Below are positions 1 through 5,548 of a stretch of DNA of 5,548 nt, in pieces (the stretch's first letter is position 1; the number at the start of each line of letters is the position of its first letter). Source of the DNA: Candidatus Zixiibacteriota bacterium (GTDB lineage Bacteria; SM23-81); assembly GCA_030628225.1 (NCBI GenBank), contig DAOVRJ010000172.1, forward strand, positions 1 to 5,548. The letters run 5' to 3'. The position numbers and the translations under genes were made by a program. A model generated the notes under the pieces. That model saw nothing but the letters and a program-made list of their open reading frames with translations, did no database searches and had not been told where the DNA came from.

Positions 1-304
1 CCCGGTTGACTAAATCTGATAGCGTGCCTACTTTCTCTGCTTTCAAGATGTTATATATTTTGTCGATGCAGAGTGTCATCATCTGTTGCGGTGTGATGGC
101 TGGTGATAGGCCATTCTTGTTGTGTGGGGGAATAGATTCCAGAGAAGTGACGGAATGCAGGATATCCGTGTCATTGCAACGCATAAATATCGCTGGAACC
201 TGTGTGGCTTCCACCAACTCCGTATCCTTGGCCATACAACAGTGCTTGTATTTCTTCCCACTGCCGCAAGGGCAAGGCGAATTCTTCGGAACAGTTTTAC
301 CCAT
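1..304 (-). CDS. SEC-C metal-binding motif protein, 3' end off the window
   Basis: An open frame starts at ATG 304-302 and runs without a stop to the left edge, giving 101 visible residues. Residues 10-23 read PCPCGSGKKYKHCC, a textbook SEC-C motif (CxCx8CC, with Cys11, Cys13, Cys22 and Cys23) of the kind that binds one zinc ion at the C terminus of SecA and in many small stand-alone proteins. Here the motif is N-terminal. The remaining ~78 residues contain no domain I recognise, and no signal peptide or membrane segment is evident. An AGGA about 8 nt upstream of the ATG supports the start. By family knowledge the role could be zinc-dependent binding to ribosomes, SecB or other proteins, but the exact function is unknown. 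The gene lies in the same direction as the acetyltransferase but is separated from it by about 350 bp that includes an attC-like palindrome, so it is probably not co-transcribed with it. The motif call is firm; the overall protein identity is open. Confidence 0.85.
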   Translation of the reverse strand, partial: MGKTVPKNSPCPCGSGKKYKHCCMAKDTELVEATQVPAIFMRCNDTDILHSVTSLESIPPHNKNGLSPAITPQQMMTLCIDKIYNILKAEKVGTLSDLVNR

Positions 305-570
305 ATTTCTATTCCTGCTTCATTACAGAATACGTTTGAGATTGGTAATTACCGCGCACTGAACCTAACACCCAAGCTCAGCCGCCCTTGACACTGCGTG
401 TAAAGAGTCGACTACAGCGAGTCGTTTGGCCTTGCAATTATCTGTTCGCAAACCAAACAACGTATTCTCTCACTGGCCAATAATTCTTGTCAGATTTCGA
501 TGTTGCTTCGACATCACATAAAGGAAGATAACACCTTAGCTGTTATAATCCATTTGAATAATGCCAGTGG
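305..570. other. Non-coding spacer rich in small palindromes
   Basis: I see no convincing gene here on either strand. The stretch holds several short inverted repeats: a 10-bp palindrome GGTAATTACC (344-353), CGACT/AGTCG (409-413 and 420-424), GATGT/ACATC (499-503 and 511-515) and ATAACA/TGTTAT (528-533 and 541-546). A longer imperfect hairpin is listed separately. None is followed by the T-run of a standard intrinsic terminator. A TTGACA hexamer at 389-394 on the plus strand lacks a credible -10 box and has no plus-strand gene to serve. Confidence 0.5.
424..458. repeat. Imperfect inverted repeat / hairpin
   Basis: GTTTGG (424-429) pairs with CCAAAC (453-458), and inside it TTGC (432-435) pairs with GCAA (448-451). 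This gives a 10-bp stem with a small internal bulge and a 12-nt loop. A wider TTGGCC/GGCCAA pair (426-431 and 475-480) overlaps it. There is no U-tract, so it is not a classical terminator. It lies upstream of the SEC-C gene and could be a leader structure, an operator or a decayed recombination site. Confidence 0.35.
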
Positions 571-644
571 CGTATAACGGCTCGCATGTTTGCGAAGTTG
601 CCTTTAAGCAATTTAGCGAAGCGTCGCAAACACACTGTTATACG
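571..644 (-). repeat. Candidate integron attC-like recombination site
   Basis: The ends form a perfect 8-bp inverted repeat, CGTATAAC (571-578) and GTTATACG (637-644). They resemble the R" and R' core sites of attC (RYYYAAC and GTTRRRY), with one position of each heptamer off consensus. Inside them TGTTTGCGA (587-595) pairs perfectly with TCGCAAACA (624-632), like the inner L boxes. The spacers are unequal (8 and 4 nt) and the 28-nt loop contains a smaller TTGC/GCAA hairpin (598-601 and 608-611). The 74-bp length is within the attC range. It lies 6 bp beyond the stop of the acetyltransferase gene, which reads towards it, as in an integron cassette. Alternatives are an unusual terminator hairpin or a small palindromic repeat. 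Pairing is seen directly; attC identity is inferred. Confidence 0.5.
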
Positions 645-650
645 TCGTAT

Positions 651-1205
651 TTATGCTTCCTTCAAATCATAAACCATTTCAATTCTTACTTCATTACGTT
701 CAATATCGTTATTATGATAGCAACTCAAATCACAGCCAAATAGTTTGAAGCCAAAATTTTTATAGAATTCAATCGCATTATAGTTATTGGTCTGTGTTTC
801 TAAAATAATACTACGAGCATCAACATTCTTCGCAACCTCTTTTGCTTTTTCGATTAGTATCTTCCCATATCCTTTGTCTCTATAATCTTCAGCAACAAAT
901 ATCTCAAACATTCTTAATCGCCGGGTCCAGATTTCCTTTCCAACCGTAAGCCATCCAACAATCTTATCATTATCATTGATTCCAAATATTTGACAACCGC
1001 CTTCGGTTTCGTTTTCCATCCAATCTGCAGATAAAAGTTCATCATAGTCCTTTACAATATTCTCTGCCGTTTCTGTCAATTTAAACCGAATGGTCCACCC
1101 ATCTTCAGTTTCGGAATAAATCACCTTATAATATTTATCGCTGATATAATGGTAATAAAATTTAACGTTTTTACAATCTTCTTTTCTTAACTTTACTACT
1201 TTCAT
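651..1205 (-). CDS. GNAT-family N-acetyltransferase, streptothricin acetyltransferase-like
   Basis: The 184-residue protein transfers an acetyl group from acetyl-CoA to a small-molecule or protein amine. The GNAT core is clear: the beta4 strand and acetyl-CoA pyrophosphate-binding loop span residues 100-118, with the R/Q-x-x-G-x-G pattern as RDKGYG (109-114). The beta5/helix4 region (132-153) contains ILETQTNNYNAIEFYKNFGF. The LETQTNN block, the following GCDL (157-160) and a late NE pair (171-172) resemble SatA/Sat-type streptothricin acetyltransferases, as I recall that family. The substrate is not proven and it may be a general GNAT. No signal peptide or membrane segment is seen, so it is cytoplasmic. 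The start at 1205 is supported by GGAG (plus-strand 1212-1215) with a 6-nt gap. Its third codon positions favour A/T, unlike the GC-rich genes at 1453-5548. It ends next to an attC-like palindrome, and a candidate promoter lies at 1292-1321. Confidence 0.88.
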   Translation of the reverse strand: MKVVKLRKEDCKNVKFYYHYISDKYYKVIYSETEDGWTIRFKLTETAENIVKDYDELLSADWMENETEGGCQIFGINDNDKIVGWLTVGKEIWTRRLRMFEIFVAEDYRDKGYGKILIEKAKEVAKNVDARSIILETQTNNYNAIEFYKNFGFKLFGCDLSCYHNNDIERNEVRIEMVYDLKEA

Positions 1206-1235
1206 AATTTTCTCCAGAATAATTTAGGACAAATA

Positions 1236-1246
1236 TGGCGTATACC
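1236..1246. repeat. Boundary copy of the cassette-end direct repeat
   Basis: TGGCGTATACC here and TGGCGTATAAC at 568-578 are direct repeats with a single mismatch, 668 bp apart. They bracket the acetyltransferase gene and its attC-like site. On the minus strand they read GGTATACGCCA and GTTATACGCCA, so the left copy is the GTTRRRY-like core of the attC-like site and the right copy would be the upstream junction. An 11-bp near match could still arise by chance. Confidence 0.4.
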
Positions 1247-1291
1247 TCATTTATATATGAACCCTATTCGTATTATTTCCAAATACAGGAT

Positions 1292-1321
1292 ATTATACAC
1301 CCTTGGTTCGTATATCCTCAA
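1292..1321 (-). promoter_or_regulatory. Candidate sigma70 promoter for the acetyltransferase
   Basis: On the minus strand a perfect -10 hexamer TATAAT (plus-strand 1292-1297) is preceded after 18 bp by TTGAGG (plus-strand 1316-1321), which matches 4 of 6 positions of the -35 consensus. It would give a leader of about 80 nt before the acetyltransferase ATG. It sits outside the putative cassette boundary at 1236-1246, the position an integron Pc promoter would occupy. The surroundings are AT-rich, so a chance match is possible. Confidence 0.45.
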
Positions 1322-1452
1322 CTCTAGATGCCCATATCTTGTAAGGGGAACTCTCAATTTTAGCAATACTCCAACTTTATCCGCCCTCCTTGTGGATTAC
1401 AACATCCATAAGCAGCGTGTAAACTTAACACTTCTCTTGACAATCCCCTCCC

Positions 1453-2499
1453 TCACTCCGCCTTACGGATTTTCATGCGGAACTTGGCGTAGGCGCCATA
1501 CTCCAGGTACACTTTGTTCTTGTCCAGCAGGTCCCTGGTCCTCTCCGCTTTGTCCCTGGCCTCCTCGATCCGGTCGGTCACATTGAAGATGAAGCCGTCG
1601 CTGCCCGCCCCGGAACCGTAGGAGACCATCAGGACGCGATCGCCCGGCTTGGCCTCGTCCAGGATGGCGGTCAGCCCCATGGGCGAGGAGCCAGAGTAGG
1701 TGTTGCCCAGGGTGGGGCACAGCCAGCCCGTCTCGATCTGCTTGCGGTCAAACCCCAGCATCTTGCCCACCCGCATGGGGAACTTGCCGTTGGGCTGGTG
1801 GAAAACCACGTAGTCGAAATCACCGGGCTGGGCCCCGACCTTGTCCATGATCCCCCGGGCACAGCCGGTGACATGCCTAAAATAGGCTGGCTCGCCGGTG
1901 AACCGGCCAGCATGGCGGGGATAGTGCCGGTATTCCCGGCGCCAGAAATCGGGCGTGTCGGTCATGAAGGAATAGGTCTCCTCCACCTCGGCCAGCACGT
2001 GATCCATGCCGAAGATGAAGGCAGCGGCTCCGGCAGAGGCGGAGTATTCCAGCGCGTCTCCGGGGGCTCCCTGAGAGGTGTCCGCCCCCACGGCCAGGCC
2101 GTACTTGATCCGGCCGGACTCCACCAGCCCGAGGCAGACGAACATGGCTTCTGAGCCGGCCTTGCAGGCAAACTCGAAATCGGCGCAGTGCACCTCGGGA
2201 GTGGCCCCGATGGCCTCGGCCAGAACGGTGTCGCTGGGCTTGACGGCATAGGGATGGGACTCGGAGCCCACGTACACGGCGCCGATCTCCTGTGCGGGAA
2301 TGTCCGCTCTGCTCAGGGCCTTTTTGCTGGCTTCCACAGCCATGGTGATGGTGTCCTGATCCGGAGCCGGGACGGACTTCTCCTCTAACATCAAACCTCT
2401 CTTATAACTGGGGGCATCCGCTCCCCACACCTTGGCGATCTCCTCCACTTTGATGCGAAATCTGGGCATATAAGCGCCATAACCGATGATGCCTGCCAT
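1453..2499 (-). CDS. Archaeal-type hydroxymethylglutaryl-CoA synthase
   Basis: The 348-residue protein has the usual length of the archaeal-type HMG-CoA synthase family, a thiolase-fold enzyme that condenses acetyl-CoA with acetoacetyl-CoA. It opens with MAGIIGYGAYMPRFRI. The catalytic residues are in place: Glu80 in VGSESHPYAVKPS, the nucleophile Cys112 in DFEFACKAGSEAM and His234 in VFHQPNGKFP. Conserved glycine loops follow at 265-276 (GNTYSGSSPMGL) and 294-303 (YGSGAGSDGF), and the C terminus ends in a YAKFRMKIRK segment typical of the family. AGGAGG six nt before the ATG fixes the start. It lies 225 bp downstream of the double acyl-CoA synthetase on the same strand and may share its transcript. 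In archaea this enzyme usually sits beside an acetoacetyl-CoA thiolase and a DUF35 protein, neither of which is visible here. It could serve mevalonate synthesis or another acyl-CoA condensation; the family call is firm, the pathway is not. Confidence 0.9.
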   Translation of the reverse strand: MAGIIGYGAYMPRFRIKVEEIAKVWGADAPSYKRGLMLEEKSVPAPDQDTITMAVEASKKALSRADIPAQEIGAVYVGSESHPYAVKPSDTVLAEAIGATPEVHCADFEFACKAGSEAMFVCLGLVESGRIKYGLAVGADTSQGAPGDALEYSASAGAAAFIFGMDHVLAEVEETYSFMTDTPDFWRREYRHYPRHAGRFTGEPAYFRHVTGCARGIMDKVGAQPGDFDYVVFHQPNGKFPMRVGKMLGFDRKQIETGWLCPTLGNTYSGSSPMGLTAILDEAKPGDRVLMVSYGSGAGSDGFIFNVTDRIEEARDKAERTRDLLDKNKVYLEYGAYAKFRMKIRKAE

Positions 2500-2505
2500 G
2501 TAAAG

Positions 2506-2511
2506 CCTCCT
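2506..2511 (-). promoter_or_regulatory. Strong Shine-Dalgarno site of HMG-CoA synthase
   Basis: The minus strand reads AGGAGG followed by 6 nt (CTTTAC) and then the ATG at 2499. It is a near-ideal bacterial ribosome-binding site, so efficient independent initiation is expected even if the gene is co-transcribed with the upstream synthetase. It also supports a bacterial rather than archaeal translation context, though some archaea use such sites. Confidence 0.8.
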
Positions 2512-2554
2512 GTCGTTTTGAGGATGGCTCCTCTGACTGCTGTGAATGACCGAA

Positions 2555-2591
2555 GGGGAGTTAGGGGTTAGGATTTAGGGGTTAGGTAGGG
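2555..2591 (+). repeat. Telomere-like G-rich tandem repeat, G-quadruplex candidate
   Basis: Two adjacent 14-bp units, TTAGGGGTTAGGAT (2561-2574) and TTAGGGGTTAGGTA (2575-2588), differ only in the last two bases; each is itself a 7-bp repeat of the TTAGGNN type. With the preceding GGGG (2555-2558) and following GGG (2589-2591) there are four runs of at least three G, separated by 5, 10 and 7 nt, enough for a possible G-quadruplex on the plus strand. The transcript of the flanking genes would carry the C-rich complement. A function is not known. Confidence 0.7.
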
Positions 2592-2695
2592 AACAAAGAT
2601 TTCATGATTCCCAGCTATCCTGAAAGTTAATGCGCCAAGTTTTCTGACAAACTCTGTTTTTTCCCCAACCCCTGGTAGAGAAGGGCGGTATAGGG

Positions 2696-2710
2696 CCCCT
2701 AACCCCTAAT
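2696..2710 (-). repeat. Inverted copy of the TTAGGGG repeat
   Basis: CCCCTAACCCCTAAT is the reverse complement of ATTAGGGGTTAGGGG. Twelve of its bases (2698-2709) are exactly complementary to TTAGGGGTTAGG, which occurs twice at 2561-2586. The copies could therefore form a 12-bp long-range stem closing about 110 nt, in DNA or in the transcript between the two genes. The copy lies only 14 bp beyond the synthetase stop. It may be one end of a small non-autonomous or REP-like element, or part of a mRNA structure between the two genes. Confidence 0.6.
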
Positions 2711-2724
2711 CGCCTTTATTTACT

Positions 2725-5548
2725 TCAGGCCGTCTCCACCTCCCCCTCCTTCTCCAATCCTAACTCCTCGACAGATATTTCCCGCATCTTGAACTTCTGT
2801 ATCTTCCCGGTCACCGTCATGGGGAATTCATCCACGAATTTGACATACTTGGGGACTTTGTAGTGGGCGATCTGCTGCCGGCAGAACTCCTGGATCTCCT
2901 CCGGGGTGGCCTTCTTACCCTCCTTCAGCTTGATCCAGACAGCCACCTCCTCGCCGAATTTTCGGCTGGCAACGCCGAAGACCTGGGCGTCGCTTACCTT
3001 GGGATGGGTATACAGGAACTCCTCGATCTCCCGGGGAGAGATGTTCTCGCCCCCGCGGATGATCATATCCTTGATCCGGCCGGTGATCTTGCAATAGCCG
3101 TCCTCATCCATGGTGGCCATGTCTCCGGTATGGATCCATCTGGCCTCGTCAATGACTTTCTCCGTTGCCTCGGGGTTGTTGTAATACCCTCTCATGACCT
3201 GGTACCCCCGACAGCACAGCTCCCCCTCCTGACCCATGGGCACGATGACCCCTGTCTCCGGATTCACGATCTTCACCTCGGTATGCGGCAAGGGGGGACC
3301 CACGGTGGAGGTGCGCAGTTTGATGGAGGCATTGTAGGGAGTCTGGGTGATCACCGGAGAGGTCTCTGTCTGGCCGTAAGCGATGGTCATCTCCTTGGCG
3401 TACATCAAACTGACCACCTTTTTCATCACCTCGATGGGACAGGGCGACCCGGCCATGATGCCCGTCCTGAGGGTGCTCAGGTTGAACTTCTCGAACTCGG
3501 GGTGCTCCAGCTCGGCGATGAACATGGTGGGAACGCCATGAATGGCAGTGCATTTCTCCTTCTCCACCGCCTTGAGCGTGGCCAGGGGATCGAAATACTC
3601 GCTGGGTATCACCATGGCCGACCCGTGCGTGACGCAGGCCAAATTCCCCAGGATCATCCCGAAGCAGTGGTAGAAAGGCACGGGGATGCACAGGCGATCC
3701 TTGTGGGAGAACTTCATGGCCTCGCCGACGAAAAAGGCGTTGTTGAGGATGTTGTGGTGCGTGAGAGAGGTTCCCTTGGGCAACCCCGTGGTCCCGGAGG
3801 TGTACTGGATGTTGATTACCTCGTCGGCATCCAGGGTAAACGCCCTCTGGCTCAGCTCTTCGTCGGTCACCGACTCGCCCAGCTTCAAGAACTCCTCCCA
3901 GGTCCACATGCCGGGCTGGGCTTTCTTGCCCAGCAGGATGACGTTCTTCAGGAAGGGCAGCTTTTTAGATTTGATCTGGCCGGGCTGGGCCTTTTTTACA
4001 TCCGGGCAGACCTTGTAAAGCATGGAAACGTAATCAGACGTCTTGAATTTCTCCATGAGCACCAAGGTCTGGGTCTCGGAATCCTTCAGGCCATATTCCA
4101 GCTCGTGGCTGCGATAGGCCGGATTTACGGTGACCAGAATGGCCCCGATCATGGACGTGGAGAACTGAGCGATCACCCACTCCGGATAATTGTGTGCCCA
4201 GATGGCCACACGATCGCCCTTTTTAACGCCCAATTTCAAAAAGCTCTTGGCCGCCTGACCGCAGACGCCCAGAAATTGACGGTAGGTCAGGCGCACATCC
4301 TCCAACGGCGCCACCAGGGCCTCGCTATCCGGATATCGCTCGGTGATCTCCTTCAGCATCTCCCCGATGGTCATGCCCACAAGTTTGACCTCGGAGCCCA
4401 CATATGCATAGCTGGGTCTTCTCTTGGCCTCCTTGGCCCACTCCTTTTTCTTCAGCTCGCCGCGGCGGATCTTTCCGCTGATGGTCTTGGGCAGATCATT
4501 GACATACTCGATTATCCGCGGATATTTATACGGAGCCGTCACCTCCCGTGCGTGCTGCTGAAGCTGCTTGGTTAGCTCATCGGAGGGAGATTGACCCGAC
4601 TTGAGAACCACAAAGGCCTTGACGACCTCTCCCCGCACGGGATCGGGGCTGGCCACTACGGCCGATTCGGCCACGGCCGGGTGCTCCACAAGGGCGCTCT
4701 CCACCTCAAAGGGACCAATGCGATAGCCTGAGGAGATGATCACGTCGTCGGCACGGCCAACGAACCAGAAATAGCCATCCTCATCCCGGTAAGCCTTGTC
4801 CCCGGTGTAATACCAGTCGCCGGAGAAAACCCGGGACATCTCCTCTGGCTCTTTCCAGTATTCCTTGAACAGACCCACCGGTCGTTCTGGCTTCACTCGG
4901 ACGCCGATGCAGCCCTCCTCGTTGGGACCCAACACCTTCCCATCCTCGTCCACGATCTGTACGTCGAACCCGGGGGTCGGTTTGCCCATGGAACCAGGCC
5001 GGATGGGCAGGCAGCGGAAGTTGGCCACCAGGTTCACCGTCTCGGTCTGGCCATACCCGTCGTAGATCTTCAGGCCGGTGGCATCCTCCCACACCTTCAT
5101 CACCTCGGGGTTCAGCGGCTCCCCGGCGCTGAGACAATGACGAAGGTTGCTCAAATCGTACTTCTTCAGGTCCTCCAGAATCATCATCCGGTACCCGGTG
5201 GGCGGAGCACAGAATGTGGTGATGCCGTAGCGCTCCAGGATCCTGAGGGTCTTGGCGGAGTCGAACTTGCCCTTGCTGTTGTGATGGAAAACCGTGGCTC
5301 CCAGGGTCCACTGGCCGAACAGGCTACCCCAGGCCGCCTTGGCCCAGCCGGTGTCCGTCAGCGTCCAGTGCAGGTCCGTGGGCTTCAGATCCTGCCAGAA
5401 TGTGGCGGTGATGATATGGCCGATGGCGTATGATGCCTGGGTGTGCATGACCATCTTGGGATATGATACGGTGCCTGAGGTGAAATACAAAAGCATGGCG
5501 TCATCGCTCCTAGTCTGGGGCATCCTGGCCAGCTGAGCCGGAGCTTCG
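2725..5548 (-). CDS. Tandem fused acyl-CoA synthetase (ACSM-type + ACSF2/FadD-type), 5' end off the window
   Basis: One frame is open from the right edge to a TGA at 2725-2727. It is N-terminally truncated: in-frame codons continue upstream of the Met at 5523 and family alignment expects about 180 more residues. Residues below are counted from that Met. Half 1 (1 to ~365) is the C-terminal part of an ACSM/acetate-type synthetase: P-loop YFTSGTVSYPK (13-23), SDTGWAK-like TDTGWAKAAW (56-65), YGQTE (157-161), YYTGD (238-242), hinge GRADDVIISSGYR (256-268) and catalytic Lys351 in TISGKIRR. Half 2 (~370-932) is a complete ACSF2/FadD-type enzyme: N-terminal PSYAYVG...GMTIGEML, P-loop YTSGTTGLPKG (574-584), YGQTE (716-720), HTGD (798-801), hinge GRIKDMIIRGGE (815-826) and Lys907 in TVTGKIQKFK. 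Each half would activate a carboxylate with ATP to acyl-AMP and then acyl-CoA in the cytoplasm. Substrates are unknown. Two full synthetases in one chain is unusual, and a lost stop codon is an alternative to a long-standing fusion. Confidence 0.87.
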   Translation of the reverse strand, partial: EAPAQLARMPQTRSDDAMLLYFTSGTVSYPKMVMHTQASYAIGHIITATFWQDLKPTDLHWTLTDTGWAKAAWGSLFGQWTLGATVFHHNSKGKFDSAKTLRILERYGITTFCAPPTGYRMMILEDLKKYDLSNLRHCLSAGEPLNPEVMKVWEDATGLKIYDGYGQTETVNLVANFRCLPIRPGSMGKPTPGFDVQIVDEDGKVLGPNEEGCIGVRVKPERPVGLFKEYWKEPEEMSRVFSGDWYYTGDKAYRDEDGYFWFVGRADDVIISSGYRIGPFEVESALVEHPAVAESAVVASPDPVRGEVVKAFVVLKSGQSPSDELTKQLQQHAREVTAPYKYPRIIEYVNDLPKTISGKIRRGELKKKEWAKEAKRRPSYAYVGSEVKLVGMTIGEMLKEITERYPDSEALVAPLEDVRLTYRQFLGVCGQAAKSFLKLGVKKGDRVAIWAHNYPEWVIAQFSTSMIGAILVTVNPAYRSHELEYGLKDSETQTLVLMEKFKTSDYVSMLYKVCPDVKKAQPGQIKSKKLPFLKNVILLGKKAQPGMWTWEEFLKLGESVTDEELSQRAFTLDADEVINIQYTSGTTGLPKGTSLTHHNILNNAFFVGEAMKFSHKDRLCIPVPFYHCFGMILGNLACVTHGSAMVIPSEYFDPLATLKAVEKEKCTAIHGVPTMFIAELEHPEFEKFNLSTLRTGIMAGSPCPIEVMKKVVSLMYAKEMTIAYGQTETSPVITQTPYNASIKLRTSTVGPPLPHTEVKIVNPETGVIVPMGQEGELCCRGYQVMRGYYNNPEATEKVIDEARWIHTGDMATMDEDGYCKITGRIKDMIIRGGENISPREIEEFLYTHPKVSDAQVFGVASRKFGEEVAVWIKLKEGKKATPEEIQEFCRQQIAHYKVPKYVKFVDEFPMTVTGKIQKFKMREISVEELGLEKEGEVETA

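Follow-up and report, generated by a model that had tools for sequence, protein, structure and literature searches.

The window analysed here is the complete 5,548-base contig C172 of a draft genome (2.34 Mb, 92% complete) from an uncultured bacterium with affinity to Zixibacteria. On its minus strand, positions 2725 to 5547 form a frame of 940 open codons that continues past the contig end, which truncates the 5′ end of a fused acyl-CoA synthetase gene of 1,114 codons. This frame encodes a Macs/ACSM-type synthetase (half 1, 4426–5547, minus strand), whose first 174 residues fall outside the window, followed by a complete fatty-acid-CoA ligase of the PRK12583 type (half 2, 2728–4425, minus strand). 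The AMP-binding (PF00501) and AMP-binding_C (PF13193) domains are each found twice by Pfam (E = 3.9e-137 and 1.9e-44). Both halves belong to the ANL enzymes, as each possesses a P-loop (FTSGT in half 1, YTSGT in half 2), a YGQTE-type motif, a TGD motif, a hinge (GRADD and GRIKD, respectively) and an A10 lysine. The first-pass annotation, made from the DNA letters without database searches, had described two such motif sets in a single frame; this is confirmed, with no stop codon between the halves, and its numbering of the A10 lysines (Lys351 and Lys907, counted from Met 5523) is correct. Judged by these motifs, each half is predicted to be complete for both half-reactions.

A query with the N-terminal part of the homologous protein from Zixibacteria bacterium SM23_81 located 179 residues at the extreme end of a second contig of the same genome (C179), whose last bases share an 18-base identity with the first bases of the window in the minus-strand reading. 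The true start, MRDVKPNMTDYEK, lies on C179 and is preceded by AAAGGAG, and the joined protein comprises 1,114 residues. On its own the 18-base overlap is weak evidence for the junction but, taken together with synteny and the continuity of the protein, the evidence is good. The size of about 1,100 residues initially guessed was therefore close to that found, and Met 5523 serves only as an origin for counting. The whole gene is present on no single contig, as both fused copies, here and in SM23_81, end at contig ends. Other synthetases in the window genome gave distant matches only.

Downstream of the fused gene, on the same strand and 225 bp away, lies an archaeal-type HMG-CoA synthase gene (1453–2499, minus strand; TIGR00748, 554 bits against a cut-off of 353), which is treated here as a neighbour and not as part of the system. 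The gap between the two genes contains repeats of TTAGGGGTTAGG, with two 14-base tandem copies at 2557–2584 and an exact inverted 12-base copy at 2698–2709. Over positions 1–1400, where a GNAT acetyltransferase and a SEC-C motif protein are encoded, the G+C content drops from ~0.60 to 0.33–0.46, and this part of the window may have been inserted recently or may reflect a chimera at the contig end.

Family membership of the two halves

By its closest sequence relatives, half 1 belongs to the Macs/ACSM group. Among solved chains its best match is 3etc (439 bits), followed by 4-hydroxybutyrate-CoA ligase (413 bits) and human ACSM2A (373 bits), in agreement with the ACSM-type assignment made at first reading, and it is 72% identical over the aligned part to a Dehalococcoidia protein. 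Against the MbcS equivalog model NF047394, which has a cut-off of 850, the full-length half 1 from SM23_81 reaches 533.9 bits. Sequence comparison thus places half 1 as a relative of Macs/ACSM that resembles the MbcS group but is not MbcS itself and, because the score falls under the equivalog cut-off, its substrate can be proposed only at the level of the group. The gene for the Dehalococcoidia homologue is followed immediately, in another frame, by a different synthetase gene (locus L042, 5752–9110), so genes of the half-1 type also occur in tandem with other synthetases.

Half 2 exceeds the curated cut-off of the PRK12583 model NF009233 (853.8 bits against 832), covering positions 3–556 of 558, and is 61–63% identical to proteins from Methanothrix and Desulfurellales; the FadD/ACSF2-like character originally ascribed to it is upheld. 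The two halves share 26% identity and belong to different families, which rules out an internal duplication and bears out the earlier view that no recent one had occurred. The family of each half is established from these matches, and the substrates are predicted from family membership.

A structural prediction for the 940-residue part, made with AlphaFold from five two-domain rows, gave a mean pLDDT of 54.5 and a pTM of 0.45, values too poor to judge the docking of the halves. A MAFFT alignment with single-domain relatives was kept out of the modelling, having placed relatives of half 2 on half 1.

Conservation of the joined frame

At the joint (4393–4452, minus strand; KKKEWAKEAKRRPSYAYVGS), the end of half 1 leads straight into the N terminus of half 2, in a stop-free stretch with no ATG at the position where unfused relatives start, as seen in a codon comparison with SM23_81 and the separate gene pairs described below. 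Half 1 has about the length of its unfused relatives and half 2 opens where its unfused relatives open. Although a linker of a few charged residues had been proposed, virtually nothing stands between the halves as a linker of its own.

SM23_81, a draft bin of a different genus, was the sole further member of this family among the genomes compared. It carries a 905-codon open frame, terminated by its contig, that covers half 1 in full and the greater part of half 2. The two proteins are 88% identical over 730 shared residues and align without gaps through the joint, one uninterrupted frame being kept between the species. Across these 730 codons, dS is 0.87 and dN is 0.068 (dN/dS about 0.08), with differences at ~51% of synonymous and 6.5% of non-synonymous sites. 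By region, dN/dS is ~0.07 for the 359 codons compared in half 1 and ~0.08 for as much of half 2 as both genomes cover, against 0.11 over the 40 codons of the joint (dN 0.14, dS 1.2). Downstream of its YGQTE motif, half 2 is represented by the window only. This excess of synonymous over non-synonymous change, gapless across the joint, argues that the joined frame has been maintained as a protein in two genera, with purifying selection acting, on this codon evidence, on both halves across the compared region. The occurrence of the same frame in a second genus agrees with the original reading of a natural fusion, and on sequence grounds the fusion of the two synthetase genes is real and inherited; we infer that it yields one polypeptide in the cell. 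Had all close relatives encoded two genes with a stop between them, a local artefact would have been indicated; this does not hold for SM23_81, the sole close relative, but is the case in the more distant Desulfurellales. A query spanning the joint returned uninterrupted close matches from the window genome and SM23_81 only, among 386 genomes, and the long frames of G051, G017, G365 and G312 contained no fused homologue, showing either an intervening stop or a single synthetase.

Separate versions of the pair were read at sequence level in seven Desulfurellales-type genomes, in which the two genes are adjacent and in the same order, with only a few bases from stop to start. In two of these, G687, which we take to be Hippea maritima, and G099, the genes are divided by TAG GAG GGT GCC ATG, such that the stop overlaps the likely Shine-Dalgarno sequence. 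The second gene of the Desulfurellales pair shares 77% identity with its counterpart in a named Desulfurellales genome. A further separate pair in the same order is found in an actinomycete (G678), where TAG and 12 bases intervene. Direct descent of the fusion from the Desulfurellales pair was considered: in AU tests, the placement of the fused half 1 as sister to the Desulfurellales half 1 is rejected (p = 8e-9), and the equivalent placement of half 2 is marginal (p = 0.027). The Desulfurellales pairs are therefore not simply the pre-fusion form. Since the two versions of half 1 fail to group as a single clade, the two families came together on more than one occasion, unless an exchange of half 1 took place.

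A different fusion, FadD5-like::PRK12583, is present without a linker in three genomes (G375, G473 and G623; loci L105, L139 and L140) of the same actinomycete genus as G678. Like the gene described here, it comprises two complete synthetases with the PRK12583 type C-terminal, in frames of 1,046–1,114 codons; it differs in its N-terminal partner and in its unrelated host, and is most simply explained as an independent event. A search of open-licence papers for fused or tandem acyl-CoA synthetases found nothing relevant, which does not prove their absence from the literature.

A possible role in acid activation

The methylmalonyl-CoA route carries propionyl-CoA from odd-chain and branched acids into the TCA cycle. 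In both fused genomes the gene next upstream of the fusion is a methylmalonyl-CoA epimerase, above its cut-off. On the SM23_81 contig the upstream region encodes a carboxyltransferase, a biotin carboxylase, a biotin carrier, the large subunit of methylmalonyl-CoA mutase and the epimerase. Much of the SM23_81 order is kept on C179, which reads DegT-type aminotransferase, nitroreductase, methylmalonyl-CoA epimerase and fused gene; the oxidoreductase gene that SM23_81 carries between nitroreductase and epimerase was not seen on C179. Among characterized relatives, Macs of Methanosarcina acetivorans adenylates with propionate to octanoate (C3–C8) and branched acids, and yields 2-methylbutyryl-CoA (PMC10455477), whilst MbcS accepts 2-methylbutyrate and isobutyrate (PMC10026030). 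H. maritima can live on acetate and on saturated fatty acids, palmitate and stearate among them (PMC3156395), and Desulfurella acetivorans uses the methylmalonyl-CoA route for propionate (PMC11861179).

These observations are probably best explained by an inherited fusion producing one 1,114-residue protein with two ANL sites, which would provide broad-range acid activation for beta-oxidation. Adjacent Macs/ACSM-type and PRK12583-type genes may have lost the intervening stop and start, giving a protein with two independent active sites, each of which would form an acyl-AMP and then an acyl-CoA. The most likely substrates of half 1 would be acids that are branched or of short to medium length (propionate to octanoate, 2-methylbutyrate, isobutyrate), and those of half 2 longer fatty acids. 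The fusion would hold both parts of a broad-range activating enzyme at a fixed 1:1 dosage, presumably to the benefit of beta-oxidation, and any propionyl-CoA formed could pass through the products of the nearby methylmalonyl-CoA genes to succinyl-CoA. Since neither half is known to use the product of the other, channelling of one intermediate would not be expected. Dual-range acid activation coupled with propionyl-CoA use is the best reading because the epimerase gene adjoins the fusion in both genomes.

Double-enzyme fusions sometimes lose one site, and the polypeptide might likewise contain a single catalytic half, the other being a regulatory or scaffolding pseudo-enzyme. Half 1 does fall under every curated equivalog cut-off shown, but every core motif is intact, including both A10 lysines, and dN/dS is equally low in the two halves (~0.07–0.08 over the compared codons), which renders this improbable. 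We give equally little credence to an internal start near codon 383 that would release a free second enzyme beside the fused form. This codon could serve as a start in either genome (GTG in the window, ATG in SM23_81) and has a purine-rich stretch upstream; however, the AAGGAGG in the window lies ~27 bases from it, beyond the usual spacing, the start of the unfused relatives (ML-SYAF) here reads AGA CCC, and the in-frame ATG of the window at codon 392 is TCC in SM23_81.

It had also been suggested that a dual enzyme feeds the adjacent HMG-CoA synthase, an arrangement to which the shared strand, the position of the gene 225 bp downstream and its truly archaeal-type product might point. This suggestion is unsupported and the supply of acyl-CoA to that enzyme very unlikely: SM23_81 has the fusion but no match to the HMG-CoA synthase, and the conserved neighbour, the epimerase, is on the other side. 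In G002, a genome of the same phylum without the fusion, a 67% identical HMG-CoA synthase adjoins a thiolase instead. Matches to HMG-CoA reductase are borderline, with no NCBIfam name assigned. Finally, an assembly or sequencing error, or a strain-specific stop loss, is largely refuted and retains only a minimal probability, for although both genomes are draft bins with gene copies cut by contig ends, the nearest relative has the same fusion: with roughly half of the synonymous sites changed between the two genera, the joint is gapless in both, and the positions at which the separate genes stop and start carry neither signal in either genome.

Broad-range activation by one inherited double synthetase thus remains the favoured reading. 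The conserved double enzyme and its separate counterparts in cultured bacteria (Hippea) point to a functional link between the two acid activations. More speculatively, and in our view rather unlikely, the two active sites may influence each other, through coupled hinge motion, a shared local CoA/AMP pool or mutual inhibition, and have been selected for this repeatedly; if true, PRK12583-type synthetases, which have acquired two different fusion partners in phyla that are unrelated, would represent a recurrent fusion module. The double synthetase would offer a natural scaffold on which a broad-range enzyme could be built, and annotation with one product per gene would hide one of its two activities.

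Comparison with known systems

Acyl-CoA synthetases usually act as single proteins of ~550 residues. The closest solved relative of half 1, Macs of Methanosarcina acetivorans (PDB 3ETC), is such a single-domain enzyme, whereas here the equivalent domain is fused; the same is true of Staphylococcus aureus MbcS, the closest curated model, under whose equivalog cut-off half 1 falls. The Hippea/Desulfurellales pair (G687, G099) shares its families and gene order with the fusion, often in one frame, but encodes two proteins, has a stop within or beside a likely Shine-Dalgarno sequence and possesses a half 1 from another branch of the tree. Non-ribosomal peptide synthetases can carry two adenylation domains, and two ANL domains per chain are therefore common to both systems. 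The present protein is distinct from these, as Pfam detects neither carrier nor condensation domains in the part within the window, and both of its halves are of CoA-ligase types.
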